Source: Sediminibacillus massiliensis
Lineage (GTDB): Bacteria > Bacillota > Bacilli > Bacillales > Amphibacillaceae
Direction: 5' to 3'
Assembly (NCBI RefSeq): GCF_900156915.1
Contig: NZ_LT732535.1
Coordinates: 327,120-391,119, forward strand
Length of the DNA stretch: 64,000 bases
Numbering within the stretch: position 1 is the stretch's first letter; every line of letters begins with the position of its first letter. The position numbers and the translations under genes are program-made. The notes beneath the pieces are model-generated. The model was not told the DNA's origin. It worked only from the letters and a program-made list of their open reading frames with translations, and did no database searches. Positions 1 to 64,000 of the stretch are shown here, in pieces.

Positions 1-314
1 GCTTTACTTGGTTTTTTATGTTTTGTCAAAGGGCTCTTTTTAGTGGCCTGGGAAAACGCTTTTTTGCTTGTAGTGTCTTCCTTGTACTTCATCTTAGATT
101 GTTTTACTGCTTTCTTATACTTCTTTAATTCGTTGGATGTCCTTTTTCTGAGGAAAAAGTAATGAACGACCCCGTATATAATGGCCCCTATTGCAACCAT
201 AATCAGAAGGTTTTTAAGAAGAGAAGCAGTGTCCGTAAACAACTGTGTTGCAAAACCCAATACTGCAAGACCGATAAGTACATAAACGAAGAGAGACAGT
301 TTATTGCGATACAT
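1..314 (-). CDS. SA1362/YqhP-type small membrane protein (partial, runs off left edge)
   Basis: The frame is open from an ATG at 314 to the window edge, giving about 104 visible codons, so the C-terminus is missing. A good ribosome binding site (AAAGGAGG) lies 7-8 bases before the ATG. The N-terminus (MYRNKLSLFVYVLIG) begins a first hydrophobic segment at about residues 6-22, a second lies at about 33-50, and then comes a strongly basic, Lys-rich cytoplasmic tail. This layout and the position next to yqhQ on the same strand match the SA1362/YqhP family, whose function is unknown. Assignment rests on synteny and topology rather than on any catalytic motif. Confidence 0.75.
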   Translation of the reverse strand, partial: MYRNKLSLFVYVLIGLAVLGFATQLFTDTASLLKNLLIMVAIGAIIYGVVHYFFLRKRTSNELKKYKKAVKQSKMKYKEDTTSKKAFSQATKKSPLTKHKKPSK

Positions 315-429
315 TCTTCCGTTCCTCCTTTCAGGATACAATATCTTAAAACAGCAAACACTAAATTCGTAGGTTTCATTAAGGAAGAAGAAATAATCGT
401 CTATGGAACCACATTTCCTAATGGCTCTA

Positions 430-1380
430 CTATATAGCTTTACTACCCTGTATACCACTTTTTTCAAACGTTTTATCATTTTCCAGCACTTTTTTGAACG
501 AGTGAATAGCAACATCTACTTGATCGTCTTCTGGTTCTTTAGTAGTAAGCAGCTGAAGCCACAGACCTGGATAACCAAGTACTTTCAAAACGGGAATGTT
601 TCTCACTTTATTGGTTATTTGCAAGACTTCGAAAGAAATTCCGATGACTACTGGTATGAGAAAAATCCGGTTTACGATCCTCCACCAGAGAGGGTCGGTT
701 GCGACAAACATATAAACAAATACACCTACGATAACAGTGAAAAGCATAAAACTGGAACCGCAGCGATAGTGCAAACGAGATTGTGATTGTACACCTTCAA
801 CTGTTAGCGGAACACCATTTTCGTAGGCATTGATTACTTTATGTTCAGCTCCATGGTACTGGAAAACCCTTTTGATCAGCGGCGTCAAAGAAACTACGTA
901 AATATAACCTAGTAAGAGCAGCAACTTAAAAAATCCTTCTAATAAGACCTGACCGGGTTTGCTTGAAATAAACGGTTCAAAGAAGTTTGCAACAATCGCA
1001 GGTGTGACAGTAAAAATCATTTTCCCGAAAAAGAAGGAAAGTACACCTACAGCCCCTATGCCGATAATAGTTGCGATTTTGGAAGAACTCTCTTCTTTTT
1101 TGATTTGCTCATCATCGTCGGGGTGCACATCGTACCTTTCGCTTGAAAAGTTGAGGTGTTTAACGCCGTTTGCGCTTGACTGCACGAGCGCCACCAGCCC
1201 TCTTACAAAAGGTATCTTCTTTAAACGTCTAGCTATATTTGATTCTTTCCGTTCTAATGAAAAATATTCAATGCTATTATCTTTTCTCCGTACAGCTGAG
1301 ACAAAACTGGTTTTACCTGCAAACATGACGCCCTCTATCAACGCCTGGCCGCCGTATGCCGTTTCCTTCTTTTTACTCAT
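430..1380 (-). CDS. yqhQ: YqhQ, DUF1385 polytopic membrane protein
   Basis: This is a 316-residue membrane protein of the DUF1385 family, whose biochemical role is not established. Family signatures visible are GGQALIEGVMF at residues 10-20, YHGAEHK at 175-181 and RCGSSF at 206-211. Hydrophobic segments lie at about 102-130, 145-168, 210-228 and 236-253. An acidic/charged loop near 83-100 precedes the first membrane segment. The ATG at 1380 follows a GGTGG-containing ribosome binding site. It is divergent from yqhR, and the yqhP-yqhQ-yqhR-aroQ order matches B. subtilis. The identification is secure and the function is unknown. Confidence 0.9.
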   Translation of the reverse strand: MSKKKETAYGGQALIEGVMFAGKTSFVSAVRRKDNSIEYFSLERKESNIARRLKKIPFVRGLVALVQSSANGVKHLNFSSERYDVHPDDDEQIKKEESSSKIATIIGIGAVGVLSFFFGKMIFTVTPAIVANFFEPFISSKPGQVLLEGFFKLLLLLGYIYVVSLTPLIKRVFQYHGAEHKVINAYENGVPLTVEGVQSQSRLHYRCGSSFMLFTVIVGVFVYMFVATDPLWWRIVNRIFLIPVVIGISFEVLQITNKVRNIPVLKVLGYPGLWLQLLTTKEPEDDQVDVAIHSFKKVLENDKTFEKSGIQGSKAI

Positions 1381-1517
1381 TGATCCACCAACCTCATGTC
1401 GTTTGTATACTCTATATTTTACTAGAAAAAGGGATTTTTAACTAGCGTCTAAGCAGAAGTTTTTATGGATGGAACAAAGCTTGTTTGGCCATTCTAACCA
1501 GTGGAGGTGTCAATATT

Positions 1518-2033
1518 ATGGGAAAACAACATTTAGAACAAAACAAACAAGAAAAACCTGTGTCGTTTTTCGGAAGAGCTTTGTTTACTGGCTTCATAGG
1601 AGGAGTGATATGGAGTTTTTTCGGTGCTGTTGCATCCTACTTCAACTTCGCTTCGGTTTCACCCGCTACTTTCATCCTGCGTTCCTGGCTGGATGCAGAC
1701 TGGACTGGCGGCTGGCGAGGTGAGCTTTTATCAATTTTCATCATTGGGCTGCTGTCTATATTGACTGCTGTCATTTTTTATGGTCTGGGAAAAAATATGG
1801 ATGGTGGAATTTGGCCAAGCGCGATATTCGGGTTGGCTTTGTGGTTTGTTATTTTTTATTTATTTCAGCCTATCTTTCCAAATATCCCGCACATGACTGA
1901 ACTGAACAGCAACACAGTTGTTACTACTATATGCCTGTACCTTCTTTATGGTACATTTATCGGTTACTCGATTGCCTATAATTATCAGGATATTCAAAAA
2001 GCCGATGGAAATAATTATTCAAAAAATAGATAA
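1518..2033 (+). CDS. yqhR: YqhR, conserved four-helix membrane protein
   Basis: A 171-residue protein of the YqhR family with unknown function. I place the start at the ATG at 1518 because a GGAGG motif lies about 8 bases upstream. An ATG at 1485 in the same frame has no ribosome binding site. After a short charged N-terminus (GKQHLEQNKQEK) there are four hydrophobic stretches, at about residues 20-40, 65-85, 94-110 and 130-148, so it is an integral membrane protein. It lies just upstream of aroQ, as yqhR does of yqhS in B. subtilis, which is the main reason for the name. Confidence 0.85.
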   Translation: MGKQHLEQNKQEKPVSFFGRALFTGFIGGVIWSFFGAVASYFNFASVSPATFILRSWLDADWTGGWRGELLSIFIIGLLSILTAVIFYGLGKNMDGGIWPSAIFGLALWFVIFYLFQPIFPNIPHMTELNSNTVVTTICLYLLYGTFIGYSIAYNYQDIQKADGNNYSKNR

Positions 2034-2087
2034 TTATGATAAACTTGATTTGTTGTATGTAAAAAAGGGAGAAACAAGGAGTGTAGA

Positions 2088-2534
2088 ATGCCGATGAATC
2101 GTTTATTGCTCCTCAATGGACCTAACCTGAACCGATTGGGAATTCGGGAGCCTTCCATCTATGGAACCGAAACTCTGAAGGATGTCGAAAGCAGTCTGAG
2201 GATGCTTTTAGAATCCCATGGATGGCAGCTTGATGCTTACCAGTCCAATCATGAAGGAGAATTAATTGATTCCCTTCATGGGGCGGAGGGGAAATATGAC
2301 GGAGTGATCTTTAATCCTGCTGCTTATACTCATACAAGTGTAGCTTTGAGGGATGCAATCAGTTCCATTTCAGTCCCGGTGATTGAAGTACATCTATCGA
2401 ACGTCCATGCGCGCGAGGAGTTCAGGCACACATCGATGCTGGCACCGGTATGCCGTGGACAAATTGTCGGATTGGGTACAACTGGATACCGTATAGCGGC
2501 TCTTACGTTCCTGGAAGAAAACAAGAAAGGATGA
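2088..2534 (+). CDS. aroQ: Type II 3-dehydroquinate dehydratase
   Basis: Catalyses dehydration of 3-dehydroquinate to 3-dehydroshikimate in the shikimate pathway; type II enzymes are cytosolic dodecamers. The 148-residue length is typical. Visible family motifs are LNGPNLNRLG near the N-terminus, the catalytic Tyr25 in the flexible lid loop (EPSIYG), NHEGELID at 54-61, NPAAYTHTSVALRDA from 76, and the catalytic His102 in EVHLSN. The ATG at 2088 has AAGGAG six bases upstream; an ATG two codons later is possible. The stop lies five bases before the start of the downstream peptidase gene, so the two are co-transcribed. Confidence 0.96.
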   Translation: MPMNRLLLLNGPNLNRLGIREPSIYGTETLKDVESSLRMLLESHGWQLDAYQSNHEGELIDSLHGAEGKYDGVIFNPAAYTHTSVALRDAISSISVPVIEVHLSNVHAREEFRHTSMLAPVCRGQIVGLGTTGYRIAALTFLEENKKG

Positions 2535-2539
2535 AAAAG

Positions 2540-3601
2540 ATGGGGAAATTGGAAAAATTGAGAGAATCCATAAAACAGAACAATGTAGATGCTCTGTTAA
2601 TTTCGAGCGGCCGTAACCGCCGCTATATAACTGGTTTCACCGGGACAGCGGGGGTTGCTTTGGTAAGTCTCGATAAAGCCATTTTCATCACTGATTTCCG
2701 CTACACCGAGCAGGCTAACGAACAAGTGGATGGATTCGAAATAATCGAACACAAACAGCCAATCGAACTTGAGATTGCCGATCAAGTGAAAAAAATCGGA
2801 GCAAAAACATTGGGTTTCGAAAAAAATGATCTTACATATGCCATATACGAAAGATATAGTCAAACAATAGAAGCCGAACTGGTGCCTGTAGGGGGCCTCA
2901 TTGAAAAACTGCGATTGATAAAATCGGAAGAAGAGATGAGTATCCTGCGAGATGCAGCAAAAATCGCCGACGCCGCTTTCGAGCATATCCTTACCTTTAT
3001 AAAACCGGGAGTAAGAGAAATTGAGGTTTCCAATGAACTTGAATTTTTCATGAGAAAACAGGGGGCAACTTCCTCCAGTTTCGATATCATCGTTGCCTCC
3101 GGCCTTCGTTCAGCCTTGCCGCATGGAGTGGCATCCTCTAAGAAGATACAAGCTGGAGAACTGGTCACGATGGACTTTGGAGCTTTGTACAAGGGCTATG
3201 CTTCTGATATTACCCGGACAGTCGCTGTCGGAGAAATTTCCGATGAATTGAAAACAATCTATGATACTGTTTTGGAAGCTCAATTGAAAGGAATGGAAGG
3301 AATAAAAGCTGGTATCACCGGGAAAGAGGCCGATGCTTTGACAAGAGATCATATCGAGTCGAAGGGATATGGACAATATTTCGGCCATTCTACCGGACAT
3401 GGTATTGGCCTGGATGTACATGAAGGGCCTATGCTTTCTTATCGATCCGACCAAAAGCTTGAAGCTGGAATGGTCGTCACTGTTGAACCGGGCATCTATG
3501 TCCCTGATACGGGTGGCTGCAGAATCGAAGACGATACTTTGGTTACAGAGCAAGGCAACGAGTCGTTGACATTTGCACCGAAAGAACTAATCACTTTATA
3601 G
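2540..3601 (+). CDS. yqhT: Xaa-Pro aminopeptidase (M24B), YqhT-like
   Basis: A 353-residue M24 metallopeptidase that removes an N-terminal residue preceding proline; cytosolic. An N-terminal creatinase-like domain occupies about 1-130 and the pita-bread catalytic domain follows. The metal ligands are recognisable: two Asp in MDFGALYKGYASDITRT, His in the GHSTGHGIGLDVHEGP loop, Glu in VTVEPGIY and Glu in RIEDD near the end. The frame is open further upstream, but the ATG at 2540 has AAAGG nine bases upstream and gives exactly the length of the B. subtilis homologue. It follows aroQ almost without a gap and precedes efp. Confidence 0.94.
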   Translation: MGKLEKLRESIKQNNVDALLISSGRNRRYITGFTGTAGVALVSLDKAIFITDFRYTEQANEQVDGFEIIEHKQPIELEIADQVKKIGAKTLGFEKNDLTYAIYERYSQTIEAELVPVGGLIEKLRLIKSEEEMSILRDAAKIADAAFEHILTFIKPGVREIEVSNELEFFMRKQGATSSSFDIIVASGLRSALPHGVASSKKIQAGELVTMDFGALYKGYASDITRTVAVGEISDELKTIYDTVLEAQLKGMEGIKAGITGKEADALTRDHIESKGYGQYFGHSTGHGIGLDVHEGPMLSYRSDQKLEAGMVVTVEPGIYVPDTGGCRIEDDTLVTEQGNESLTFAPKELITL

Positions 3602-3625
3602 TAAGGGAACAAGGAGGAAATAGAA

Positions 3626-4186
3626 ATGATTTCAGTAAATGACTTTAGGACCGGATTGACAATAGAAGTGGATAACGGTATCTGGCAGGTTATTGACTTT
3701 CAACATGTAAAGCCAGGAAAAGGTGCAGCATTTGTTCGCTCAAAACTCCGTAATTTGCGGAATGGAAGTATTCAGGAAAAAACGTTCAGGGCCGGAGAAA
3801 AAGTAAATCGTGCCCATATCGAGAATAATAAAATGCAGTACCTTTATTCTTCGGGAACAACTCACACATTCATGGACACCAACACTTATGAACAACTGGA
3901 GCTGCAGACAAGCCAGATTGAAAACGAGTTAAAATTCTTAAAAGAGAATATGGAAGTAAGTATTATGACATACCAAGGAGAGACAATTGGAGTTTCTCTG
4001 CCGAATAATGTGGAACTGACGGTGACTGAAACAGAACCTGGAGTTAAAGGTGACACCGCAAGCGGTGGTACAAAGCCTGCTACTTTGGAAACAGGTTTAA
4101 TCGTTCAAGTGCCTTTCTTTGTCAATGAAGGCGACGTACTTGTCATTAATACAAGTGACGGAAAATATGTTTCGCGTGCCAACTGA
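3626..4186 (+). CDS. efp: Translation elongation factor P
   Basis: EF-P binds ribosomes stalled at polyproline stretches and promotes peptide bond formation. The 186-residue protein has the KOW-like N-domain and two OB domains. Lys32, in the loop [10 protein letters not shown], is the residue that is post-translationally modified in Bacillus. The C-terminal [20 protein letters not shown] is the family signature. The start follows a very strong ribosome binding site (AAGGAGG) and lies 24 bases after the peptidase stop, so it closes the aroQ-peptidase-efp transcription unit. A strong terminator follows at once. Confidence 0.97.
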
Positions 4187-4197
4187 TGGCAGTTTGG

Positions 4198-4235
4198 AAA
4201 AAGCCGGACCCAAGAATGGGTCCGGCTTTTTTTTT
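4198..4235 (+). terminator. Rho-independent terminator after efp
   Basis: A perfect hairpin with 14-base arms (AAAAAGCCGGACCC and its complement) and a six-base loop (AAGAAT), followed by a T tract. It separates efp from the spoIIIA operon. Confidence 0.95.
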
Positions 4236-4289
4236 GTGCTCTTTAATAGCTCCTATTGAATAATGAATCAACTGGAAAGGGCTGTTTAG

Positions 4290-4317
4290 TCATAAACAGG
4301 ACAAGCGGGCATACATT
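4290..4317 (+). promoter_or_regulatory. Sigma-E-type promoter of the spoIIIA operon
   Basis: A perfect -10 element CATACATT at 4310-4317 matches the sigma-E consensus. A plausible -35 (TCATAAA, 4290-4296) lies 13 bases upstream. The element sits 50 bases before spoIIIAA in the only gap ahead of the operon. spoIIIA is known to be mother-cell (sigma-E) expressed in B. subtilis, which agrees. Confidence 0.75.
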
Positions 4318-4366
4318 GTTGTTAAGGGCCAAGCATTAAGTTTAGAACAAAGTGGGGGACATGGTA

Positions 4367-5341
4367 GTGGAAGAAATAATAAAGCTTTTCCCTAATCCTA
4401 TAAACAAGTTGATCATTCACGAAATTGGTAATCGCTGGACAAGCCTCCAGGAAATTCGATTCAGGATATCACGGCCGGTTGAATTGATTTTTGACAGCGG
4501 GATAGAGTGGATCAATAGACTTTATCCTACAGAAGACGATGGGATCCACCTGTTAAATCAGTTGAGTCAATTTTCTTTATACAGATTGGAAGAGGAATTG
4601 CGGGAGGGGTTTATAACCATCGAAGGCGGGCACCGAATAGGCCTGTCGGGAAGGGTCAATACGGAGAATGGCTGTGTCAAAGCTATCAAAAATATCTCAT
4701 CTTTCAACATCAGAATTGCAAAGGAAAAGATAGGTGCAGCCAGATCTGTCATTCCTTTCTTGTATGATGAGGGCTATCAAAACACATTGATAATTGGCCC
4801 TCCGCAAAGCGGTAAGACAACGTTGCTGCGGGATACCACCCGCCTAATATCAAGTGGATGGGGGAAAGTACTTGCGCAGAAAACAGGAGTGATAGATGAA
4901 AGATCCGAGATAGGCGGCAGTATAAGAGGAATACCTCAGCATGATCTCGGTATCAGGACAGATTTACTTGATGCGTGCCCGAAAGCAGAGGGCATGATGA
5001 TGATGATTCGCTCGATGTCTCCTGAAGTGTTGGTAGTAGATGAAATTGGAGGCGAAGAAGATGTCAAGGCATTGATGGAAGCCGTCCATGCCGGAGTTCA
5101 AGTCATATGTACTGTACACGGCCATACTTTAGATGAAATAAGAAGAAGGCCATCCTTCCTGCCGCTTTTTCAACAACAGACCTTCCGGAGGTTCATTGTG
5201 CTCGAAAGACATTCGGCAGGTATTGTCAGACAGGTGCTGAACAATACTGGCGAGAACATATACAGGAAACCAGGGAGTGGAAAAGATGAAGTGGATTGGG
5301 GCTATGATTCTTCTTATAGCTACAAGCTGGGCAGGGATTGA
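4367..5341 (+). CDS. spoIIIAA: Stage III sporulation protein AA, ATPase of the SpoIIIA-SpoIIQ channel
   Basis: A cytoplasmic secretion-type ATPase thought to power the SpoIIIA-SpoIIQ complex joining mother cell and forespore. Walker A (GPPQSGKT) lies about residues 144-151, and the acidic strand VLVVDEIGGEED is Walker B. I prefer the GTG at 4367, which lies eight bases after a G-rich ribosome binding site; an in-frame ATG at 4361 and GTG at 4352 are alternatives. The reading frame continues 56 bases into spoIIIAB, giving a poorly conserved tail. It is the first gene of the eight-gene operon. Confidence 0.95.
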   Translation: MEEIIKLFPNPINKLIIHEIGNRWTSLQEIRFRISRPVELIFDSGIEWINRLYPTEDDGIHLLNQLSQFSLYRLEEELREGFITIEGGHRIGLSGRVNTENGCVKAIKNISSFNIRIAKEKIGAARSVIPFLYDEGYQNTLIIGPPQSGKTTLLRDTTRLISSGWGKVLAQKTGVIDERSEIGGSIRGIPQHDLGIRTDLLDACPKAEGMMMMIRSMSPEVLVVDEIGGEEDVKALMEAVHAGVQVICTVHGHTLDEIRRRPSFLPLFQQQTFRRFIVLERHSAGIVRQVLNNTGENIYRKPGSGKDEVDWGYDSSYSYKLGRD

Positions 5342-5798
5342 ATTTGCAAAAAAGCTGACAGACCGCCCGAAACAAATCCGCCAATTAAAAAATGCCCTGC
5401 AGGTAATGGAAGCGGAGATTCTATACAGTCATGCCACCATAGCCGAAGCTTGTATATCCGTTGCCCGTCAGCTCCCAAGACCCGTCTCTGAATTCTTTGA
5501 GAAAGTGGGCGTGGAGCTCGGTAAGAGAAATAGAGACCTGTATGAAATCTGGGTTGAAAACCTGGATGATATCTGGCAGTTTGTCTCGTTGCGGGAGAAT
5601 GAGAAGGAAATACTGCGTCAGTTTGGCAGAACGTTGGGTCAGCACGATTTTATCCAGCAACAGAAACATATCCAGCTGGCCTTGTCGCATCTTGAAAGAG
5701 AACTGCAAGAAGCACTGGAACAACAGAACAGATACAGCAAAATGGTAAAGAGTCTTGGTTTTTTGACCGGTTTATTGCTGGTATTGCTTTTGATTTAG
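5286..5798 (+). CDS. spoIIIAB: Stage III sporulation protein AB
   Basis: A 170-residue inner-membrane component of the mother cell-forespore channel, with a GspF-like fold predicted for the family. A hydrophobic N-terminal segment (MKWIGAMILLIATSWAG) and a C-terminal one (about 153-169) flank a soluble, largely helical domain. The ATG at 5286 has AGGGAG eight bases upstream; a GTG nine bases earlier is in frame. It overlaps the 3' end of spoIIIAA by 56 bases, suggesting translational coupling. It is required for sporulation in B. subtilis. Confidence 0.95.
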   Translation: MKWIGAMILLIATSWAGIEFAKKLTDRPKQIRQLKNALQVMEAEILYSHATIAEACISVARQLPRPVSEFFEKVGVELGKRNRDLYEIWVENLDDIWQFVSLRENEKEILRQFGRTLGQHDFIQQQKHIQLALSHLERELQEALEQQNRYSKMVKSLGFLTGLLLVLLLI

Positions 5799-5819
5799 AA
5801 AGGAAAGGAGCAATATATC

Positions 5820-6026
5820 ATGTTAGACGATGCTTCTATATTATTTCAGATTGCAGGAATAGGGATTATCGTTGCCATGATCCATACCATCTTGAAACAA
5901 ATGGGCAAAGAAGAAATTGCGCAGTTTGCTACTCTTGTGGGTTTTATCATCGTATTGATCGTAGTCATTGACGAGATATCAGATTTGTTTCAGCAAATAA
6001 AATCTGTCTTCCTGTTCCAAGGATAG
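5820..6026 (+). CDS. spoIIIAC: Stage III sporulation protein AC
   Basis: A 68-residue protein, exactly the B. subtilis length, with two membrane segments at about residues 7-25 and 38-57. The ending IKSVFLFQG is nearly identical to the known SpoIIIAC C-terminus. It is an integral part of the feeding-tube channel. The ATG is preceded by AAAGGAG. It lies 21 bases after spoIIIAB and five bases before spoIIIAD. Confidence 0.96.
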   Translation: MLDDASILFQIAGIGIIVAMIHTILKQMGKEEIAQFATLVGFIIVLIVVIDEISDLFQQIKSVFLFQG

Positions 6027-6031
6027 ATTAA

Positions 6032-6421
6032 ATGGAAATATTTCAAGTTGTAAGCCTGGGGTTAGTGGCAAGCCTTCTGTTCATCGTCCTGAAGGATCAG
6101 AAAGCTTCTCTGGCATTTCTTCTGATTTTAGTTACTGGCATCATTATTTTTCTCACTATTGTTCCGAAAATAGCAGAAGTGTTTGCATTGATCGAGAATA
6201 TAGGACAGAAAGCGAACGTTAATGGTATCTATATAGAAACAATTCTAAAAATTATCGGAATTGCTTATATTGCCGATTTCGGGGCTCACCTTACAAGAGA
6301 TGCCGGTTTGAATTCAGTTGCTGCCAAAATAGAACTCGCAGGTAAAGTGTTTATATTAGTGTTGGCTGTTCCAATTCTCACAGCAGTGATTGAAACCATC
6401 CTGGGGTTTTTACCGGTTTAG
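6032..6421 (+). CDS. spoIIIAD: Stage III sporulation protein AD
   Basis: A 129-residue, four-segment membrane protein of the SpoIIIAC/AD family. Family members form the membrane base of the SpoIIIA channel. Hydrophobic runs lie near residues 4-20, 27-47, 67-84 and 103-127. The segment GIYIETILKIIGIAYIADFG resembles the second half of SpoIIIAC, consistent with their shared family. The ATG at 6032 has AAGGATAG upstream. Confidence 0.95.
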   Translation: MEIFQVVSLGLVASLLFIVLKDQKASLAFLLILVTGIIIFLTIVPKIAEVFALIENIGQKANVNGIYIETILKIIGIAYIADFGAHLTRDAGLNSVAAKIELAGKVFILVLAVPILTAVIETILGFLPV

Positions 6422-6439
6422 CCAATAAAGAGGCGGGAG

Positions 6440-7675
6440 ATGTCTATGGTCTGTGTAACAAAAAAAGCTGTTTTTCTACTGACCATCCTCCTTTTTGTCG
6501 CTGTCATCCCATATTCCGTCGATGCAACCATCAACCCGGACATCGGCGCTGACATAAATCCGGATACTGACCAAGAGTTAAGTCCGGAAGAAGAACTCGA
6601 GTTGGATACTTTCCAATCCATTTCTTTCGACGAAGTGAGAGAATATTGGGATTTGCTGGTCGATGAGTATGGAGGGTACTTGCCAGGAATAGAAAAATCG
6701 ACTTTCTTTGAATTTGTGAAAAACCAAAATTCCCTTTCATTAAAAGACTGGGCAACTGGACTTATAAAATACTTGTTTCATGAAGTAGTCATGAATGGAA
6801 AGTTGTTGGGGATGCTCATCATGCTGACACTTTTTTGTGTCATTCTTCAAACATTGCAGTCTTCTTTCGAAAACCAGAACATCAGCAAGATCGCTTATGC
6901 AATAGTATATCTGGTCCTTATAGTCCTCGCACTGAACAGTTTTCACCTAGCAGCTTCCTATGCCAAAGAAGCGATTGAAACAATGAGTAGTTTCATGGTT
7001 GCACTGTTGCCATTGTTGCTAGGACTGATGGCATCTTTCGGCAGCGTGGCATCTGTGTCTTTTTTCCATCCGATGGTGATTTTTCTGATCCATATAAGTG
7101 TCTTGCTTATTTCGACGGTCGTGCTCCCCCTATTCTTTTTATCTGCATTGCTTTCCATAGTCAGTACGCTGAATGAAAATTATAAAGCGACACAACTGGC
7201 CGATTTATTAAAAAATACCGGAATCGGATTGTTGGGGGTTTTTCTTACCGCCTTTCTCGGCGTGATTTCTGTTCAAGGAGCGACAAGTGCCATCCAGGAC
7301 GGAGTTGCTATGAAGACAGCCAAATTTGTCACAGGCAATTTTATTCCCGTGGTGGGCAGGATGTTTACAGATGCAGCTGACACTGTGTTAAGTGCATCCT
7401 TATTGCTCAAAAACGCCGTAGGCCTTGTCGGTGTGATCATGATACTTGGATTGGCTATTTTTCCTGCTGTGAAGGTTTTTGTCATCGCAATTATTTATAA
7501 GTTGGCTTCAGCTCTTTTGCAGCCGATCGGGGAAGGACCGGTCATTACTTGTATGGATACGATCAGTAAACACATAATTTACATCTTTGCGGCACTTTTG
7601 ATCGTCACCTTGATGTTCTTTTTAGCGATTGTGATATTAGTTGCCTCCAGTAATTTAACCGTAATGCTTAGATGA
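6440..7675 (+). CDS. spoIIIAE: Stage III sporulation protein AE
   Basis: A 411-residue polytopic membrane protein and the largest membrane component of the channel. It has an N-terminal signal-like hydrophobic segment (about 9-28), then an acidic extracytoplasmic stretch (about 30-80) rich in Asp and Glu. At least six hydrophobic segments lie between about 115 and 410. GAG-rich sequence precedes two near-adjacent ATG codons (6440 and 6446); I use the first. It lies 18 bases after spoIIIAD and is followed by a strong ribosome binding site serving spoIIIAF. Confidence 0.95.
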   Translation: MSMVCVTKKAVFLLTILLFVAVIPYSVDATINPDIGADINPDTDQELSPEEELELDTFQSISFDEVREYWDLLVDEYGGYLPGIEKSTFFEFVKNQNSLSLKDWATGLIKYLFHEVVMNGKLLGMLIMLTLFCVILQTLQSSFENQNISKIAYAIVYLVLIVLALNSFHLAASYAKEAIETMSSFMVALLPLLLGLMASFGSVASVSFFHPMVIFLIHISVLLISTVVLPLFFLSALLSIVSTLNENYKATQLADLLKNTGIGLLGVFLTAFLGVISVQGATSAIQDGVAMKTAKFVTGNFIPVVGRMFTDAADTVLSASLLLKNAVGLVGVIMILGLAIFPAVKVFVIAIIYKLASALLQPIGEGPVITCMDTISKHIIYIFAALLIVTLMFFLAIVILVASSNLTVMLR

Positions 7676-7691
7676 ACAGGAGGGGATTCTA

Positions 7692-8300
7692 ATAGGACTT
7701 CTGACGGAATGGATAGCTCAAATCATCTTATTCCTTTTACTTGCAATGTTAATCGATCTTATTCTTCCGAATTCCTCTATGAAAAAGTACATCAAGGTAG
7801 TTGTCGGGCTATTATTGATTTTGATTTTTCTTCAACCATTGTTCCATTTGTTCCGATCGGATTTTGAAACATACCTTAACAACGCAATTCCTGCATTGGA
7901 AGCGGAAATGAGTGATCAACAAATGAAAAATTCCATCGAATCAAAGAAAAGTGAAATAGAAGACTCTCAGCGTGCATATATTTTAGAACAAATGGTTGTC
8001 CAAATGAAACAACAAGTGGAAGAAGGACTAAGTAAACAATACGGAGTCCAGATAAACGATATTGTTTTTTCTTTTCAAGAAGGAAGTGAACTGACCTTTG
8101 AAACGCTGGAAACTGTCGATGTTGTATTGGAAGCATCCCCCTTGCGCACGAACAAGGGGGAAGTGAAAGAAATTGTAATTGATACTGAACAAGACGTCCA
8201 AAATCTAAGGAATCAGGAAACAGATCAGATTCAAAAATATCTTTATGAGTCCTGGCAGCTCGAGAACCAGAATCTGAAAGTTCACTGGGAGGGGGAATAG
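7692..8300 (+). CDS. spoIIIAF: Stage III sporulation protein AF, apparent AUA start
   Basis: SpoIIIAF has two N-terminal membrane segments and a ring-building extracytoplasmic domain. The frame encodes GLLTEWIAQIILFLL, which lines up with the known N-terminus of SpoIIIAF, but the codon where Met should be is ATA at 7692. It stands exactly six bases after a strong ribosome binding site (AGGAGGGG, 7678-7685). The first ATG in frame is 7746, which would delete the first membrane segment. ATT at 7686 abuts the ribosome binding site. I therefore call 7692 as a non-standard AUA start (202 residues), inferred from spacing and homology. Sequencing error is the alternative. Confidence 0.85.
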   Translation: MGLLTEWIAQIILFLLLAMLIDLILPNSSMKKYIKVVVGLLLILIFLQPLFHLFRSDFETYLNNAIPALEAEMSDQQMKNSIESKKSEIEDSQRAYILEQMVVQMKQQVEEGLSKQYGVQINDIVFSFQEGSELTFETLETVDVVLEASPLRTNKGEVKEIVIDTEQDVQNLRNQETDQIQKYLYESWQLENQNLKVHWEGE

Positions 8301-8301
8301 A

Positions 8302-8949
8302 GTGAAAAATCCTTTTAAAATGCTGTTTTCCCATTTGAAGCTTAAGGAAGGTGAAACAAAAAAACCGACAAAATTGGCCTACCTATTGATTCTAGGTTTG
8401 GTTGGAATTCTCTTATTGATCGTCAGCAGCATATTTTCTCCGACAGCGGATAACCAGGCGGAAGAACCTCTCTCATCAGGTCCGTCTGCCATGGCAACTG
8501 AAGATCAGGAAACCTTCCTGCAAAAGGATAATGTAGAAAAAGAAGAAGCCATAACCGACTTGGAAAAAAGTTATGAGGAACAATTGCAGGCTCTCCTCGA
8601 AAAAATTCAAGGTGTGTCAAATGTGGAAGCAATGGTCAATCTAGATTCGACCAAACAAAAAGTTTATGAAAAAAATCTAGTGATCGGCCAGCAGACAACA
8701 GAGGAAACAGATCAAAACGGCGGAGAACGAACTCTCGAAGATTCGACGAGAGAACAGGAAGTTGTACTAGTCAGACAAGGTGATAAAGAAGTTCCGCTTC
8801 TTGTCCATACAAAAAAGCCAGAAGTAAGGGGGGTCCTCATAGTTGCCAAAGGAGTAGACCATATGCAAGTGAAAAAATGGGTCGTCGAAGCAGTATCGAG
8901 GGTTCTGGATGTCCCATCGCATAGAATCTCCGTTATGCCGAAAAATTAA
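8302..8949 (+). CDS. spoIIIAG: Stage III sporulation protein AG
   Basis: A 215-residue bitopic membrane protein. There is a short cytoplasmic N-terminus, one membrane segment at about 26-43, a low-complexity acidic linker, then the ring-building motif domain (about 95-213) that assembles into a large ring in the intermembrane space. The GTG start at 8302 follows GGAGGGGG and lies one base after the spoIIIAF stop. The ending VVEAVSRVLDVPSHRISVMPKN is conserved in the family (the full stretch is at about 194-215). Confidence 0.95.
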   Translation: MKNPFKMLFSHLKLKEGETKKPTKLAYLLILGLVGILLLIVSSIFSPTADNQAEEPLSSGPSAMATEDQETFLQKDNVEKEEAITDLEKSYEEQLQALLEKIQGVSNVEAMVNLDSTKQKVYEKNLVIGQQTTEETDQNGGERTLEDSTREQEVVLVRQGDKEVPLLVHTKKPEVRGVLIVAKGVDHMQVKKWVVEAVSRVLDVPSHRISVMPKN

Positions 8950-8964
8950 TGAGGGGGAAAAAAG

Positions 8965-9528
8965 ATGCTGAAAAAACAAACGGTGTGGTTGTTGACGATG
9001 TTGAGTTTAATGATTGTGTTGAGTGTGTACTATATGAGTTCTCCAAACAACGAAGAGCTTGCTATCATAGATACGTTTAACTCAGGAGAAGAGGATCAGG
9101 CAACAAGTGGCGGAGCGGATGGAGAAAATGCAGAAATGTTGGAAGAAGGAGAATCAGTCATTTCCCAAACTTCTTCGGAAGAGTTGTTCGCTTCAATCAG
9201 GATGGACATTGAAGATGAAAGAAGTGTTAAAAAGGAACAATTAGAAGGAATAGTCGCTTCCAGCACTGCTTCAACCGAAGAAGTGAATGCAGCTTATGAA
9301 GAGATGAAGAAGCTTGAAGAGGTCTCGACAAAAGAACTTGTCTTGGAAGAATCGATTGTAGCGGAGAATGGATACGATGATGTGCTTGTAAGATCTGAAG
9401 AGGACGAAGTAGTAGTAACTGTACAAGCGGCTGAATTATCAAAAACAGAAGCAAACAATATCATCCAAATGGCCAAAGATGAATTCGGCGAAGTGACAAT
9501 AGAAGTGAAATTTCAACCGACCAGCTAA
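8965..9528 (+). CDS. spoIIIAH: Stage III sporulation protein AH
   Basis: A 187-residue mother-cell membrane protein whose extracytoplasmic YscJ/FliF-like domain binds forespore SpoIIQ across the intermembrane space. There is one membrane segment at about 5-24, an acidic Gly/Glu-rich linker at about 30-60, and the interaction domain from about 70 to the end (ANNIIQMAKDEFGEVTIEVK near the terminus). It is slightly shorter than the B. subtilis protein, mainly in the linker. The ATG follows GAGGGGG. It is the last gene of the operon, before a terminator. Confidence 0.95.
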   Translation: MLKKQTVWLLTMLSLMIVLSVYYMSSPNNEELAIIDTFNSGEEDQATSGGADGENAEMLEEGESVISQTSSEELFASIRMDIEDERSVKKEQLEGIVASSTASTEEVNAAYEEMKKLEEVSTKELVLEESIVAENGYDDVLVRSEEDEVVVTVQAAELSKTEANNIIQMAKDEFGEVTIEVKFQPTS

Positions 9529-9530
9529 TT

Positions 9531-9583
9531 AAAAGCAGGGACGTGTACTGTAACAGAAGTACACGTCCCTGCTTTTTGTTTTT
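9531..9583 (+). terminator. Terminator of the spoIIIA operon
   Basis: A near-perfect long stem (AAAAGCAGGGACGTGTACT and its complement) around a short loop, followed by a T-rich tract. It isolates spoIIIA from accBC. Confidence 0.93.
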
Positions 9584-9689
9584 TTATTATAAATTAGTCA
9601 TTTTCGGGACACATTGCTATAATAATAGATGGATCATTTCAAGGGAATACCAAGAACTCCTGTTTGAAAGCCGTTTTGTTTCGGGGAAG

Positions 9690-9718
9690 TTGAAGTTTTT
9701 TCAACCATCTCGTAAAAT
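9690..9718 (+). promoter_or_regulatory. Sigma-A promoter of accB-accC-yqhY
   Basis: TTGAAG (9690-9695) and TAAAAT (9713-9718) are separated by 17 bases, giving a predicted start of transcription near 9725. A second weaker candidate, TAGTCA-17-TATAAT, lies at 9595-9623. Confidence 0.65.
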
Positions 9719-9731
9719 GTAGTAGGAGTTA

Positions 9732-9748
9732 TTAGTACCTGTTGTTAA
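9732..9748 (+). promoter_or_regulatory. FapR-like operator ahead of accBC
   Basis: TTAGTACCTGTTGTTAA has a perfect left half of the FapR operator (TTAGTACC) and a degenerate right half. It lies immediately downstream of the predicted transcription start, the usual place for FapR repression. FapR represses lipid synthesis genes until malonyl-CoA accumulates, so control of acetyl-CoA carboxylase would close that loop. This is an inference from the motif. Confidence 0.55.
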
Positions 9749-9777
9749 ATTGTTAAAAAGAGAGGTGCCAATGGAGC

Positions 9778-10278
9778 ATGTTGAAAGTACAAGAGATAAG
9801 AGAACTAATTAAATTGATTGATCAATCATCTATTGATGAATTCAGTTATGAATCGAATGGTACAAAAGTATCGATGAAGAAAGAAAAAGGCGAGAGAGTA
9901 CAGGCGGTCCAATCCCCTGCAAATATCGCACCTGCAGCATCCGAAGTGGTGTCTCAACCATCAACTGAGCCGGTCGAGGTAGAATCTACTCCAGAACCGC
10001 AAGCTGCAAAACCCGCAGAAAAGAATGCAGGTGGACATGACCATGAGATTGTTTCACCAATGGTTGGTACATTTTACAGTTCACCGACCCCGGAAAGTGA
10101 TGTATATGTTCAAAAAGGGGACAAGGTGTCTTCTGATACCGTCGTTTGTATCGTTGAAGCGATGAAATTGTTCAACGAAATTGAAGCGGAAGTGAAAGGT
10201 GAAATTACCGAAGTATTAGTGGAAGACGGCGAACTGGTTGAATATGGCCAGCCTTTATTTAGAGTTAAGACAGAGTAA
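9778..10278 (+). CDS. accB: Biotin carboxyl carrier protein of acetyl-CoA carboxylase
   Basis: The carrier subunit of acetyl-CoA carboxylase, which makes malonyl-CoA for fatty acid synthesis. Residues 1-35 form the conserved N-terminal helix region, 43-85 is a Pro/Ala/Glu-rich flexible linker, and about 88-166 is the biotinyl domain. The biotinylated Lys130 lies in EAMKLFNEI. The ATG at 9778 gives the family N-terminus ([15 protein letters not shown]). An ATG at 9771 is out of frame. AGAGGTG lies ten bases upstream. It is the first gene of accB-accC-yqhY. Confidence 0.97.
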
Positions 10279-10290
10279 GGGGATGACATT

Positions 10291-11646
10291 GTGATTAAAA
10301 AACTCTTGATTGCGAACAGAGGAGAAATAGCTGTCCGCATAATACGAGCGTGTAAAGAAATGGATATAGAAACAGTAGCTGTATATTCGGAAGGGGATAA
10401 GGATTCTCTTCATGTGAAATTAGCAGATGAAGCTTACTGTATCGGTCCGATATTGAGCAAGGATAGTTATTTGAACTTCACCAACATAATGAGCGTGGCA
10501 ACTTTGACTGAAGTCGATGCTATACATCCTGGTTATGGATTTCTGTCCGAAAATGCCGATTTTGCAGATATATGCAACGCCTGCAATATCACCTTTGTAG
10601 GGCCGAGTGCATATGCAATTCAAAAAATGGGAACAAAAGATGTGGCGAGAGAAACAATGAAAGAAGCAGGTGTACCGATTGTTCCCGGATCTGAGGGGAT
10701 TATTGCCGATGAAGAAGAAGGAAAAAGAGTTGCAGAAAAAATCGGTTATCCTGTCATCATCAAAGCGACAGCAGGCGGAGGCGGTAAAGGAATCCGTGTC
10801 GCCCGATCTGAAGAAGAATTAGTAAAAGGAATTCGAGTAACCCAAAAAGAAGCAGAACAGGCATTTGGAAATCCTGGCGTCTATATAGAAAAATTCATCG
10901 AAGATTTTCGTCATGTCGAGATACAAGTACTTGCCGACAATTTCGGAAATGTCGTCCATTTAGGAGAGCGGGATTGTACAATCCAGCGCCGCCTGCAGAA
11001 ATTGATTGAAGAAACTCCTTCACCTGCAGTGACACCAGCAATCAGGGAAAAGATGGGTCAGGCCGCCGTCAAGGCTGCACAGGCAGTGGAGTACTCCGGT
11101 GCAGGCACAATCGAATTCATTTTTGACAAAAAAGAGGAAACCTTCTATTTCATGGAAATGAACACACGGATTCAAGTGGAACATCCTGTGACAGAAATGG
11201 TAACAGGGGTTGATTTGATTAAAGAACAGATCAAAATTGCAAACAATGAAAAGCTTTCTTTCAAACAGGAAGAAATCGAGTTTAACGGCTGGGCTATTGA
11301 GTGCAGGATCAATGCGGAAAATCCTTTCAAGCAATTCATGCCGTCGCCAGGTGAAATAACAATGTACCTGCCTCCTGGAGGTCTTGGAGTGAGAATCGAT
11401 TCAGGTGCTTACCCTGGTTACAAAATACCTCCTTATTATGATTCCATGATTGCTAAACTTATTACTTATGGTCCGACAAGGGAAGAAGCTGTCCGGAGAA
11501 TGAGACGTGCCTTGGATGAATTTGTTGTAGAAGGGGTATTCACTACTATTCCTTTCCATGAGCGAATGATGGCTCACCCAAAATTTGTCGATGGAGATTT
11601 TAATACAAAATTTTTGGAAAAATATACTATAATGGAAGATGAATAG
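10291..11646 (+). CDS. accC: Acetyl-CoA carboxylase biotin carboxylase subunit
   Basis: Carboxylates the biotin on AccB using ATP and bicarbonate. The 451-residue protein has the N-terminal fold ([19 protein letters not shown]), the ATP-grasp domain with the Gly-rich loop [12 protein letters not shown], and the C-terminal domain including [14 protein letters not shown]. The GTG at 10291 has AAGGGGATGA upstream and lies 12 bases after accB. It could also serve the lone carboxyltransferase gene at 44.8 kb, since no other biotin carboxylase is seen in the window; that is an inference. Confidence 0.97.
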
Positions 11647-11665
11647 TACAAAAGGAGTGAACGGA

Positions 11666-12064
11666 ATGAACGAAAACTCTTTATTGAACGTCGGTGAAGG
11701 TTCAGACCTTGGAAAAGTGGAAATAGCTCCTGAAGTAATCGAGGTTATTGCCGGGATTGCAACCATCGAAATCAAAGGCGTATTCGGGATGCGTGGCAAC
11801 TTCGCTTCGGGTGTAGCAGAGCGATTGGGCAAGAAGTCACACGGCAAGGGCATAAAGGTCGAACTGACAGAAAATGGTGTGTTGATCGATGTGTTTGTTG
11901 TATTGGATTATGGAACGACAATCCCTGAAATCGCCCAGAAAATCCAGACCAACATTCGCCAGGCGCTTAAAAACATGACAGCTCTTGAAATTGATGAGAT
12001 CAATATCCATGTTGTCGGTGTCCAGATAGATCAAAAGGAAGAACAGGAAGCGATTTCTGAATAG
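11666..12064 (+). CDS. yqhY: YqhY, Asp23/Gls24 family protein
   Basis: A 132-residue Asp23/Gls24-family protein. The family's fold is small and soluble, and in B. subtilis YqhY is linked to acetyl-CoA carboxylase: its loss selects mutations in accB/accC. Conserved segments are VEIAPEVIEVIAGIATIEIKG and, later, VDVFVVLDYGTTIPEIAQKI within residues 60-100. The ATG at 11666 has AAAGGAG nine bases upstream; an ATG at 11639 inside accC lacks one. Its place directly after accC supports a role in tuning carboxylase activity. Confidence 0.93.
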   Translation: MNENSLLNVGEGSDLGKVEIAPEVIEVIAGIATIEIKGVFGMRGNFASGVAERLGKKSHGKGIKVELTENGVLIDVFVVLDYGTTIPEIAQKIQTNIRQALKNMTALEIDEINIHVVGVQIDQKEEQEAISE

Positions 12065-12071
12065 GAACTAT

Positions 12072-12116
12072 TGAAGGAGGTCAAAGGAGTCAAATTCTCT
12101 TTTGGCTTCTTTTATT
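12072..12116 (+). terminator. Probable terminator after yqhY
   Basis: GGAGGTCAAAGGAG can pair, with some G-T pairs, with CTCTTTTGGCTTC, followed by TTTTATTT. The rest of the 200-base gap before nusB shows no further gene. Confidence 0.55.
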
Positions 12117-12265
12117 TAACAGGACCTGGCGAGAAAAAAGTTGTCGCGCGAATCATCTTTCTCCGGAACGGTTTTCTTATAAGAAAGAGTCAGGCTCGAA
12201 TATGGTTTTGTAATTCGGAAAATGTTATTATTTGAAACAGATATAGCTTAAAGGAGAATGAATGT

Positions 12266-12643
12266 ATGAAAAGACGAACAGCCAGAGAGAAAGCCTTCCA
12301 AATCCTCTTCCAAATGGATGTCAACGACATTGATCCCAAAGATGCAATAGAACATGTCATGGAACAGCCGGTGGAAGGGACCTATCTTACTGAGTTAGTT
12401 TACGGTGTAGTGGAACACAGGGATGCAATCGATAGTAAAATAGATGACAATTTGGAAAAATGGACTTTCAGCAGACTGGCTTCGGTGGAAAAAAACCTGT
12501 TGCGGATTGCTGTGTTTGAATTGTTTTATAAAGAAGATGTTCCGCAAGGCGTAGCCATCAACGAGGCGGTAGAATTGGCGAACGATTATGGTGACGAGAA
12601 ATCAGGAAAGTTTATTAATGGTGTTTTGTCCAAGATGTTATAA
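12266..12643 (+). CDS. nusB: Transcription antitermination factor NusB
   Basis: NusB binds boxA RNA together with ribosomal protein S10 and supports antitermination on rRNA operons. The 125-residue all-helical protein begins MKRRTAREKAFQILFQMD and ends FINGVLSKM, both typical. The ATG at 12266 follows AAGGAG; two earlier ATG codons belong to a four-codon reading frame or another frame. It lies 15 bases before folD, so they form the start of a long housekeeping operon. Confidence 0.96.
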   Translation: MKRRTAREKAFQILFQMDVNDIDPKDAIEHVMEQPVEGTYLTELVYGVVEHRDAIDSKIDDNLEKWTFSRLASVEKNLLRIAVFELFYKEDVPQGVAINEAVELANDYGDEKSGKFINGVLSKML

Positions 12644-12657
12644 AAGGGGATGTACAA

Positions 12658-13521
12658 ATGACAGCGGAAATAATATATGGCAAACAACTGGCGAGCGACT
12701 TGAGAGAAGAAATGAAACTTGAAGTGGACGCACTGAAAAAAGCCGAAATAACCCCAAAACTAACGGTGGTCCTAATCGGAGACGACCCTGCCTCCCATTC
12801 ATATGTAAGAGGGAAAGAGAAAGCATCGGCGGAAGTAGGGGTGGAATCCAATGTTCTCAGGATGAAAGAGGAAACCACCGAAACGCAATTATTGGAAGTT
12901 ATTGATGAACTAAACAACGATGTTTCCGTGAACGGCATATTAGTCCAACTTCCTCTTCCAGGGCATATAAACGAACAGGTAATCATTGAAGCAATCAGTC
13001 CAGAGAAAGATGTTGACGGATTTCATCCGATAAATATAGGTCGGATGGTTGCCGGAAAGGATACCTTCTACCCTTGTACTCCTTATGGGATTATTACTAT
13101 GCTCAAATCGAAAAATGTGAAAATTGAAGGTAAACAGGCCGTTATTGTGGGCAGGAGCAACATTGTCGGCAAACCGGTAGGTCAATTGCTTTTAAACGAA
13201 AATGCAACTGTTACCTATTGTCACTCCCGGACAGAGGATATGAGAAAACACACGCTCGAAGCGGACATACTTATTGTAGCTGTAGGGAAGCAGCACTTTT
13301 TGACTGCAGATGATATTAAGCCTGGTGCTGTGGTCATCGATGTGGGGGTCAATAGGATGGAAAACGGAAAACTCACAGGGGACGTGGAATTCGACACAGC
13401 CAAAGAGAAAGCGGACTTGATCACCCCCGTACCAGGTGGCGTAGGTCCCATGACGATTACGATGTTATTACATAACACCATCAAGGCGGCCAAGAAACAT
13501 AACGGATATTTAGGGAAATAA
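12658..13521 (+). CDS. folD: Bifunctional methylenetetrahydrofolate dehydrogenase/cyclohydrolase
   Basis: Interconverts 5,10-methylene-THF, 5,10-methenyl-THF and 10-formyl-THF in one-carbon metabolism. The 287-residue protein shows the active-site Tyr49 and Lys53 (SYVRGKEKAS), GILVQLPLP, and the NADP-binding segment GRSNIVGKPVGQLL. The C-terminal PVPGGVGPMTITMLLHNT is a family signature. AAGGGGATG precedes the ATG. The stop lies within a few bases of the xseA start. Confidence 0.97.
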   Translation: MTAEIIYGKQLASDLREEMKLEVDALKKAEITPKLTVVLIGDDPASHSYVRGKEKASAEVGVESNVLRMKEETTETQLLEVIDELNNDVSVNGILVQLPLPGHINEQVIIEAISPEKDVDGFHPINIGRMVAGKDTFYPCTPYGIITMLKSKNVKIEGKQAVIVGRSNIVGKPVGQLLLNENATVTYCHSRTEDMRKHTLEADILIVAVGKQHFLTADDIKPGAVVIDVGVNRMENGKLTGDVEFDTAKEKADLITPVPGGVGPMTITMLLHNTIKAAKKHNGYLGK

Positions 13522-13539
13522 AATGTGCAGGTGTTTGAT

Positions 13540-14889
13540 ATGAATGATAAATATTTAACAGTTACAGCCTTGACCCGCTATATAAAGCGTAAATTCGAGA
13601 TGGATAAGCATCTGAAGGATGTATGGCTGAAAGCGGAGATTTCCAACTTTAAACATCATAGCAGGGGACATATGTATCTTACCTTGAAAGATGATCGTTC
13701 GAGAATCCAGGCAGTTATGTTTGCAGGGAATAATCGTTTTCTGAAATTCCGCCCGGAAAATGGGATGAATGTGCTGGTAAAAGGAGAGCTTGGTGTCTAT
13801 GAACCCCAAGGCCAATACCAATTATATATTAACGATATGCAGCCCGATGGAATAGGTGCTCTTTACCTTGCTTATGAACAATTGAAAGAAAAATTGAGCA
13901 AGGAAGGGTTGTTCGATGAAGAAAAAAAACAACCAATTCCTGCTTATCCCAAACATATCGGAGTGATTACATCACCGACCGGCGCTGCGGTAAGGGACAT
14001 TATGATAACCCTGAAAAGGCGTTACCCAATAGTCAAAGTCAGTTTATATCCCGTTTTGGTGCAAGGTGAACGGTCGGCTGAATCGATTGTAAAAGCGATA
14101 AACGCTGCAAGCGACCATAAAGGGATCGACCTTTTGATTGTCGGCAGGGGCGGCGGATCGATAGAAGAATTATGGAGCTTTAATGAAGAAATAGTCGCGA
14201 GGGCCATTTCGGGGTCCAGACTGCCCGTGATTTCTGCAGTCGGCCATGAGACTGATTTTACGATAAGCGACTTGGTTGCAGATGTCCGCGCTGCCACACC
14301 GACTGCAGCAGCAGAACTCGCGGTTCCTTCACAATTGGAACTTAAGACGAAAATAAATTCAGCAAAAAGGTCGCTTGACCGTTTAATTGTAAGCCAATTG
14401 TCCACGGCGAAAGAGCGCCTGGATCAACTGAACAAGTCATATGCATTTCGATATCCGGCCCAAATGCTAAAGCAGAAGGAACAGGAGCTGGATAGAAACG
14501 TCGAAAGGCTTTCAAAAGCTTTAAAATGGAAACATGATCGCAACCGTGACCAACTACATTTTTTTACACAAAGATTGGAGCAACGACATCCCGCAATACA
14601 GGTAAGTCAGTCAAAAAGAGAATTGGAAAAACTTCAAAGTAGATTCACACTGGCCTTCAGGAAAGAGATAGAAACCAAACATGTCCGTTTTGCCAAAAAT
14701 TTGGATAAACTGTCCTTGCTTAATCCATTGGAAACAATGAAGCGAGGTTATTCGATAACCTACACAGAGGATGGACAGGTCTTGAAAACTACAAAAGACG
14801 TCCAACCAGGAAATCAACTGACGGTGAAGCTTTATGATGGTATTTTGGACTGCCAAGTCTGGGGGATAGAGGAGGATACGAATGAGTAA
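13540..14889 (+). CDS. xseA: Exodeoxyribonuclease VII large subunit
   Basis: The catalytic subunit of exonuclease VII, which degrades single-stranded DNA. It has an N-terminal OB-fold (about 8-105), the catalytic region with [17 protein letters not shown] and [13 protein letters not shown], then a long coiled coil (about 265-400) and a small C-terminal domain that recruits XseB. I chose the ATG at 13540 because AGGTG lies seven bases upstream; in-frame GTG codons at 13525 and 13531 are alternatives. xseB overlaps its last eight bases. Confidence 0.95.
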
Positions 14890-15112
14890 AGAAGAACTTA
14901 CATTTGAAGAAGCGATGAAACAACTCGAAGAAATCGTAGGAAAATTGGAAGAAGGAGACGTCCCATTGGAAAAGGCTATCAATTACTACCAAGAAGGGAT
15001 GAAACTTTCGAAAATTTGCAGCGACAAACTGGAAACGGTAGAAGAACAAATGGAACAAATTGTTAATGAACAGGGAGATACTGTACCCTTCAATGTCCAG
15101 GAGGAAGAATAG
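14882..15112 (+). CDS. xseB: Exodeoxyribonuclease VII small subunit
   Basis: A 76-residue helical-hairpin protein that coats the XseA coiled coil. The start of the fold ([20 protein letters not shown]) and the [19 protein letters not shown] segment are typical. The ATG is preceded by GGAGGATACGA, inside the end of xseA, which indicates translational coupling. Its last codons contain the ribosome binding site of ispA. Confidence 0.96.
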
Positions 15113-15113
15113 C

Positions 15114-15998
15114 GTGCCTAAGGCCTTACAAAATTTTTTAACGGAAACTCAGACTTCTATAAATCAAGAACTGATCAGGCAAATCGAACAACTCGATTTG
15201 CCTGAAAGGCTGAAAGCTTCCATGCTCTATTCCGTCAAAGCCGGGGGGAAAAGACTGCGGCCTGCCTTGATGATTGCAAGCTTCCAATCCTATGGTGGAG
15301 AAGGAGACAAAGCCCTTTCCACTGCTGCAGCTTTGGAAATGATCCATACTTACTCTTTGATCCACGACGATTTACCAGCAATGGATGATGACCACTACAG
15401 AAGAGGAATGCCTACGAATCATAAACAGTTTGACGAAGCAACGGCGATTCTTGCCGGCGATGGTTTGCTGACCTATAGTTTTGAAATCATTGCAAAAGAT
15501 GAATTGCTTTCAGACAGCCAAAAAGTCAAACTCATCGGTATGCTCAGCGGTGCTGCAGGGCCAAAAGGGATGGTTGCAGGGCAAATTCTTGATATGATGG
15601 CAGAAAACAAGGAAAGTACTTTGGGCGAACTGGAGACAATCCATACATTGAAAACAGGGCAACTACTGAAGTTTGCAGTGGCCGCAGGCGCTTTTCTGGG
15701 TGGTGCAACAGATTACCAATTAGAAGCTCTGCATAAATTCGCTTACTATTTAGGTTTAATATTCCAAGTGCAGGATGACATCCTCGATATCGACGGAAAT
15801 CCTGAATTGATAGGAAAGCCAATTGGTAGTGACGCTACCAATTTCAAGAGTACTTTTCCGAAATTGTTAGGTATGGAAGGGGCAATCGATCAAAAGAATT
15901 CCTATATGGATAAGGCAAAAGAAGCATTGGCCGATGCCGAGGTCCATTCATCGATCCTCTTTGAAATTACCGAACACTTTGGAAACAGGGATTATTAG
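15114..15998 (+). CDS. ispA: Farnesyl diphosphate synthase
   Basis: Condenses dimethylallyl and isopentenyl diphosphates to geranyl and farnesyl diphosphate. The 294-residue polyprenyl synthase has the first Asp-rich motif in HDDLPAMDDD and the second in QDDILDIDG, plus GGKRLRP near the N-terminus. The frame is open from 15060, but the GTG at 15114 directly follows the xseB stop with AGGAGGAA at the right distance and gives the usual N-terminus and length. The OLE RNA gene follows in place of the usual direct ispA-dxs junction. Confidence 0.95.
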   Translation: MPKALQNFLTETQTSINQELIRQIEQLDLPERLKASMLYSVKAGGKRLRPALMIASFQSYGGEGDKALSTAAALEMIHTYSLIHDDLPAMDDDHYRRGMPTNHKQFDEATAILAGDGLLTYSFEIIAKDELLSDSQKVKLIGMLSGAAGPKGMVAGQILDMMAENKESTLGELETIHTLKTGQLLKFAVAAGAFLGGATDYQLEALHKFAYYLGLIFQVQDDILDIDGNPELIGKPIGSDATNFKSTFPKLLGMEGAIDQKNSYMDKAKEALADAEVHSSILFEITEHFGNRDY

Positions 15999-16027
15999 TA
16001 TCGTTTCGAGACGCTGATAAGTAATTA

Positions 16028-16056
16028 TTGAGCAAACGACAAAAATATGATATATT
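16028..16056 (+). promoter_or_regulatory. Candidate sigma-A promoter for OLE RNA
   Basis: TTGAGC (16028-16033) and TATATT (16051-16056) are 17 bases apart. The predicted transcription start, near 16063, falls at the base of the long terminal stem of the OLE RNA. Transcription from upstream genes may also contribute. Confidence 0.55.
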
Positions 16057-16062
16057 ATAAAG

Positions 16063-16670
16063 ACAAATGGAATGGTGCAGTATTCTAGTCAGTCCTCCGT
16101 TCCTGAAGGCGGGCCTAAAAATCCGCCAAAGGGCACATCGATGAAGTTCCTTGTGCTGGCTTGAGGCGCCCAGCCTTGGGTCAGTGCTGGGAGTTAAGGT
16201 TGCAGGGCGATCCACAAAGGCATGTGGGCGAGGACCCTGCTTCCGCGGAGGCCCATCTCTGTAGTGGTTTCTAAGCCTAGAACCCGCTATGGACTGGGGT
16301 ATGAACCTGCGCAATAGGGAAAGGGAATCTCTATTCGCAGCGTAGCCTGCCTTGAGTGGTGCTGAGGGGATTATGGTTATAAATGGCGAGATTGTGGCCA
16401 CTTTCTTTTCATTTTCTGCCATATGAAATCAACACTGCAAAAGAGGCTAGGGAACGGCCAAAGACTGCTGAGGAAATCTCCTAGACTGTTCCGATGGACA
16501 TTTAAAAGGGATTATAGTGCGGACTAAGTGGTAATCCAGTCTAGCCATTGGCAACAAGGCTAAGATGGATTTAAAGGGGAACCGCCAGAATGGCAACATT
16601 CGGTATCCATCTGGGAAAACCTACTGGACCTAAGCCGCAGTTTTTACCTTTTAAGTGACCATTCCAATTA
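16063..16670 (+). ncRNA. ole: OLE RNA (ornate large extremophilic RNA)
   Basis: About 600 bases without a plausible protein gene lie between ispA and an OapA homologue. They are visibly richer in G+C than the flanks and full of nested complementary segments. The ends pair: TGGAATGGT at 16068-16076 with ACCATTCCA at 16658-16666. Internal stems include GGCGG/CCGCC (16108-16127), GCAGGG/CCCTGC (16202-16240) enclosing CCACA/TGTGG, and AGATGGAT/ATCCATCT (16563-16612). Size, structure and the ispA-RNA-oapA-dxs order match the OLE class known from B. halodurans. OLE forms a membrane ribonucleoprotein with OapA and affects tolerance to cold, alcohols and Mg2+. Exact ends are estimates. Confidence 0.92.
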
Positions 16671-16699
16671 CATAATTGAATTTTTCAAGAGGTCAATAA

Positions 16700-17275
16700 A
16701 TGAAATCACACTTAAGTAAGTCATTAAAATTTAGTTTGAGTATTGCCGTTATCACATTTGTGTTAGCGGCTATTTTTTCAGTTATCTCCTCGTCCGTACT
16801 TAGTGGGGTAGTATGGATTGTAGGATTGTTTATCGTGCTGCTGATCGTTTTAATCGGTGTTGTATTTGATATGCTCGGCATTGCAGCCACTGCTGCTGAT
16901 GAAGTACCCTTTCACGCCATGGCAGCAGAGAAGGTAAGCGGTTCCAAACAGGCGATCCAGATTGTACGTAATGCCGATAAGTTTGCAAGTTTTTGCAATG
17001 ATGTAATCGGTGATATATCTGGGATTGTCAGCGGGACCGCTTCCGCCATTGTTGTCCTCCAGGTTGCAAATGGGTTCGGTTATTCTGAGGGATCCACAGT
17101 CCAAATCGTCATTTCGGTTGTTTTGACAAGTCTCGTGGCGGCATTGACTGTCGGTGGAAAAGCAATTGGAAAGTATTTTGCAATCCATGCCTCCACCAAT
17201 ATCATATTTTTTGCAGGTAAAATGATTGCTTTTATGGAGGAAAAATTTAAAATAAAATTGATATCCCAACGTTGA
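16700..17275 (+). CDS. oapA: OapA, OLE RNA-associated membrane protein
   Basis: A 191-residue integral membrane protein with hydrophobic segments at about 12-32, 38-60, 100-120 and 128-148. It has an acidic/polar loop after the second segment ([19 protein letters not shown]) and a basic C-terminus. OapA binds OLE RNA and holds it at the membrane; the family resembles the membrane domain of CNNM/CorC-type transport proteins. The ATG at 16700 follows AAGAGGTC, 30 bases after the OLE 3' stem. dxs follows after about 125 bases. Assignment rests on position next to OLE and topology and is strong. Confidence 0.9.
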
Positions 17276-17399
17276 TAAGGGTCGAAATATGAAACATCTT
17301 AGTGAAAAGTCTGTTATACTGATGGGGAAAGCAATGAGAGCTTCTGCATTGGCACATTCAGGCAAGCAGAAATTAGTGATGAAGGGGAGGACTCCCAAA

Positions 17400-19292
17400 A
17401 TGGATCTTAATGAAATCAAAGATCCTTCGTTTTTAAAATCATTGTCAAACGAAGACTTGGAAAGATTAGCAGCAGAAATACGTGAGTTCCTGATTGAAAA
17501 ACTGTCTGTGACAGGTGGGCACTTAGGAGCAAATCTAGGAGTAGTGGAGTTAACACTTGCTCTTCATAAATTGTACGATAGTCCAAAGGACAAGTTTCTT
17601 TTTGATGTCGGTCACCAGTCCTATATCCACAAAATTTTGACCGGACGCACGTCACAGTTCGATACTTTGCGTCAATATAAAGGGCTGTGCGGGTTTCCTA
17701 AAATGCGGGAAAGCGAACATGACGCCTGGGAGACAGGCCACAGTTCCACTTCCCTCTCCGGCGCGATGGGGATGGTGATTGCCCGCGATCTTAAAAAAGA
17801 AAATCATCATGTCATCCCGATCATTGGTGATGGGGCCTTGACAGGTGGTATGGCATTGGAAGCTTTGAATCATATCGGCCATGAAAAAAAGGATATAACT
17901 GTTATTCTGAACGATAATGAAATGTCGATCGCCAATAATGTAGGAGCTTTGCACAATGCACTGGGACGGATGCGGAGCGCAGGGAAATATCACCGTGTAA
18001 AAGATGAACTGGAATGGTTGATGAAGAAGGTTCCTGCGGTGGGCGGACGTCTCGCCCAAACAGCGGAACGAATTAAAGACAGTATGAAATACTTCATGGT
18101 TCCGGGTATGTTGTTTGAAGAATTTGGTTTTACCTATTTCGGTCCAGTCGATGGTCATGATTTTAACGATTTACAGGAAAACCTTAATTATGCCAAAAAA
18201 ACCAAAGGGCCGGTCCTTGTCCATGTCATCACCCAAAAAGGAAAAGGTTATCAACCGGCAGAATTGGATGAAAAGGATAAGTGGCACGGGGTGGGACCTT
18301 ATAAAATCGATTCCGGCGAAAAAATTAAACCTGTCGGAGGTCCTCCGGCATGGAGCGAAGTGGTCAGCGGTACTTTGCAAAAGATAGCCAGGACTGATAA
18401 ACGATTGGCCGTCGTCACTCCTGCGATGATTTTAGGGTCAAAACTGGAAAAGTTCCATCAGGAGTTTCCGGAAAGGCTGTTCGATGTCGGGATTGCAGAA
18501 CAACATGCAACCACAATGTCCGCAGGCCTGGCAACGCAGGGAATGAAGCCATTCCTTGCTATTTATTCCACTTTTCTGCAAAGAGCTTATGATCAGATTA
18601 TTCACGACGTATGCAGGCAGAACTTGAATGTAGTCTTTGGGATAGACAGAGCCGGACTGGTGGGAGCAGACGGAGAAACGCATCAAGGCGTATTTGATGT
18701 AGCTTTCCTTCGTAATATCCCAAATATGGTAGTCATGATGCCTAAGGATGAAAATGAATGCCAGCACATGGTCAATACTTCCATTGAGTACAACGACGGC
18801 CCTGTTGCCGTTCGGTATCCAAGAGGGACAGGTATCGGGGTTCGGATGGACGAGTCGCTTTCTAATATACCAATCGGTAGTTGGGAAGTACTTAAAGAAG
18901 GATCAGATGCTGCCATTCTCACATTTGGGACTACCATTGAAATGGCTATGAAAGCCAGTAAAGAACTACAGGCAAAAGGTTTGTCGGTAAAGGTAATCAA
19001 TGCCCGTTTCATTAAACCGTTAGACAATGACATGCTTCATGGCTTGATGAGGGAGAATATGCCGATCCTCACCATTGAAGAAGCAGTACTCAAGGGCGGT
19101 TTCGGAAGTGCTGTGCTGGAGTTCGCAGAAGAAAATGGCTACAATGGACAGGTCATAAAAAGAATGGGTATTCCGGATCGATTTATTGAACATGGTAAAG
19201 TTGAGGAACTTTTAAACGAGATCGGTCTTACCAAGGAAGATGTCATAGCAAATATACAGCATATGCTTCCAAGTAAACAGCAAAGGGCATGA
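17400..19292 (+). CDS. dxs: 1-deoxy-D-xylulose-5-phosphate synthase
   Basis: The thiamine-diphosphate enzyme that joins pyruvate and glyceraldehyde-3-phosphate in the first step of the MEP isoprenoid pathway. The 630-residue protein shows the ThDP-binding [18 protein letters not shown] segment ending in NDNEMSI, and in the second domain [15 protein letters not shown]. The frame extends upstream to 17289, but the ATG at 17400 gives the family N-terminus ([13 protein letters not shown]) and follows GGGGAGG. With ispA it brackets the OLE/oapA pair. Confidence 0.96.
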
Positions 19293-19298
19293 TTGATA

Positions 19299-20123
19299 GT
19301 GAGTAAAAAAACGCGGCTGGATATATTATTGGTTGAAAGAGATTTAATAGAGACAAGAGAAAAAGCTAAAAGGACAATTATGGCAGGCCTGGTCTATTCG
19401 GAAAGTACCAGGCTTGACAAACCTGGTATGAAAGTGGATGTGGACATCCCTTTGACCGTCAAGGGCAAGGTGATTCCATACGTTGGAAGAGGCGGATTAA
19501 AGCTTGAAAAAGCGTTGAAGTTTTTTGATGTAAATGTAAGCGAAAAAATAATGGTGGATATTGGATCTTCAACCGGAGGATTTACAGATTGTGCCTTGCA
19601 AAACGGGGCAAGCCTCAGTTATGCAATCGATGTTGGATACAATCAACTTGACTGGAAATTACGAAATGATGAGCGGGTAGTTGTGATGGAAAGGACGAAT
19701 TTCCGATATGTAACAAGCGATATGTTCGACCGTGGTCTGCCTGATTTTGCGACGATTGATGTTTCCTTCATTTCCCTCAGGCTGATTCTGCCCGTCCTTA
19801 GTAAGATCTTGCTCGAGAACGGCGAAGTCATTGCTCTCGTTAAACCTCAATTCGAAGCCGGGAAAGAACAGGTCGGCAGAAAAGGGATCGTAAGGGATGC
19901 CAAAGTACACAAACAAGTACTGTCCAATATTCTTTCCTACGCCCGGACAGAAGGATTCCGGACAATGGGAGTGACTTTTTCTCCGATTACCGGTGGAGAT
20001 GGAAATATAGAGTTTTTAGCTCATTTGAAATGGGATGGAATAAAGGAAGAAGCAAGCATCGAAGAGATTGGGATAGAACAAGTTGTCGACGAAGCTCACC
20101 TGTCTCTGAAAAAAGATGCTTGA
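19299..20123 (+). CDS. tlyA: TlyA-family rRNA methyltransferase (YqxC)
   Basis: A 274-residue protein with an N-terminal S4 RNA-binding domain (about 3-65) and an FtsJ-type methyltransferase domain. The SAM-binding motif DIGSSTGGFTDCALQNGA is at about 86-103. TlyA proteins 2'-O-methylate rRNA in mycobacteria; in Bacillus the activity is presumed. The GTG at 19299 matches homologous N-termini; TTG at 19293, directly after the dxs stop, is an alternative. AAAGGG lies upstream inside dxs. It is co-transcribed with dxs. Confidence 0.93.
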   Translation: MSKKTRLDILLVERDLIETREKAKRTIMAGLVYSESTRLDKPGMKVDVDIPLTVKGKVIPYVGRGGLKLEKALKFFDVNVSEKIMVDIGSSTGGFTDCALQNGASLSYAIDVGYNQLDWKLRNDERVVVMERTNFRYVTSDMFDRGLPDFATIDVSFISLRLILPVLSKILLENGEVIALVKPQFEAGKEQVGRKGIVRDAKVHKQVLSNILSYARTEGFRTMGVTFSPITGGDGNIEFLAHLKWDGIKEEASIEEIGIEQVVDEAHLSLKKDA

Positions 20124-20128
20124 GTAAT

Positions 20129-20152
20129 GGGCTGCTGTCAGTAGCCCTTTTC
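20129..20152 (+). terminator. Hairpin terminator between tlyA and argR
   Basis: GGGCT and AGCCC form a stem with inner CTG/CAG complementarity, followed by TTTTCATTT. It is moderately strong and may allow some readthrough into argR. Confidence 0.6.
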
Positions 20153-20199
20153 ATTTGCGTATTTTTCATAATTTCATGTACGAGAAATGGAGGAATATG

Positions 20200-20649
20200 A
20201 TGACCAAGGGCCAGCGTCATATAAAAATTAGGGAATTGATTACAGATAATGATATTGAAACACAAGATGAACTAGTCGAACGTTTAAGGAATTTGGGTTA
20301 TAATGTCACCCAAGCAACTGTATCCAGAGATATCAAAGAACTCCATCTGGTAAAAGTGCCGATGGTAGATGGAAGATACAAGTACAGTTTGCCTGCGGAT
20401 CAGCGATTTAATCCTTTAGAGAAATTGAGAAGGCTTATAATGGATGCTTTTGTCAAAATCGATACTGCAAGCCATTTTATCGTATTAAAAACACTTCCGG
20501 GAAATGCACAGGCTCTTGGGGCATTAATTGACCATTTGGATTGGGAGGAAATACTCGGCACTATATGTGGGGACGATACATGCCTGATCATTTGCAGGAC
20601 GGAAAAGGAAACCCAATCGATCAAAAACAAACTGCTGGACATGCTTTAA
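20200..20649 (+). CDS. argR: Arginine repressor/activator ArgR (AhrC)
   Basis: Hexameric arginine-responsive regulator that represses arginine biosynthesis and activates catabolism. The 149-residue protein has an N-terminal winged helix ([17 protein letters not shown]) and a C-terminal arginine-binding core with [15 protein letters not shown] chose the second of two adjacent ATG codons (20200) because it gives six bases to the GGAGG motif and the standard length. Its place upstream of recN is conserved in Bacillus. Confidence 0.96.
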
Positions 20650-20711
20650 ACCGACCTTGATAAGCGAAAGTTAAAATCGTTCCACTTTAAACGAAACGAG
20701 GTGGCATATAT

Positions 20712-22451
20712 TTGTTAACTGAATTATCTATTAAAGATTTTGCTATTATTGATGAATTATCCATCACTTTCAATGATGGGCTTACAGTGCTGACCGGAGA
20801 AACCGGTGCTGGTAAATCCATCATAATTGATGCTGTGCAGTTACTAACCGGCGGACGGGGCTCGGTGGAATTTGTCCGTTACGGCTCAAGCAAAGCTGAT
20901 ATCGAAGGGCTGTTCACGATTGATGATCCGCATCATCCGATTTATGAAAAAGGTGTTCAATTCGGGATAGATATAAGCACCGATGGAATGGTCGTTTTAC
21001 AGCGGACCATCACATCGAGCGGGAAGAGCATCTGCAGAATAAATGGAAAGCTAGTGACATTGGGAATATTAAAAGAGTTCGGAAAAACATTGATTGACAT
21101 TCACAGTCAACATGAAACACAGTCGCTAATGGATGCTGACCGTCATATAGAACTATTGGATTTATATATTCGTGACGAGTTAGAACCTGTGAAAACAGAG
21201 TACACATCTCTTTATTCCAAGTATCAAGCATTGAGGAAACGTTACCGGGAACTGAGTGAAAATGAACAAGACATGGCCCAAAGGCTGGATCTGCTTGAAT
21301 TCCAATTGAATGAAATTCAGGAAGCGGAATTAGTGCCTGAGGAAGACGAGGAGCTTTCTGAAGAGCGAAAAAAGTTGAATAACTATGAACGCATCTACCA
21401 GGGTATCAATGATGCCTATAATGCTCTTTACGGTGAGCAGAAGGGGCTTGACTGGCTGTCTCTGGCACTGTCGAGTTTGGAAAACGCCAGTGAATATGAG
21501 GAAGAGATTTCGCAAAAAAGAGAAGAATTCTCCAATCATTACTATCTCATCGAAGAACTGACTTATGATTTAAGGGCATACTTGGATAACTTGGAATTTG
21601 ATCCAGAGAGATTGAATATTATCGAGGGCAGGCTTAATGAAATAAACAGGCTGAAAAAGAAATATGGGCAAACAGTCACGGAAATATTGGAGTATGCTTC
21701 CAAGATTGAAGAAGAAATAGACCAAATCAAAAACAAAGATTCTCATTTGGATTCCTTGAGAAGACAAATTGAAGAACAAGGGCAAGACGCTTTGCTTGAA
21801 GCAAAGCACATGCATGAAATTAGAATGGACGCTGCTGATACATTGACTGAAGCAATCCATCTGGAATTAAAAGACCTTTATTTGGAAAAAGCTGCTTTCG
21901 GAGTGGATATCACCATTAAAAATGGCACAGATGGCGAACCGGAATTACAGGGTGAACCAGTGAGCCTTCAGATTAATGGTTTTGACATTATTAAATTTCT
22001 TATTACGACTAATCCGGGTGAACCCCTTAAAGAAATCAGCAAAGTTGCTTCTGGTGGTGAACTGTCCAGAATCATGCTTGCCTTAAAGAAGATTTTTTCA
22101 AAACACCAAGGTGTGACCAGTGTAATTTTTGACGAAGTGGATACTGGTGTCAGCGGTCGTGTTGCCCAGGCGATTGCAGAGAAAATTTACGGAATATCTA
22201 GTGGCTCACAGGTTTTATGTATTTCCCATTTACCTCAGGTGGCGTCTATGGCAGACACTCACCTTCTAATTGAAAAGCATGTGTCCAATGACAGAACAAG
22301 CACTTCTGTCAAAGAATTGGATGAACAATCAAGTGTGGAGGAAATCAGCAGGATGATAACAGGTGCTGAATTGACGGACACAACGAAAGAGCATGCAAGA
22401 GAATTGATAAAATTGGCAGAGAAATTCAAAGAAACGCTACGTATTGATTGA
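20712..22451 (+). CDS. recN: DNA repair protein RecN
   Basis: An SMC-like ATPase acting early at double-strand breaks. The 579-residue protein has Walker A (GETGAGKS) at 29-36, a coiled-coil middle (about 155-360) and the C-terminal ABC signature SGGELSRIMLALK with Walker B VIFDEVDTGVSG. The TTG start at 20712 has AGGTGG seven bases upstream and no ATG fits. It follows argR by 62 bases and ends at a terminator. Confidence 0.96.
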   Translation: MLTELSIKDFAIIDELSITFNDGLTVLTGETGAGKSIIIDAVQLLTGGRGSVEFVRYGSSKADIEGLFTIDDPHHPIYEKGVQFGIDISTDGMVVLQRTITSSGKSICRINGKLVTLGILKEFGKTLIDIHSQHETQSLMDADRHIELLDLYIRDELEPVKTEYTSLYSKYQALRKRYRELSENEQDMAQRLDLLEFQLNEIQEAELVPEEDEELSEERKKLNNYERIYQGINDAYNALYGEQKGLDWLSLALSSLENASEYEEEISQKREEFSNHYYLIEELTYDLRAYLDNLEFDPERLNIIEGRLNEINRLKKKYGQTVTEILEYASKIEEEIDQIKNKDSHLDSLRRQIEEQGQDALLEAKHMHEIRMDAADTLTEAIHLELKDLYLEKAAFGVDITIKNGTDGEPELQGEPVSLQINGFDIIKFLITTNPGEPLKEISKVASGGELSRIMLALKKIFSKHQGVTSVIFDEVDTGVSGRVAQAIAEKIYGISSGSQVLCISHLPQVASMADTHLLIEKHVSNDRTSTSVKELDEQSSVEEISRMITGAELTDTTKEHARELIKLAEKFKETLRID

Positions 22452-22478
22452 AAACCCGGCCATAAAGGCCGGTTTTTT
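22452..22478 (+). terminator. Terminator after recN
   Basis: The stem CCGGCC/GGCCGG has a five-base loop and is flanked by A on the left and TTTTTT on the right. Confidence 0.9.
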
Positions 22479-22575
22479 GGCTTCTGCAATGTAACCGTTT
22501 TAAATTATGCATGTGGTACATTTTCAAAACACGACAAAATAGGAAAAGTTACCCCTTATTTCTCATCTTTACAGT

Positions 22576-22605
22576 GTTTAAAAAATCGACTCTAAGGTCA
22601 AATTA
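22576..22605 (+). promoter_or_regulatory. Forespore (sigma-F/G type) promoter of spoIVB
   Basis: GTTTA (22576-22580), a 15-base spacer and GGTCAAATTA (22596-22605) fit the sigma-F pattern GYWTA-N15-GGnRAnAnTW at all fixed positions but one. It lies 50 bases before spoIVB, a gene known to be expressed in the forespore. Confidence 0.6.
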
Positions 22606-22654
22606 GGAGTACAGAAAAAAACATTGTATGGGTTAGGAATGAGGAGAGTGAAAA

Positions 22655-23938
22655 ATGAAATTTAACGGGTTTCGAAATGGAATAGGAATAATGCTCCTTG
22701 TTGCTATCCTCTTGATTCCATTATATTCACCGGTCCAGACTTTTCTTTCAATTCCAAATAAAATCACCATGTTCAGTAAACAGGATTCATTCCAATTGCC
22801 GGCTTTAGGTGATAACGTCACCGTTTCGGCAAACAGTGAAGAAAAAGTAATTGAAGCTATAGATACGAGTGAATTTAAAGCCATTGATGCCGGATCAGGC
22901 AATGTCATTTACGAACTTGCAGGACTGCCGGTGAAGAAGGTAAATGTCGATGTTTTGGATGATTTAAAAATTATCCCAGGCGGTCAATCCATTGGTGTCA
23001 ATTTGCATACACTCGGAGTATTGGTGGTAGGACATCACCAAATCGAAACAGCAAATGGAAAAGTTTCACCAGGAGAAGAAGCCGATATCCAAGTAGGCGA
23101 CATTATACTGGAGATAAACGGAAAGAAGATAAAAGAAATGAAAGAAGTCGCTCCTTACGTCAAAAGTGCCGGGGACAATGGTGCCGAATTGAATTTGACT
23201 GTTAAAAGAGGCGATGAAAAACTTAAAACAAAACTCAAGCCATATTTGGATGAAAAAGAAGATAAATACAGAATAGGTCTCTATATTAGGGATTCTGCTG
23301 CGGGTATTGGAACAATGACATTTTACGAACCGAAATCAAAAAAATATGGTGCTTTGGGGCATGTAATTTCTGATATGGATACAAGGAAACCGATTGAAAT
23401 CCATAACGGCACCATTGTAAGATCTAGTATTAAGTCAATAGAAAAAGGAAATAACGGTACCCCGGGTGAGAAACAAGCAGAATTCTCGGCCAATGAGAAA
23501 AAAATCGGGAATATAACCAAAAACACACCATTTGGCGTGTTTGGTAAATTAGATAAAGGTATCTCCAATGGTCAAATGGATCAAGCGATGCCGATTGCTT
23601 TATCGTATCAGGTAAAAGAGGGACCTGCCCAAATCCTTACAGTAGTTAAAGGAGAAAAAGTGGAAGCTTTCGACGTAGAAATTGTGAGTAGCGTTCCGCA
23701 GAAATTTCCGGCCACCAAAGGAATGATTGTGAAAGTCACCGACCCAGAATTACTAAAAGAAACAGGTGGAATCGTCCAGGGAATGAGTGGTAGTCCGATC
23801 ATACAAGACGGAAAGGTTATCGGGGCAGTGACACATGTCTTCGTCAATGACCCTACATCAGGATATGGTGTGCATATAGAATGGATGTTAAACGAAGCAG
23901 GAATAGATATTTACGGAAACAAAGAAAAAGCAAGTTGA
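22655..23938 (+). CDS. spoIVB: SpoIVB serine peptidase
   Basis: The forespore-made signalling protease (family S55) that is secreted into the intermembrane space and triggers pro-sigma-K processing by cleaving SpoIVFA. The 427-residue protein has an N-terminal membrane/signal segment (about 8-28), a PDZ domain (about 105-185) and a trypsin-like peptidase domain. The catalytic serine region GMSGSPI is at 376-382 and the catalytic His is in [10 protein letters not shown]. The ATG follows GAGGAGAG. Placement directly before spo0A is conserved. Confidence 0.96.
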
Positions 23939-23948
23939 TTACACTGAC

Positions 23949-23976
23949 TCTTATCTTTATGATAAGGGTTTTTTGT
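23949..23976 (+). terminator. Terminator after spoIVB
   Basis: The stem CTTATC/GATAAG with a TTTAT loop is followed by GGTTTTTT. Confidence 0.8.
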
Positions 23977-23984
23977 TATTCCGA

Positions 23985-24012
23985 TTGTAAATAAATACAT
24001 ACATGATATAAT
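23985..24012 (+). promoter_or_regulatory. Vegetative sigma-A promoter of spo0A
   Basis: TTGTAA (23985-23990) and TATAAT (24007-24012) are separated by 16 bases. This corresponds to the vegetative promoter of B. subtilis spo0A. Confidence 0.65.
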
Positions 24013-24023
24013 ATGTCCAAAGA

Positions 24024-24036
24024 TTTTTCGACAAAC
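24024..24036 (-). promoter_or_regulatory. 0A box downstream of the vegetative promoter
   Basis: Read on the minus strand the site is TTTGTCGAAAAAT, containing a perfect TGTCGAA core at 24027-24033. It lies just downstream of the vegetative promoter, where bound Spo0A-P would block it. Confidence 0.65.
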
Positions 24037-24130
24037 CGGGTGTATTTGATGTCAAATCATATCGAAAATTGAAGGATGCGGGAGTTATTCTTTGAAAGTA
24101 GAAAAAAGTTAAATGTTTTTTCCTTAAAAG

Positions 24131-24158
24131 AAGGATATTTCGAACAAATGTCGAAAAT
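24131..24158 (+). promoter_or_regulatory. Sigma-H promoter of spo0A overlapping a 0A box
   Basis: AAGGATAT (24131-24138) and GAAAAT (24153-24158) with a 14-base spacer fit sigma-H. A TGTCGAA 0A box (24149-24155) overlaps the -10. This matches the sporulation promoter with autoregulation known for spo0A. Confidence 0.65.
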
Positions 24159-24202
24159 ATAACCAGGAACTAGAGGAGGAATTACACGAAGGAGGAAATA
24201 TA

Positions 24203-24988
24203 TTGGAAAAAATAAAGGTTTGTCTAGTCGATGATAACCGGGAACTTATTAACTTGATGGAAGAATATTTTGAGGACCAGGACGATATTGAAGTAATTGG
24301 CACTGCATATAATGGGAAAGATTGTTTGAGCATGCTTTCAGAATTGGACCCCGATATATTGGTGCTTGATATTATTATGCCGCATATCGATGGGCTTGCT
24401 GTATTAGGGAAGATAAAAGAAATAGAAAAGGACAAATATCCTAATGTCATCATGCTTACGGCATTCGGTCAGGAAGAAGTTACCAAGAAGGCTGTCGAAC
24501 TTGGTGCATCTTACTTTATTTTGAAGCCTTTTGATTTAGAAAGCCTGGCAGACCAGATAAGGCAAGTTCATGGGATTTCTCCTTCATTTGAGAACAAAGG
24601 GTCCAAGCAAAAAGCGAAGAAAGATGACAAGAAAAAAGACCTGGAAACGAGCATCACACATATTATCCATGAAATCGGGGTTCCCGCACATATCAAGGGT
24701 TATATGTACCTGAGGGAAGCTATCACCATGGTATATAAAGACATTGAATTGCTTGGTTCGATTACGAAGGTACTATACCCGGATATAGCGAAGAAATATA
24801 ACACAACCGCTTCACGAGTAGAACGGGCGATCAGACATGCCATCGAGGTTGCTTGGAGCCGTGGAAACATGGATTCTATTTCGTCTTTGTTTGGTTATAC
24901 CGTAAGCATCTCAAAAGCAAAGCCGACAAATTCGGAGTTCATCGCCATGGTTGCCGACAGGCTTCGTTTGGAACATCGTGCGAGTTAA
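24203..24988 (+). CDS. spo0A: Sporulation master regulator Spo0A
   Basis: The response regulator at the end of the phosphorelay that controls entry into sporulation. The 261-residue protein has a receiver domain (1-125) with acidic pocket Asp10/Asp11 and phosphoacceptor Asp56 (VLDIIMP). A Lys-rich linker (about 132-148) follows, then the Spo0A DNA-binding domain with recognition helix region [15 protein letters not shown]. The TTG at 24203 follows a strong AAGGAGG; no nearby ATG fits. The upstream region carries vegetative and sigma-H promoters with 0A boxes. Confidence 0.97.
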
Positions 24989-25093
24989 ATAAAAGATATC
25001 ATACCTCTGAATTTTTAGTTTGGGGGTTATTTTTTTTGCTGAATAAACTTCCATAAAAGTGAGATATTAATTCACAAAGGAGGTATGTTCAGC

Positions 25094-25690
25094 ATGAAAA
25101 AGGTTTTACTATTTACTGCATTTTTATTAATCTGTATCCCGGTGACTGTTTCAGCTGCAACTACATACACAGTCAAAAGCGGCGATACGATGTGGAAAAT
25201 CGCCGAAAAGTATAAAATTGGTGTTACGGAAATAATCGAAGCGAATCCTCGGGTCGATGACCCTGATTTGATTTATCCCAACCAGAAATTGAACGTTCCA
25301 AAAATAAGTGCAGTCAAAACTACAGAGCACAAGGTGATTCAGTTAACGAATCAGGAACGGGCTAAATATGGGCTACCGGCATTAAGACCGGATTGGGAAC
25401 TGTCGAGGGTCGCCCGGTATAAATCCCGAGACATGAAGAATCAACAATATTTTTCCCATACAAGCCCTACTTACGGATCGCCGTTTAAAATGATCAGGAA
25501 TTTCGGAATCGATTACCGTAGTGCTGCAGAAAATATTGCAAGAGGGCAGCAGAGTCCGAATGCGGTGGTCCAGGCATGGATGAACAGTTCTGGCCACAGA
25601 AAAAATATTTTAAATGAAAATTATACCCATATAGGCGTGGGATATGTGGCTGAAGGAAAATACTGGACACAGATGTTTATCACAAAATAA
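25094..25690 (+). CDS. Secreted LysM-CAP domain protein
   Basis: A 198-residue exported protein. It has a signal peptide (about 1-20, ending VSA), one LysM peptidoglycan-binding domain (about 22-68, YTVKSGDTMWKIAEKYKIG) and a CAP/SCP domain (about 80-198) with HTSPTYGSPF and SGHRKNILNENYTHIGVG. Proteins of this build sit at the wall or spore surface, but the role of bacterial CAP domains is not settled. The ATG at 25094 is nine bases from AAAGGAGGT; an ATG at 25085 abuts that site. It ends at a strong terminator and stands alone. Confidence 0.9.
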   Translation: MKKVLLFTAFLLICIPVTVSAATTYTVKSGDTMWKIAEKYKIGVTEIIEANPRVDDPDLIYPNQKLNVPKISAVKTTEHKVIQLTNQERAKYGLPALRPDWELSRVARYKSRDMKNQQYFSHTSPTYGSPFKMIRNFGIDYRSAAENIARGQQSPNAVVQAWMNSSGHRKNILNENYTHIGVGYVAEGKYWTQMFITK

Positions 25691-25705
25691 TGAAATCTTA
25701 GAAGG

Positions 25706-25730
25706 CCCTGATGATAATCAGGGTTTTTTT
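25706..25730 (+). terminator. Terminator after the LysM-CAP gene
   Basis: CCCTGAT/ATCAGGG stem with a GATA loop and seven T. Confidence 0.93.
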
Positions 25731-25857
25731 GTGCTTTTTAAATTATCACTCAATATGCCCGGGGCTTGCTTACCATCGAATAGTAGAAAAAATTCGAAGA
25801 AGTGTGATAATATTTTATAATAGAGAAAAAAATAAATTAAATGGAGAGATTATTGGA

Positions 25858-27213
25858 ATGAAAGTAGCAAAATTTGGTGGTAGCTCCGTAGCCAGCGCCC
25901 ATATGTTGAGAAAAGTTGCCGGAATTATCCAGGATGATCCGGAGAGAAGAGTGATCGTTGTTTCAGCTCCTGGCAAGAGATTCGATGGAGATACGAAGGT
26001 TACCGATTTATTGATTAATTTAGGAGAGACCTTTTTGAACGATGAACCATACGAAAAAGAGATCGATTTAGTAATAAACAGGTTCAAAGATATAACAGAT
26101 GAATTGGAATTAGGCGATAAGATATTGAAGGAAATCAGGCAAGATATTCATGATGTTATAAATTCCGATTATAATAGCGAGTTAAAGTTGGATGCCTTTA
26201 AAGCGGTGGGCGAAGATTCGCTCGCAAAAGTCTTAAGCGTTTATTTACAGTCCATTGGCATGCAGGCATCTTATTTGAATCCTAAAGATGCCGGAATAAT
26301 GGTAAGTGATGAACCCGGCCATGCCCAAATTCTTGAAGAAAGCTTTGATTATTTGTATAAGCTGCACGAAAGGGAAGGGATTGTAGTCATTCCTGGCTTT
26401 TTCGGTTACACAAAAGAGGGGAAATTGATTACATTTTCCAGAGGTGGGTCAGATATTACCGGATCTATTGTAGCAGCCGGAGTTAAAGCTGATTTATACG
26501 AGAATTTTACAGATGTCGACTCGGTGTATTGTGTTAACCCGAATATTGTTGATAATCCAAGAGAAATAACTTCTCTTACATACAAGGAAATGAGGGAGTT
26601 GTCATACGCCGGCTTTTCCGTTTTTCACGATGAGGCTCTTATCCCGGCATTTAAGGCAAGTATTCCCGTTTGCATCAAGAATACCAACAACCCCGAAGGA
26701 TTGGGAACGTATATAGTTTCCGAGAAGCATACTTCCTATAATCCAGTGGTTGGAATTGCTAGTGACAGCGGCTTTTTAAGTTTATATGTGGGCAAGTATC
26801 TAATGAACAGGGAAGTAGGCTTCGGCCGCAGACTTTTAAACATACTGGAAGATGAGGGCATTTCATTTGAACACACTCCATCCGGAATCGATGATATGTC
26901 TGTAATCATTCGTGAATCGAATTTTCCAAAGCGAAAGGAAGAAAGAGTCGTCCAAAGGATAAAAGAAGAATTGAAAGCTGATACAGTATCCATTGAACGA
27001 GATCTTGCCATGGTGATGATTGTAGGGGAAGGGATGAACAGTACGGTGGGAATCGCTCAAAAAGCCACTGAAGCATTCGCCAACGCTGCTGTTAATCTGG
27101 AGATGATCAACCAGGGTTCATCTGAGGTTTCCATGATGTTCGGAATCAAGTCTTCTGGTATTGAGGCTTCGGTACGTTCCTTATACCAAGCTTTCTTTGG
27201 TGAATATGAATAA
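25858..27213 (+). CDS. Aspartokinase (YclM/class III-like)
   Basis: Phosphorylates aspartate at the head of the Lys/Thr/Met pathway. The 451-residue protein starts with the kinase signature KVAKFGGSSVASA and contains FSRGGSDITGS. Two C-terminal ACT domains (about 300-450) bind regulatory amino acids. Its length fits the YclM-type (monofunctional, class III) enzyme and it has no internal-start beta subunit signature. The frame extends upstream to 25711, but the ATG at 25858 has GGAGAG ten bases away and matches the family start. No lysine riboswitch fits in the short leader. Confidence 0.93.
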   Translation: MKVAKFGGSSVASAHMLRKVAGIIQDDPERRVIVVSAPGKRFDGDTKVTDLLINLGETFLNDEPYEKEIDLVINRFKDITDELELGDKILKEIRQDIHDVINSDYNSELKLDAFKAVGEDSLAKVLSVYLQSIGMQASYLNPKDAGIMVSDEPGHAQILEESFDYLYKLHEREGIVVIPGFFGYTKEGKLITFSRGGSDITGSIVAAGVKADLYENFTDVDSVYCVNPNIVDNPREITSLTYKEMRELSYAGFSVFHDEALIPAFKASIPVCIKNTNNPEGLGTYIVSEKHTSYNPVVGIASDSGFLSLYVGKYLMNREVGFGRRLLNILEDEGISFEHTPSGIDDMSVIIRESNFPKRKEERVVQRIKEELKADTVSIERDLAMVMIVGEGMNSTVGIAQKATEAFANAAVNLEMINQGSSEVSMMFGIKSSGIEASVRSLYQAFFGEYE

Positions 27214-27220
27214 CAAGCAG

Positions 27221-27256
27221 GAAAAGCGTGTTCCAATTACTGGGACACGCTTTTCT
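27221..27256. terminator. Bidirectional terminator between aspartokinase and exonuclease genes
   Basis: GAAAAGCGTGTTCC pairs with GGGACACGCTTTTC around a short loop. A on one side and T on the other allow function for both converging genes. Confidence 0.88.
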
Positions 27257-27984
27257 TAAGTGTAATTTTTTAATGTTTTTTCCAACTCGTCATAACAGTA
27301 AATGCCGTTTTGCATTGCACGTTCGAGCAGAAGTTCAAATAATTCTGCAGTCATGATTGCATCATTCAGTGCATGGTGTCTCTCCAATTTATTTATGCCA
27401 AAATGACGGATGAGAGGGTCGAGTTGATAATCCAGACCAGGATACAGCCATTTTGCCATCGATTGGGAATCGACAACTAACGGTTCGTAATCCGGCAGTT
27501 TCCATCTTTTCAGCATCGTTTTGAGGAACCTTATATCGAACTTGGCAGGATGTGCTACTAAAATAGAACCCTTGCTGTAATCCAAGAACTTGTCAAAAGC
27601 CTCGATGAAAAGGCCGGCGTTCTTAATTTCGCTTTTATCGATTCCCGTTAAATCTTTGATCCGTTTGGAAACAGGTCTTATCGGCCTGATGATTTTGTGG
27701 AATGTTTGTTTACGGCAATATTTCAAGCCGGTTAATTGGATTGCGCCGATCGATATGACTTCATGGCCCAAATCAGGGATTAATCCGGTAGTTTCCAAGT
27801 CAAAAATGGTAAATGATACTTCCCCCAAATCTTGATACCTTATTCGAGGATCTTCATGAAAATATTCTAATCGTTCATTTAGTTTCCGATAAGCATCCAG
27901 TTCGAAAAATGGTTTGATTTTCTGATGATAGATCGGTTTTTCAAAGAAAAAATACTTTAAAATTTGTATATCGATCGGTAACAT
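27256..27984 (-). CDS. DEDDh 3'-5' exonuclease (DnaQ/PolC epsilon-like)
   Basis: A 242-residue nuclease of the DnaQ superfamily. The motifs are FDLETTG (Asp, Glu), a middle HPAKFDIRFL (Asp) and HHALNDAIMT (His, Asp), so the catalytic set is complete. About 60 residues precede the nuclease domain. The ATG at 27984 overlaps the stop of the upstream signalling gene (TGATG) with GGGTGG before it; a TTG one codon earlier is possible. The tight coupling implies joint function with the DUF294 protein. The physiological substrate is not known. Confidence 0.88.
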   Translation of the reverse strand: MLPIDIQILKYFFFEKPIYHQKIKPFFELDAYRKLNERLEYFHEDPRIRYQDLGEVSFTIFDLETTGLIPDLGHEVISIGAIQLTGLKYCRKQTFHKIIRPIRPVSKRIKDLTGIDKSEIKNAGLFIEAFDKFLDYSKGSILVAHPAKFDIRFLKTMLKRWKLPDYEPLVVDSQSMAKWLYPGLDYQLDPLIRHFGINKLERHHALNDAIMTAELFELLLERAMQNGIYCYDELEKTLKNYT

Positions 27985-29894
27985 CAAACCACCCGATTCC
28001 TATTGTAGCTGAGTTCCAATACTTGCTGGAGTCTTTTTGCTATAGCTAGTGCTTCCCTTAATCTTCTTTTTTCCTCTTTAGAGAGTTCATGTAGGCTAAT
28101 ATCGTTTGTAAGTGGCTTTTTTTCTTCCAGTTGTTTGAGATTCTGGGTGAGCCTGAATGTTAGCAAACGATGTAAAGCGAGCTTCGCATTATCGGAATCC
28201 CTGGGGTGAAACCTTTCATATTCCGTAAGAGTTTTCACTCTTCCAATGGTACTTACGTCATCAATCCCATAACGCGCAGAATATATTCTGATAGCGTTGA
28301 CAATCTGCATGATTGCAGATTTTTTAAGGTTCAAATTCCTTTGACGTCCAACGCCGATTATCCTGCCGAATGGATGGAAAGGTACTCGGAAACGAAGGGT
28401 GTCTTTCATCAAGAGTTGATGTAAATTCAATGATTTTTCTATTTTTTGTGTCAATTCTTCCCGCAATTTATAAGCCAGTGCGTAGTCTCCATAAATCGGT
28501 CGGAAATCCATAAAAATAGTAAAATCCCTGATCTCTTCTGCATCCATCTTTTTGATCCAATCAGTGAGACCTTCCGACCACTCGGATAGTGTTTTTCTCC
28601 ATTTTTCCTCTTTAGCCATGATTCCGCCTTTGCATAGAGGAAAACCGCATAGTTCAAGCATATAATTGATTTTTTGGCTCAGTACTCTGAAGTAATGTGT
28701 AATCCTTTCTTTATCATTTGAGTGATAATAATCGGAAAGGATGATCCCGTTATCTTGATCAGTACTGAAGCCTTGCTCTTTTCTGCCTTCCGATCCCATG
28801 ACGATGAAACAATAGTTGATTTGGGGCGGTCCATATCCTTCTTTCACCATCTCTTCTTCAGCGAGGTTGATCACTTTTTTGTGAATACGATCATTCAGAT
28901 TTGAGATCAATTCGCAAATTTCATATCCGAATGTTCCATGATCAATCAGCTCCTTGATAAATCCGTGAAAACGTTCATTGTAAACCGGTGACAACTGTCT
29001 TAACTCGTCAAGCGTGTTGACGTCCGCAATCCGATATGTCAAATCGAAATAGATAGAATCCTTGATATTGAAAAATGACGACTGTCTTAAGAAGCCGACG
29101 ACTTTTTCCTTGTGGAAGACAGGGACAATCGAGGTCGGATGATGCTTCAAATAGGATAAAGCTTCATATATAAAATTTTTAGACATGACAGAGTATACTT
29201 GTGTATTCATATGATTTTCTACCGGACTGTTGTGTTCATTGTTTAAATAAGCTTTCAGGACCTCTGAGTAACCAAGCATCCCAAGCATATGTTGTTTGTC
29301 TTTGCTGACAATAATCCCTTCCAATTCTTTTTCCTGAAGTATCCTTGCAGCTTCCTCTATGGTAATGCCAGGCTCAATGAATACAGGTGCTTCCATGTAT
29401 CTGTCCACTCGCTTTGTGTACATTTCCTGCTCGGAATGGTCATTTAGGTCGGAACTTGTGTATTTCACTTCATGATAGAGACTTTTCATCAAGTTGTTGA
29501 TGCCTTCCAGTACCACTTTGGAAAAATTCGTGTTATTTGACATAATTTCCATGAATCGGTTTTTATCAAAGCATAACGTCTGCGTTTCTTCCAGAGCTTG
29601 GACGGAAAATTTCATTTCCCCGCTGGATAACATGATCATCATCCCGATAAGGTCCCCTGGATAATAGTAACGCATCGATAACTGCCTTCCGCTTGACCTG
29701 TGCATGATGCTATTGGCAAGGCCTGATATTAAAAAGTGGATGTCGATTTTTTCTTCATCCTGTTCCTCATGGATGATAAACTCGTTTGTTTTAAACTTTT
29801 TTATTACTGCTTTGTCTGTTATTAAATCGAATTCCTGGTCTGTCAGTAGATTGAATGGGTATTGGTTTTTGAATACATCCATATATTCATGCAA
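27984..29894 (-). CDS. cNMP-binding/CBS/DUF294 nucleotidyltransferase-like signalling protein
   Basis: About 636 residues. Domain order: cyclic-nucleotide-binding-like domain (about 15-130, FLISGLANSIMHRSSGRQLS), a CBS pair (about 165-285), then a DUF294 nucleotidyltransferase-like domain with GSEGRKEQGFSTDQDNG near 366-385, and the DUF294 C-terminal helical domain. The acidic DQD and GSEGR residues of a GlnD-like active site are kept, so it may transfer nucleotides. The frame opens at 29993, but a TTG at 29894 has AAGGTGG six bases upstream; ATG 29882 is another option. It overlaps the exonuclease gene. Confidence 0.87.
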   Translation of the reverse strand: MHEYMDVFKNQYPFNLLTDQEFDLITDKAVIKKFKTNEFIIHEEQDEEKIDIHFLISGLANSIMHRSSGRQLSMRYYYPGDLIGMMIMLSSGEMKFSVQALEETQTLCFDKNRFMEIMSNNTNFSKVVLEGINNLMKSLYHEVKYTSSDLNDHSEQEMYTKRVDRYMEAPVFIEPGITIEEAARILQEKELEGIIVSKDKQHMLGMLGYSEVLKAYLNNEHNSPVENHMNTQVYSVMSKNFIYEALSYLKHHPTSIVPVFHKEKVVGFLRQSSFFNIKDSIYFDLTYRIADVNTLDELRQLSPVYNERFHGFIKELIDHGTFGYEICELISNLNDRIHKKVINLAEEEMVKEGYGPPQINYCFIVMGSEGRKEQGFSTDQDNGIILSDYYHSNDKERITHYFRVLSQKINYMLELCGFPLCKGGIMAKEEKWRKTLSEWSEGLTDWIKKMDAEEIRDFTIFMDFRPIYGDYALAYKLREELTQKIEKSLNLHQLLMKDTLRFRVPFHPFGRIIGVGRQRNLNLKKSAIMQIVNAIRIYSARYGIDDVSTIGRVKTLTEYERFHPRDSDNAKLALHRLLTFRLTQNLKQLEEKKPLTNDISLHELSKEEKRRLREALAIAKRLQQVLELSYNRNRVV

Positions 29895-29928
29895 TAAAAA
29901 CACCACCTTAAGTAAATTACCGGATGTC

Positions 29929-30159
29929 TTACTTTTTCCCCTTACTTTTTGTAAGGTTTCTTTTTTTGTCTCTGTAAAAAATAAAACCTCCAATAAATGT
30001 TAGCCCTCCTAGAAAGAAAATTAGTCCGAAAACGAATTGAACTCCTATATGGAAAAACATCGAATAAAAATCCCCGAATATCGCGTCTCTCATTAATTTG
30101 ACACCTAACGTGGCGATTATGCCAGGTATCAGCAAGATAATTAATGCAAATAATCTCAT
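29929..30159 (-). CDS. yqzF: DUF2627 (YqzF-like) small membrane protein
   Basis: A 76-residue protein with two hydrophobic segments (about 2-20 and 35-62), the conserved GVKLMRDAIFG between them and a basic tail (YRDKKRNLTKSKGKK). It matches the DUF2627/YqzF family, which sits beside the bkd region in B. subtilis as here. The ATG at 30159 has GAGGAG upstream. Function unknown. It precedes the DUF294 gene by about 35 bases and may be co-transcribed with it. Confidence 0.85.
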   Translation of the reverse strand: MRLFALIILLIPGIIATLGVKLMRDAIFGDFYSMFFHIGVQFVFGLIFFLGGLTFIGGFIFYRDKKRNLTKSKGKK

Positions 30160-30330
30160 TTTTTCTCCTCTTTCTTCCTATATACATATCAAAGTCTTTT
30201 AACTGTCCTAGTAATCATTCCTAAGTAGTATAGCAAAGGTGACAAGTGTTGAAAACCAAAGTTTTCTTGCTAAATCATGCAGTAAATATTAAGATGGAAG
30301 TATGCAAAAACGTGCAAGGGTGATGACTAG

Positions 30331-32397
30331 GTGAAACGCGTACTTATCGTGGGAGGCGGCAAAGGCGGTACTGCTTTGTTGAAACTTCTTTCTGCTTCAA
30401 CCAGTCGAATGAAGATTGTAGCGGTAATTGACATCGACGAAAATGCTCCGGCGCTGCAGGCAGCGAAAGAAAGTAACATTCCGACAGGCCATGACTGGCG
30501 TCGATGGATACATGAACAGATCGATATTGTCATCGAAGTTACCGGCTCTGAGCAGGTGCTCTACGACATTATCAGAGAGAGAGCCGGAAAGACGGTAGTA
30601 ATTCCGGGTTCAGTAGCATACATAACAGCTGAGCTTTTAGAAGAGAAAGAGCTGCTGCTCGGGGAGTTGCAAGAGCAATCATACAAACAAGAACTGATTC
30701 TGAATAATATTCATGAAGGCATGATCGTCATAAATAATGACGAATCGGTTACTTTTGCTAACAAACGTGCCGAAGAAATTGTCGGGATACCCGAAAAAGA
30801 CTTTGTCAGAAAACCAATAAGGGAAGTGATTGATCAGACGAGACTTCCGCAAATATTGAGGACAAGGAAAAAAGAAGTTAACGAAAAGCTTGAGTTGAAA
30901 AACGGCAGGAAGGTTATCACGACTAGAATTCCAATTATCGATGCTAATGACAGGTTGAAAGGTGCCTTTGCCGTTTTCCGTGATATTACGGAGGTAGTCG
31001 AACTTGCTGAACAAGTTACTGGGTTGAAAGAAGTGAAAAAGATGTTGGAAGCTATTTTCCATTCTTCCGACGAAGCAATCAGTGTGGTGGACGAGAATGG
31101 GATTGGTATTATGATCAATCCTGCTTATACAAGGATAACCGGCCTGACGGAAGATGAAATAGTTGGTAAACATGCTGCTACAGACATTTCCGAGGGTGAG
31201 AGTATGCATATGAAAGTCCTCACTACAAGACGGGCTGTCCGCGGCGTCCGCATGAAGGTGGGACCTGGGAAGAAGGATGTATTGGTGAATGTTGCTCCCA
31301 TCATAGTGGACGGCGTGTTAAAGGGGAGTGTGGGGGTTCTCCACGATGTTTCAGAAATAAAGTCTTTGACAAGTGAGCTGAAAAGAGCAAGGCAAATAAT
31401 CCGTAATTTGGAAGCTAAATATACGTTTGATGATTTTGTCGGTTCCTCCGGCGAAATGAAACTTGCATTGGAACAAGCGAAAGTGGGTGCGAAGACTCCG
31501 GCTACCGTATTGTTAAGAGGCGAATCCGGAACTGGCAAGGAGCTGTTTGCCCACGCTATTCATAACGAAAGTAATAGAAGGAATAATAAATTTATAAAAG
31601 TGAACTGTGCTGCTGTCGAAGATGATGTTTTAGAAGAAGAATTGTTTGGGTTGGAACAGGATGGCCAACTGGTTAGAAAAGGTTTTTTTGAAGAATCAAG
31701 GAACGGCAGCATTTTTCTGGATGAAATTGGAGAGCTTTCCCTGCATATGCAGGCAAAAATATTGAGAGTATTGCAAGAAAAAGAAATTTTCCGAGTAGGG
31801 GGAAATGCGCCGGTAGCCGTAGATGTCCGGATAATTACGGCAACCAATGTCAATTTGGAAAAAGCGATCATGAATAAAACTTTCAGGGAAGACTTGTACT
31901 ATCGCCTGAACCGTCTCCCGATCTTTATTCCGCCTTTAAGGGAAAGGATGGAAGATATAGAGGAACTGTCCACTTTTTTGATTCAGAAAAAGAACCAGGA
32001 ATACGGTAGGAATGTAAAAGGGATCAGTGAAGATGCTCTCACATACTTAAAAGGTTATCATTGGCCCGGTAATGTAAGGGAACTTGAGAACGTGATTGAA
32101 AGGGCAATGATGGTTATGGAAATCAGTGAGGAAAGAATCGTTTTCGGCCATCTACCGGATCTATATCCTCTATCTAAGTCAGGGCGCGACAGAGGAATAG
32201 TCTGGGAGAACTTCAAGGATCAATCCTTGCAATCGGCGCTAGAGGATTTTGAAAAAGAAATGATTGCATCCGCCCTACTTGCAAATGACTTAAACAAAAC
32301 TAAAACAGCAGATAGCCTGGGGATTTCAATCCGGAATTTGTACTATAAAATGAATAAATACCACCTTGACAAGGATAGCATGCAAGATTTTTCATGA
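30331..32397 (+). CDS. bkdR: BkdR-type AAA+ regulator lacking the GAFTGA loop
   Basis: A 688-residue enhancer-binding-type regulator placed to control the bkd operon. It has an N-terminal Rossmann-like domain (VLIVGGGKGGTALLKLL, 1-100), two PAS domains (about 110-235 and 240-355), an AAA+ domain with Walker A GESGTGKE at 397-404 and Walker B SIFLDE, and a Fis-type helix-turn-helix at the end (KTADSLGISIRNLYYKMNKY). Unusually, the sigma-54-contacting GAFTGA loop is missing: ELFG (437-440) runs through LEQDGQLVRK straight to GFFEE. The GTG at 30331 follows AAGGGTGA. It probably no longer activates sigma-54 holoenzyme. Confidence 0.9.
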   Translation: MKRVLIVGGGKGGTALLKLLSASTSRMKIVAVIDIDENAPALQAAKESNIPTGHDWRRWIHEQIDIVIEVTGSEQVLYDIIRERAGKTVVIPGSVAYITAELLEEKELLLGELQEQSYKQELILNNIHEGMIVINNDESVTFANKRAEEIVGIPEKDFVRKPIREVIDQTRLPQILRTRKKEVNEKLELKNGRKVITTRIPIIDANDRLKGAFAVFRDITEVVELAEQVTGLKEVKKMLEAIFHSSDEAISVVDENGIGIMINPAYTRITGLTEDEIVGKHAATDISEGESMHMKVLTTRRAVRGVRMKVGPGKKDVLVNVAPIIVDGVLKGSVGVLHDVSEIKSLTSELKRARQIIRNLEAKYTFDDFVGSSGEMKLALEQAKVGAKTPATVLLRGESGTGKELFAHAIHNESNRRNNKFIKVNCAAVEDDVLEEELFGLEQDGQLVRKGFFEESRNGSIFLDEIGELSLHMQAKILRVLQEKEIFRVGGNAPVAVDVRIITATNVNLEKAIMNKTFREDLYYRLNRLPIFIPPLRERMEDIEELSTFLIQKKNQEYGRNVKGISEDALTYLKGYHWPGNVRELENVIERAMMVMEISEERIVFGHLPDLYPLSKSGRDRGIVWENFKDQSLQSALEDFEKEMIASALLANDLNKTKTADSLGISIRNLYYKMNKYHLDKDSMQDFS

Positions 32398-32430
32398 GTT
32401 TTTTAACGAGTGACCGGATGGGAGGACGCA

Positions 32431-33333
32431 ATGGAAAAATTGGATGATTTGTTGCATCATTTCGGTAATAACACTAGATTTAGCACAGCTGTTGTTCAGG
32501 CGGCAGATAGCATAGTTCTTTCAACTGTCAAAAGAGCGCTTCAACTCAATTTGGGGACCTATCGACTTTATGGCAACTTAGTAGAAATCAAGGAAATCGC
32601 CGAAGAAGCAGGGTTGGACTTGAATGACAGCCGGTTGGATGTTATTCACGCTCCTTCTGCTCAGGATGCAGCGGAACAAGCCGTAAAGGATGTCAGATTG
32701 GGACATGCCGGAATCTTAATGAAAGGAAGTATCCAAACGGCTGATTTTCTTAAGGCGGTGCTTAACAAACAGAATGGAATCAGATCCGGTAAATTTCTTT
32801 CGCATACTGCACTTTTTGAATTGCCCGGTTACGAAAAACTCTTATTTCTTACCGACTCAGCCATCAATATCACACCAGGGCTGGAGGAAAAAACGGTCAT
32901 CCTTGAAAATGCTGTAAAAGTCGCTAATTCTGTTGGAATAAAAAAACCGAAAATAGCCGTGCTTGCTGCTATTGAGTCAGTAAACCCGACTATGCCAGCA
33001 ACCATTGATGCAGCTTGTCTAACACAAATGCAAAACAGGGGGCAGCTCGGGAATTGTCTTGTCGACGGTCCAATGGCGTTCGATGTAGCCGTCTCGAAAG
33101 AAGCTGCAGCACAGAAAAAAGTAGCTTCACATGTAGCCGGAGATGCAGATATTCTATTAGCACCTACATTGGAAGCAGGCAATTCATTATATAAATCATT
33201 TGTTTATTTTGCTAAAGCAAAAGTTGCAGGGATTATATCAGGAGCACAAGCACCGATTGTATTGGTGTCAAGATCAGATTCCGCAGAAAATAGATTATAC
33301 TCACTTGCATTGGCAATTCGAACAACAATCTGA
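32431..33333 (+). CDS. ptb: Phosphate butyryltransferase
   Basis: Converts branched-chain acyl-CoA to acyl phosphate in the catabolic route Leu/Ile/Val to fatty acid plus ATP, paired with Buk. The 300-residue protein belongs to the phosphotransacetylase family, with [20 protein letters not shown] and the ending [14 protein letters not shown]. The ATG at 32431 has GGGAGG six bases upstream; the in-frame GTG at 32410 does not. Only 33 bases separate it from bkdR, so no independent sigma-54 promoter fits there. Confidence 0.95.
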
Positions 33334-33346
33334 GGAGGAACTCAAC

Positions 33347-34441
33347 ATGGAAATATTCACTTATATGGAAAGTTATGATTACGAACAATTAGTTTTTTGT
33401 CAAGATAAACAATCCGGTCTCAAAGCCATTATCGCAATCCACGACACGACATTAGGACCTGCGCTCGGTGGGACAAGGATGTGGACGTATGATTCGGAAG
33501 AAGACGCCATAACAGATGCTCTTAGACTAGCCAAAGGCATGACTTACAAAAACGCTGCGGCAGGACTCAATCTGGGAGGCGGAAAAACAGTCATCATAGG
33601 CGATCCTAAAAAAGACAAAAATGAAGCAATGTTCCGCGCTTTCGGTCGTTATATACAAGGTTTGAATGGTCGTTATATTACAGCTGAAGATGTAGGTACA
33701 ACTGTATATGATATGGATTTGATTCATGAAGAAACCAATTATGTTACAGGAATATCCCCGGAATTCGGCTCATCAGGGAATCCTTCTCCTGTAACAGCCT
33801 ATGGAGTATATAAAGGGATGAAAGCTGCAGCAAAAGAAGCATTTGGCGAAGATTCTCTCGAGGGGAAGACTGTGGCAGTCCAAGGAGTCGGAAATGTGGC
33901 TTTTAAATTGTGTGAGTATCTTCATCAAGAGGGTGCCCGGTTGATTGTCACCGATATCCATAAGGAATCGGTCGAAAGAGCGGTCGAAGCGTTTCAGGCT
34001 ACAGCTGTGGACCCTGATGACATTTATGAAGTCGACGCAGATATTTACGCACCATGCGCTCTTGGAGCTACTATCAACGACGACACCATCCCGAAAATAA
34101 AAGCAAAAGTTATTGCCGGAGCTGCCAACAATCAATTGAAAGACACAAGGCATGGGGATATTCTGCATGAAAAGGGAGTAATATATGCACCGGACTATGT
34201 AATAAATGCCGGTGGGGTCATCAACGTTGCAGATGAGCTTGTTGGCTATAACAGGGAAAGGGCTATGAAAAAGGTAGAGACAATATATACGAATCTAGAA
34301 AGGGTCTTCGAAATTTCCAGGCGCGACAATATACCTGCCTATGCGGCGGCAGACCGAATGGCAGAAGAACGGATACAGGCGCTCAAACAATCCCGAAGTC
34401 AGTTCTTGACTGATGGCCGGAGCATTCTCAACAGACGATAA
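33347..34441 (+). CDS. bcd: Leucine dehydrogenase
   Basis: NAD-dependent oxidative deamination of Leu, Ile and Val to 2-keto acids. The 364-residue length is that of the B. subtilis enzyme. Catalytic Lys68 and Lys80 are in [18 protein letters not shown], and the NAD-binding Rossmann motif is [14 protein letters not shown]. The frame is open from 33200, but the ATG at 33347 follows GAGGAGG directly after ptb. It feeds keto acids to the BkdAA-AB-B complex. Confidence 0.96.
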
Positions 34442-34471
34442 GCATTGTGATCTATCAACGGAGGTGGAGGA

Positions 34472-35566
34472 GTGCAGCGAACGGGACGCATTTTAGTAAT
34501 AAATCCTGGTTCGACATCAACAAAAATTGGTGTCTTCGATAAACACCAGTGTCTCTTTGAGAAAACAATCAAGCATTCTTATGAAGAGCTATCGAACTTC
34601 AATCGGATCATCGACCAATTCGAATTTCGCAAAAAGGTCATATTAGAGCAATTGCATGAACAAGGGCTTAACATTTCCAAGTTCGACGCTGTATGTGGAA
34701 GAGGGGGCTTGCTCCGCCCCATAGAAGGTGGAACCTATCTTGTCAATGATGAAATGCTCCAGGATTTGCGAATGGGTTACAACGGTGAGCACGCATCCAA
34801 TCTCGGCGGGATACTTGCATATGCAATTGCCGAAGGCCTGAATATTCCTTCCTATATCGTCGATCCGGTTGTGGTTGATGAGTTGGATGACATTTCGCGA
34901 ATATCCGGTTTTCCGGACATACCAAGAAAAAGTATTTTTCATGCACTAAACCAGAAAGCTGTTGCAAGAAGAGCTGCGGCAGAATTGCATGATAAATATG
35001 AAGAGGTGGATTTGGTTGTCGTTCACATGGGTGGGGGCATCACTGTTGGAGCGCATAAAAAGGGCAGGGTAGTCGATGTCAACAATGGCCTCCATGGAGA
35101 CGGACCTTTCAGCCCGGAAAGAGCAGGTACTGTCCCGGCAGGGGATTTGGTAGCTATGTGTTTCTCCGGTCAATATTATCGGGGAGAGATCATGAAAAAA
35201 TTGATTGGTGAAGGTGGCTTGGTCGGTTACCTGAACACAAATGATGCACTAGAAGTAGAAAGAATGATTGAAAATGGCGACAAACGGGCCAAACTGGTGT
35301 ATGAGGCAATGGCATATCAGATAGCCAAAGAAATCGGTTCGGCTGCGATTGCATTGTCAGGAAGTGTAGATGCGATCGTTTTGACAGGCGGGTTGGCATA
35401 TGGCAAACGTTTTGTCGATTTGATTTCAGAAAGAGTCAGCTGGATAGCAGATATACTTGTTTATCCAGGAGAAAATGAAATACAGGCTTTGGCAGAAGGA
35501 ACTCTAAGGGTTTTACTAGGGGAGGAAAAAGCAAAACAATACCCTGATCAGGGAGGAGTGATTTGA
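34472..35566 (+). CDS. buk: Butyrate kinase
   Basis: Transfers the phosphate of butyryl or branched acyl phosphates to ADP, releasing the acid and ATP. The 364-residue ASKHA-fold kinase starts [17 protein letters not shown] and contains [19 protein letters not shown] and VLTGGLAYG. The GTG at 34472 follows GGAGGTGGAGGA. It is followed immediately by lpdV. Ptb and Buk give substrate-level phosphorylation and branched acids from amino acids. Confidence 0.96.
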
Positions 35567-35567
35567 A

Positions 35568-36992
35568 TTGGCTCGTGATTATGATTTAGTGATACTGGGC
35601 GGAGGGACAGGCGGATATGTTGCTGCGATAAGAGCTTCCCAGTTGGGGCTTCGTACCGCGATCGTCGAATCGGAAAAATTGGGGGGGACCTGTCTTCATA
35701 AAGGCTGCATCCCCTCCAAAGCGATGCTGCGCAGTGCCGAAATATTCCGGCAAACCAAGAATGCCGGTTCTTATGGTATAGAAACGGCTGTTCCTGAGGT
35801 GAATTTCGGCAAAGTTCAACATCGTAAAACGGATATTGTGCAAACATTGCATAAAGGTGTCCAGAGCTTGATGAAGAAAGGAAAAATAGATGTTTTTCAG
35901 GGGTTTGGCCGAATTCTAGGTCCATCCATTTTCTCTCCCACAGCAGGCACAATCTCAGTTGAAATGAGCAATGGTGAGGAAAATGAAATGTTGATCCCTA
36001 AAAATGTGATTATCGCCACGGGTTCCCGTCCGAAATCATTGCCAGGGATTGAGGTTGACGGCAAGACGGTCATGACTTCTGAAGATGCTTTGTGCATGGA
36101 GACGCTTCCTGAATCTATTCTGATTGTTGGGGGCGGGGTTATCGGAATCGAATGGGCTTCCATGTTAGCGGATTTCGGTGTGAAAGTCACAGTCATCGAA
36201 TACATCGACAGAATCCTGCCTTCAGAAGACAAGGAAATCGCAAATGAGATGATGCGCTTACTCGGAAAAAAAGGAATAAAAATAGCAACTGGAGCCAGGC
36301 TGCTGCCTGAGACGTTGCATAGAGAAGATGGAATAAAAGTGCAAGCCGACATTTCGGGAGAAAAGCAGACTTTCGAAGCAGATCGGATGCTTGTATCGAT
36401 TGGACGAGAAGCGAACATTTCCAATATCGGCCTTGAAAACACAGATATTGAAATAGGACCCCAAGGGGCCATTGATGTAAACGGCTTTTATCAAACTAAA
36501 GAATCACACATATATGCGATTGGAGATGTAATCGGCGGATTACAACTGGCACATGTCGCTTCACATGAAGGAATCGTCGCTGTGGAACATATTACAGGTA
36601 ATCATCCAGACCAAATTGATTATACATACATATCTTCCTGTATATATTCCCACCCAGAAGCAGCAAGTGTCGGCCTTACTGAAGAACAGGCTTTGGAAAA
36701 GGGGCTGGAATACAAAACAGGCAAAATGTCGTTCAAGGCTAATGGCAAGGCGTTGGTTTACGGGGAATCTGACGGATTCGTCAAAATTATTTCAGACAAG
36801 AAGACAAACGATATCCTGGGTATCCATATGATCGGCCCACATGTAACGGATATGATTTCGGAAGCAGGCCTGGCAAAGGTACTGGATGCGACGCCATGGG
36901 AAATCGGCGGAACCATACATCCCCATCCTACTTTGTCGGAAGTAATCGGTGAAGCAGCACTTGCTGTGGACGGTATGCAAATACATGGATAA
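35568..36992 (+). CDS. lpdV: Dihydrolipoyl dehydrogenase (E3) of the branched-chain keto-acid complex
   Basis: FAD enzyme that reoxidises dihydrolipoamide with NAD. The 474-residue protein has the FAD-binding GGGTGGYVAA, the redox pair Cys42-Cys47 (GGTCLHKGCIPSKA), the NAD-binding GGGVIGIEWA and the catalytic HPHPTLSE near the C-terminus. The TTG at 35568 follows GGGAGGAG and lies one base after the buk stop. Being inside the bkd operon, it is the dedicated E3. Confidence 0.95.
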   Translation: MARDYDLVILGGGTGGYVAAIRASQLGLRTAIVESEKLGGTCLHKGCIPSKAMLRSAEIFRQTKNAGSYGIETAVPEVNFGKVQHRKTDIVQTLHKGVQSLMKKGKIDVFQGFGRILGPSIFSPTAGTISVEMSNGEENEMLIPKNVIIATGSRPKSLPGIEVDGKTVMTSEDALCMETLPESILIVGGGVIGIEWASMLADFGVKVTVIEYIDRILPSEDKEIANEMMRLLGKKGIKIATGARLLPETLHREDGIKVQADISGEKQTFEADRMLVSIGREANISNIGLENTDIEIGPQGAIDVNGFYQTKESHIYAIGDVIGGLQLAHVASHEGIVAVEHITGNHPDQIDYTYISSCIYSHPEAASVGLTEEQALEKGLEYKTGKMSFKANGKALVYGESDGFVKIISDKKTNDILGIHMIGPHVTDMISEAGLAKVLDATPWEIGGTIHPHPTLSEVIGEAALAVDGMQIHG

Positions 36993-37010
36993 TATGTTAG
37001 GAGGTAAAGT

Positions 37011-38003
37011 ATGTCGGAAAAAAAGCATGAAGCACTTGGGTTGACCGACGGACAAGCATTGGACATGTACCGGACCATGTTGTTGGCTAGAAAAATAGAT
37101 GAAAGAATGTGGCTATTAAATCGTTCGGGTAAAATTCCATTTGTGATCTCCTGTCAAGGCCAGGAAGCGGCCCAAGTTGGAGCGGCCTTTGCATTAGATA
37201 GAAACAAGGATTACGTCTTGCCGTATTACCGTGATGTAGGAGTAGTCCTGTCATTTGGGATGACCGCAAAGGAACTGATGTTATCTGGTTTTGCCAAAGC
37301 GGAAGATCCAAATTCTGGTGGAAGGCAAATGCCCGGACATTTCGGTCAGAAGAGGAACAGGATTGTCACAGGTTCTTCCCCGGTTACCACGCAGGTGCCG
37401 CATGCAGTAGGTATTGCATTGGCAGGAAAAATGGAAAACAATAATTTTGTCAGTTTAGTCACTTTCGGAGAAGGTTCATCCAATCAAGGGGATTTTCATG
37501 AAGGAGCCAACTTTGCAGGCGTGCATAATTTGCCTGTCATTTTTCTAGTGGAAAACAATAAGTATGCCATCTCGGTTCCGGCAAGCAAGCAATTGGCCTG
37601 CGAAAAGGTTTCCGACCGTGCACAAGGTTATGGGATGCCCGGAGTAACAGTTGATGGTAATGATCCGCTTGCGGTTTATGAAGCAGTAAAAAAGGCAGCT
37701 GAAAGAGGACGTAAGGGAGAAGGTCCTTCTCTTATCGAAGCTGTTTCATACCGTTTAACAGCTCATTCCAGTGATGACGATGATCGAGCCTATCGGGATC
37801 GGCAAGAAGTCGAGGAAGCGAAACAGAAGGATTCCATACGGACTTTTTCTACATATCTGCGTGACCTGGGGATATTGACGGACGAAAAAGAAAGCGAAAT
37901 AGAAGAGGAAATCATTTCAATCGTCAATGAAGCGACCGATTATGCGGAAAATGCAGCATACGCAGATCCGGAAACACTATTCGATCATGTATATGAAGAG
38001 TAA
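37011..38003 (+). CDS. bkdAA: 2-oxoisovalerate dehydrogenase E1 alpha
   Basis: Alpha subunit of the thiamine-diphosphate E1 component that decarboxylates branched 2-keto acids. The 330-residue protein contains the ThDP motif FGEGSSNQGDFHEGANFAG ending in VENN, and the phosphorylation-loop-like YRLTAHSSDDD. The ATG follows AGGAGGT. Beta subunit follows nine bases later. Products prime anteiso/iso fatty acid synthesis as well as being catabolised. Confidence 0.95.
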   Translation: MSEKKHEALGLTDGQALDMYRTMLLARKIDERMWLLNRSGKIPFVISCQGQEAAQVGAAFALDRNKDYVLPYYRDVGVVLSFGMTAKELMLSGFAKAEDPNSGGRQMPGHFGQKRNRIVTGSSPVTTQVPHAVGIALAGKMENNNFVSLVTFGEGSSNQGDFHEGANFAGVHNLPVIFLVENNKYAISVPASKQLACEKVSDRAQGYGMPGVTVDGNDPLAVYEAVKKAAERGRKGEGPSLIEAVSYRLTAHSSDDDDRAYRDRQEVEEAKQKDSIRTFSTYLRDLGILTDEKESEIEEEIISIVNEATDYAENAAYADPETLFDHVYEE

Positions 38004-38015
38004 GGAGGGCTTTTG

Positions 38016-38999
38016 ATGGCAGTAATTTCGTATATCCAAGCAGTAACCCAGGCATTGCGGGAAGAAATGGAGAGGGATGAAAAAGTATTTGTGCTCGGTG
38101 AAGATGTAGGAAAACGGGGAGGTGTGTTCAGGGCGACCGACGGGCTTTATGAGCAATTCGGAGAAGCAAGGGTACTGGATACGCCATTGGCCGAATCAGC
38201 GATAGCAGGTGTAGGAATCGGAGCAGCCATGTACGGCATGCGCCCGGTTGCTGAAATGCAGTTTGCTGATTTTATCATGCCTGCAGTTAACCAGATAATT
38301 TCCGAAGCGGCTAAGATCAGGTATCGTTCGAACAATGACTGGCACTGTCCGATCACTATCCGAGCGCCATATGGAGGCGGTGTCCACGGTGCCCTCTACC
38401 ATTCCCAGTCGGTTGAATCGGTTTTTGCCAATCAACCGGGTTTGAAAATTGTCATGCCTTCGACTCCCTATGACGTGAAAGGCTTGCTAAAAGCGGCAAT
38501 ACGCGACGAGGATCCAGTTCTCTTTTTTGAACATAAACGTGCTTACAGGCTTATCAAAGGCGATGTGCCGGAAGAAGATTATACACTCCCAATCGGAAAA
38601 GCCGACATCAAACGTGAGGGAACCGATTTGACGGTCATTACATATGGATTATGCGTCCATTTTGCCTTGCAGGCGGCCGAAAAATTGGAGCAGGAAGGTA
38701 TAAACGCCCATATCCTGGATTTAAGGACAATTTACCCCCTAGATAAAGAAGCGATTATAGAGGCAGCGGTGAAGACTGGAAAGGTCCTGCTTATAACAGA
38801 GGACAATAAAGAGGGCAGCATTATCGGTGAAGTTGCCGCAATCATAGCCGAGGAATGCTTGTTTGAGCTGGATGCACCTATCCGACGGCTGGCCGGTCCG
38901 GATGTACCAGCAATGTCCTATGCACCAACTCTCGAAAAAGCGTTTATGATAAATCCGGATAAAGTGGAAAAAGCAATGCGCGAATTAGCAGAATTTTAA
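38016..38999 (+). CDS. bkdAB: 2-oxoisovalerate dehydrogenase E1 beta
   Basis: Beta subunit of the branched-chain E1. The 327-residue protein has VLGEDVGKRGGVFRAT, MQFADFIMPAVNQIISEAAK and the C-terminal transketolase-like domain. The ATG at 38016 is seven bases from AAGGAGGG; a TTG just before it is also open. It lies between bkdAA and bkdB in the same operon. Confidence 0.95.
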   Translation: MAVISYIQAVTQALREEMERDEKVFVLGEDVGKRGGVFRATDGLYEQFGEARVLDTPLAESAIAGVGIGAAMYGMRPVAEMQFADFIMPAVNQIISEAAKIRYRSNNDWHCPITIRAPYGGGVHGALYHSQSVESVFANQPGLKIVMPSTPYDVKGLLKAAIRDEDPVLFFEHKRAYRLIKGDVPEEDYTLPIGKADIKREGTDLTVITYGLCVHFALQAAEKLEQEGINAHILDLRTIYPLDKEAIIEAAVKTGKVLLITEDNKEGSIIGEVAAIIAEECLFELDAPIRRLAGPDVPAMSYAPTLEKAFMINPDKVEKAMRELAEF

Positions 39000-39018
39000 T
39001 CCCGAAGGAGGAAATATT

Positions 39019-40296
39019 ATGCCGATCGAGCGAATCAATATGCCGCAACTCGGTGAAAGTGTCACAGAAGGGACAGTCAGTCAATGGTTGGTAAAACCCG
39101 GTGAATATGTAAATAAATATGACCCCATTGCTGAAGTGATGACCGATAAAGTGAATGCAGAAGTTCCTTCTTCTTTTTCCGGGAAACTGACTGAAATAGT
39201 TGCAGAGGAAGGCACCACGGTGAGTGTCGGAGAATTGATGTGCTATATAGAGGTGAAAGGTAGTGAAGAAAACACTGCCGGTGAACAGGCTGGCGGTACT
39301 GAAGCTACTGAAAAAATCACCAGAAAATCTAAACATGAAACCGTAACTTCGATGAAAAAAAGATATTCGCCCGCAGTTTTGAAGTTGGCCCAAGAGCATG
39401 ATATTGACCTTGAGCAGGTAGAAGGAACCGGTAAGGGCGGCCGTATAACCAGAAAGGACATTTATGGACTGATTGATAACGGAAAGTTACCAGTCTCACC
39501 TACATCCAGCAAGCAACAAGACGCGCGGGATGCAAGTAACACCAATACCCCGCAACCAAGCGATATACATAAAGTCGATGCAATGTCAGGCACAGACAGA
39601 GTCTCTGAAATACCAGTCAGCGGTATCAGGAAAGCCATTGCCAACAATATGGTTAAATCCACCACGGAAATTCCGCATGCCTGGATGATGGTAGAAGTCG
39701 ATGTAACATCGATGGTCGAATACCGGAATGCTGTGAAGGACAAATTCAAGAAGCAAGAGGGCTTCAGTCTCACCTTTTTTGCCTTTTTTGTCAAAGCAGT
39801 TGCCCAAGCGATAAAAGAGTTTCCGGAGATGAACAGCTCTTGGGCTGGAGAGAAAATTATCCAGTATAAAGATGTGAATATTTCCATTGCCGTTGCCAAT
39901 GAGGAAGAGCTATATGTTCCTGTTATTAAGGGGGCGGATGAGAAGAGCATAAAGGGCATTGCAAAAGATATTCATACGCTTGCATCCAAGGCAAGAGAGG
40001 GAAGTTTGTCTTCAAAGGATATGGAAGGAGGCACCTTCACCGTAAACAATACAGGTTCATTCGGGTCTGTACAGTCCATGGGTGTCATCAACCACCCCCA
40101 GGCGGCAATTCTTCAAGTGGAATCGATAGTGAAACGGCCGGTTATAATCGACAACATGTTTGCCGCTAGAGATATGGTCAATCTTTGCCTTTCACTCGAT
40201 CACAGGGTACTTGATGGTTTAATTTGTGGTAAATTCATGGCAAGGATTAAAGAATTACTGGAAAATGTCTCAAGGGAAACTACTTCATTATATTGA
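39019..40296 (+). CDS. bkdB: Lipoamide acyltransferase (E2) of the branched-chain complex
   Basis: Core of the complex, transferring the branched acyl group to CoA. The 425-residue protein has one lipoyl domain (1-80) with the lipoylated Lys44 in TDKVNAEV. A flexible linker follows, then a peripheral subunit-binding domain (about 115-155, SPAVLKLAQEHDIDLEQV) and the catalytic domain with His395 and Asp399 in the ending SLDHRVLDG. GAAGGAGG precedes the ATG. It closes the bkd operon; no strong terminator is seen before brxB. Confidence 0.96.
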   Translation: MPIERINMPQLGESVTEGTVSQWLVKPGEYVNKYDPIAEVMTDKVNAEVPSSFSGKLTEIVAEEGTTVSVGELMCYIEVKGSEENTAGEQAGGTEATEKITRKSKHETVTSMKKRYSPAVLKLAQEHDIDLEQVEGTGKGGRITRKDIYGLIDNGKLPVSPTSSKQQDARDASNTNTPQPSDIHKVDAMSGTDRVSEIPVSGIRKAIANNMVKSTTEIPHAWMMVEVDVTSMVEYRNAVKDKFKKQEGFSLTFFAFFVKAVAQAIKEFPEMNSSWAGEKIIQYKDVNISIAVANEEELYVPVIKGADEKSIKGIAKDIHTLASKAREGSLSSKDMEGGTFTVNNTGSFGSVQSMGVINHPQAAILQVESIVKRPVIIDNMFAARDMVNLCLSLDHRVLDGLICGKFMARIKELLENVSRETTSLY

Positions 40297-40329
40297 GTGA
40301 AAAATTGGGAAAGACCGGAGACGGCTCAA

Positions 40330-40358
40330 TTGAAAGTACAGGAAAAACTTGATAATAT
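40330..40358 (+). promoter_or_regulatory. Candidate sigma-A promoter of brxB
   Basis: TTGAAA (40330-40335), 17 bases, TAATAT (40353-40358), in the 97-base gap after bkdB. Confidence 0.55.
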
Positions 40359-40393
40359 TGTCTTAGTACTTAGATTTAAGGAGATGACTGTAT

Positions 40394-40825
40394 ATGGACT
40401 TTAACTTATTTATGAATGATGTCGTCAATGCAGCACGCAAAGATATCACAGAAGCCGGTTATGAGGAGTTGGAAACACCGGAAGAAGTGGATCAGGCTTT
40501 GAACCGTAAAGGGACCACATTGGTGATGATTAACTCTACTTGTGGATGTGCCGGAGGTGTAGCACGTCCAGCCGCTGCGAATGCCATCCATTTCGACAAG
40601 CGTCCGGATCATTTAGTCACCGTTTTTGCAGGTCAGGATCGAGAGGCTACTGAGAGGGCAAGACAGTATTTTGAAGGTTATCCACCATCATCTCCTTCTT
40701 TCGCCTTCTTAAAGGACGGGGAAATCGTTACAATGGTTGAACGTCACGATATCGAAGGGTTCAGTCCAGTCGATGTTGTAAATAAGCTTCAAGGGATTTT
40801 TGACGAACATTGCGAAGAAGTATAA
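40394..40825 (+). CDS. brxB: Bacilliredoxin BrxB (YqiW)
   Basis: A 143-residue thioredoxin-fold protein that removes bacillithiol from mixed disulfides on client proteins after oxidative stress. The defining CGC motif is Cys50-Gly-Cys52 in [12 protein letters not shown]. The ATG at 40394 follows AAGGAGATGA. The yqiW-yqjA neighbourhood after bkd is as in B. subtilis. It has its own promoter candidate and a terminator, so it is likely a single-gene unit. Confidence 0.95.
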
Positions 40826-40842
40826 AATTGGATTAAGTTTCG

Positions 40843-40876
40843 AAACCTTGCCACCAGCCGTGACAAGGTTTTTTTA
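40843..40876 (+). terminator. Terminator after brxB
   Basis: AAACCTTG/CAAGGTTT stem around a 13-base loop, followed by a T run. Confidence 0.8.
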
Positions 40877-40901
40877 TCCAGGATTTTAAGGAGTTAAGCT
40901 A

Positions 40902-41852
40902 GTGAAAATCGGTTATCGTACAATCAAAACAGCAATCGGCACACCTGTAGCGATATGGCTTGCACAGCTGCTGCAGCTTGATAATTTTGTCTCGGCAGGA
41001 ATTATCACCATTCTTTGCATCCAGCCAACCCGGAAAAGGTCTTTCTTAAGTTCCTGGCATCGATTTGGGGCCTGTTTGCTGGCAATGATTTTTTCCTTTG
41101 GAATTTTTGAAACACTTGGGTTCCATCCTCTTAGTATCGGAATCTTATTGATACTGTTCATACCTGCCACGGTCAAATTGAAATTGACACCCGGGATCGT
41201 GACAAGTTCGGTGATTATTCTGCATTTATACAGTTCCAGCAATATTTCGGTTTCCTTGATCATCAATGAATTGATTTTAATTTTCGTCGGTATCGGCATG
41301 GCATTGATATTAAATCTTTATATGCCGAGTCTTGAAACCGATCTAGTCGACCTGCAGGAGAGGGTCGAGGATAATTTCAAAACAATCTTGAAAGAAATCG
41401 CCATATATTTGCGGGAAGGCAGAGAAACCTGGACGGGCAAGGAATTGCAAGAAACGGAAGACTATCTTAAAGAAGCCGAACGTCTGGTCTCCAGGGATAT
41501 CGAAAATCATCTGCTTCGGGACAAGCACACTTTTTTTGACTATTTCGTAATGAGAAAGAAACAATTCGAGTTATTGAGAAGGATGCTCCCGTTAATCAGT
41601 CAAATGAATCGGTTGTATGAACAAAATTATCGAATGGCTGACTTTTTTGATGAGCTGTCAGAAGCAGTAAATCCAGGTAATACGGCTAAACTTCATCTGC
41701 AAACGTTGAAAGAGTTGCGGGGAACGTTTGATGAGGATGATTTGCCAAAGACGAGGGAAGAATTTGAAACAAGAGCGAATCTCTTCCGTCTTTTACATGA
41801 AATCGAGCAGTATTTAGTGTTAAAAAGGACTTTCAAACCAAGTGATATTTAA
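40902..41852 (+). CDS. yqjA: Aromatic acid exporter family protein (DUF939), YqjA-like
   Basis: A 316-residue membrane protein. Hydrophobic segments lie within about 8-35, 48-65, 70-90, 96-115 and 120-145, and a soluble helical domain (about 150-316) holds charged coiled-coil-like stretches. This layout and the IQPTRKRSF loop are those of the ArAE_1/DUF939 family. Substrates in Bacillus are not known. It starts at GTG 40902 with AAGGAG upstream. Position after brxB matches yqjA. Confidence 0.87.
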   Translation: MKIGYRTIKTAIGTPVAIWLAQLLQLDNFVSAGIITILCIQPTRKRSFLSSWHRFGACLLAMIFSFGIFETLGFHPLSIGILLILFIPATVKLKLTPGIVTSSVIILHLYSSSNISVSLIINELILIFVGIGMALILNLYMPSLETDLVDLQERVEDNFKTILKEIAIYLREGRETWTGKELQETEDYLKEAERLVSRDIENHLLRDKHTFFDYFVMRKKQFELLRRMLPLISQMNRLYEQNYRMADFFDELSEAVNPGNTAKLHLQTLKELRGTFDEDDLPKTREEFETRANLFRLLHEIEQYLVLKRTFKPSDI

Positions 41853-41946
41853 AGATGTCTTGATGCCTGACCAAGCAGTTTTACTCGAGAAAAATTCAAA
41901 TGAATGTCAGAGAAGTTCCCGGTAAATACTGCATTATCCAAAAGAA

Positions 41947-42007
41947 AAAGGCTGTACCTTTCCTGGAAATTTTCCATATCGGAAAATACCGGAAAAGGAC
42001 AGCCTTT
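41947..42007. terminator. Bidirectional terminator between yqjA and prli42
   Basis: AAAGGCTGT and ACAGCCTTT form the outer stem. CCTTTCC/GGAAAAGG and GGAAAATTTTCC-like inner segments extend it. It serves converging yqjA and prli42. Confidence 0.75.
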
Positions 42008-42021
42008 AACATTTATGCAGT

Positions 42022-42159
42022 TTAAACAAACATCGCCAATCCCGCAGTTAACGTAGACAGGATCATTGCTGCAATCATAATATATATAACCATTTTGATT
42101 CGTTTTTCCCGTTTCGATGGTTTTCTCGTTTGATTTTGCGGTGCGTTTTTCGCAGCCAT
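42022..42159 (-). CDS. Prli42-like stressosome-associated mini-protein
   Basis: A 45-residue protein starting at the ATG at 42159, eight bases after a perfect AAGGAGG; an upstream extension of the frame lacks a start signal. A basic N-terminus (RKPSKREKRIK) is followed by one C-terminal membrane segment (MVIYIMIAAMILSTLTAGLA). This is the build of Prli42, the membrane anchor of the Listeria stressosome that is conserved in Firmicutes. It has its own promoter. Assignment rests on this short pattern, so it is probable rather than certain. Confidence 0.75.
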   Translation of the reverse strand: MAAKNAPQNQTRKPSKREKRIKMVIYIMIAAMILSTLTAGLAMFV

Positions 42160-42193
42160 CGCCAATTCCTCCTTCACACCAAGTCCTAACTGT

Positions 42194-42222
42194 ATTTTAC
42201 ATGGATTTAATTGATTGGACAA
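42194..42222 (-). promoter_or_regulatory. Sigma-A promoter of prli42
   Basis: On the minus strand TTGTCC (42222-42217), a 17-base spacer and TAAAAT (42199-42194). It is divergent from the mutase promoter. Confidence 0.6.
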
Positions 42223-42234
42223 GCGTTTCTGGTA

Positions 42235-42263
42235 ATTACATGTTGGATTATTTCCTATATAAT
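42235..42263 (+). promoter_or_regulatory. Candidate sigma-A promoter of the methylmalonyl-CoA mutase operon
   Basis: ATTACA (42235-42240), 17 bases, perfect TATAAT (42258-42263), 58 bases before the mutase start. Confidence 0.6.
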
Positions 42264-42320
42264 AGAATTATCAGAAAATGTTTGATGACAGTTGTGATAT
42301 AACAAAGGAGGTAATGTCGT

Positions 42321-43976
42321 ATGGGAGACCGGGACATGAAAATTTCAAAAGATAAATGGAAACAACTTGTCGAGGAGTCCAACAAACAAATGCCTGAAAG
42401 ACAAACCGCATTTGAAACTAGTTCTAAAATCCCGATAGCAAGACTTTATATGCCGGATGAACTGACGAATGATTATCTCGATAAGCTAGGATTTCCGGGG
42501 CAGTTCCCATATACCAGGGGAATCCAGCCAACCATGTACCGGAGTAAACAATGGACCATGCGCCAATATGCAGGCTTCGGTTCGGCTGAACAAACCAATA
42601 AGCGGTTTCGTTATCTTTTGGAACAAGGCCAGTCTGGATTATCCGTTGCTTTCGACTTGCCTACCCAAATCGGCTATGATTCGGATGATGTCATGGCTGA
42701 AGGAGAAGTCGGCAAGGTAGGAGTAGCCATTGACAGTTTAAAAGATATGGAACGTTTATTTGATTCTATTCCATTGGACAAAGTGAGTACATCGATGACA
42801 ATTAATGCTCCTGCTTCGATACTGTTGTGTATGTATATTGCTGTCGGCGAACAACAAGGGGTATCTGTCGATAAATTAACCGGAACGATACAAAACGATA
42901 TCTTGAAAGAATATATTGCCAGGGGTACATATATATTTCCTCCAAAACCATCTATGCGTTTGATTACGGATATATTCGCTTACTGTTCAGAAAGCGGGTT
43001 GAAATTCAATACTATAAGTATCTCGGGCTATCATATCAGGGAAGCGGGTTCAACGGCAGTTCAGGAAGTAGCCTTTACTTTGGCTAATGGTATTGCCTAT
43101 GTGGAAGCGGCTCTTGATGCCGGCCTCGAAGTGGATCAGTTTGCCCCTCGTCTGGCTTTCTTCTTCAATGCACACAATCATTTTTTCGAAGAGGCTGCAA
43201 AGTTCCGTGCGGCCCGAAGGCTGTGGGCCAAAATAATGAAAGAAAGATTCCATGCGCAAAATCCGAAAAGTTGGAAGTTGCGGTTTCATACCCAAACAGG
43301 CGGATCAACCCTGACGGCTCAGCAGCCGGATAACAATATCGTCCGCGTAGCTTTGCAAGCGCTTTCTTCCGTCCTCGGAGGAACCCAGAGTCTTCATACA
43401 AACTCGAAAGATGAAGCTCTTTCGCTTCCGACCGAACAATCAGCCAGAGTAGCTTTGAGGACCCAGCAAATCATCGCGAATGAAAGCGGAGTCGCAGATA
43501 CTGTGGATCCGTTGGGCGGTTCTTATTATGTCGAAAGTCTTACCGATGAAATAGAAGCCCAGGCACTTGAATATATGGAAATAATCGATAAATTGGGTGG
43601 TGCTGTACAGGCGGTGGAAGAAGGATACATGCAGAAAGAAATACATCAATCCGCCTACGAGACCCAAAAGAAATTGGAAAGAAAAGAAGATATAATCGTG
43701 GGGCTCAATGAATTTGTCGAAGAAGATGAAGTTTATCCAGAACTTCTGAAAGTTGATGAAACGCTCGAGGAACAGCAAATAGAACAATTGAATGCAATCA
43801 GAAAACAAAGAAACCAGAAGGCCGTCGATGAGAGTCTGGCTGCTTTAAAAAAAGCGGCAAGAAGCGAAAAGGAGAACCTGATGCCGCACATATTACGAGC
43901 AGTGAAGGCATATGCGACTGTCGGTGAAATCTGTTCCGTTTTGAGAAAAGAATTCGGGGAGTACACAGGAATATAA
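42321..43976 (+). CDS. mutA: Methylmalonyl-CoA mutase, catalytic subunit
   Basis: Interconverts methylmalonyl-CoA and succinyl-CoA with adenosylcobalamin. The 551-residue protein is the TIM-barrel part only; the B12 domain is in the next gene. Tyr83 (RQYAGF) and Arg201 ([10 protein letters not shown]) correspond to Tyr89 and Arg207 of the P. shermanii enzyme, which select methylmalonyl-CoA. Isobutyryl- and hydroxyisobutyryl-CoA mutases carry Phe/Ile and Gln there. Gln191 and the SGYHIREAG His are also kept. GGAGGT lies nine bases before the ATG. No MeaB chaperone gene lies nearby. Confidence 0.93.
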
Positions 43977-43997
43977 CATCTAAAAGGGGAGATTCAA

Positions 43998-44822
43998 ATG
44001 CGACCTGTTCGAGTATTGATAGCGAAAGCCGGTCTGGATGGGCATGACAGGGGTGCTTTAGTCATTGCGCAGGCATTGAGGGACCAAGGGATGGAAGTCA
44101 TATACACAGGGTTACGACAATCACCACTGCAAATAGCACTTGCTGCCATTCAGGAGGATGTGGACGTCGTTGGATTATCCTCCTTGTCAGGAGCCCATCG
44201 CTCTCTTTTTCCCAAAGTAATCGAAGCTTTGAGGGAGAGCGGAGCCGGGGATATACCGGTAATAGGTGGCGGCGTGATTCCGCCTGAGGATATCCCGTTT
44301 TTAGAGGAGAAAGGGATAAGAAAGATATTCACTAGCGGCGCATCGACTCAGCTGCTCGCAGATTATATAAAAGAACTTGTAAGAGGCACACAGAAAAAAA
44401 TGGAATCACCCGAAAAAATTTCGCACATCGGTATTGCGGTTAACAGTATTGAGCAATCACTGCCCTTTTATCTAGATGTGCTTGGTTTGAAACTGGAAAA
44501 AGTGGAAGAAGTACCGGATGAAAAAGTGAAAGTGGCATTTTTGACTATTGGCGAATCTCGCTTGGAGTTACTGGAAGCACTTGATGAAACATCGCCTGTC
44601 CATCGTTTTTTGGAAAAGAAAGGGGAAGGCATACATCATATCGCCTTGGAAGTGGCGGATATAAATGAACGAGTTGTTCAATACAAACGACAGGGTATCC
44701 GCATGATAAGCGATAAACCGGTAAGTGGAGCCGGAAACAGCCAGATTGCCTTCTTGCATCCTAAGGCGGCAAACGGTGTGTTGATAGAATTGAGCGAACA
44801 TCCTAAAGAAGGTGATCAATGA
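43998..44822 (+). CDS. mutB: Fusion of B12-binding mutase subunit and methylmalonyl-CoA epimerase
   Basis: A 274-residue two-domain protein. Residues 1-128 are a cobalamin-binding domain with DGHDRG (14-19, His16 the axial cobalt ligand) and [10 protein letters not shown]. Residues 141-270 form a VOC-fold methylmalonyl-CoA epimerase with HIGIAV (His143), GIHHIALEV and Glu264. A short Lys-rich linker joins them. The fusion puts racemisation of methylmalonyl-CoA and B12 binding for the mutase in one chain. The ATG at 43998 follows AAGGGGAG. It overlaps the carboxyltransferase start by four bases. Confidence 0.92.
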
Positions 44823-46369
44823 TGGATATGTTTGATAAAATCAATGAACTTTATGACAAGCGGAGAAAAGTGGAACTGGGCGGTGGCGACAACCGAATTG
44901 CCAAACAGCATGAAAAAGGAAAAATGACCGCCAGAGAAAGAATAGATTGCCTGTTGGATGAAAAAAGCTTCGTAGAATTAAACCCCTTTATCGAAAACAG
45001 ATCCACAGATTTTGGAATGGGTGATAATGGGGCGGATGGAGAAGGTGTCGTTACAGGATACGGAGAAATCGATGGCAGGCCGGTTTATTTGTTTTCCCAG
45101 GATTTTACTGTCTATGGTGGAGCACTTGGCGAGATGCATGGAAAAAAAATAGCTGCTGTCATGGATCTTGCAGCAAAAAACGGCGCCCCCTTTATCGGGT
45201 TGAATGACTCAGGCGGGGCAAGAATTCAAGAGGGGGTGTCTTCGCTTGATGGTTATGGGCATGTTTTTTACCGGAATTCCATTTATTCGGGAGTTATCCC
45301 CCAAATTTCTGTTATTATGGGCCCGTGTGCCGGAGGGGCCGTTTACTCCCCGGCTATAACTGATTTTGTTATCATGGTCGAGAAAACCTCCCAAATGTTC
45401 ATTACGGGTCCAAAGGTGATCGAAACAGTAACAGGGGAAAAAATAAGTCATGAGGATCTTGGAGGGGCAGAGATACATAATCATATTAGTGGAAATGCTC
45501 ACTTGAAAGCAAAATCTGAAGAAGAGGCTTTGCTTCTGGTCAGGAAACTGATTTCTTACTTTCCGGCCAATTATAGGGAAAGACCGCCACTGACCCCGAT
45601 GGAAGAAAAGGAGGATTTTCGGCCGGAACTGGCAGACATCGTGCCCTTTGATTCGGTCAGACCATACGATATACGAAAGGTAATCGATCAGGTGGTCGAC
45701 TGCGGCTCTTTTTTCGAAATACAGCCTGGATTTGCGAAAAACATCGTGATCGGATTTGCAAGAGTTAACGGTCAACCGGTCGGACTTGTTTGCAACCAGC
45801 CGAAATCGTTGGCGGGCAGCCTGGATATCAATAGTAGTGACAAAGCAGCCCGGTTTATCCGCTTCTGTGATTGTTTTGGTTTCCCGTTGATTACTTTTGA
45901 AGATGTCACCGGTTTTTTTCCTGGAATAAAGCAGGAACACGGAGGAATAATCAGGCATGGAGCAAAAATCCTGTATGCATATTCTGAAGCAACAGTACCG
46001 AAAATTACAGTGATAACGAGAAAAGCGTATGGGGGTGCGTATGTGGCGCTTAATAGTAAATCGATCGGTGCCGATTTGGTGTACGCCTGGCCGAATGCCG
46101 AAATAGCTGTAATGGGTCCCGAAGGCGCTGCGAACATTATTTTCGCTAAAGAGATACAGGAAAGCGATAATCCGGATGCGACAAAAAAACAGAAAATAGC
46201 CGAATACAAAGAAAGGTTTGCCAATCCCTATATCGCAGCTGGACTTGGCATGATCGATGATGTCATTGATCCAAGGGAAACGAGGATGGCAATTATCAGA
46301 GGGCTGAAAATGTTGAAAAACAAGCAGGAAACACGGCCCGCAAGAAAGCATGGCAACATTCCTTTATAA
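44819..46369 (+). CDS. yqjD: Acyl-CoA (propionyl-CoA) carboxylase carboxyltransferase subunit, YqjD
   Basis: A 516-residue biotin-dependent carboxyltransferase of the PCC-beta family, moving CO2 from carboxybiotin to propionyl-CoA. The two crotonase-like halves carry the acyl-CoA and biotin sites, including [30 protein letters not shown] and [14 protein letters not shown]. No biotin carboxylase or carrier gene lies beside it, so subunits must come from elsewhere (possibly accB/accC at 9.8-11.6 kb). The ATGA overlap with the previous gene indicates coupling. Together the three genes convert propionyl-CoA to succinyl-CoA. Confidence 0.93.
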
Positions 46370-46480
46370 ATTTTGCTTTATAACGATTTCTCCACCAATA
46401 ATATCAGATGAAAAAATTGACAGACTTTACTCGATTGGCTAACGTACTAAGAGAGGAAAGGAATCAAGGAGGCAATCTAA

Positions 46481-47605
46481 ATGGCACAAGTAAATGAAGA
46501 AAGGTTAGTGAACGAGTTTATCGAATTAGTGAAGGTAGACTCTGAAACAAAAAACGAACAACAAATCGCGGAAGTTTTGAAGAAGAAGTTCGGTGATTTG
46601 GGTTTGGAAGTCATAGAAGATGACAGTAAAGCAAAAACAGGTCATGGTTCCGGGAATTTGATTTGTAATCTGAAAGGTTCAGTTTCAGGGAAGGATACCA
46701 TTTACTTCACTTCCCATATGGATACAGTTGTTCCGGGTCAGAATATTAAACCTTCTATCAAGGACGGCTATATTGTGTCTGATGGTACAACCATTCTAGG
46801 AGCTGATGATAAAGCGGGTCTTGCTGCAATGCTCGAAGCGATCCGTGTATTGAAAGAAAATGATATCAAGCATGGAGACATTCAATTTGTCATTACAGCG
46901 GGAGAAGAATCCGGACTTGTCGGAGCAAAGGAAATCGACACTTCTCTGCTTCAAGCCGACTATGGCTATGCTATCGACAGTGATGGGGCGGTAGGGAACA
47001 TAATTGTTGCTGCTCCGACTCAGTCCAAAATAAAGGCTATCGTCAAAGGAAAGACGGCCCATGCCGGAGTAGCACCCGAAAAAGGTGTCTCTGCGATCAC
47101 ACTGGCTGCCAAAGCAATAGCCAAAATGCCGCTTGGAAGAATTGATGAAGAGACAACAGCCAATATTGGCCGATTTGAAGGTGGTTCGCAAACAAATATA
47201 GTCTGCGATCATGTGGAAATATTAGCTGAAGCACGTTCCCTTGTTCCAGAGAAGATGGAAGAACAAGTGAACAAAATGAAGAAAGCATTTGAAGAAACAG
47301 CCGCAAGCCTTGGCGGGAGCGTCGAGTTGGATATTCAAGTGATGTATCCGGGGTACAAACAACAAGCAGGTGATCATGTCGTGGAGGTTGCCAGGAATGC
47401 TGCTAAATCAATCGGCAGAGAAAGCGAATTGTTGAAAAGCGGCGGCGGCAGCGATGCCAATGTGATTGCAGGTCATGGAATACCTACTGTCAACCTTGCC
47501 GTAGGTTATGAAGAAATCCACACAACGAATGAACGGATGCCTGTCGGTGAGCTAGTAAAAGCAGCTGAGTTGATTACAGCCATTGTAAAAGAGGCATCAA
47601 AATAA
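46481..47605 (+). CDS. yqjE: Tripeptidase T-like M20 peptidase, YqjE
   Basis: A 374-residue zinc peptidase of the M20/PepT group. Metal-site segments are SHMDTVVPG, LGADDKAGLAAMLEA and the catalytic TAGEESGLVGAKE. The ending SGGGSDANVIAGHGIPTVNLAVGYEEIHT is spread over about 312-345. The insert at about 180-290 is the dimerisation domain. The ATG follows AAGGAGG. It lies about 110 bases after yqjD as in B. subtilis. Confidence 0.93.
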   Translation: MAQVNEERLVNEFIELVKVDSETKNEQQIAEVLKKKFGDLGLEVIEDDSKAKTGHGSGNLICNLKGSVSGKDTIYFTSHMDTVVPGQNIKPSIKDGYIVSDGTTILGADDKAGLAAMLEAIRVLKENDIKHGDIQFVITAGEESGLVGAKEIDTSLLQADYGYAIDSDGAVGNIIVAAPTQSKIKAIVKGKTAHAGVAPEKGVSAITLAAKAIAKMPLGRIDEETTANIGRFEGGSQTNIVCDHVEILAEARSLVPEKMEEQVNKMKKAFEETAASLGGSVELDIQVMYPGYKQQAGDHVVEVARNAAKSIGRESELLKSGGGSDANVIAGHGIPTVNLAVGYEEIHTTNERMPVGELVKAAELITAIVKEASK

Positions 47606-47615
47606 GAGTGCCGGA

Positions 47616-47637
47616 GGAGAGGTGAGAGCACCTCTCC
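47616..47637 (+). other. Perfect hairpin without T tract after yqjE
   Basis: GGAGAGGTG, loop AGAG, then CACCTCTCC, with no following T run. It lies between yqjE and the OsmC gene. It may protect an mRNA end or act as a weak pause; it is not a standard terminator. Confidence 0.6.
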
Positions 47638-47701
47638 CTACCATGGAAGCATAAGTTTAGCCTGTATACATAAAATACATGTTAGTGAAAGGAGAGTTTG
47701 C

Positions 47702-48127
47702 TTGAAGACTACAATTAAATGGGATGAAAAGATGGCTTTTTCCAGTATCACCCCGTCCGGCCATGAAATCCACATGGATGCTTCCGAAGAAGTCGGAGGG
47801 ACAAACAGCGGCGCAAGGCCGACTGAACTGCTTCTCAATGCTGTAGCTGGATGTACGGGAATAGACATCATTTCAATTCTCAAGAAGATGAGACTGGAAC
47901 CAGAGAGTTTTGAAATGGAAGTACAGGGAGAACGTGCGGATGAACATCCGAGGAGATTCACGAAAATAAGTATTCATTATTCATTGACAGGCGACTTACC
48001 GGAAGAAAAAGTGGCTAGAGCTATAAAGTTATCGAAAGATACTTACTGTTCTGTTTCTCATTCTTTAAGTTCTGACATCCGCGTAAGTTTTTCTATCAAT
48101 GGGGTTAAGGCTGAAAAGGAAATATAA
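47702..48127 (+). CDS. OsmC family protein
   Basis: A 141-residue OsmC/Ohr-family protein; members reduce organic hydroperoxides through two cysteines. One Cys is in the helix start AGCTGIDIISIL (about 60) and the second in DTYCSVSHSL (about 117), as required. ELLLNAVAGC is the family helix. It looks closer to the YhfA-type branch than to Ohr. TTG start at 47702 with AAAGGAGAG upstream. A strong terminator follows. Confidence 0.9.
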   Translation: MKTTIKWDEKMAFSSITPSGHEIHMDASEEVGGTNSGARPTELLLNAVAGCTGIDIISILKKMRLEPESFEMEVQGERADEHPRRFTKISIHYSLTGDLPEEKVARAIKLSKDTYCSVSHSLSSDIRVSFSINGVKAEKEI

Positions 48128-48133
48128 TTTGTT

Positions 48134-48168
48134 AAAAAAGCTGTCAGCCACATGGTTGACAGCTTTTT
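48134..48168 (+). terminator. Terminator after the OsmC gene
   Basis: AAAAAGCTGTCA and TGACAGCTTTTT pair, with inner CCA/TGG, followed by the T run. Confidence 0.92.
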
Positions 48169-48222
48169 AACGAATTTGGGGAAGAATATCTCGTTGTGTT
48201 ATATAATATTATTATGTAAACT

Positions 48223-48265
48223 AAACCGAACTACAAGGGATGAGACACCCCTCGTAGCTCGGTTT
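48223..48265 (-). terminator. Hairpin downstream of the CMD-family gene
   Basis: AAACCGA...TCGGTTT with inner CTAC/GTAG and AGGG/CCCT complementarity lies directly at the gene's 3' end. The T tract on the minus strand is weak. Confidence 0.55.
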
Positions 48266-48640
48266 CTAGTGAGCACGATTTTCATAATAATCGAATGTAT
48301 CCATGACAAGGGTTACGCCCTGTGAAAAGGCAGCCCCGCCGCCAAGTGCAGCACTGACCGCCACTGTTTCCATTATTTCTTCTTCAGTAGCCCCATGTTC
48401 AACAGCACCTTTTGTATGATACATAATACAATACTCGTCTTGGGAATAGATACTGATACCGAGAGCTATCAATTGTTTTTCCTTTTCGCCAACCGAACCA
48501 GCTTGGAAACAAGCTTCGGTAAAATCGAAGTAACCTTGTGTCATTTTCGGTAAGGCTTTCTGGAACCTGCTGCTGCCTTCTTTATAATCCAAAATCGAAT
48601 CATCAAAGAAATTGCTTACTTCCTCAAATGGCATATCCAA
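48266..48640 (-). CDS. Carboxymuconolactone decarboxylase (AhpD-like) family protein
   Basis: About 124 residues of the CMD/AhpD fold. The helix EKQLIALGISIYSQDEYCIMYHTKGAVEHG (about 55-84) is the family core. The usual CxxC has become C-I-M-Y: only the first cysteine and the following His remain, so AhpD-type disulfide chemistry is unlikely. I place the start at TTG 48640, eight bases after GGAG; ATG 48634 is close behind, and ATG 48673 has no ribosome binding site. Function unknown. Confidence 0.82.
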   Translation of the reverse strand: MDMPFEEVSNFFDDSILDYKEGSSRFQKALPKMTQGYFDFTEACFQAGSVGEKEKQLIALGISIYSQDEYCIMYHTKGAVEHGATEEEIMETVAVSAALGGGAAFSQGVTLVMDTFDYYENRAH

Positions 48641-48803
48641 TGTTTTCACTCCAATTCTTGATTTCAGACGCATTTATAGCATGACGAAACACGCGCGTGT
48701 TGATTCGCGGTATTAAATGGAAAGCGTGTAACAGTTCTATGCAGTAAGTTTACTTCCGTTATAAAAGGGAACTTTGATGATAAATGAAGAAAGGGAGGAT
48801 TTT

Positions 48804-49160
48804 ATGTTAAGCTTTCTTCCAAGTCAGGATGACCATACAATCGCAGTAGAGTTTGAGGGAAAAGCAACAAAAGAGGACGCTGAAAAATTGGATCTGCAAG
48901 TGAATCAGAAGTTTGGCGATAAAGAAAAATTCAATATACTCGCTGTCATGCATGACATAGAAGGAACCACGTTGAAAGGGATGACAGAGGGTATGAAATT
49001 CGACACAAAGCGTTGGAACCAGTTTCGTAAATTTGCTGTAGTAAGTAATAAAGATTGGTTGGAAACTTCTGCCGGTATCGGCAGCTATCTTCCTGGTGTG
49101 ACAGCTGAACATTTTAAGAAAGATCAACTGGATGAGGCGTGGCAATGGATTAAGAATTAA
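48804..49160 (+). CDS. STAS/SpoIIAA-like domain protein
   Basis: A 118-residue single-domain protein of the SpoIIAA-like/STAS group (older DUF3478). DHTIAVEFEGKATKEDAEKL and the KDWLETSAGIGSYLPGVTAEHF segment are typical. The family may bind lipids or act in stress signalling, but no function is proved. The ATG at 48804 follows GGGAGG; an in-frame ATG at 48774 does not. It stands alone. Confidence 0.82.
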   Translation: MLSFLPSQDDHTIAVEFEGKATKEDAEKLDLQVNQKFGDKEKFNILAVMHDIEGTTLKGMTEGMKFDTKRWNQFRKFAVVSNKDWLETSAGIGSYLPGVTAEHFKKDQLDEAWQWIKN

Positions 49161-49492
49161 ACAAAAAAGAGGGGCAGATGGAATATTAAAGGGTTCCATT
49201 TTAAGATGCATTTCTAAAAAAGAGGGTAAAATACAATTGAATTGACAAGCGAAATGACATATAAAAATAATGATTAAAACCAGTTATTGGTCAAAGTCTT
49301 GCCATATTAGTGGTAAGGCTTTGTTGCATTGTTGGAATATGTTGTTTTTAGAGATGCTGTTAAAAATTACCGGATTTAGAATATTTATGTTAAATTAATT
49401 ATAGAGTTTGTGAAGGAAAGTTCTTAAACTAAATGGGCAGGATAGCGTAAGAAAAGATAAATAATTGTTTTTAAATAGAGGAGATACAAAAT
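49161..49492. other. AT-rich intergenic stretch with repeat fragment and hairpin
   Basis: No gene is seen in these 332 bases. They contain a 12-bp-spaced repeat fragment (AATACAATTGAA, TTGACAAGCGAA, ATGACATATAAA at 49230-49265). A hairpin, AAAGTCTTGCCA/TGGTAAGGCTTT (49293-49322), has no T run. The DJ-1 gene leader follows. Base composition is more AT-rich than the genome neighbourhood. Confidence 0.6.
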
Positions 49493-50119
49493 GTGAAAAA
49501 ACGAAAGGTCGGAATTTTACTGTTTGATTATGTTGATGTTTTAGATTTTGCTGGTCCAGCTGAAGTTTTATCATTAACTGCAAATAATAAAGCCGAACAA
49601 ACATTAACCCTTTATAAAAAGCAACTATTACCAACGAGACCATTTGAAGTATTTACCCTTTCGGAAACAGGCAAGGGGATAAAAACTCATTCAGGAACAA
49701 AAATAGAGCCTGATTTTAGTATTAATGATAGGCATCCTACATTAGATATTTTAATAATTCCAGGTGGTCCTTTAAGAGCGGTTCAAAATATAGCTAAAAA
49801 CCAAAAGATATTAGACTGGATTAAGAAGCATAAAAATATTGAATATATAAGTTCTGTTTGCACTGGAGCATACATATTAGGGGGAACTGGCTTGTTAGAT
49901 GGAAAGAAAGCTACTACCCATCATTTAGCATTGAAACTGATACAGGAAAAATATCCTGAGATTCAAGTTTTATCCGATAGAAAAGTAGTACAAGATGGCA
50001 ACATCATAACCTCTGGGGGAGTTTCTTCAGGAATAAATATGGCACTGTATGTTGTTAAGCGGGTTTTGGGAGAAACTATTGCTGAAAGAACTGCTAAAAC
50101 ATTAGAATTTACAATTTAA
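49493..50119 (+). CDS. DJ-1/PfpI family protein
   Basis: A 208-residue protein of the DJ-1/PfpI class I glutamine-amidotransferase-like superfamily. The nucleophile elbow is SVCTGAYILGG with Cys123, and THH follows at 142-144. The N-terminal ILLFDYVDVLDFAGPAEVL is typical of the isonitrile-hydratase/AraC-associated branch. Substrate unknown. The GTG at 49493 follows GAGGAGA. The gene uses AT-rich codons unlike its neighbours and is bracketed by 12-bp TTGACA repeats, suggesting it was acquired. It ends at a strong terminator. Confidence 0.88.
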   Translation: MKKRKVGILLFDYVDVLDFAGPAEVLSLTANNKAEQTLTLYKKQLLPTRPFEVFTLSETGKGIKTHSGTKIEPDFSINDRHPTLDILIIPGGPLRAVQNIAKNQKILDWIKKHKNIEYISSVCTGAYILGGTGLLDGKKATTHHLALKLIQEKYPEIQVLSDRKVVQDGNIITSGGVSSGINMALYVVKRVLGETIAERTAKTLEFTI

Positions 50120-50157
50120 ATTTTCACTAAAGGGTGCTTTAGTTGAAGAAGAAAAAT

Positions 50158-50187
50158 AAAAGAGCTTGGATTCCAAGCTCTTTTTTG
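50158..50187 (+). terminator. Terminator after the DJ-1/PfpI gene
   Basis: AGAGCTTG/CAAGCTCT stem with a five-base loop, preceded by A and followed by six T. Confidence 0.92.
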
Positions 50188-50272
50188 ATGGCGCCAAGCT
50201 TACCTTCATATCTTATAAAAGTAATCTCCTTCAAGTACCATTATCCGCTTTAATATAAAATTGCCCCCCTAA

Positions 50273-50332
50273 ATGACAATAGAGTTTACACTTGAATTGA
50301 CATAGCTTTTGACACGTCAATTGACAACCATT
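50273..50332 (+). repeat. Five tandem 12-bp units with TTGACA heads
   Basis: TGACA/TTACA cores start at 50274, 50286, 50298, 50310 and 50322, exactly 12 bases apart. The units are ATGACAATAGAG, TTTACACTTGAA, TTGACATAGCTT, TTGACACGTCAA and TTGACAACCATT. A shorter, same-orientation copy lies at 49230-49265. Such arrays occur at transposase-binding ends (for example IS21-like elements), but no transposase gene is present. Confidence 0.7.
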
Positions 50333-50377
50333 TCTTAATGTACAACAAGTATTGTCATCGAGGGAAAAGAGATATAT

Positions 50378-51172
50378 TTATTTTCTGTCTCCTCCCAACA
50401 AGTCGAATAATCCTCCGGCAATGCTCCCTTCCCCTTTGGAACCGCCTTTTTCAGGCATGGCGGCGAATACCCGGCTAGCGAGCCTGCTGAATGGCAAGGA
50501 TTGGATCCAAACTGTGCCGGGTCCGCTCAGGGTGGCAAAAAACAGGCCTTCACCACCGAACAGGGCTGTTTTTATACCGCCTACATATTCTATCTGATAA
50601 TCGACATCTCCGGTCATCGCTACGAGACAGCCGGTGTCCACTCGCAGCTTTTCTCCATGGAGCAGTTTTTTTTCATGGATAGTTCCACCAGCATGTACAA
50701 AAGCCATCCCATCTCCTTCCAGCTTCTGCATAATAAAGCCCTCTCCGCCAAAAAAACCTGTACCTATTTTTCGCTGGAATTCCACTCCGATTTCAACACC
50801 TTTAGCAGCGGCAAGGAATGCATCTTTTTGACAAATCAATTTTCCGTTTATCTCGCTTAAATCCATCGGGATTATTTTACCAGGGTAGGGAGAAGCGAAA
50901 GATACATGCCTTTTTGTAGTTCCTTCATTCGTAAAGGTGGTCATGAACAGACTTTCACCTGTGATCACTCGTTTGCCAGCACCAAATAGTTTTCCGACAA
51001 TTCCGCCCTTGTCCGCGGATCCATCACCGAAAATAGTTTCCATCCTGATGTCGTCTTCCATCATCATCAAACTTCCTGCTTCAGCTATTACTGTTTCCTG
51101 TGGATCCAATTCTACTTCGACAAACTGCATATCATCTCCATGTAATTTGAAATCGATTTCGTGATTATTCAC
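50378..51172 (-). CDS. TIGR00266/AIM24 family protein
   Basis: A 264-residue beta-helix-type protein of the AIM24/TIGR00266 family, function unknown in bacteria. Repeated Gly-rich motifs GGIVGKLFGAGKRVITGESLFMT (about 52-74), GTGFFGGEGFIMQKLEG and FGGEGLFFATLSGPG are family marks. The frame is open to 51301, but the GTG at 51172 lies five bases after AAAGGGTGA and removes an unrelated, Cys/basic N-terminal stretch. It is divergent from the SIMPL gene. Confidence 0.85.
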   Translation of the reverse strand: MNNHEIDFKLHGDDMQFVEVELDPQETVIAEAGSLMMMEDDIRMETIFGDGSADKGGIVGKLFGAGKRVITGESLFMTTFTNEGTTKRHVSFASPYPGKIIPMDLSEINGKLICQKDAFLAAAKGVEIGVEFQRKIGTGFFGGEGFIMQKLEGDGMAFVHAGGTIHEKKLLHGEKLRVDTGCLVAMTGDVDYQIEYVGGIKTALFGGEGLFFATLSGPGTVWIQSLPFSRLASRVFAAMPEKGGSKGEGSIAGGLFDLLGGDRK

Positions 51173-51322
51173 CGTGGTCACCCTTTCTGTCTTCTTAATG
51201 ATATGTACGGTTTCCGGCAAGAGAAGATTCATAAATTTCCTTTTACTGCATTCATTCCAGTCATAAAATTTCGGACTAGCGCATGAAATAAAAGAAGACA
51301 TTCTAAGTTAAGGGGGTTATCC

Positions 51323-51970
51323 ATGTATTATCCGCCGATGCGTGCCCAGGAAAAAGACCCACCAGGAAAAATGAGGATGGAAGGAAGCGCTCAAACTCTG
51401 CTTCAAGTCGATATAGCGACCCTGCAGCTTGGGGTTCTGACAGTGGGTGATGAATTGACGCAAGTACGGCTGGAAAATTCAGAACAGACCGGCCAAGTCA
51501 TTCAATCTCTGCTGAACCTGGGAATCGAAGAAGCAAATATACAAACTGCCGCCTACCATATTCATCCTGTTTATGATTTTGTCGATAATATACAAGTATT
51601 CCGGGGATACGAAGTGACACATATGCTATCCGTAAAAGTTGTTGATATTGAACAGGTAGGCAGTGCTGTCGATATAGCAGTTCAGCATGGAGCCAATCAG
51701 ATCTCGGGGATTCAGTTCGGTGTAAGTGAGCCAATGGCTTATTATCGGCAACTATTAAATGAAGCAATGGACAACGCTTCAACGAAAGCCCGGGCATTAG
51801 CCCAGTCAATGAACTTGCAATTGAATCCCATCCCTGTGAAAATAAACGAAGTGCCTGATGGAGGCTCCATGCTTGGCGAGTATATGACAACGGGGGTATA
51901 TAACACTTCCATAAGACCAGGACAGCTGGAGTTAACAGCCCGTGTGGTAGTGGAGTTCATTTATTATTAG
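51323..51970 (+). CDS. SIMPL (DUF541) domain protein without signal peptide
   Basis: A 215-residue SIMPL-domain protein; related proteins are mostly periplasmic or surface proteins linked to oxidative stress, and BP26 of Brucella forms channels. The N-terminus (MYYPPMRAQEKDPPG) has no signal sequence, so this one appears cytoplasmic. Core elements are IEEANIQTAAYHIHPVYDF (about 74-92) and a conserved RALAQSMNLQLNPI. The ATG follows AAGGGGG. It is divergent from the TIGR00266 gene. Confidence 0.85.
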   Translation: MYYPPMRAQEKDPPGKMRMEGSAQTLLQVDIATLQLGVLTVGDELTQVRLENSEQTGQVIQSLLNLGIEEANIQTAAYHIHPVYDFVDNIQVFRGYEVTHMLSVKVVDIEQVGSAVDIAVQHGANQISGIQFGVSEPMAYYRQLLNEAMDNASTKARALAQSMNLQLNPIPVKINEVPDGGSMLGEYMTTGVYNTSIRPGQLELTARVVVEFIYY

Positions 51971-52020
51971 TGGAATGTTACAGATTATCAGTGCGATTTC
52001 TGGAGAAACAGCTCAATGTG

Positions 52021-52060
52021 AAAAAGACCTGCTTCCAAGAATAAGGAACCAGGTCTTGAT
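52021..52060 (-). terminator. Terminator of the betaine-type binding protein gene
   Basis: AAGACCTG and CAGGTCTT pair with inner TTCC/GGAA. On the minus strand the stem is followed by five T. Confidence 0.85.
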
Positions 52061-52061
52061 A

Positions 52062-52970
52062 TTATTCTGATTGGCCCGTCCACTCTTCGACAAGGTCTTG
52101 ATGTTCATCCAGCCAGTTTCGGGCACCTTCCTCTTCAGATCCTGTTTCATTAATTTCAGCCATTAAACTACCAAGTTGCTGATCGTTTAACATGAAATTA
52201 TCAAACCATTCAACAACTTCAGGTTGGTCTTCTTTTAATCCCAGCCTCGCAGCGTAGGAAATATTTTCCGAATCACCATACACATTTTTAGGGTCTTCGA
52301 GTATTTTTAAATCCATCTCAGCAAAAACCCAGTGAGGCTTCCACAAAGTGACTACTATCGGCTCTTTGTTTTCCATACTGTTCTGTAATTCAGTCAGCAT
52401 GGTAGGTTCAGACGAACTCGCCAGTTCGAAGTTTAAATCATATTCAGAAATTGCCTCTTCGGTTAAGGACATGATGCTTGCACCGGCGTCGATTCCGACA
52501 ATTTGGGAATCGAATTCTTCCGCATGTTGATTCAAATCTTCAATACTGTTGATATCTTCCATATACGAAGGTGTCACGAGAGCCAGGTCTGTCCCTTCAT
52601 ACCATGTTTCACGCCAGTCGATTTCATCTTTATGTTTCTCATAATATGCCTGATCGGTATTTGGCAGCCAAATCTCCATTCCAATATCCAAATCCCCGGC
52701 CGATAATGCCTCATATAAAAAGGCCTTTTCAACAGAGGTCAACTCTACATCGTAACCTTTATCTTCCAATATGAGTTTCCACAAATTAGATACAGCGACG
52801 TTTTCTGCCCAGTTGTTCATCCCGATTTTGATGGTCCCTTTGTCCTGATTATTATCACCATCAGAGTTATTGCCGTTATTTTCATCCGCAGAATTATCTC
52901 CTCCGCAAGCGGATAAAACAAGCATCAGTCCCAGCAACAGGGGAGTGATCCATTTCTTCATGTTGTTCAT
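52062..52970 (-). CDS. Glycine betaine/choline-type ABC substrate-binding lipoprotein
   Basis: A 302-residue lipoprotein with a signal peptide and lipobox LVLSACGG (Cys22). An Asn/Asp-rich linker (25-45) is followed by an OpuAC-type binding domain. GMNNWAENVAVSNLWKLIL and ELQNSMENKEPIVVTLWKPHW are typical, and the conserved Trp residues could form the betaine cage. No ATPase or permease genes accompany it. Compatible-solute uptake fits a salt-tolerant host. The ATG at 52970 follows AAGGAGG. Confidence 0.88.
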   Translation of the reverse strand: MNNMKKWITPLLLGLMLVLSACGGDNSADENNGNNSDGDNNQDKGTIKIGMNNWAENVAVSNLWKLILEDKGYDVELTSVEKAFLYEALSAGDLDIGMEIWLPNTDQAYYEKHKDEIDWRETWYEGTDLALVTPSYMEDINSIEDLNQHAEEFDSQIVGIDAGASIMSLTEEAISEYDLNFELASSSEPTMLTELQNSMENKEPIVVTLWKPHWVFAEMDLKILEDPKNVYGDSENISYAARLGLKEDQPEVVEWFDNFMLNDQQLGSLMAEINETGSEEEGARNWLDEHQDLVEEWTGQSE

Positions 52971-53134
52971 GCATAATCCTCCTTATGTTTTTTTAAACAA
53001 ACAATTTAGAATACCAGAATTTCGTTCTATATTGTTCCCGCAGGCAAGGGACTGATACCTAAAAACATTCGTTTCATTCATAACGGAAAAAAAAGATGAT
53101 ATCCACATTCATTTCATATCAGCTGTAACACTAT

Positions 53135-53893
53135 TTAATATCTAAGGTTGAGCAATACATCCTTTATTTCGCTGTCTTCCATTATCTTATCTTTATATTT
53201 CCTCGTGATTTCCGTCAGGGCGACGTCATGATAGAAAAACTCTGTGAAAAATTTTACCAATGGCCCCGATTTTGTTTGGATTGCCTGCCACTCGTTATTT
53301 TCCATGGCAGCAAAAAGCATTTCTTGTCTATCTGAAATCAGAACCCTGCTTCGTTCCAATTTTCCATGTTCGTGGTCCGGTATCAATATAGAAACGTTTG
53401 GAAGCACGGTTGTTAATTCTCCGATTGAATGGACACTTATCTCAAGTCCTGATTTCTGTTTTTCTTCCAACAACGGCAGGCAAGTGGACAAATCATCCGC
53501 CCATCCGGAAATATGGATGGAATGTTCTGCGGTGCGAATCAACGCTCTGAAGACAGACTGGATTGATGAATCATCTTTTAAAGACCAAACACGGTCATCC
53601 ATAGGTGTTTGTTTGGCTTGAACTTTTCTCAGCTGATCGATGTTATGATCAAAGTCAGCTTTTAATTTTTGGACTGTCGATTCGATGGGAAGAGCTTTGT
53701 ATAACCGTTTTTTTTCAACAGTGGATTCCATCACTAGCCCTTTTTCAACCAACCTCTGGAGCACTTCGTATACCTTGGAACGCGGTACACCTGAGCTCTT
53801 GACAATGGTAGACGCATCCAAAGGCGAGTCTGTATTTATGAGAGATTGATACACTTGGCTTTCATATTTTGTGAAACCAAATTGTTGCAGCAT
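53135..53893 (-). CDS. TrmB family transcriptional regulator
   Basis: A 252-residue regulator with an N-terminal winged helix (LQQFGFTKYESQVYQSLI through SGVPRSKVYEVLQRLVEKG, about 2-60). A coiled-coil dimerisation helix and a C-terminal PLD-like sensor domain with SIHISGWADDLS follow. TrmB proteins often sense sugars or osmolytes. Its ATG follows AAGGAG. It is divergent from an MFS exporter and convergent in transcription direction with the binding protein gene downstream, so either could be its target. Confidence 0.85.
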   Translation of the reverse strand: MLQQFGFTKYESQVYQSLINTDSPLDASTIVKSSGVPRSKVYEVLQRLVEKGLVMESTVEKKRLYKALPIESTVQKLKADFDHNIDQLRKVQAKQTPMDDRVWSLKDDSSIQSVFRALIRTAEHSIHISGWADDLSTCLPLLEEKQKSGLEISVHSIGELTTVLPNVSILIPDHEHGKLERSRVLISDRQEMLFAAMENNEWQAIQTKSGPLVKFFTEFFYHDVALTEITRKYKDKIMEDSEIKDVLLNLRY

Positions 53894-53991
53894 GTTTTGA
53901 CTCCTTGTACTTGTATTTATTTTTTATCATAGCATATCTTTTTCCAATACTTGCAAGAAAGTAAAAAATCATTGTTTTCTCTTGGTGTAAG

Positions 53992-54013
53992 AGTTACCAT
54001 TGTAGTGGTAACT
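53992..54013 (+). promoter_or_regulatory. Inverted-repeat operator ahead of the MFS gene
   Basis: A perfect 8-base inverted repeat AGTTACCA-TTGTAG-TGGTAACT. It overlaps or follows a candidate promoter (TTGTTT at 53972, TACCAT at 53995) and lies 20 bases before the MFS start. The regulator is probably the divergent TrmB protein, which is an inference. Confidence 0.55.
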
Positions 54014-54033
54014 TTATTAGGGGGAAACGTAGA

Positions 54034-55209
54034 ATGGATAAACGGGTATATTTATTAACGATTGTGTCCTTTGTAGTAGGGATGGTAGAACTAATCATTG
54101 GCGGTATATTGGATATCGTGGCTGACGATTTGAAAATAAGTCTTGGTCAGGCAGGACAGCTTATTACTGTGTTTTCGCTTGTTTTTGCTATTGCTGCCCC
54201 TGTCTTGATGACTATGACAGCGAAAATGGAACGAAAAAAACTTACACTTTTATCGCTGGTCGTTTTCTTTCTCGGAAATTTAGCGGCAGTGTTCGGTTCC
54301 TCTTTTTCCACTTTGATGATTGCCAGAATCGTTTCTGCTGCCAGCGGTTCTTTGCTTGTTGTTTTATGTGTTACTCTCGCTGCCGGGATTGTTGATAAAC
54401 AATACCGCGCAAGGGCGATAGGGATTGTATTTATGGGGGTCAGTGGTTCTCTGGTGCTTGGTGTACCTGCAGGCCTCATGCTAGGTAACGCATTTGGCTG
54501 GCGGGCTCCTTTCATGCTTATCGCCGGATTGACCATATTATCGTTTATTGGCGTCTATTTTTTTATGGGGGAAATAGCCCCGAAATCTTCTGTGTCTATA
54601 AAGGAACAGCTGGCGGCTTTGAAGAACAAGAGTATTTTATTCGCCCAGCTGACCACTTTTTTGTTTTTAGCTGGTCACCTGACTTTATACGGATATTTAA
54701 CACCGTTTTTAAAAACAAGTCTAGGGTTGGATGGCGCATGGATTAGTATTGTGTATTTAGTATTCGGTATTGCAGCCGTGTCAGGAGGAGGCATAGGCGG
54801 TGCTTTGGCAGATAAGCTAGGTGCCAAAACGATGATTGTTTCTGTAACCATTGTGTTTGCCGCAGCAATTTTTGCGATTCCGCACACCACTTTTTCTTTT
54901 CCGTTGTTCTTGATGGTCATGGTTGTTTGGAGTGCGATGAGTTGGGCAATTACACCGGCTATACAGAGTTATCTGATTGAAACCGCTCCGGAAACATCAG
55001 AAATCCAGCAAAGCTTAAATAACTCTGCACTGCATTTCGGAATTGCGTTTGGTTCTTTTATCGGAGGACTTGTCATTGAACGGTCAACTGTAGGTAATAA
55101 TCCGGTTGTTGGCGGAATAATTGTAATCCTGGCTCTCGGTGCGGCGGTAATCTCCATGGGGAAAAACAAGGAAGAGGCACTTGAATTGAACAGAAAGTCC
55201 TCGCTTTAA
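54034..55209 (+). CDS. MFS drug/metabolite exporter (DHA1 type)
   Basis: A 391-residue, 12-segment transporter of the DHA1 arabinose-efflux/multidrug branch. RIVSAASGSLLVVLCVTLAAG lies in the fourth-fifth segment region, and GVPAGLMLGNAFGWRAPF is the antiporter motif C region. Motif A residues (between segments 2 and 3) appear as MTMTAKMERKKL, weakly conserved. Substrate unknown. The ATG follows TTAGGGGG. Control by the divergent TrmB gene is likely. Confidence 0.87.
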   Translation: MDKRVYLLTIVSFVVGMVELIIGGILDIVADDLKISLGQAGQLITVFSLVFAIAAPVLMTMTAKMERKKLTLLSLVVFFLGNLAAVFGSSFSTLMIARIVSAASGSLLVVLCVTLAAGIVDKQYRARAIGIVFMGVSGSLVLGVPAGLMLGNAFGWRAPFMLIAGLTILSFIGVYFFMGEIAPKSSVSIKEQLAALKNKSILFAQLTTFLFLAGHLTLYGYLTPFLKTSLGLDGAWISIVYLVFGIAAVSGGGIGGALADKLGAKTMIVSVTIVFAAAIFAIPHTTFSFPLFLMVMVVWSAMSWAITPAIQSYLIETAPETSEIQQSLNNSALHFGIAFGSFIGGLVIERSTVGNNPVVGGIIVILALGAAVISMGKNKEEALELNRKSSL

Positions 55210-55300
55210 ACTCAGACTGTCGTTGATTGCACGGAAATATCAACTAAGATGATGGTTATGCTATAATAAAAGCAGGAATGGCGGTAAAGGGGAACTTCTT

Positions 55301-56551
55301 ATGTCCAAGTGGTATCCGAAAAACGGGAGAGTAATTCTTCATGTTGATATGAACAGCTTTTATGCTTCAGTTGAAATGGCTTATGACCCGACTTTAAAGG
55401 GAAAGGCGATTGCCATTGCCGGTAACCCTGAAGAAAGAAAAGGAATCGTCGTAACGAGCAGCTATGAAGCAAGGAAAAAAGGTGTGAAAACGACTATGCC
55501 TTTGTGGGAAGCTAGAAAGCTGTGTCCTGAGCTGACAGTTCTAAGGCCTAACTTTGACAGATATAGAACAGCATCAAGAGAAATGTTCAAAATCCTCGCT
55601 GAAATTACTCCTGTTGTTCAACCAGTGTCGATAGATGAGGGATACATGGATATCAGCGGGTGTTCTGAGCTTGGATCACCGTTGTTTATTGCTGATATGA
55701 TCCAAACCAGGATACTTACTGAATTGGATTTACCTTGCAGTATCGGAATCGCCCCGAACAAATTTCTGGCTAAAATGGCTTCAGATATGAAAAAACCGAT
55801 GGGCATCACTGTCTTAAGAAAAAGAGATTTACCGGAAAAGTTGTGGCCGCTGCCGATTGGGGAAATGTACGGGATCGGCAATAAAACAGCTGAAAAATTA
55901 AGCAAAGTAAACATTCAAACGATCAAAGATTTAGTTGAAGCAGATCCATATCTATTAAAGAGAATGCTTGGCGTCAACGGGGAGAGGCTCCAAAAGAAAG
56001 CGGAAGGTATGGACTCCAGTCCGGTCGACCCCGATGCCATCCATGATTTTAAGAGTATCGGAAGCTCCGAAACGCTTCCGATGGACACGACGGAAGAAGG
56101 GGAGATTGAAAAGCTCTTCAGAAAATTGGCCAAAAGCGTTGCGGCCAGGATGAATAGGAAGCAGGCAGTAGGAAAAAGTGTCCAAATCATGATCCGTTAC
56201 CATGACAGGAAGACAGTAACCAGAAGAAAAAAGGTGGCGGAATACATCGATAAAGAAGAAGATATATTTTCGATTGGAGTGGAACTTTTCGAAAAGCATT
56301 GGAATGCTGAACCAATCAGGTTGCTTGGTATTACCATTCAAGATTTGGCAGAGAAAAAGGACGTTGCTCAACAGCTTGACTTGTTCACGTATCAAAAAGA
56401 AGCAGAAAAAGAAAAATTATATCAAGCAATCGATCGTCTAACCGAAAAGTATGGTGCAAATCCTTTCAAAAACTTACCGGAACAAAGAGAAGGATTCCAA
56501 CCGAAAACAAGTTTTCAAAAAGACTTTTTGGATGACTACAAACGCCCATAA
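55301..56551 (+). CDS. dinB: DNA polymerase IV
   Basis: Y-family translesion polymerase. The 416-residue protein carries HVDMNSFYASVE with catalytic Asp16, and SIDEGYMD with Asp112/Glu113. The little-finger domain is at about 245-350 and the beta-clamp binding motif QLDLF at 358-362. The residue after SIDE is Gly rather than the more usual Ala. AAAGGGGAA precedes the ATG. No LexA box is evident. Its last codons lie inside the long inverted repeat that follows. Confidence 0.95.
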   Translation: MSKWYPKNGRVILHVDMNSFYASVEMAYDPTLKGKAIAIAGNPEERKGIVVTSSYEARKKGVKTTMPLWEARKLCPELTVLRPNFDRYRTASREMFKILAEITPVVQPVSIDEGYMDISGCSELGSPLFIADMIQTRILTELDLPCSIGIAPNKFLAKMASDMKKPMGITVLRKRDLPEKLWPLPIGEMYGIGNKTAEKLSKVNIQTIKDLVEADPYLLKRMLGVNGERLQKKAEGMDSSPVDPDAIHDFKSIGSSETLPMDTTEEGEIEKLFRKLAKSVAARMNRKQAVGKSVQIMIRYHDRKTVTRRKKVAEYIDKEEDIFSIGVELFEKHWNAEPIRLLGITIQDLAEKKDVAQQLDLFTYQKEAEKEKLYQAIDRLTEKYGANPFKNLPEQREGFQPKTSFQKDFLDDYKRP

Positions 56552-56599
56552 CAAAAATGCCTTCTGACTCGAACAGAAGGCATTTTTGTTATGGGCGTT
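56541..56599. terminator. Very long perfect bidirectional terminator between dinB and rnz
   Basis: Two perfect 26-base arms (56541-56566 and 56574-56599) flank a seven-base loop, ACTCGAA. The central part, with CAAAAATGCC and its complement, gives A and T tracts for both directions. The left arm includes the last three codons of dinB. Confidence 0.92.
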
Positions 56600-56601
56600 A
56601 A

Positions 56602-57519
56602 TTAAGTGACCGCGGTATGATAGAAATCATCGGCCAGTTCGGCATTTGGAAAAACTGACCGCGCTTCACTTAGTAAATCGTTTTTGGAATCTCCTTGATA
56701 CCTTGATGAAATGTGGGTTAAAATCAACCGTTTTACATTTCCGCTTTTGGCCAGTTTTGCAGCCTGCAGGGTAGTAGAATGATAATAATTATAAGCGAGT
56801 TCTTCTTCGCTTTCGCTGAATGTAGCTTCATGTACAAGTACATTGGAATTGTTAACGAATTCTGCCAATTCAGGCAGATAGCGGGTATCCCCTAAAATGG
56901 TCACAATCTTTCCAGGTTTATCTGGCCCGATAAAATCACTGCGATAGATCGTTTCACCGCTTTCCAGTTTGATTTCAGGGTTGGTTTTGATTTGTTGATA
57001 AATAGGACCTGGAGTGATTCCGGCTTCTTTCAGTTTTTCCGGTAGCAGTTGTCCGGGCTGATCTTTCTCCACGACACGGTATCCAAAACTGCTTAATCCG
57101 TGATCTAATTTTTTACAGAAAACCTGAAATCTTTCATTTTCAAGTATCAGACCTTCAAAAACTTCTTCTATATAGAGGGGATAGGCAAGGCTTGTCCCGC
57201 TTACCCGGAGACTGGTTTGTATAAAGTCTTTCAGTCCTGCCGGCCCGTAAACTGTAACAGGGGACGTCCCGCTTTGAAAAGATCTGCTGCTCAACAATCC
57301 TGGAAGACCGTAAATGTGGTCTCCGTGCATGTGTGTAATAAAAATTTTGTTTATCTTTCGTGGTTTGATTGCTGTATGCAAAATTTGATGCTGCGTGGCT
57401 TCCCCGCAATCAAATAACCAGATACTCTGCTGTTCCTGGAGGAGCTGCAATGCGATCGATGAGACGTTCCTTTCTTTTGAAGGCAGACCCGCTCCAGTAC
57501 CTAAAAAATATAATTCCAT
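56602..57519 (-). CDS. rnz: Ribonuclease Z
   Basis: Endonuclease that trims the 3' end of CCA-less tRNA precursors. The 305-residue metallo-beta-lactamase-fold protein has the zinc motif His63-x-His65-x-Asp67-His68 (THMHGDH), the exosite region around 155-175, [14 protein letters not shown] and [16 protein letters not shown] precedes the ATG. It lies about 15 bases after namA in the same minus-strand unit. Confidence 0.95.
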
Positions 57520-57534
57520 TTTAACCTCCCGGAT

Positions 57535-58554
57535 TTACATCCACCCGCGTACATATTGCTTTGGTGCTTCGATATCCTGTTTTAATTCATCTGCTGCATA
57601 CTTCGCCCAGTATGGGTTTCTGAGCAATGCCCTGGCAATGAAAATCAAATCCGCCCGTTCGTTTTGCAGTATCTCTTCCGCCTGTATACCGGATTGGATC
57701 ATACCTACAGCACCAGTAGGGATTGATGCTTGTGATTTAATCATCTCTGCTTTAGGTATCTGGTAACCCGGATAAGAGGATATTTTGGCAGGTACAACAC
57801 CGCCAGTCGAGCAGTCGATAAGATCTATGCCCTGTTTCTTCATTTCGTGCGCGAAATAAACAAATTCTTTGTCAGAGTTACCGTGTGGATTATACTCGTC
57901 TGCAGAGATTCTGACGAAAACAGGGCCATCCCATGCTTTCTTCACTGCCTCAATTATTTCATATAGAAATTTATATCTGTTTTCCTTGCTGCCACCGTAA
58001 TCGTCTTTCCTTTCATTGGTCAGAGGAGAAAGGAATTGATTGATCAAATAGCCATGTGCAGCATGTATTTCGATAATATCGAAACCTGCCTTTTTGGCCC
58101 TTTCCGCCCCTGATTTGAACGCCTCGATGGTTTCCGTTATATCTTGTTTTGTCATTTCTTCCGGCGTTTTATAAGCGTCACTGAAAGCGATCGGACTGGC
58201 ACTGTATATGACTTCTTCGTCTTCCGCTTTTCTGCCGGCATGGGCCAGCTGGATACTGCTTTTTGAGCCATGTGCATGGATGCGGTCGCTGATTTTTTTC
58301 AATCCTTCCACATGGCTTTCATCCCATATTCCTAAGTCCTTGGAAGAAATCCTGCCATGTTTTTGGACTGCAGTGGCTTCCACCATGATCAATCCTGCCT
58401 GGCCGGCAGCGCGAGATTCGTAGTGTGTGATGTGAAAAGGATGAACAGTGCCATCTTCAGATTCAGAAGAATACATACACATCGGTGACATGACAATTCT
58501 GTTTTTAATTTCTAACTCACGAAAAGAGATTGGTGAAAAAAGTTTTGCGTTCAT
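57535..58554 (-). CDS. namA: NADPH dehydrogenase (old yellow enzyme, YqjM type)
   Basis: FMN ene-reductase of the YqjM class, acting on alpha,beta-unsaturated carbonyl and nitro compounds. The 339-residue protein shows the class-defining Cys26 and Tyr28 (MSPMCMYS), the His pair in EIHAAHGYLINQF, and the C-terminal YVRGWM whose Arg reaches the neighbouring subunit. The ATG follows AGGGGG. It precedes rnz, the same neighbourhood as in B. subtilis. Confidence 0.95.
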   Translation of the reverse strand: MNAKLFSPISFRELEIKNRIVMSPMCMYSSESEDGTVHPFHITHYESRAAGQAGLIMVEATAVQKHGRISSKDLGIWDESHVEGLKKISDRIHAHGSKSSIQLAHAGRKAEDEEVIYSASPIAFSDAYKTPEEMTKQDITETIEAFKSGAERAKKAGFDIIEIHAAHGYLINQFLSPLTNERKDDYGGSKENRYKFLYEIIEAVKKAWDGPVFVRISADEYNPHGNSDKEFVYFAHEMKKQGIDLIDCSTGGVVPAKISSYPGYQIPKAEMIKSQASIPTGAVGMIQSGIQAEEILQNERADLIFIARALLRNPYWAKYAADELKQDIEAPKQYVRGWM

Positions 58555-58585
58555 TTCTATGAATACCCCCTAACAGATTGTAAAC

Positions 58586-59323
58586 TCAAAGATCGAAGAG
58601 ACTGTCTCGCAGCTGCAATGCTCTATCCGGTACATCTGTGAATATCGCATCACTTTTCAGAAGAAAACATTTCCTCATGTGTGCCGTTTTGTTAACCGTA
58701 TAAACTCTTACAGCCATATCCTTTTCTTGACACTTTGCCACAAGTTTTTCCGATAAAAGCCTGTATTTGATATGCAGGGCGTTTGCACCTAATTCCCTGG
58801 CATATTCAACCAAACCTTTTTTACTCTGTGAAGTTAACAGAGCTGTAGCTAATTTTCTATCAATATGCTTGATCCGTTCGATGCTGGCCGGGTTGAAGCT
58901 CGAGATTGTTGTCCTTCCTGCGACTTTGTATTTAATGAGGAGGTCATATACTCTTTTTTCCAGCTCTGGATAGTCGATTACATTATTTTTCAATTCTATA
59001 TTCAATTGCAACTTCTTCCGGGAAGACCATGCGAGGAATTCTTCCAGGGACAAAATGGTCGTTCCTGTATATTTCGGCGAAAACCAGGAACCGAAATCTA
59101 GCTTTCTAAGTTGTTCATATGTATAATCTTTTACAAAACCGATTCCGCTGGATGTCCGGTTGACTTTTTCATCATGAATCAAAACAGGGATATGATCGCG
59201 TGTCAACTGGACATCCGTCTCAATCCCTTCAGCTCCCATCTCGAAGGCCGACTGGAAAGCTGGAAAGGTATTCTCCGGCGCATGTTTGCTGGCACCCCGG
59301 TGGGCGTAAACCATCGTGGACAT
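58586..59323 (-). CDS. Glycerophosphodiester phosphodiesterase
   Basis: A 245-residue GDPD-family enzyme that hydrolyses deacylated phospholipids to glycerol-3-phosphate and an alcohol. The catalytic set is present: YAHRGASKHAPENT (His, Arg, Glu), GIETDVQLT (Glu, Asp) and LIHDEKVNR (His, Asp). No signal peptide is seen, so it is cytosolic. The ATG at 59323 follows AGAGGTGA; a TTG one codon earlier is open. It is probably the first gene of the glpQ-like-namA-rnz unit. Confidence 0.92.
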   Translation of the reverse strand: MSTMVYAHRGASKHAPENTFPAFQSAFEMGAEGIETDVQLTRDHIPVLIHDEKVNRTSSGIGFVKDYTYEQLRKLDFGSWFSPKYTGTTILSLEEFLAWSSRKKLQLNIELKNNVIDYPELEKRVYDLLIKYKVAGRTTISSFNPASIERIKHIDRKLATALLTSQSKKGLVEYARELGANALHIKYRLLSEKLVAKCQEKDMAVRVYTVNKTAHMRKCFLLKSDAIFTDVPDRALQLRDSLFDL

Positions 59324-59441
59324 CAAATCACCTCTTGTTAATCACATATTAGTTGAGGTCTAACACAGCACACCGACACTGCTATTAAATTGTGTTTCAT
59401 TTAATAAGAAAAGTCAATTCTCAAGGGAGGGCATGGAAGAT

Positions 59442-61064
59442 ATGCAATCATGGCAAACCAAAAAACAAATGATCGAATTATTGAAGTCATTAATCAGATA
59501 TCCCAGTATAACCGGAAGTGAAGATGAAAATGCTCTAGCAGAATACATACATTTCCTATTGAAAGACAAACAGTATTTCCGGAAAAACCCTGACCATTTA
59601 GGACTGCATCCTTTGAAGGATGGCAGACAGCTTCTTACAGCATTGGTCAAACAAAATGACCACGCAGACACGGTGTTATTGCTGAGTCACTTTGATGTTG
59701 TCGGTATTGATGATTACGGTTCTTTGAAAAACCTCGCCTTTCAACCGGGTGAATTAACAGAAGAGTTAAAAAAACGTTACGACCACCTTCCAGAATCAGT
59801 GCGTCAGGACCTGGACGAGGGTGAGTGGCTGTTCGGAAGAGGCACGATGGATATGAAATCGGGTTTGACTGTCCACCTATCGATGCTTGAAAAGGCGATG
59901 GAAGGTGAGTTTGATGGCAATATACTGCTGGTGACCGTGCCGGACGAGGAAGTCAATTCATTGGGGATGTTGACGGCCTTGCCAGTGTTGAAAAGATTAC
60001 AGGACAGAGAAGCTCTGAATTACCGGGCATGCTTGAATGGAGAACCGATGTTCAGCAAATACCCTGGCGATAGGAAACACTATATATATTCGGGTTCTAT
60101 TGGTAAAGTGCTGCCCGGATTCCTGTGCTATGGAAAAGAAACACACGTTGGAGAGCCGTTTGCAGGCTTGAATGCAAATTTGATGATAAGTTTTCTTTCC
60201 CAGGAACTCGAATTGAATGAAGCATTCGTAGAGAAAGTAGGGGAAGAGGTTACTCCTCCTCCAGTGAGCCTTATGCAAAGGGATCTTAAGGAGGAATATT
60301 CCGTACAGACACCTGTCTCTGCAGTATCCATGTACAATGTGCTTTATTTGAAACAATCGATTGATTCGATAAATGATAAATTGTTTCAAGCCGCTGAAAC
60401 AGCAGCCCGTGCGATAGAGAATCATTTTGAAGAAAAAGTGGCTAAATTTGCGAAAGTTGCACCTGATTTTATCAAACCGGAATTCTCTGTAAAAGTATAT
60501 ACTTATAAAACCTTGTATGAAAAAGCAGTTGCCCGGTTAGGCAAAGACGAAGTGGAAAGAAGGCAAAATCTACTCATCAACCATAGGGAAGATAAAGGTG
60601 ACCGAGACTTTTCCACACTTTTGGTACAAGAACTGGCAGCAATGTGTAAAGAGGATTGTCCCATGATTGTCTTATTTTACAGTCCTCCATTTTATCCGTC
60701 CGTCTCTTCTCAAGATGATGAATATATAATGAATGTAGTGAAAACTATTAAAAAGCACGCTGAACAGAGATACCACATTGACTTACAAGCGACAGAATAC
60801 TTCCCAGGGTTATCTGATTTAAGTTATATCGGACCAGCCTCGTCAGGCAATAATCTGACATCTCTAACAGAAAATATGCCCTTGCAAAATAAGGGTTTTG
60901 AATTGCCGGAAGATGTTATGGAACAGATCACGATGCCTATCTTGAACGTCGGCCCGCTCGGCAGAGATCCACATCAATGGACAGAAAGACTGGAATTGAA
61001 TTACAGCTTTGAATACCTACCGGAAATTTTGGTTCAAACCATCAAAAAACTGTTAGAGAAGTGA
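59442..61064 (+). CDS. yqjN: RocB-like M20 family protein, YqjN
   Basis: A protein of about 540 residues of the RocB/M20 peptidase-like family. Metal-site motifs are LLSHFDVVGIDDYG, GRGTMDMKSGLTVHL and VPDEEVNSLGM. RocB itself is assigned to arginine utilisation, but the activity is unproved. ATG 59442 is 11 bases after GGAGG, and the in-frame ATG 59433 is only two bases from it; I favour the former weakly. It is divergent from the phosphodiesterase gene and matches yqjN by neighbourhood. Confidence 0.88.
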   Translation: MQSWQTKKQMIELLKSLIRYPSITGSEDENALAEYIHFLLKDKQYFRKNPDHLGLHPLKDGRQLLTALVKQNDHADTVLLLSHFDVVGIDDYGSLKNLAFQPGELTEELKKRYDHLPESVRQDLDEGEWLFGRGTMDMKSGLTVHLSMLEKAMEGEFDGNILLVTVPDEEVNSLGMLTALPVLKRLQDREALNYRACLNGEPMFSKYPGDRKHYIYSGSIGKVLPGFLCYGKETHVGEPFAGLNANLMISFLSQELELNEAFVEKVGEEVTPPPVSLMQRDLKEEYSVQTPVSAVSMYNVLYLKQSIDSINDKLFQAAETAARAIENHFEEKVAKFAKVAPDFIKPEFSVKVYTYKTLYEKAVARLGKDEVERRQNLLINHREDKGDRDFSTLLVQELAAMCKEDCPMIVLFYSPPFYPSVSSQDDEYIMNVVKTIKKHAEQRYHIDLQATEYFPGLSDLSYIGPASSGNNLTSLTENMPLQNKGFELPEDVMEQITMPILNVGPLGRDPHQWTERLELNYSFEYLPEILVQTIKKLLEK

Positions 61065-61073
61065 CCTGATTGT

Positions 61074-61104
61074 CCCTCTCCCACTTGTTGGGCGAGGGTT
61101 TGTA
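61074..61104 (+). terminator. Weak terminator-like hairpin after yqjN
   Basis: CCCTC/GAGGG with inner CCC/GGG pairing and a modest T-rich tail. Confidence 0.5.
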
Positions 61105-61235
61105 TTCTTCTTAGTAGGTGTGGGCGAGTAAATATCAAAATAAACGGTCTGGAGGCTCATTTTATATAAATGACTTTTTCCAGTAAATAAAGTAAAATAA
61201 TGAATGAATAGCCATTCATTTAAAGGGAGGATGTT

Positions 61236-62207
61236 GTGGTGATGAAACACGATATTATACATCAAATAACGGTTCCTACACCTTTTCCTGTAGGAGATGT
61301 ACATATTTATCTGCTTGAAGGGGATTCTCTCACCCTAGTGGACGCCGGAGTGAAAACAAAGCCGGCCTGGGAAGCTTTTTTGTATCAATTGGGGCAACTT
61401 GGCTATCAGGCGAAAGATGTGGAACAAATCATCCTGACCCACCACCATCCTGACCACACCGGATTCACTGACCAGTTTCCAAGACTAACTTCCATATACG
61501 GACACAAGCGGAACAGGGTTTGGCTGAACAGGGATGAAACGTACTTTGAAAGGTATGAGTCATTTTTTGCCCTATTGTACAGACAGTCAGGAGTACCTGA
61601 CAAATATAATTCGTTTCTCCGGCGTCTAAGGGACCCTTTGAAAGTTGCAGGAAAAGGAGAATTGACAGGAGCTTTGAAAGAGGGGGATGTCATTCCTGGG
61701 CATCAGGATTTCTCGGTATTAGAGACACCAGGACATGCGCAAAGCCATCTTTCGTTTTTCAGAAAGAGTGACAAATCGTTTATCGGAGGAGATCTCCTGT
61801 TGAAGCATATTTCATCGAACCCATTACTGGAACCACCGGATTCTTTTGAAATGGACCGGCCTAAACCATTGTTGCAATACAGAGAGTCAATGAACAGGTG
61901 CCGGAAACTGGGCATAAAGACCGTTTATCCCGGCCACGGACCTGTCTTTGATGGAGTACAGGACCTAATCGATCTGCGATTGGAAAAACAAGAGCACAGG
62001 GCACAAAAGGTGCTGGATTTTATGGTAGGATCAGAATATACCGTTTATCAGGTTTGTGAAAAACTGTTTCCCAACCACATAGAAAAGGAATTTGGGCTGA
62101 CTATGTCGGAAACAATTGGTCAATTGGATTTTCTTGAAGAAATGAAGAGAATTGAAAAGCGAATGATTAACGGTATATGGCTGTATACCAATACAGAATT
62201 TGACTAG
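61236..62207 (+). CDS. yqjP: MBL-fold metallohydrolase, YqjP
   Basis: About 323 residues. The metallo-beta-lactamase domain (about 10-220) holds the metal motif LTHHHPDHTG and the later Asp and His in FIGGDLLL and VYPGHGPVF. A C-terminal winged-helix-like region (about 235-320) follows, as in the LACTB2 group. Substrate unknown. Three consecutive in-frame starts (GTG 61236, GTG 61239, ATG 61242) follow AAAGGGAGG. It lies 14 bases before yqjQ. Confidence 0.9.
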   Translation: MVMKHDIIHQITVPTPFPVGDVHIYLLEGDSLTLVDAGVKTKPAWEAFLYQLGQLGYQAKDVEQIILTHHHPDHTGFTDQFPRLTSIYGHKRNRVWLNRDETYFERYESFFALLYRQSGVPDKYNSFLRRLRDPLKVAGKGELTGALKEGDVIPGHQDFSVLETPGHAQSHLSFFRKSDKSFIGGDLLLKHISSNPLLEPPDSFEMDRPKPLLQYRESMNRCRKLGIKTVYPGHGPVFDGVQDLIDLRLEKQEHRAQKVLDFMVGSEYTVYQVCEKLFPNHIEKEFGLTMSETIGQLDFLEEMKRIEKRMINGIWLYTNTEFD

Positions 62208-62221
62208 ATGATGGTGATTCA

Positions 62222-63013
62222 ATGAAGCAGATTGCAGGCAAAAAAATACTCGTCACTGGAGCCTCTGGTGGATTAGGCAGAGCGATTGTATGGCAAATAG
62301 CGGCCCTCGGCGGCATCCCTCTGCTTGTCGCAAGATCGGAAAATAAATTGCGGGCCCTCCACGATGAGATATTCAACCGGTTCGGAATAGTCGGTGAATA
62401 CTTTGCAGTTGATATAACAAACTCGGCTGACTGGGAGAGTACGCTTGATTTAATCACAGAAAAGCATCAACTTATTGATGGGCTTATTAATAATGCAGGC
62501 ATCGGTTTTTTCCGCCTGGTAGGGGAAACAGAAATGACTGAGGCTGAATCCATGTTCCGGCTCAATGTTTTATCGATGATTCAAGCAACCCAACATTTCC
62601 TGCCACAATTTATCGAAAACAAATCAGGCCATATAATCAATATTGGTTCCCAGGCAGGGAAAATATCTACGCCGAAGTCTGCGGTCTATGGTGCCACCAA
62701 ACATGCTGTGATAGGTTTCAGCAATGCATTGCGGCTCGAGACAGCAGAACAAGGAGTCATCGTGACAACAGTTAATCTTGGGCCTGTGCAAACGGGTTTT
62801 TTTGATAGTGCCGACCCGTCTGGGAACTATCAAAAATCTGTGGAAAAGTATATGCTTGATCCGGAAAAAGTGGCGGAAAAAATTGTAAAACATTTATTCA
62901 CTAAGAAAAGGGAGATAAACCTGCCTCGCTGGATGGAGTTGGGTAGTAAGATGTATCAGTTCGCTCCCCGTTTCATGGAAAAGGTGTTAAACCGGCAATT
63001 CCACAAAAAGTAG
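62222..63013 (+). CDS. yqjQ: Short-chain dehydrogenase/reductase, YqjQ
   Basis: A 263-residue classical SDR. NAD(P)-binding TGASGGLG is at 12-19, the NNAG motif at 90-93 (ends GLINNAGIG), and the catalytic triad is Ser143, Tyr156 and Lys160 (VYGATK). Substrate unknown. The start ATG at 62222 lies just after yqjP, so the two are co-transcribed and may act on one pathway. The unpaired Arg after the cofactor strand (VARSE) suggests NADP. Confidence 0.92.
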   Translation: MKQIAGKKILVTGASGGLGRAIVWQIAALGGIPLLVARSENKLRALHDEIFNRFGIVGEYFAVDITNSADWESTLDLITEKHQLIDGLINNAGIGFFRLVGETEMTEAESMFRLNVLSMIQATQHFLPQFIENKSGHIINIGSQAGKISTPKSAVYGATKHAVIGFSNALRLETAEQGVIVTTVNLGPVQTGFFDSADPSGNYQKSVEKYMLDPEKVAEKIVKHLFTKKREINLPRWMELGSKMYQFAPRFMEKVLNRQFHKK

Positions 63014-63020
63014 TTTTTAA

Positions 63021-63050
63021 TTGGCTTCTATCGCAAATAGAAGATAAAAT
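63021..63050 (+). promoter_or_regulatory. Candidate sigma-A promoter of yqkB
   Basis: TTGGCT (63021-63026), 18 bases, TAAAAT (63045-63050). A small hairpin (CTTCTAT/ATAGAAG) lies within the spacer. Confidence 0.45.
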
Positions 63051-63079
63051 AGTATTAACAAGAAGGAGGGTTCTTACCG

Positions 63080-63409
63080 ATGAATCTGACAATGACTGAG
63101 CATGCGGCTGAAAAACTGACACAATTAATGCAGCATCCGCAGGATTTGCTCCTTGTGTTCTATGATACGGAAGGTTGTTGTGGAGTGAACGGGGTACCAA
63201 CTCTTCGGTTCGTGAAAAATTTTACCGATGAACTGGAAGAAGTAATTTGTGATCGAATGTCGGCGGCTGTTATTTCTGCACAAAAAGTGTTTTTTGAAAA
63301 AAACATGAAATTGGATTTTGATGGAAATATTTTCCGTCTGTCGAGCCCGCAAGGTATGCTGAATCCGACCATCTCTGTGATGGAGATAAAGAAAGAGGTA
63401 ATGGCATGA
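63080..63409 (+). CDS. yqkB: HesB/IscA-like iron-sulfur biosynthesis family protein, YqkB
   Basis: A 109-residue protein of the HesB-like domain family. The N-terminal LTMTEHAAEKLTQLM and the internal TEGCCGVNGVPTLRFV are recognisable; the Cys pair in GCCG might bind a cluster, while the C-terminal C-x-C of IscA is missing. Function is unproved. Its start follows AGAAGGAGGG. It overlaps yqkC by four bases. Confidence 0.87.
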   Translation: MNLTMTEHAAEKLTQLMQHPQDLLLVFYDTEGCCGVNGVPTLRFVKNFTDELEEVICDRMSAAVISAQKVFFEKNMKLDFDGNIFRLSSPQGMLNPTISVMEIKKEVMA

Positions 63410-63636
63410 AGAAAGACCGTAAAACAAAAGATGGAAACAATACGCTGAAAGAACGTTTAAACCAGTCGCTCGTAGAACAGCTTCGTTCAAAAAAAAATGA
63501 ATGGAAAGTAGCAGAAGAAAAAGAAAAAGAAACAGAGAGATTGAGAAAAATAGAAGAACGGAAGCAGCGGGAAGCGAATAAGAGTTTCGAAGAATTGTTG
63601 AAAGAAAGCGACATGGACTGGAAAAAATATAAATGA
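63406..63636 (+). CDS. yqkC: YqkC (DUF3886) small charged protein
   Basis: A 76-residue, highly charged, probably coiled-coil protein with a Lys/Glu-rich centre (about 26-58) and the family ending EELLKESDMDWKKYK. The ATGA overlap with yqkB and its ribosome binding site (AGAGG) show coupling. The function of the family is unknown. The homologous pair yqkB-yqkC occurs in B. subtilis. Confidence 0.87.
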   Translation: MKKDRKTKDGNNTLKERLNQSLVEQLRSKKNEWKVAEEKEKETERLRKIEERKQREANKSFEELLKESDMDWKKYK

Positions 63637-63648
63637 AGGTTTTAATTG

Positions 63649-63683
63649 AAAGGGGAGCTTGCTGATTATTTGCAAGCTCCTTT
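63649..63683. terminator. Terminator between yqkC and the aldo/keto reductase gene
   Basis: AAAGGGGAGCTTGC pairs with GCAAGCTCCTTT around a short loop. It can serve both converging genes. Confidence 0.85.
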
Positions 63684-63689
63684 AATCTA

Positions 63690-64000
63690 TTATCTGTGTT
63701 TTTCATATGTGACAGGTTTGGTGATTGTTTGAAGCTGTTCAAACAATTGCTTGTCGAGAGGTTCAGCTTTTTGACTTGAAAGATTTTCCTGCAATTGCTC
63801 CACCGAGCTGGCACCGAAAACCGCTGCGGCCATGGCTGGATGGTATAGGACGTATTGCAGGGCCAATGCAGTCAATCCCCGGGATGATTCAGGCAAACCT
63901 TTCAAAGACCGTATGATTTCTTCCAGTTCTTCGAAGCTGTAAGTCAGATAGCCCTCATTTCCTTTTTGCTCCACTTTTTGTTCTGCATGTTTGCTCAATA
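63690..64000 (-). CDS. Aldo/keto reductase, C-terminal part (runs off right edge)
   Basis: About 103 visible codons, open to the window edge, so the N-terminal two thirds with the catalytic Tyr/Lys lie outside. The segment ALALQYVLYHPAMAAAVFGA followed by SSVEQLQENL is the conserved NADP-binding C-terminal part of the family. A TTG at 63998 is only an artefact of the edge, not the start. Position after yqkC suggests a YqkF-type reductase. Confidence 0.85.
   Translation of the reverse strand, partial: LSKHAEQKVEQKGNEGYLTYSFEELEEIIRSLKGLPESSRGLTALALQYVLYHPAMAAAVFGASSVEQLQENLSSQKAEPLDKQLFEQLQTITKPVTYEKHR

Follow-up and report, generated by a model that had tools for sequence, protein, structure and literature searches.

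An intact, full-length OLE RNA gene beside oapA and its variants among relatives

What occupies the roughly 600 bases between ispA and oapA, and what might it do there? In the window (the whole 64,000-nucleotide stretch of DNA analysed here), the initial annotation placed an OLE RNA, a very large structured noncoding RNA, at positions 16063-16670. Few structured bacterial RNAs without a known biochemical function are as large as OLE, and the description of that function as still unsolved agrees with the 2024–2025 papers in the parts available. Statements cited below by PMC accession refer likewise to the available parts of those papers. This copy alone settles nothing. Its relatives provide natural tests, namely an arm-less OLE in a genome without OapC, an OLE and oapA decaying together, and a rarely conserved bS21 motif, and they suggest both parts to mutate and H. 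halodurans claims not to generalise.

The locus matches RF01071 (OLE) at 16056-16678 of the forward strand, which carries all features below unless stated otherwise, with 541 bits, E 7e-156 and coverage of model positions 1-616 of 616 (cmscan, Rfam 15; gathering score 50 bits). The annotated span lies inside this match, the likely RNA extending from ~16063 to ~16670, and the expected size of about 600 bases is borne out together with the conserved helix set. This is the sole Rfam match above the gathering score within the 64-kb window and the single OLE match in the genome (4.35 Mb, 6 contigs). The nested complementary segments described earlier are present: 148 of the 157 base pairs of the Rfam model are canonical, and the strand folds at -241.1 kcal/mol, compared with a shuffle mean of -196.2 (z -5.9; 0/20 shuffles as good). 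The surrounding gene order is xseB-ispA-OLE-oapA-dxs-tlyA, which includes the ispA-OLE-oapA-dxs arrangement that had been claimed. ispA (15114-15998), encoding a polyprenyl/farnesyl diphosphate synthase, has a proposed GTG start behind GGAGG; dxs (17289-19292) is assigned from its open reading frame and family matches, and the reading frames at 20155 and 20712 beyond tlyA are taken, by sequence, to be argR and recN. Full model coverage and gene order support the assignment to the OLE class, and the element is, with practical certainty, a real and intact OLE gene.

By both oapA and OLE, the nearest named relative is Sediminibacillus, a genus of halophiles, and the closest OLE fetched is that of Sediminibacillus albus (91.8% identical; L008, same sequence at L037). 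The host may be an extremophile-type Bacillaceae, as the initial annotation proposed. Elsewhere in the window, three short tandem repeats are found (50274-50327, 50644-50679 and 63505-63558), and ARAGORN detected no tRNA genes in the 64 kb.

A sigma-A-type promoter-like site is located at 16028-16056 (TTGAGC-17 nt-TATATT with TG before the -10 box; 9 of 12 positions), and the annotated 5' end at 16063 lies ~7 nt behind its -10 box. The scanned stretch holds five promoter-like sites against 2.9 in shuffles, so that the window's site alone is weak. Its conserved place carries more weight: an upstream site with at least 9 of 12 positions occurs at 93 of 106 OLE loci of the nearer set, window included, where single-base shuffles reach 21%; 15-19 nt separate the end of the site from the conserved GGUGCAG in 82 of those 93 loci. 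The earlier placement of a promoter at the 5' end thus holds. The claim that the stretch contains no credible protein gene agrees with our analysis as well; the one long open reading frame, an antisense frame of 151 aa at 15967-16422, has no Pfam or NCBIfam match and holds stops in 104 of 105 other loci (frame followed from the aligned start position, indels left uncorrected), and was rejected as a gene.

For comparison of the helices, 194 OLE sequences from family searches, named oapA loci and a phylum sample were aligned, leaving out identical sequences, two duplicate fetches, loci without OLE and one decaying relic. They comprise 106 nearer sequences (mostly Bacillales, with two Clostridiaceae MAGs) and 88 from the wider phylum, where the OLE places are the better-scoring matches listed, so that short variants are under-sampled. 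Across the 194 OLEs, the 157 pairs of the Rfam model reach 88.8% canonical, compared with 72.9% in one shuffle. The two ends of the RNA pair with each other, as had been noted: the 5' strand of P1 (16069-16076), absent from the Rfam model, joins 16658-16665 by eight canonical pairs out of eight, and P1 is canonical in 97.7% over the 194 OLEs compared with 80.8% with shuffled partners, relatedness being ignored. P2 (16078-16088, containing CUAG) pairs with 16481-16488; it is nearly invariant and therefore provides no covariation evidence. P3.1 (16090-16094 with 16463-16467) and P3 (16097-16103 with 16451-16457) form 12 canonical pairs out of 12 in the window and are left unpaired by Rfam. Over 189 OLEs, five with odd segment lengths being dropped (L042, L104, L182, L219 and L223), canonical pairs make up 95.8% in P3 (shuffles: mean 69.8%, maximum 72.8%) and 91.9% in P3.1 (shuffles: mean 70.8%, maximum 74.5%), again with relatedness ignored; the gap for P3 is larger in the 85 wider-phylum OLEs (92.6% versus 60.4%). 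Judged from the alignment, P1, P3 and P3.1 covary and extend the pairing beyond the Rfam model.

The remaining elements follow in the order known from full-length OLE. P4 (16108-16127) forms a hairpin whose A-rich loop is CCUAAAAA (dimer bridge B1), followed by J4a/5 (16128-16147) containing AUCGAUGAAG, the 5' strand of the k-turn. The P5 arm (16147-16193) exposes the loop GCCCA, which would kiss L6.1 of the partner RNA, and the P6 arm (16198-16244) exposes AAGGCA. P7 (16252-16298) and P8 (16307-16340), numbered after the papers, together span 16252-16340 as in full-length OLE, and P9 (16349-16447) ends in the apical palindrome UGGCCA (dimer bridge B3). The main part of domain 2 (16499-16657) contains two hairpins ending in GGCAAC and is the OapB target region according to the papers. 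All loops of the published dimer contacts (PMC12286853, PMC12265935), L4, L5.1, L6.1 and L9, are present in the window as CCUAAAAA, GCCCA with GGCA, and UGGCCA. The run of five A in L4 is kept in 193 of the 194 OLEs, and so are GCCC in L5.1 and GGCA in L6.1, the exception there being L104. The L9 palindrome is GGCC in 177 sequences, AGCU in three, GGCGCC in two, GGCGCGCC in one and another form in three, and eight have no apical P9 in the alignment. In L185, L201 and L203 the palindrome is altered to GGCGCC or GGCGCGCC with its self-complementarity kept; GGCGCC-type palindromes are not among the types named in the available parts of the published dimer accounts. By analogy with those structures, we infer that the window's OLE may form a dimer.

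Directly downstream of OLE, the reading frame at 16700-17275 encodes a membrane protein of 191 aa. It is identified as oapA from its place, from relatives encoded at 80 named loci (44-88% identity) and from the invariance of D101 and D105 in 39 of 39 aligned OapA proteins. These two residues are equated, by their spacing, with D100 and D104 of H. halodurans OapA, the residues mutated in earlier work (PMC9723947), and would be their counterparts. At E 1e-3 the protein has no match in Pfam, PF01595 (CNNM) included, or in NCBIfam, and is therefore not filed as CNNM; a profile search against PDB sequences gave no match at E 10. Aligned with five CNNM proteins, the OapA profile reaches an hhalign probability of 9.8% (E 0.0033), and OapA has been reported as the next-best cluster to PF01595 (PMC11332333). 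The AlphaFold2 model of OapA has a mean pLDDT of 83.2 and a pTM of 0.72. Its six best Foldseek rows are all CNNM/CorC structures (E 0.015-0.85, none below 0.001), and VIA-align superposes it on MtCorB with Z 12.1, a value that can be generic for helical bundles, at rmsd 2.3 over 130 aligned residues, the first unrelated row scoring 7.1. The predicted fold of OapA appears to resemble the membrane domain of the CNNM/CorC Mg2+ transporters, a likeness that our own sequence comparisons do not support. The invariant lysine K154 of OapA (window 17159-17161) aligns, weakly, with the invariant glutamate of the CNNM motif GELAPK, which is presumably a Mg2+ ligand; a lysine in this position speaks against transport by the same site, as far as the weak alignment goes.

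Candidate genes for the other known partners are found elsewhere in the genome. The candidate OapC is an L7Ae-type protein of 83 aa encoded between rpoC and rpsL, and one further L7Ae-type match, of the YlxQ type, is present besides it. The candidate OapB is a KOW-like protein of 111 aa encoded between map and infA; its KOW match of 19.4 bits lies below the Pfam cut-off of 22.3, so that its naming rests on place and size too. A candidate gene for bS21 is also present. On the RNA side, the window's form of the J4a/5 k-turn strand is the commonest (97/194 OLEs), and CGAUGAAGU in J4a/5 is kept by at least 163 of 194, counted over the nine commonest forms. OapC, by contrast, has been reported in only ~45% of OLE organisms (PMC11332333), and its absence accordingly loses strength as a sign of co-loss. 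The bS21 site of H. halodurans OLE includes the motif CCUCCU, located on the 3' side of P6 (PMC12054373). This motif is missing from the corresponding strand of the window (16228-16251; CCCUGCUUCC) and from 188 of the 194 OLEs in all, being present in six (1/106 nearer, 5/88 wider phylum); the shorter CCUCC is found in 22 of 194. The available parts of PMC12054373 contain no statement on how widely CCUCCU is kept. They report that conserved G-C pairs matter for bS21 binding, and bS21 may therefore still bind OLEs without CCUCCU.

A natural deletion is found in Bacillus fonticola, whose complete chromosome carries an OLE of 489 nt and 253 bits (L104:2440-2928). This RNA lacks P5, P6, their kissing loops and the k-turn strand, and its P7/P8 region is reduced; P3, the P4 A-loop, P9 with GGCC and domain 2 are kept, and oapA is open. 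It folds with z -2.83 (0/100 shuffles as good). Among 81 relatives, B. fonticola included, 55 have an OLE, and only that of B. fonticola is short, the others scoring 472-545 bits. The score of 253 bits would fall in 'variant 2' by the score classes of PMC11332333, which are based on another model, yet variant 2 is defined there by the lack of P7 and P8. The B. fonticola genome contains one L7Ae-type match, regarded as YlxQ-type because it lies beside nusA. Neither oapC nor a visible remnant of it was found at the rpoC-rpsL junction, and tblastn of OapC in 400 kb of this genome returned only 34 residues at E 0.21, while OapB is present (58.7% identity). With our OapC as query, matches were obtained among 60 chosen genomes in 35/35 with full-length OLE, in 20/23 without OLE (two of which, G571 and G128, appear to be one genome) and in the relic genome, and not in B. 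fonticola. A limited literature search found no paper naming both OLE RNA and fonticola. Tentatively, and on balance rather doubtfully, OLE may be modular: a core of domain 2, P3, P4 and P9 with OapA might work without the arm thought to carry the translation-linked partners, the arm that B. fonticola has dropped (P5, P6 and k-turn) along with OapC, and bS21 docking through a mimic of the 16S tail might be a habit of few lineages rather than a class property, the window's lineage included. Two points argue against a close coupling of arm and OapC: it is drawn from one case, and OapC occurs in only ~45% of OLE organisms (PMC11332333).

Within the same family, OLE is found in 111 of 159 genomes, the relic genome G079 included, so that the expectation of an informative new homologue holds only weakly. 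A match to oapA occurs in the same 111 genomes and, besides, as a stop-riddled stretch in G101. The latter (E 5.9e-4, four stops) is probably due to chance and was rejected; the G101 locus shows no match to the queried OLE-locus neighbour genes other than ispA, the ispA query being uninformative. Three of the 111 lack an uninterrupted oapA: the gene is fragmented and carries stops in G079, contains a single stop in G116 and is split in G110, where the split is put down to sequence error because the adjoining dxs is also split. At two loci (L111 and L116), tlyA directly follows oapA with no dxs between. OLE is also present in 284 of 398 genomes drawn from the phylum, under strict filters that lost some weak matches, and 2,822 OLE hits have been counted in Bacillota (PMC11332333).

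Family genomes with OLE contain on average 1.62 CNNM matches compared with 2.52 in the 48 without (relatedness ignored), in line with the report that MpfA is likewise less frequent in OLE organisms (PMC11332333). Only CNNM counts are given here, since MpfA orthologues could not be separated from other CNNM proteins. In genus g27, three OLE genomes have two CNNM matches each and eight without OLE have 2-4. In genus g25, the mean is 3.0 in seven genomes with OLE, the relic counted, and ~2.5 in 21 without, both groups ranging from 2 to 4. The antagonism is thus not strict, because g25 shows no such difference and the genome analysed here has two CNNM matches itself.

In G079, a decaying OLE and a decaying oapA adjoin each other (L111:4001-4962). 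The relic OLE has 394 nt and scores 133.8 bits, and its P9 stem and domain 2 are largely gone. Its fold reaches z -1.38, with 12/100 shuffles as good, and the oapA beside it is the fragmented one mentioned above. Seemingly defective ole genes in organisms without OapA are mentioned in PMC11332333, and decay of the G079 type is accordingly of a known kind.

A second OapA-like protein, 48-50% identical, is encoded away from ole in seven genomes (loci L131-L137). It is intact in G035, G139, G140, G143 and G145 and broken in G138 and G141, and G056 contains a 50-residue piece of it. The genes beside it, where present, are taken from sequence and a T-box to be helD-like or ileS-like. Upstream of the second oapA lies, in most of these genomes, an undescribed leader composed of GGUAAUUCA followed by a CCGGGGUGGUAGCCGG hairpin (L134:3380-3485; L170-L174). 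As an exact pattern, the motif occurs once each in five genomes of genus g38 (G138-G141 and G145) and in 0/154 other family genomes; when one such locus was searched against Rfam, the best match was 16.2 bits (E 0.47) and was not accepted. In G139, the leader motif is separated from the second oapA by an array of self-matching repeats (L131:2781-3442).

Taken as a whole, it is likely that OLE acts as a ribonucleoprotein with OapA at the membrane, standing in for CBS/CorC domains. ole would be transcribed from its own sigma-A-type promoter and probably also by read-through from ispA, and the RNA of ~600 nt would fold into OLE and dimerize with another copy by loop-loop pairing. OapA, encoded by the adjoining gene, would hold OLE at the membrane, with OapB and OapC helping its folding. 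OapA is predicted to have a CNNM/CorC-like membrane fold with none of the usual cytosolic CBS/CorC domains, for which OLE would most likely substitute, tuning cation flux and growth under stress. Replacement by OLE of the CBS/CorC domains absent from OapA is a published proposal (PMC11332333, PMC12265935). Dimerization, the binding of OapA, OapB and OapC, the membrane location, the stress phenotypes and the CBS idea are taken from published work on the OLEs of H. halodurans and clostridia; by analogy with these, we infer that all this may hold in this species and that OLE may regulate transport.

Other readings start from the same observations. The size of OLE and its conservation (190 of the 819 columns in the alignment of the 194 OLEs reach at least 97% identity) would suit a ribozyme, for example one making a signal nucleotide, with OapA only a membrane anchor, and Breaker's group has proposed such activities, including c-di-AMP synthesis (PMC11332333). 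We regard this as quite unlikely: no reaction is shown in the available parts of the papers, and the joint decay of OLE and oapA in G079 fits an obligate ribonucleoprotein better than an independent catalyst. That P3/P3.1 is a 12-bp stem crossing the bilayer has been suggested by Lyon and Breaker (2025, PMC12265935); OLE would then be an integral membrane RNA whose domain 2 lies outside. The 12 pairs in the window agree with this, as does the P3 5' strand, which measures 16-17 nt in 192/194 OLEs despite its variable, covarying sequence. Length is, however, equally or more constant in other variable segments of the core (16603-16613, sd 0.19, and 16647-16660, sd 0.16, compared with 0.51 for the P3 5' strand), so that length constancy was discarded as non-discriminating; a membrane-crossing stem seems unlikely.

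A reading of the element as a cis-acting leader of oapA-dxs, and not as a separate RNA, could be argued from the OLE match ending 21 nt before oapA, with no terminator-like site found between them. The promoter-like site at a conserved place argues otherwise, as do the length and conservation of OLE, which are unusual for a leader. Control of dxs would moreover not be general, since dxs does not follow oapA in L111 and L116. In H. halodurans, the RNA of ~630 nt acts with OapA (PMC9723947), and a leader function is very improbable. It is hardly conceivable that the window's OLE is an inactive remnant; its 148 canonical pairs, intact conserved loops and open oapA differ from the true remnant in G079, with its low score, poor fold and broken oapA. 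The ribonucleoprotein with OapA hence remains our preferred reading.

Compared with known systems, the window's copy is itself ordinary and its class already known; novelty is low for this copy and moderate for the variants found alongside it. The knockout phenotypes of OapA and of MpfA/CNNM-CorC proteins are alike (PMC12265935, PMC11332333), whereas OapA, with its 191 aa, lacks their CBS and CorC domains. The OLE of H. halodurans carries the 16S-like CCUCCU in P6, where the window has CCCUGCUUCC instead. Of the two OLE variants described for the TANB77 and RF39 clades, variant 1 has shorter P7, P8 and P9, and variant 2 lacks P7 and P8 (PMC11332333); the window has all of these helices. With full-length OLE, as in H. 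halodurans and in the cryo-EM structure from C. acetobutylicum (PMC12286853), it shares model coverage, dimer loops and the k-turn strand, and it likewise has oapA downstream, ispA and dxs as neighbours and a promoter-like site of its own.
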